In this document: positions 1-7,068 of the stretch, in pieces
How the letters are laid out: every line of letters begins with the position of its first letter
How positions within the stretch are numbered: the stretch's first letter is position 1
Source of the DNA: Bryobacterales bacterium
GTDB taxonomy: Bacteria; Acidobacteriota; Terriglobia; Bryobacterales; Bryobacteraceae
Reading direction: 5' to 3'
NCBI GenBank assembly: GCA_003142355.1
Contig: PLMF01000314.1
Coordinates: 19,013-26,080 of the forward strand
DNA: 7,068 nt
The notes under the pieces: model-generated
Databases searched by the model: none
Told to the model about the DNA's origin: nothing
What the model saw: the letters and a program-made list of their open reading frames with translations, nothing else
Program-made: the position numbers and the translations under genes

Positions 1-125
1 GCGTACATTTGCCCGCCATCGATCGCCAACCCCAGCGCGCCGATCAGCAGGATGCTCATGGCCACCACGACCAGAATGACAGCCTGTCCGTCCTGGCGGC
101 CGAAAGTATGGGCAATGGATTTCAA
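1..125 (-). CDS. tadG: TadG-like Flp pilus assembly protein, N-terminal fragment (runs off the left edge)
   Basis: Only the first 41 codons are present. They encode a short polar head, the segment DGQAVILVVVAM, one hydrophobic helix (about residues 15-34) and then AIDGGQMY. This layout, a helix closed by an Asp-Gly/Leu-Gly pair near the outer face, is that of the Tad/TadE-G-like N-terminal domain (PF13400 type). TadG proteins are anchored in the inner membrane with a large periplasmic part, often von Willebrand A-like, and take part in Flp pilus assembly. The segment after DG resembles a prepilin site but lacks the Glu at +5 seen in the two TadE proteins, so processing is doubtful. The start is inferred to be TTG at 125-123. 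It overlaps the TGA of tadE (124-122), has a GGGG-type Shine-Dalgarno about 10 bases upstream, and no ATG or GTG is available nearby in frame. The C-terminal domain cannot be seen, so the TadG name rests on the N-terminus and on position. Confidence 0.75.
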   Translation of the reverse strand, partial: MKSIAHTFGRQDGQAVILVVVAMSILLIGALGLAIDGGQMY

Positions 126-577
126 AATACGATGATCCCCTGTGAGGCGCTGCCCAGGCGCAGCGTCTTCGAGAAGTAGGTTGTCAATGGATCGTAGGGA
201 TACACGGCAGTGATAGTTACGTACTGCCCGGGAGCATTGGAACCGCCCGGATAGGTTACATGAACGACCAGACGACTGGTGGTCAACAGGCCGGCGCTGG
301 CGAAGTTCTTCACCACCGTCACGACCTGGGCGGGGTCGTTGCCCGGCCCGCTGGCGCTATCGACTGTCGCCCCCGCGGAACGGCTGCTGCCGTGCACACT
401 GGCGTAACGCACGCCCGCTCGCGCCGCGTTGGCCACCGTCGTATATACCAGCACCGTGCGGCCGATCTCGACCACGAAAAGAAGCATGACGGCCGTCAAA
501 ACCGCCACCACGCTAAACTCCACCATGGTTTGACCGGCACGCCCGGAAAGCCAGCTTTTTCCGGCGCCTGCGGTCAC
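122..577 (-). CDS. tadE: TadE-like pseudopilin (minor pilin of the Flp pilus)
   Basis: This is a 151-residue protein of typical TadE length. A short basic leader (residues 1-15) ends in the prepilin site G15|QTMVEF, with Glu at +5 (E20) and an aromatic residue at +6, followed by one hydrophobic helix (about 21-38). After it comes VANAARAGVRYASVHG (48-63), the TadE-family signature, and then a small Ser/Thr/Gly-rich periplasmic domain that ends in a hydrophobic tail. In characterised Tad systems TadE and TadF are cut by the TadV/CpaA peptidase and are required for pilus biogenesis; the peptidase gene is in this operon. The start is GTG at 577-575, overlapping the TGA of the PilZ-TadE gene as GTGA, with GAGG about 8 bases upstream. 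The downstream TadG-like gene overlaps its stop in turn. Function is assigned by family and motif, with high confidence for a TadE-type pseudopilin. Confidence 0.9.
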   Translation of the reverse strand: MTAGAGKSWLSGRAGQTMVEFSVVAVLTAVMLLFVVEIGRTVLVYTTVANAARAGVRYASVHGSSRSAGATVDSASGPGNDPAQVVTVVKNFASAGLLTTSRLVVHVTYPGGSNAPGQYVTITAVYPYDPLTTYFSKTLRLGSASQGIIVF

Positions 578-1473
578 TGGAGCATCCTCACGACAGCCTT
601 GCGGTGGATCCTGCTGGATGGCAGAGTAGCGCTAATACCCAGCTTTGGAAACGAGAACAGCGGGATGAAGGGCTTATAGGTGTAGGTCACGTCGACCGTG
701 GCCAGAGTATAGGCCGGCGCCTCGGGGTCGGTGAGGGCAGTGCAGCCGTTCGCCGCCGTCGTGGCATTGGTGCACGTGGCGACCACCAGGCTGGACCGGT
801 TCATGAGCGACGCAACGTCATTCGTCACGAGGGTGGTGACTTGCGCCAGCGTCGCCGGGGTCGGACTTCCCACCGAAGCGCTGGACAGGCTCATATATTC
901 CGCTCCGGCCCGAGCCGCATTGGCCACCGTGATCCAAGCGAACAGAAAGCCGCCGATGTTCACGGCGTTCACGGCCAGAACAAACACCAGTGGAACCATC
1001 AAGGCGAATTCGACCAGGGCCTGTCCTTGCCTGCGCAACGCCGGTTGGAAGGGCGCACTAGAGGCCGGTTGAGCCGGAATCGCAGCCAGGAATGTACGGA
1101 AGCTTTCCTCCTCCTTGTGGTTGCGAAAGACGAACTCGACGGCTACGCCGTCGGATCCGTGCCGGACGACTCGCGCGGGTATACAGGTCGAAACCGCGGG
1201 AGCCGTCGGGCCACCCTCCGCCATCGCCGTTCGTCCTCTTTGCAGAATCAGCCGAATGATGGTGCCGAGGTACCAGCGTTCCGGCGTGCAAATGTAGGCG
1301 CCGCTCGGGCTGATGTCATGGATGCGGCGTCCCTCCGGTGCGGAGCCATCCCAGTAATACACAAGAATCTCCGGGTGGATGCTCCTGGGCGCGCGCCTGG
1401 GGTCCTCCTCCCCCCCCCCGGCCAGCCATCCCTTCATCTTGCCGATCGCACGCTGAAACATCGCCTCACTCAC
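574..1473 (-). CDS. PilZ domain fused to a TadE-like pseudopilin
   Basis: The protein has 299 residues in two modules. The N-terminal module (about 24-130) is PilZ-like: RRAPR at 26-30 gives the RxxxR motif, and DISPSG at 53-58 gives the (D/N)xSxxG motif. In PilZ proteins these two motifs form the c-di-GMP site. A Pro/Ala/Ser-rich linker (about 133-146) follows. The second module is TadE-like: RRQG150|QALVEF with Glu at +5 (E155), a hydrophobic helix (about 157-178), VANAARAGAEYMS (183-195) and a periplasmic tail holding C234 and C244, a possible disulfide pair. By analogy with TadE, the CpaA peptidase would cut after G150, leaving the PilZ module in the cytoplasm and a mature minor pilin of 149 residues. 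The start chosen is GTG at 1473, forming GTGA with the stop of the DUF192 gene, with AGGA about 10 bases upstream. ATG at 1461 is an alternative. A G10 run interrupts codons 19-22. Binding of c-di-GMP and cleavage are inferred. Confidence 0.85.
   Translation of the reverse strand: MSEAMFQRAIGKMKGWLAGGGEEDPRRAPRSIHPEILVYYWDGSAPEGRRIHDISPSGAYICTPERWYLGTIIRLILQRGRTAMAEGGPTAPAVSTCIPARVVRHGSDGVAVEFVFRNHKEEESFRTFLAAIPAQPASSAPFQPALRRQGQALVEFALMVPLVFVLAVNAVNIGGFLFAWITVANAARAGAEYMSLSSASVGSPTPATLAQVTTLVTNDVASLMNRSSLVVATCTNATTAANGCTALTDPEAPAYTLATVDVTYTYKPFIPLFSFPKLGISATLPSSRIHRKAVVRMLQ
1410..1419 (-). repeat. G10 homopolymer tract inside the PilZ-TadE coding region
   Basis: The plus strand has ten C residues in a row, so the coding strand has ten G residues that encode Gly19-Gly21 and the first base of Glu22. 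The tract lies about 54 bases downstream of the start and just before the PilZ RxxxR motif. Tracts of this kind slip during replication. Reading the sequence, loss of one G would end translation at the TGA at 1250-1248, and gain of one G at the TGA at 1318-1316; both products lose the pilin module. The tract is also a likely place for a sequencing error. Confidence 0.9.
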
Positions 1474-1946
1474 TGTCGCTCGTCCTGGAAGACGGGTTCT
1501 GTGTCCTTCCCCTCCACGCACTCCTTCATCTGTTCCGGAGTACAAATGAGTAATTCATCGCCGATCTGTGTATAGGAGGGGTAGATGGCCCGCGAACGCA
1601 GTGCCAGGACGCTGGCACACTTGCTTTTGATGGGCGAGATGCGGAACGGCCCAAGCTGCTCGACGAGATAGAGCACGCGGTTCGCCGAATCCAGGTAGAT
1701 CAAGTCGATGGCACAACGCATGCCGATGGTGTGGACACCGCGGGAAGGAACCAGCCAGACGCCGTCGTCGAACGTCACTCCACTCTTTTCCGAGAGCGCC
1801 TTCAAGCCCATGCGCCAGGTGTCGGCGGGAGCGACGCGAAGTCCCAAGAACGATTCGCGAGTCCGATTGAACACACACAGAGTTCGTCTCATAGTTGTCG
1901 CACCCGAATACTGCGTCGCCCCGCCGATCCGGCGTCTATCCAGCAT
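1470..1946 (-). CDS. DUF192 family protein of unknown function
   Basis: The protein resembles the DUF192 (PF02643) family. From the ATG at 1946 it has 158 residues. The recognisable part begins at TLCVFNRTRESFLGL (about 22-36) and includes GVHTIGMRCAIDLIYLD (about 70-86), the family's central 'GM..xIDxxFLD' strand, then GPFR, a KCASVLAL strand and IGDELLI near the C-terminus. No signal peptide or membrane segment is visible, whereas many DUF192 proteins are exported. Five Cys residues are spread through it. The biochemical role of the family is not established. The gene overlaps the PilZ-TadE gene by GTGA, so it is probably co-translated with the pseudopilin genes, which suggests a link to pilin or pilus function. 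The start is uncertain: ATG at 1946 has AAAGGAG three bases upstream, while ATG at 1892 (140 residues) fits the conserved domain more tightly but has no clear Shine-Dalgarno. Confidence 0.8.
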   Translation of the reverse strand: MLDRRRIGGATQYSGATTMRRTLCVFNRTRESFLGLRVAPADTWRMGLKALSEKSGVTFDDGVWLVPSRGVHTIGMRCAIDLIYLDSANRVLYLVEQLGPFRISPIKSKCASVLALRSRAIYPSYTQIGDELLICTPEQMKECVEGKDTEPVFQDERQ

Positions 1947-1949
1947 ACG

Positions 1950-1956
1950 CTCCTTT
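1950..1956 (-). promoter_or_regulatory. Shine-Dalgarno AAAGGAG supporting the DUF192 start at 1946
   Basis: The minus strand reads AAAGGAG, then CGT, then ATG. The spacing is short (3 bases) but the match to the anti-Shine-Dalgarno is strong. This is the reason for preferring 1946 over 1892 as the start of the DUF192 gene. Confidence 0.6.
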
Positions 1957-2014
1957 ACACTTGTCGCGCCCCGCGAGTTCCACGCGTCGTCGAAGGGCGC
2001 GGCGGCCACGGTGA

Positions 2015-2110
2015 CTACTTTACTGCCTTGCGGCGGCGTTGGACAAAGTACACCAAGCCGATGACAAACAGGATGCCCGCCACGAGGCGGATAACGGTCG
2101 TCGTATCCAT
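2015..2110 (-). CDS. 31-residue single-pass membrane microprotein (hypothetical)
   Basis: I do not recognise this gene as a named family. It is a 32-codon reading frame from ATG at 2110 to TAG at 2017-2015. It has a short polar N-terminus (MDTTTVIR), one hydrophobic stretch of about 15 residues (about 9-23, rich in Val, Leu, Ile, Gly and Phe) and a strongly basic tail, QRRRKAVK. By the positive-inside rule the tail should be cytoplasmic. It is preceded by one of the best Shine-Dalgarno sequences in the window, AAGGAG with 8 bases to the ATG. It fills most of the space between tadC and the DUF192 gene, on the same strand and 44 bases after the tadC stop. This context suggests co-expression with the pilus machine and possibly a small accessory partner of a membrane component; that role is inference. 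The alternative is a chance short frame. Confidence 0.6.
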   Translation of the reverse strand: MDTTTVIRLVAGILFVIGLVYFVQRRRKAVK

Positions 2111-2118
2111 GATGCTGT

Positions 2119-2124
2119 CTCCTT
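2119..2124 (-). promoter_or_regulatory. Strong Shine-Dalgarno AAGGAG of the 31-residue microprotein
   Basis: The minus strand reads AAGGAG, then 8 bases (ACAGCATC), then the ATG at 2110-2108. Near-ideal sequence and spacing are the main evidence that the short downstream frame is translated. Confidence 0.7.
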
Positions 2125-2154
2125 TCTTTCGAGTTCAAACGGCCCAGCGCCGGA

Positions 2155-3063
2155 TCAACTCAAAAACTGCTTAAAACCCTCTAACATAACGATCATCGAG
2201 GGGCCAAGCGTCACAACGAACAACGAGGGAAAAATGAACAAAACCAGGGGGAAGGTGAGTTTCACGGTAGTCTTCGCCGCCTGCTCCTCCGCATCCTGCC
2301 GCCGTCGCGTGCGCAGCGCTTCCGAGTGAGACCTCAAAGTCTTTCCGACACTGGTGCCAAACTTATCCGCCTGGATCAATATCGATGCCAGCGAACGAAT
2401 GGTATCGACATCGGTGCGCTCCCCAAAATTCCTCCACGCTTCGGCGCGCGGGCGTCCGGCTCGCTGTTCCAGATAGACGAGAGTCAGCTCATCGGCGATG
2501 GCCGGCTGGCTGATTTGCAGCTCCTCCGCGGTGCGCATGGTCGCCTTGTCGACGCTCAGGCCCGCCTCCACGCAGATCACCATCAGGTCCAATGCTTCCG
2601 GAAGGCCCAGACGCAACACCAACTTTCTGGCGGAAACGCGATTGTTCAGCCAGAAATCCGGGGCCAGAAATCCGAGGCCGGCCGCCAGCGCATACACAAA
2701 GAGTGGAGAGTATGCGTAAAGCTGCGTGACCGTGGCAACCAGGCATAACACAGCCGGAACCAGCACCTTGGAGCTATAGAAAATGTTGACATAGGATGGT
2801 TCGCGATAACCCGCTCTCGCCAGTTTCTTCTGAACGATCGAGATATCGGCCTGGCTCCTCGGCAGCAGTTTCTGAAATGGTTTTACCAGCTTTTCGAGCC
2901 TGGAGCCCGGGGGCGGCGCAATGGCGCCCAAGAGATTGGCGTCGTCCGCCCTGGACACCACTTGCGAGAGTCTGCGCAGCGTCGTCTGCCGGTAGAAGAT
3001 CAGGAAACCGGCACTCGACATCAGCGCAAAGGCCGCCAGAAACGCGAAGATGGCGAGCTGCAT
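2155..3063 (-). CDS. tadC: TadC, Flp pilus inner-membrane platform protein (type II secretion F domain)
   Basis: The protein has 302 residues. A hydrophobic N-terminal segment (about 4-24) is followed by a basic cytoplasmic loop, two helices (about 97-115 and 119-136), the T2SS-F/GspF-like cytoplasmic domain (about 155-260) and a C-terminal helix (about 270-292). The F-domain signature region reads LGLPEALDLMVICVEAGLSV (152-171), and the domain ends with QAAKTTVKLTFPLVLFIFPS before the last helix; both are typical of TadC. TadB and TadC are thought to form the inner-membrane base on which the CpaF/TadA ATPase acts. The ATG at 3063 is preferred over an upstream in-frame start because AAAGG lies 7 bases before it, overlapping the tadB stop (3076-3074), and because it gives a membrane segment at the very N-terminus. 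The gap from tadB is only 10 bases, so the two are probably co-translated. Confidence 0.93.
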   Translation of the reverse strand: MQLAIFAFLAAFALMSSAGFLIFYRQTTLRRLSQVVSRADDANLLGAIAPPPGSRLEKLVKPFQKLLPRSQADISIVQKKLARAGYREPSYVNIFYSSKVLVPAVLCLVATVTQLYAYSPLFVYALAAGLGFLAPDFWLNNRVSARKLVLRLGLPEALDLMVICVEAGLSVDKATMRTAEELQISQPAIADELTLVYLEQRAGRPRAEAWRNFGERTDVDTIRSLASILIQADKFGTSVGKTLRSHSEALRTRRRQDAEEQAAKTTVKLTFPLVLFIFPSLFVVTLGPSMIVMLEGFKQFLS

Positions 3064-3073
3064 AATGTGCCTT

Positions 3074-4042
3074 TCAGACGCGAATACGAACAATCCTTCG
3101 AATAATGAGGCCGCCGACAACGTCCATGCTCACGGCTGCCCAGAGCAGCTTCAAGCCGATGGGGCGCTTCCACAAGATACTCATTCCCTCGGGATTCACG
3201 AAATACATGGCCAGCCCGAGGCCCACGGGAAGCAGCGAAAGCACCCAGCCGGTCATCCTCCCTTGTGCGGTGTGAACGCTCACCTGCTTCTTCAAGCGAA
3301 ACCTCTCGCGCGTGGTCTCCGCCACCTTCTCCAGCACTTCGGCCAGGTTTCCGCCGCTTTCCTTCTGAATCAGCACGGCGGCGACAAAGATGCGAAAGTC
3401 CTGTATGGGGACCCTCTCGGTGAGATTCACGAGCGCGGTACGCAGGTCGGCGCCGTAGTTCTGTTCCTCGAAACACTTGCGGATTTCTCCGCTGATCGGC
3501 TCGCGGCAGTCCTGGGCGACCGCTCCCAGGCTGGCGATCAGACTGTGGCCCACCCGAAGGGCGCTGACCATCATACCCAGCGCCTCGGGCAGTTGCTGTT
3601 CCATCTTGGATAGACGCTTGGCCCGCCGATACCGGACGTACAGAAAGGGCAGCGGAAGAAAGCCGGCCGAGACCAGCAGCGCCGGGAGCCCGGCTTCCCA
3701 TCGCAAATACAGTACGTATCCCAGGAAGGCGAAGCCCGCGAGGGATGTCAGGACCAGGGTCCCCAGCGTCAGGGTCACACCGGCTTGATACAGGTACAGA
3801 GTGGAGGCCGGCGCCAGATTGAGTCTGGTCAACCAGTGGTTGAGCCACGGAATGGCGCTCAAACGCCGCTGCTGTTTCCGAATATCGGTGATTGCTTCCT
3901 CGTCCTGGGTGGGTGCGAACTCATGATCCAATGCGGCAAGCCTCGATGCTCCAGGCTTGGACGTGGCTTTTCCAACCATGGTGGCGGCCAATACCGCGGC
4001 CGCGAGCCCCCCCACACAGATCGACAGGACGATCAGCAGCAT
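3074..4042 (-). CDS. tadB: TadB, Flp pilus inner-membrane platform protein (type II secretion F domain)
   Basis: The protein has 322 residues. It begins with a membrane helix (about 2-23), then a charged linker, two helices (about 88-111 and 118-137), the T2SS-F domain (about 145-260), and helices at about 264-282 and 298-316. The domain contains EQQLPEALGMMVSALRVGHS (148-167), matching the 'LPeaLdlmaraLRAGhs' segment of TadB, and QDFRIFVAAVLIQKESGGNL (214-233), matching the second conserved block of the family. TadB partners TadC in the platform that couples ATP hydrolysis by CpaF/TadA to pilin movement. The ATG at 4042 was chosen because the frame upstream of it overlaps cpaF and does not resemble TadB; the Shine-Dalgarno before it is weak. 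It begins 34 bases after the cpaF stop. No truncation or missing motif was seen. Confidence 0.93.
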   Translation of the reverse strand: MLLIVLSICVGGLAAAVLAATMVGKATSKPGASRLAALDHEFAPTQDEEAITDIRKQQRRLSAIPWLNHWLTRLNLAPASTLYLYQAGVTLTLGTLVLTSLAGFAFLGYVLYLRWEAGLPALLVSAGFLPLPFLYVRYRRAKRLSKMEQQLPEALGMMVSALRVGHSLIASLGAVAQDCREPISGEIRKCFEEQNYGADLRTALVNLTERVPIQDFRIFVAAVLIQKESGGNLAEVLEKVAETTRERFRLKKQVSVHTAQGRMTGWVLSLLPVGLGLAMYFVNPEGMSILWKRPIGLKLLWAAVSMDVVGGLIIRRIVRIRV

Positions 4043-4076
4043 ATGGCACCGCTTGCTTCGGTTCCGTGCGGCATTC

Positions 4077-5357
4077 TCAATCGACCTCCACGGAGCGCTC
4101 AAAGATCTCCGCCGGCAGCAGGATGCCGGCCACACGCAACCGGTCGAGGAACTTGGGACGAATCCCGGAGGGTTGAAACGAACCCACGACCCTTCCATCC
4201 GGCCCGATGCCTTTCCTGACAAAGTTGAAAATATCGTGCATGCTGACGATGTTTTCCTCGAGGCCGGTGATCTCGGAAATATTCACCACTTTGCGGGTGC
4301 CATCGCTCATGCGCGACACCTGCACGATGACTGAAATCGCGGACGCAATCTGCTGGCGGACGGATCTCTCCGGCATATTGACGCTGGCCATGGCGACCAT
4401 GGACTCCAACCTGGAAAGAGCGTCGCGGGAGGTGTTGGCGTGGATGGTGGTCATGGAACCCTCGTGCCCGGTATTCATGGCCTGCAACATGTCGAACGCC
4501 TCGTCGCCACGAACCTCGCCGATGATGATCCGGTCCGGCCGCATACGGAGGCTGTTGATGAGAAGCTGGCGCTGGCGCACGGCTCCCAGCCCCTCCACGT
4601 TGGGAGGCCTGGTTTCGAGCCGCACCACATCCTCGTGTTTGAGCTGCAACTCGGCGGCGTCTTCAATGGTGACGATGCGCTCGGTCTCCGGAATGAAGCT
4701 GGAGAGAATGTTCAGGAATGTGGTCTTGCCGGCCCCGGTGCCTCCCGAGATCAGGACGCTGATTTTGGCCTTTACCGCGGCGGCCAGGATCTGCATCATC
4801 TCGGCGGAAATGCTCCTGAGTTTCACCAGGGTCTCCGCCGCGACGGGCCCGCCGCCGAAGCGCCGGATGGACATGCAAGGGCCGTCGAGGGCCAGCGGCG
4901 GAATGATGGCGTTCACGCGCGAGCCGTCCGGAAGCCTGGCATCGACCATGGGCGAGGATTCATCCACCCGGCGGCCGACGCGGGACACGATGCGATCGAT
5001 CACCTGCATCAAGTGCCGGTCGTCCCGAAATTTAGCGCTGGTCCGCTCCAGGATTCCATGGCGTTCCACATAGATCACGTCTTTGTTGTTGACCAGAATG
5101 TCCGATACGCTGGAATCTTTCAGCAAAGGTTCAAGGGGGCCCAATCCAAAGACTTCGTCCAGAAGCTCGCTTTCCACCCGCTCTTTTTCCGCGCCGTTCA
5201 GCGGCACTTTTTGGGCGCCAACAATCTCCTGAATGATGGTACCGACCGCGCGGCGGGCTCTGGCGTCGTCGACCGAAGAAAGTCTTTCGAGGTCGATTCT
5301 GGAGAGCAGGGTGCTATGCAGATCGGTTTTCAGTCTTTGAAAATCGAGGACTTCCAT
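4077..5357 (-). CDS. cpaF: CpaF/TadA, type II/IV secretion system ATPase of the Flp pilus
   Basis: The protein has 426 residues, a normal length for CpaF. The N-terminal domain carries [20 protein letters not shown] (71-90), the family's usual entry block, followed by [20 protein letters not shown] (138-157). The ATPase core is complete: Walker [10 protein letters not shown] (205-213), Asp box [10 protein letters not shown] (230-239), Walker B region [16 protein letters not shown] (276-291) and His box [10 protein letters not shown] (300-309). It is a hexameric cytoplasmic motor that powers Flp pilus assembly, and in some species retraction as well. The ATG at 5357 follows directly on the TAA of cpaE (5360-5358) with no gap, so the two are probably translated in tandem. 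The C-terminal part (about 385-426) is basic and hydrophobic without a known motif. No key residue is missing. The assignment is secure. Confidence 0.97.
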
Positions 5358-6581
5358 TTAAGTGTCCGCCAGTTCCCGCAGCCCTCGCAGGCCGAAGAGG
5401 TTGAACCCCTGGCCGGCCTTCCTGGCCGCAGTCAAGGGTTTGCCGCAGGCGGCGCGCGCCATCTGCGAAATGGCGCGCGTATAGAGCGAATCGTTCATGG
5501 CGATCGGAATGCCGCTGTCCTGCGCGGCCCGGATGGCGGCGTAGGCGTTGGGAATTTTCCAGTCCACCGGCCGCGTCAACGCCTTCGTGGCGCTGTCCTT
5601 GTCGATGTTGCTGAAACGCGAGTTGAACCGGTTGGCAACCACTTTCAGACGGCGGCACCCATCTCTGGCGGCAAGAAATGAGATCAACCGGTGCCCGTTG
5701 CGGAGCGACGCGAAAGTCATTTCCGTGACCAGATAGAGCGTGTCCGCCATGGCAAACAGCGTTTCCTGAGTATCGCCGCGACTGGATCCGGAATCCACCA
5801 CCACATAGTCGAACTCCTCGCGCAGAATCCGGAACAGCTTCTTGACGCTTTTGTCGTCGGCCAAATGAAAGAAGTCATAGCTTTCCGGAGCGCCCAGCAC
5901 CGCGAGGCCAGAGTCGTGCCGGATCAACAGAGTTGCCAGAAACTCACGGTCCAGCCGGGCAGCGCTCGCCAGCGCGTCCACCACCGAGAAAGTCGTGGTC
6001 ATGCCGAGCCCGGGGGCAATCTCACCCAGTTGAAAATCCATGTCTACCACGACCACTTTGGCGCCGCACTCCTTGGTCAGCGCCAGCGCAAAATTGAGAG
6101 CGATGGTGGTGACCCCAACACCGCCTTTCGAGGGCACAAAAACCAGCGCCTTCCCCAAAGGCTTCTTCTGATCGATCCCGCGCGAGTAGGTGCGAGTGAA
6201 CGCTTCGCCCACGGATTCCGGAAGGAATGGCTCAACCAGAAAATCGCGCGCGCCGGCTTGCATGGATCGACGCATCAAGGCTGAATCGTTCTTGGTGGAG
6301 GCGGCCATCACCGTGATGGCGGCGTCATGGCGGCCAATATTCTCAATCACATGAATCGCCTGCTCGACATCGTCATCCAGGTCCACAATGAGCACCTGGC
6401 AGCCCAGTTGTGCGAGGGCGGGAAGATCGTCACGCGACGGATAGGACCCGAACTCGTGAATCACGGGAGTGAACTGCGATCCCTCGAGCGCCGCGACCAG
6501 CGCCCGGCGCCGCGTGGCGTTGGGCATGACTATCGCGACCGAGAGAGCGGTCGGTGCATCGGAATCCGGAACATTGGGCAT
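5358..6581 (-). CDS. cpaE: CpaE/TadZ, pilus-localising MinD-like ATPase with a degenerate receiver domain
   Basis: The protein has 407 residues in two parts. Residues about 13-132 fold like a response-regulator receiver: VLIVDLD puts an Asp at 67 in the phosphoacceptor position and MQAGARDFLVEPF (107-119) closes the domain. However, the acidic pair of the first strand is absent (VAIVMPN) and the usual conserved Lys is Glu117, so it looks like a pseudo-receiver. Residues about 143-385 are MinD/ParA-like: deviant Walker A KGGVGVTT (152-159), VVVVDMDFQLGEIA (176-189) and FDYVVVDSGS (257-266). In the Walker A the signature Lys152 is kept but the P-loop Lys is Val157, a change often seen in this family. 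TadZ/CpaE proteins localise the Tad machine, often to a pole. The ATG at 6581 is chosen, with AGG about 9 bases upstream. A longer frame reaching 6842 overlaps cpaA and shows no homology. cpaF follows with no gap. Confidence 0.93.
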   Translation of the reverse strand: MPNVPDSDAPTALSVAIVMPNATRRRALVAALEGSQFTPVIHEFGSYPSRDDLPALAQLGCQVLIVDLDDDVEQAIHVIENIGRHDAAITVMAASTKNDSALMRRSMQAGARDFLVEPFLPESVGEAFTRTYSRGIDQKKPLGKALVFVPSKGGVGVTTIALNFALALTKECGAKVVVVDMDFQLGEIAPGLGMTTTFSVVDALASAARLDREFLATLLIRHDSGLAVLGAPESYDFFHLADDKSVKKLFRILREEFDYVVVDSGSSRGDTQETLFAMADTLYLVTEMTFASLRNGHRLISFLAARDGCRRLKVVANRFNSRFSNIDKDSATKALTRPVDWKIPNAYAAIRAAQDSGIPIAMNDSLYTRAISQMARAACGKPLTAARKAGQGFNLFGLRGLRELADT

Positions 6582-6621
6582 AGTAGAACCTGTCAACTGA
6601 TAGCTTTTACCGATCCTGCCG

Positions 6622-7068
6622 TCATCCTGCCAAAAAAGAAAAGAGGGTCCCGATCGCGATCGCCGGAGCGTAGGGCATGGTCCGCGCGGATGGGTTATCG
6701 AGAACCAAGCTGGGATGCGGATGTACACCCCTGGTCCAGAACGCCGAGACGAGATCGCCCGCACCTCCGAGCGATGCGCCCAGCGAGCGGTGGCATGCCG
6801 CCCAGACGAGCGCCAACACGCCGCCCGCGATGCCCGTTGCAACCAGTGCGAAACCCAGTTGCTCGGGACCGATCCACCCGCCCACCGCCGCGCACAGTTT
6901 CAAATCACCCATGCCCATCCCACGGAGCCAGCAGAGTATGCCCGTAACGGCGGCCGCGAGCGCTATGCCGCCCGTACTCTGTCCCAGACCTTGCATGCCG
7001 TAACTTGCCGTGTTCGCTATGACACCGGCGGCCAAAAACGGCAGCACGAGCCAGTTCGGGATGCGCCG
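6622..7068 (-). CDS. cpaA: CpaA/TadV prepilin peptidase (A24 family), C-terminal 148 residues; start lies off the right edge
   Basis: The visible frame begins at the window edge with RRIPNWLVLPFLAAG, the segment that in A24 peptidases directly follows the first catalytic Asp; that Asp would lie just outside the window. The second active-site motif GxGD is present as GMGDLKL (visible residues 52-58). Several hydrophobic helices flank it, and the C-terminus MPYAPAIAIGTLFSFLAG is typical of the family. The enzyme is a membrane aspartic protease that cuts the leader of Flp prepilins and pseudopilins after Gly. Possible substrates in this window are the two TadE-like proteins. The stop is TGA at 6624-6622. 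cpaE starts 40 bases downstream, without the cpaB and cpaC genes that often lie between. Family assignment is firm; the start cannot be judged. Confidence 0.92.
   Translation of the reverse strand, partial: RRIPNWLVLPFLAAGVIANTASYGMQGLGQSTGGIALAAAVTGILCWLRGMGMGDLKLCAAVGGWIGPEQLGFALVATGIAGGVLALVWAACHRSLGASLGGAGDLVSAFWTRGVHPHPSLVLDNPSARTMPYAPAIAIGTLFSFLAG

What the first reader, a model, noticed from the sequence alone, without database searches (positions are those of the whole stretch)
574..1473. PilZ c-di-GMP receptor domain placed upstream of a prepilin cleavage site in a TadE-like pseudopilin
The protein joins a PilZ module with both signature motifs (RRAPR, DISPSG) to a TadE module whose site G150|QALVEF is intact. 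A normal TadE leader is about 10-20 residues; here the 'leader' is 150 residues and is a probable second-messenger receptor. If CpaA cuts at G150, maturation would release a soluble PilZ domain into the cytoplasm. If binding of c-di-GMP hides or exposes the site, the messenger could gate entry of this minor pilin into the pilus. If it is not cut, the protein would be a membrane-anchored receptor beside the Tad motor. Each option would couple c-di-GMP directly to Tad pilus assembly. The motifs are seen; the mechanism is inferred. I cannot tell without searches how widespread the fusion is.
Basis: partly seen in the sequence, partly recalled or inferred. Interest (0 to 1): 0.8.

Follow-up and report, generated by a model that had tools for sequence, protein, structure and literature searches.

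The report
Second-messenger receptor built into a prepilin
In soil Acidobacteriota a sensor domain for the bacterial signal c-di-GMP is encoded as the front half of a pilus subunit, just before the point where the pilus protease should cut; relatives carry the same sensor as a separate protein or attached to a different neighbour, which suggests a dedicated c-di-GMP sensor for the Tad pilus that cutting would set free.

Summary
The fusion is conserved: in 121 aligned rows the cleavage glycine and Glu+5 are invariant; 106 of 117 keep both c-di-GMP motifs. The AlphaFold model shows a PilZ barrel, a disordered linker and a pilin helix; its nearest solved structures are c-di-GMP-binding PilZ domains.

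New: the PilZ belongs to the locus, not to TadE. In 75 tad cassettes (window included, selected by similarity) it is fused to TadE (20), fused to upstream DUF192 (33), free (15) or absent (7). The fused state is not one clade (p-AU 1e-37). Where fused, the peptidase site is intact (21 of 21).

Best reading: a Tad-dedicated PilZ c-di-GMP receptor that happens to be a 146-residue prepilin "leader", freed by the prepilin peptidase. Cis-gating of cleavage by c-di-GMP is possible but disfavoured, because PilZ serves other loci unfused. Cleavage and binding are inferred. A conserved internal start is disfavoured.

The parts
574..1461 (-). PilZ-TadE fusion gene (295 aa from ATG at 1461; 299 aa from GTG at 1473)
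   Evidence: start from 102 of 121 aligned rows
1087..1398 (-). PilZ domain (residues 26-129, GTG numbering)
   Evidence: Pfam PF07238; AlphaFold barrel; PDB fold matches
1384..1398 (-). RRAPR: RxxxR c-di-GMP motif
   Evidence: RxxxR in 110 of 117 rows
1300..1317 (-). DISPSG: [DN]xSxxG c-di-GMP motif
   Evidence: 113 of 117 rows
1027..1083 (-). variable linker (residues 131-149)
   Evidence: low conservation from about residue 134, dN/dS 0.40-1.14, pLDDT <50 at 135-150
1018..1026 (-). predicted prepilin peptidase site G150|Q151 (cut between bases 1024 and 1023)
   Evidence: G150, Q151 and E155 in 121 of 121 rows; G-1/E+5 in 21 of 21 fused loci
901..1023 (-). TadE hydrophobic pilin helix (residues 151-191), Glu+5 at residue 155
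   Evidence: Pfam PF07811; helix 144-198 in model
577..900 (-). TadE extracytoplasmic domain, with conserved cysteines 234 and 244
1470..1892 (-). upstream DUF192 (COG1430/UPF0127) gene, likely start ATG at 1892; fusion partner of PilZ in other genomes
   Evidence: Pfam DUF192 E 3.6e-04, 21 bits, below the curated cut-off of 27; DUF192-PilZ fusions
122..577 (-). second TadE-like minor pilin with an ordinary leader (15 residues from the GTG at 577)
   Evidence: Pfam TadE, sequence
6622..7068 (-). A24 prepilin peptidase (TadV/CpaA-like), cut by the window end
   Evidence: Pfam Peptidase_A24 E 7.9e-15
4077..5357 (-). Tad motor ATPase CpaF/TadA
   Evidence: Pfam T2SSE E 6e-61
2155..4222 (-). TadB and TadC platform genes (3074-4222 and 2155-3120 as ORFs)
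   Evidence: Pfam T2SSF in both

Best explanation
A c-di-GMP receptor (PilZ) dedicated to the Tad machine is encoded as the N-terminal part of the TadE minor prepilin. The precursor inserts with PilZ in the cytoplasm and TadE through the membrane. The locus's A24 peptidase cuts after the glycine at the membrane face. This frees PilZ to act as a soluble c-di-GMP-responsive partner of the cytosolic Tad machine, most plausibly with DUF192 and/or the CpaF motor. It also gives TadE the free N-terminus it needs to join the pilus tip. The gene fusion is thus a small polyprotein giving 1:1 receptor and minor pilin. Shown here: domain content, predicted fold, conserved motifs and site, three covalent states in the same locus. 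Inferred: cutting, ligand binding, partner.
Against: No cleavage, binding or expression data were found for any member. The G-1/E+5 pair is the norm of TadE as a whole: unfused TadE1 16 of 17 and TadE2 65 of 75 by the same script, against 21 of 21 fused (Fisher p 0.21), so it says that the fused site is kept as in ordinary TadE, not that it is under extra constraint. TadG-like proteins in these loci keep the glycine without Glu+5; whether they are cut was not tested (TadG-like KilN4 is predicted to have a site, PMC12075869). In 5 of 21 fused loci (L007, L008, L009, L044, L045) the profile end of PilZ is only 8-9 residues from the glycine, which could hinder the protease. Repeated, long-lived TadE fusions (an 8-row clade) may mean that the covalent link itself is useful. 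Five of 21 fused PilZ modules lack one or both motifs.
Confidence: 0.56

Rival explanations
1. The protein is not cut, or only slowly. PilZ-TadE stays in the inner membrane as an anchored c-di-GMP receptor beside CpaF/TadB/TadC and never enters the pilus.
For: Repeated fusion to a membrane-anchored neighbour. Purifying selection on PilZ is of the same order as on the TadE globular part. PilZ is very close to the membrane in 5 of 21 fusions. A second TadE is present that could serve the pilus.
Against: G-1 and E+5 kept in 121 of 121 rows and 21 of 21 fused loci have no obvious use in an anchored receptor. 48 of 75 cassettes have PilZ without a TadE anchor (one of them, L055, with a fused copy besides).
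Confidence: 0.21
2. c-di-GMP binding to the fused PilZ hides or exposes the cut site, so the messenger gates maturation and entry of this minor pilin.
For: Site and receptor lie in one chain, and both c-di-GMP motifs are kept in 106 of 117 rows. In 5 of 21 fused loci the PilZ end is only 8-9 residues from the glycine, and 3 of these 5 (L007, L009, L045) keep both motifs.
Against: The same PilZ serves other loci unattached to TadE. The other 2 of the 5 short-spacer members (L008, L044) have lost DxSxxG (EISSDK) but keep the site. In the window the linker is long, variable and predicted disordered.
Confidence: 0.13
3. The PilZ part is a non-signalling stabiliser or relic; c-di-GMP plays no role in this protein.
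For: One or both motifs missing in fused L008, L044, L048, L049 and L055. PilZ is absent from 7 of 75 cassettes, counting 2 that the script left unclear.
Confidence: 0.08
4. Two separate proteins are made by an internal start near codon 150.
For: TTG four codons before the glycine in the window and L001.
Against: ATG/GTG with a Shine-Dalgarno-like motif in 1 of 21 fused genes (L003), and no position shared by all. The linker is in frame in all 21, though partly by selection, as I defined fused as one open frame.
Confidence: 0.02

Closest known systems
TadE minor pilins (PF07811) of Tad / type IVc pili
   Same: Pfam match, G-1/E+5 class III site, hydrophobic helix, position beside a second tadE and a tadG-like start, peptidase in the locus
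   Different: Leader of about 146-150 residues that is a predicted folded PilZ domain; published leaders are 6-26 aa (PMC4471445, passages)
PilZ c-di-GMP receptors such as Alg44-PilZ, YcgR, MrkH, BcsA-PilZ
   Different: Carried on a prepilin, upstream of a peptidase site; in relatives on DUF192 or free in the same tad locus
PilZ-FimX-PilB of type IVa pili
   Same: A PilZ protein acting on a type IV filament machine would be the functional analogue
MshE/PilB N-domains that bind c-di-GMP directly
   Same: Couple c-di-GMP to a pilus motor (reference titles in PMC11656802; passages in PMC6581867)
   Different: The sensor is inside the ATPase; here it is a separate PilZ module in the locus
DUF192-PilZ proteins (database names UPF0127 or PilZ domain-containing, some from Terracidiphilus)
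   Same: Same PilZ module in the same position after tadC
   Different: PilZ is attached to the DUF192 protein instead of TadE

Membership tests
PilZ (PF07238) | Pfam gathering score | tested here: met
   26.9 bits against 22.5
PilZ (PF07238) | RxxxR and [DN]xSxxG motifs | tested here: met
   RRAPR and DISPSG in the window; both in 106 of 117 rows
PilZ (PF07238) | PilZ beta-barrel fold | tested here: met
PilZ (PF07238) | binds c-di-GMP | not testable with these tools
   needs a binding assay
TadE pseudopilin (PF07811) | Pfam gathering score | tested here: met
   33.6 bits against 22.9
TadE pseudopilin (PF07811) | Gly-1, Glu+5 and hydrophobic helix | tested here: met
   121 of 121 rows; 21 of 21 fused loci
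TadE pseudopilin (PF07811) | short hydrophilic leader (6-26 aa in print) | tested here: not met
   about 146-150 residues, predicted folded (range from PMC4471445)
TadE pseudopilin (PF07811) | processed by the prepilin peptidase | not testable with these tools
   peptidase gene present; cutting not shown
Tad locus | CpaE, CpaF, TadB, TadC, peptidase, TadE genes; Flp and TadG | tested here: met
   window; in close relative L001 a TadG-like Tad domain (34.6 bits, cut-off 22.3) and a Flp match just under its cut-off (32.1 against 32.2)
Type IVa PilZ (PilB/FimX partner) | same subfamily by fold | tested here: inconclusive

The most novel reading that the evidence does not exclude
c-di-GMP controls prepilin maturation in cis: ligand binding to the PilZ 'leader' opens or closes the prepilin peptidase site, so the messenger decides whether the tip-initiating minor pilin matures, and each cut also releases a receptor that reports it.
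Probability: 0.13. Interest if true: 0.88.

Novelty: new variant of a known kind. Interest (0 to 1): 0.62.

Why it matters
c-di-GMP is known to change Tad pilus number and retraction in Caulobacter, but how it acts on the machine 'remains to be shown' (PMC6581867, passage read). Here a PilZ receptor sits in tad loci of two sampled Acidobacteriota orders, welded to the tip pilin or to DUF192, or free. That names a candidate effector and a possible role for DUF192 in pilus control, and both could be tested in cultured Terriglobales. It would also be a case of the prepilin peptidase releasing a folded signalling domain, a use that did not appear in the listings of my paper searches (most listed papers were not opened).

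Tried and rejected
Internal start giving two proteins: rejected as a conserved mechanism (1 of 21 fused genes; starts also listed).

Chance or assembly artefact: rejected (786 homologues; independent genomes). The 10-C run at 1410-1419 could have been an indel, but the 93% identical P0003 has the same AGGGEED residues.

Sequence relatives of solved structure: profile A3 and the DUF192 protein found none up to E 1. The viral structure library gave one match at E<=0.001, unnamed; not followed. NCBIfam gave nothing above cut-off. Plasmids: no match.

Shallow AlphaFold model from A2: weak, mean pLDDT 57; replaced by the deeper A3 model.

GGDEF, EAL and HD-GYP-type motif scan of the classed cassettes: three GGDEF matches, in ORFs of L003, L004 and (probably a spurious frame) L073. 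So no conserved cyclase neighbour by this crude test, which does not replace a domain search.

My first motif regex under-counted RxxxR; one search replaces it. In one search the site printed for L001 is a chance match a few residues early; the true site (GQALVEF) is seen, and the count is unchanged.

Is the site kept better in fused than in unfused TadE? No: 21 of 21 against 81 of 92, Fisher p 0.21.

The one paper holding all four terms (PMC7716237) was checked by passages: PilZ occurs only in a reference title, so no fusion is described there.

Limits of the survey: loci were picked because they matched A2, so 20/33/15/7 are not prevalences. One search scanned 99 entries (window + 98 loci); 75 had TadC and were classed. 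The 19 short auto-fetched loci L012-L030 were not classed; L014-L030 were inspected, and they overlap regions fetched again or loci already held. L103 and L117 were 'unclear' and were set to 'none' by me. L055 is classed free but its second copy is fused. L096 has no DUF192 hit and may be broken. The AU test was run after I had seen the first tree; for it I dropped 10 of 71 rows (L109, L057, L047, L051, L052, L103, L117, L055, L096, L089: long branches, absent or unclear states, one near-copy). Whole-genome searches scored at most 6, 11 and 8 candidates per genome. Other phyla were not searched by genome.

Full report
What is there. The window is a tad (type IVc pilus) locus read on the minus strand: A24 prepilin peptidase (cut by the window end), CpaE-like ATPase with a weak receiver-domain match (below its Pfam cut-off), CpaF, TadB, TadC, DUF192, the gene of the finding, a second TadE and the start of a TadG-like gene. 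Pfam finds PilZ at 26-129 and TadE at 150-191, both above the curated cut-offs.

More than chance. A search of 5.8 billion proteins returned 786 homologues at E<=1e-3, of which 120 were listed; the precomputed Pfam column shows TadE in all 120 and PilZ in 112. In the alignment of those 120 and the window, G150, Q151, L153 and E155 are invariant (121 of 121), D53 is in 119, S55 118, G58 121, R30 117 and R26 105 of 121. Both c-di-GMP motifs are present in 106 of the 117 rows that could be judged; 11 fail one. The residues from about 134 to 149 drift. Between the window, L001 and L002, dN/dS (Nei-Gojobori) is 0.22-0.34 for PilZ, 0.10-0.20 for the pilin helix, 0.22-0.24 for the TadE globular part, 0.40-1.14 for the linker and 0.59-1.15 for the 21 residues before PilZ (short pieces are noisy).

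Relatives and the main new result. tblastn-confirmed loci in public genomes (11 loci, all Acidobacteriota by their titles; lineage of Bryobacterales and Terriglobus albidus checked) keep the order TadB-TadC-DUF192-PilZ/TadE-TadE in 10 of 11 as far as the contigs reach; L011 shows only the two TadE genes. Nine are fused; L010 and L011 have the same TadE without PilZ, with a possible start about 20 codons before the site in both. Wider searches with the alignment found matches to any part of it in 13 of 396 genomes of the phylum (E<=1e-20), 16 of 200 of the order of L001's genome (E<=1e-20) and 80 of 298 of the order of L008's genome (E<=1e-18). Matches spanning PilZ and TadE in one piece number 8 of 200 and 7 of 298, plus G047 and G205 in two pieces and the cut, decayed or inserted cases G545, G488 and G453; most other matches are PilZ alone or TadE alone. 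They showed that the PilZ module follows DUF192 in three covalent states. I fetched regions and scanned 99 entries with profiles of each module. Of 75 with a TadC, 20 have PilZ fused to TadE, 33 have PilZ fused to the C-terminus of DUF192, 15 have a free PilZ and 7 have none (5 by script, 2 more set by me). In three DUF192-PilZ loci examined closely (L058, L064, L068) TadE follows as its own gene with a leader of about 29-47 residues from the first start codon; in free-PilZ loci L039 and L081 a TadG-like gene lies between. A DUF192-PilZ query matched 2041 proteins; the 120 listed cover 76-100% of it, and a few bear names from Terracidiphilus.

How often it switched. On a tree of CpaF+TadB+TadC (71 rows, 1044 columns) the four states need at least 11 changes; the TadE-fused label needs 7 (5 forced by starred branches) (that tree has long branches). 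After dropping 10 rows and using a mixture model, three states need 6 changes, TadE-fused 5 (4 forced), and one clade for TadE-fused is rejected (p-AU 1.1e-37, run after the first tree had been seen). These changes may be gains or losses. They are tad-locus trees; transfer of whole loci does not disturb the inference, but exchange between loci could.

What this says about mechanism. (i) PilZ is a part of the Tad locus whose covalent partner does not matter: it works on DUF192, alone, or on TadE. (ii) In all three states its expected place is the cytoplasm (inferred from pilin topology and from DUF192-PilZ having no obvious export signal; not tested with a predictor). (iii) Where it sits on TadE, the class III site is kept: 21 of 21 loci, including L049, where the PilZ motifs and N-terminal half are gone, and the second copy in L055, where PilZ is interrupted and the site lies 256 residues into the open frame. 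Reviews state that the last glycine is critical for processing, that leaders are 6-26 aa (PMC4471445, passages) and that Glu5 pairs with the N-terminal amine of the neighbouring subunit (PMC10191384, passages). In Myxococcus the TadE/F/G-like tip pilins carry predicted sites and the locus peptidase is needed for three of four tips (PMC12075869, passages). So the simplest reading is that the peptidase cuts PilZ off, returning the fused locus to the 'free PilZ' state. Gating of the cut by c-di-GMP in cis is not excluded but is not needed. Of the five fused members with a short spacer, three (L007, L009, L045) keep both motifs and two (L008, L044) have lost DxSxxG while keeping the site.

Against this reading: the site is the norm of TadE (unfused TadE1 16 of 17, TadE2 65 of 75), and fused proteins do not keep it significantly better (Fisher p 0.21). 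TadG-like proteins in these loci keep the glycine without Glu+5 (window; L039, L081), so glycine alone does not prove cutting. The 8-9 residue spacing in 5 of 21 fusions is tight for a membrane protease. The fused state has been kept in an 8-row clade, so the bond may matter. Five of 21 fused PilZ modules lack a motif. Nothing here measures cutting or binding.

What PilZ acts on is inference. By analogy to PilZ-PilB in type IVa pili the CpaF motor is one candidate; DUF192 is the other, as it is the usual upstream neighbour and the commonest fusion partner in my sample. In Caulobacter c-di-GMP changes Tad pilus number and retraction by an unknown route (PMC6581867, passages).

Novelty. Listings of full-text searches for PilZ with TadE/Tad/Flp pilus, with DUF192, with long leaders and with domain architectures showed no description of either fusion (only open-licence PMC papers; most listed papers were not opened). 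The domains are known and databases mark both on these proteins; JGI names many of them 'Flp pilus assembly protein TadG'. I file it as a new variant of a known kind: a TadE minor prepilin with a PilZ receptor as its leader.

Noticed in passing
window 1410-1419: Run of 10 C (10 G on the coding strand) just after the start of the PilZ-TadE gene, a possible slippage site; the near-identical P0003 has the same residues (AGGGEED), and L001 and L002 have no G or C run of 8 or more.
   Followed up: partly
window 1470-1892; loci: DUF192 (UPF0127) is a usual gene after tadC in these loci and carries PilZ at its C-terminus in 33 of 75 classed cassettes.
   Followed up: yes
L055 4868-8325: Tandem DUF192-PilZ-DUF192-PilZ/TadE: one free and one TadE-fused PilZ side by side in one locus.
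   Followed up: partly
L042 7267-8277 and L043 7021-8049: The last helix of PilZ looks duplicated before the cleavage site, giving leaders of roughly 170 residues.
   Followed up: no
L036 7615-10263: An 883-residue open frame with DUF192 and PilZ joined by a very long low-complexity stretch; no other tad gene was hit in that 15 kb stretch.
   Followed up: no
L049 4365-5108: PilZ half decayed in front of an intact TadE site: apparent loss in progress.
   Followed up: partly
genomes G665, G670, G762: 7-8 separate matches to the alignment per genome, nearly all to the PilZ part, suggesting PilZ paralogues beyond the tad locus.
   Followed up: no
residues 234 and 244 of the fusion (GTG numbering): Two cysteines conserved in 120 and 121 of 121 rows in the extracytoplasmic domain, a possible disulfide.
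   Followed up: no
L003 13451-15928 and L004 13503-16016: Open frames with a GGDEF motif a few kilobases from the tad locus in two related genomes.
   Followed up: no
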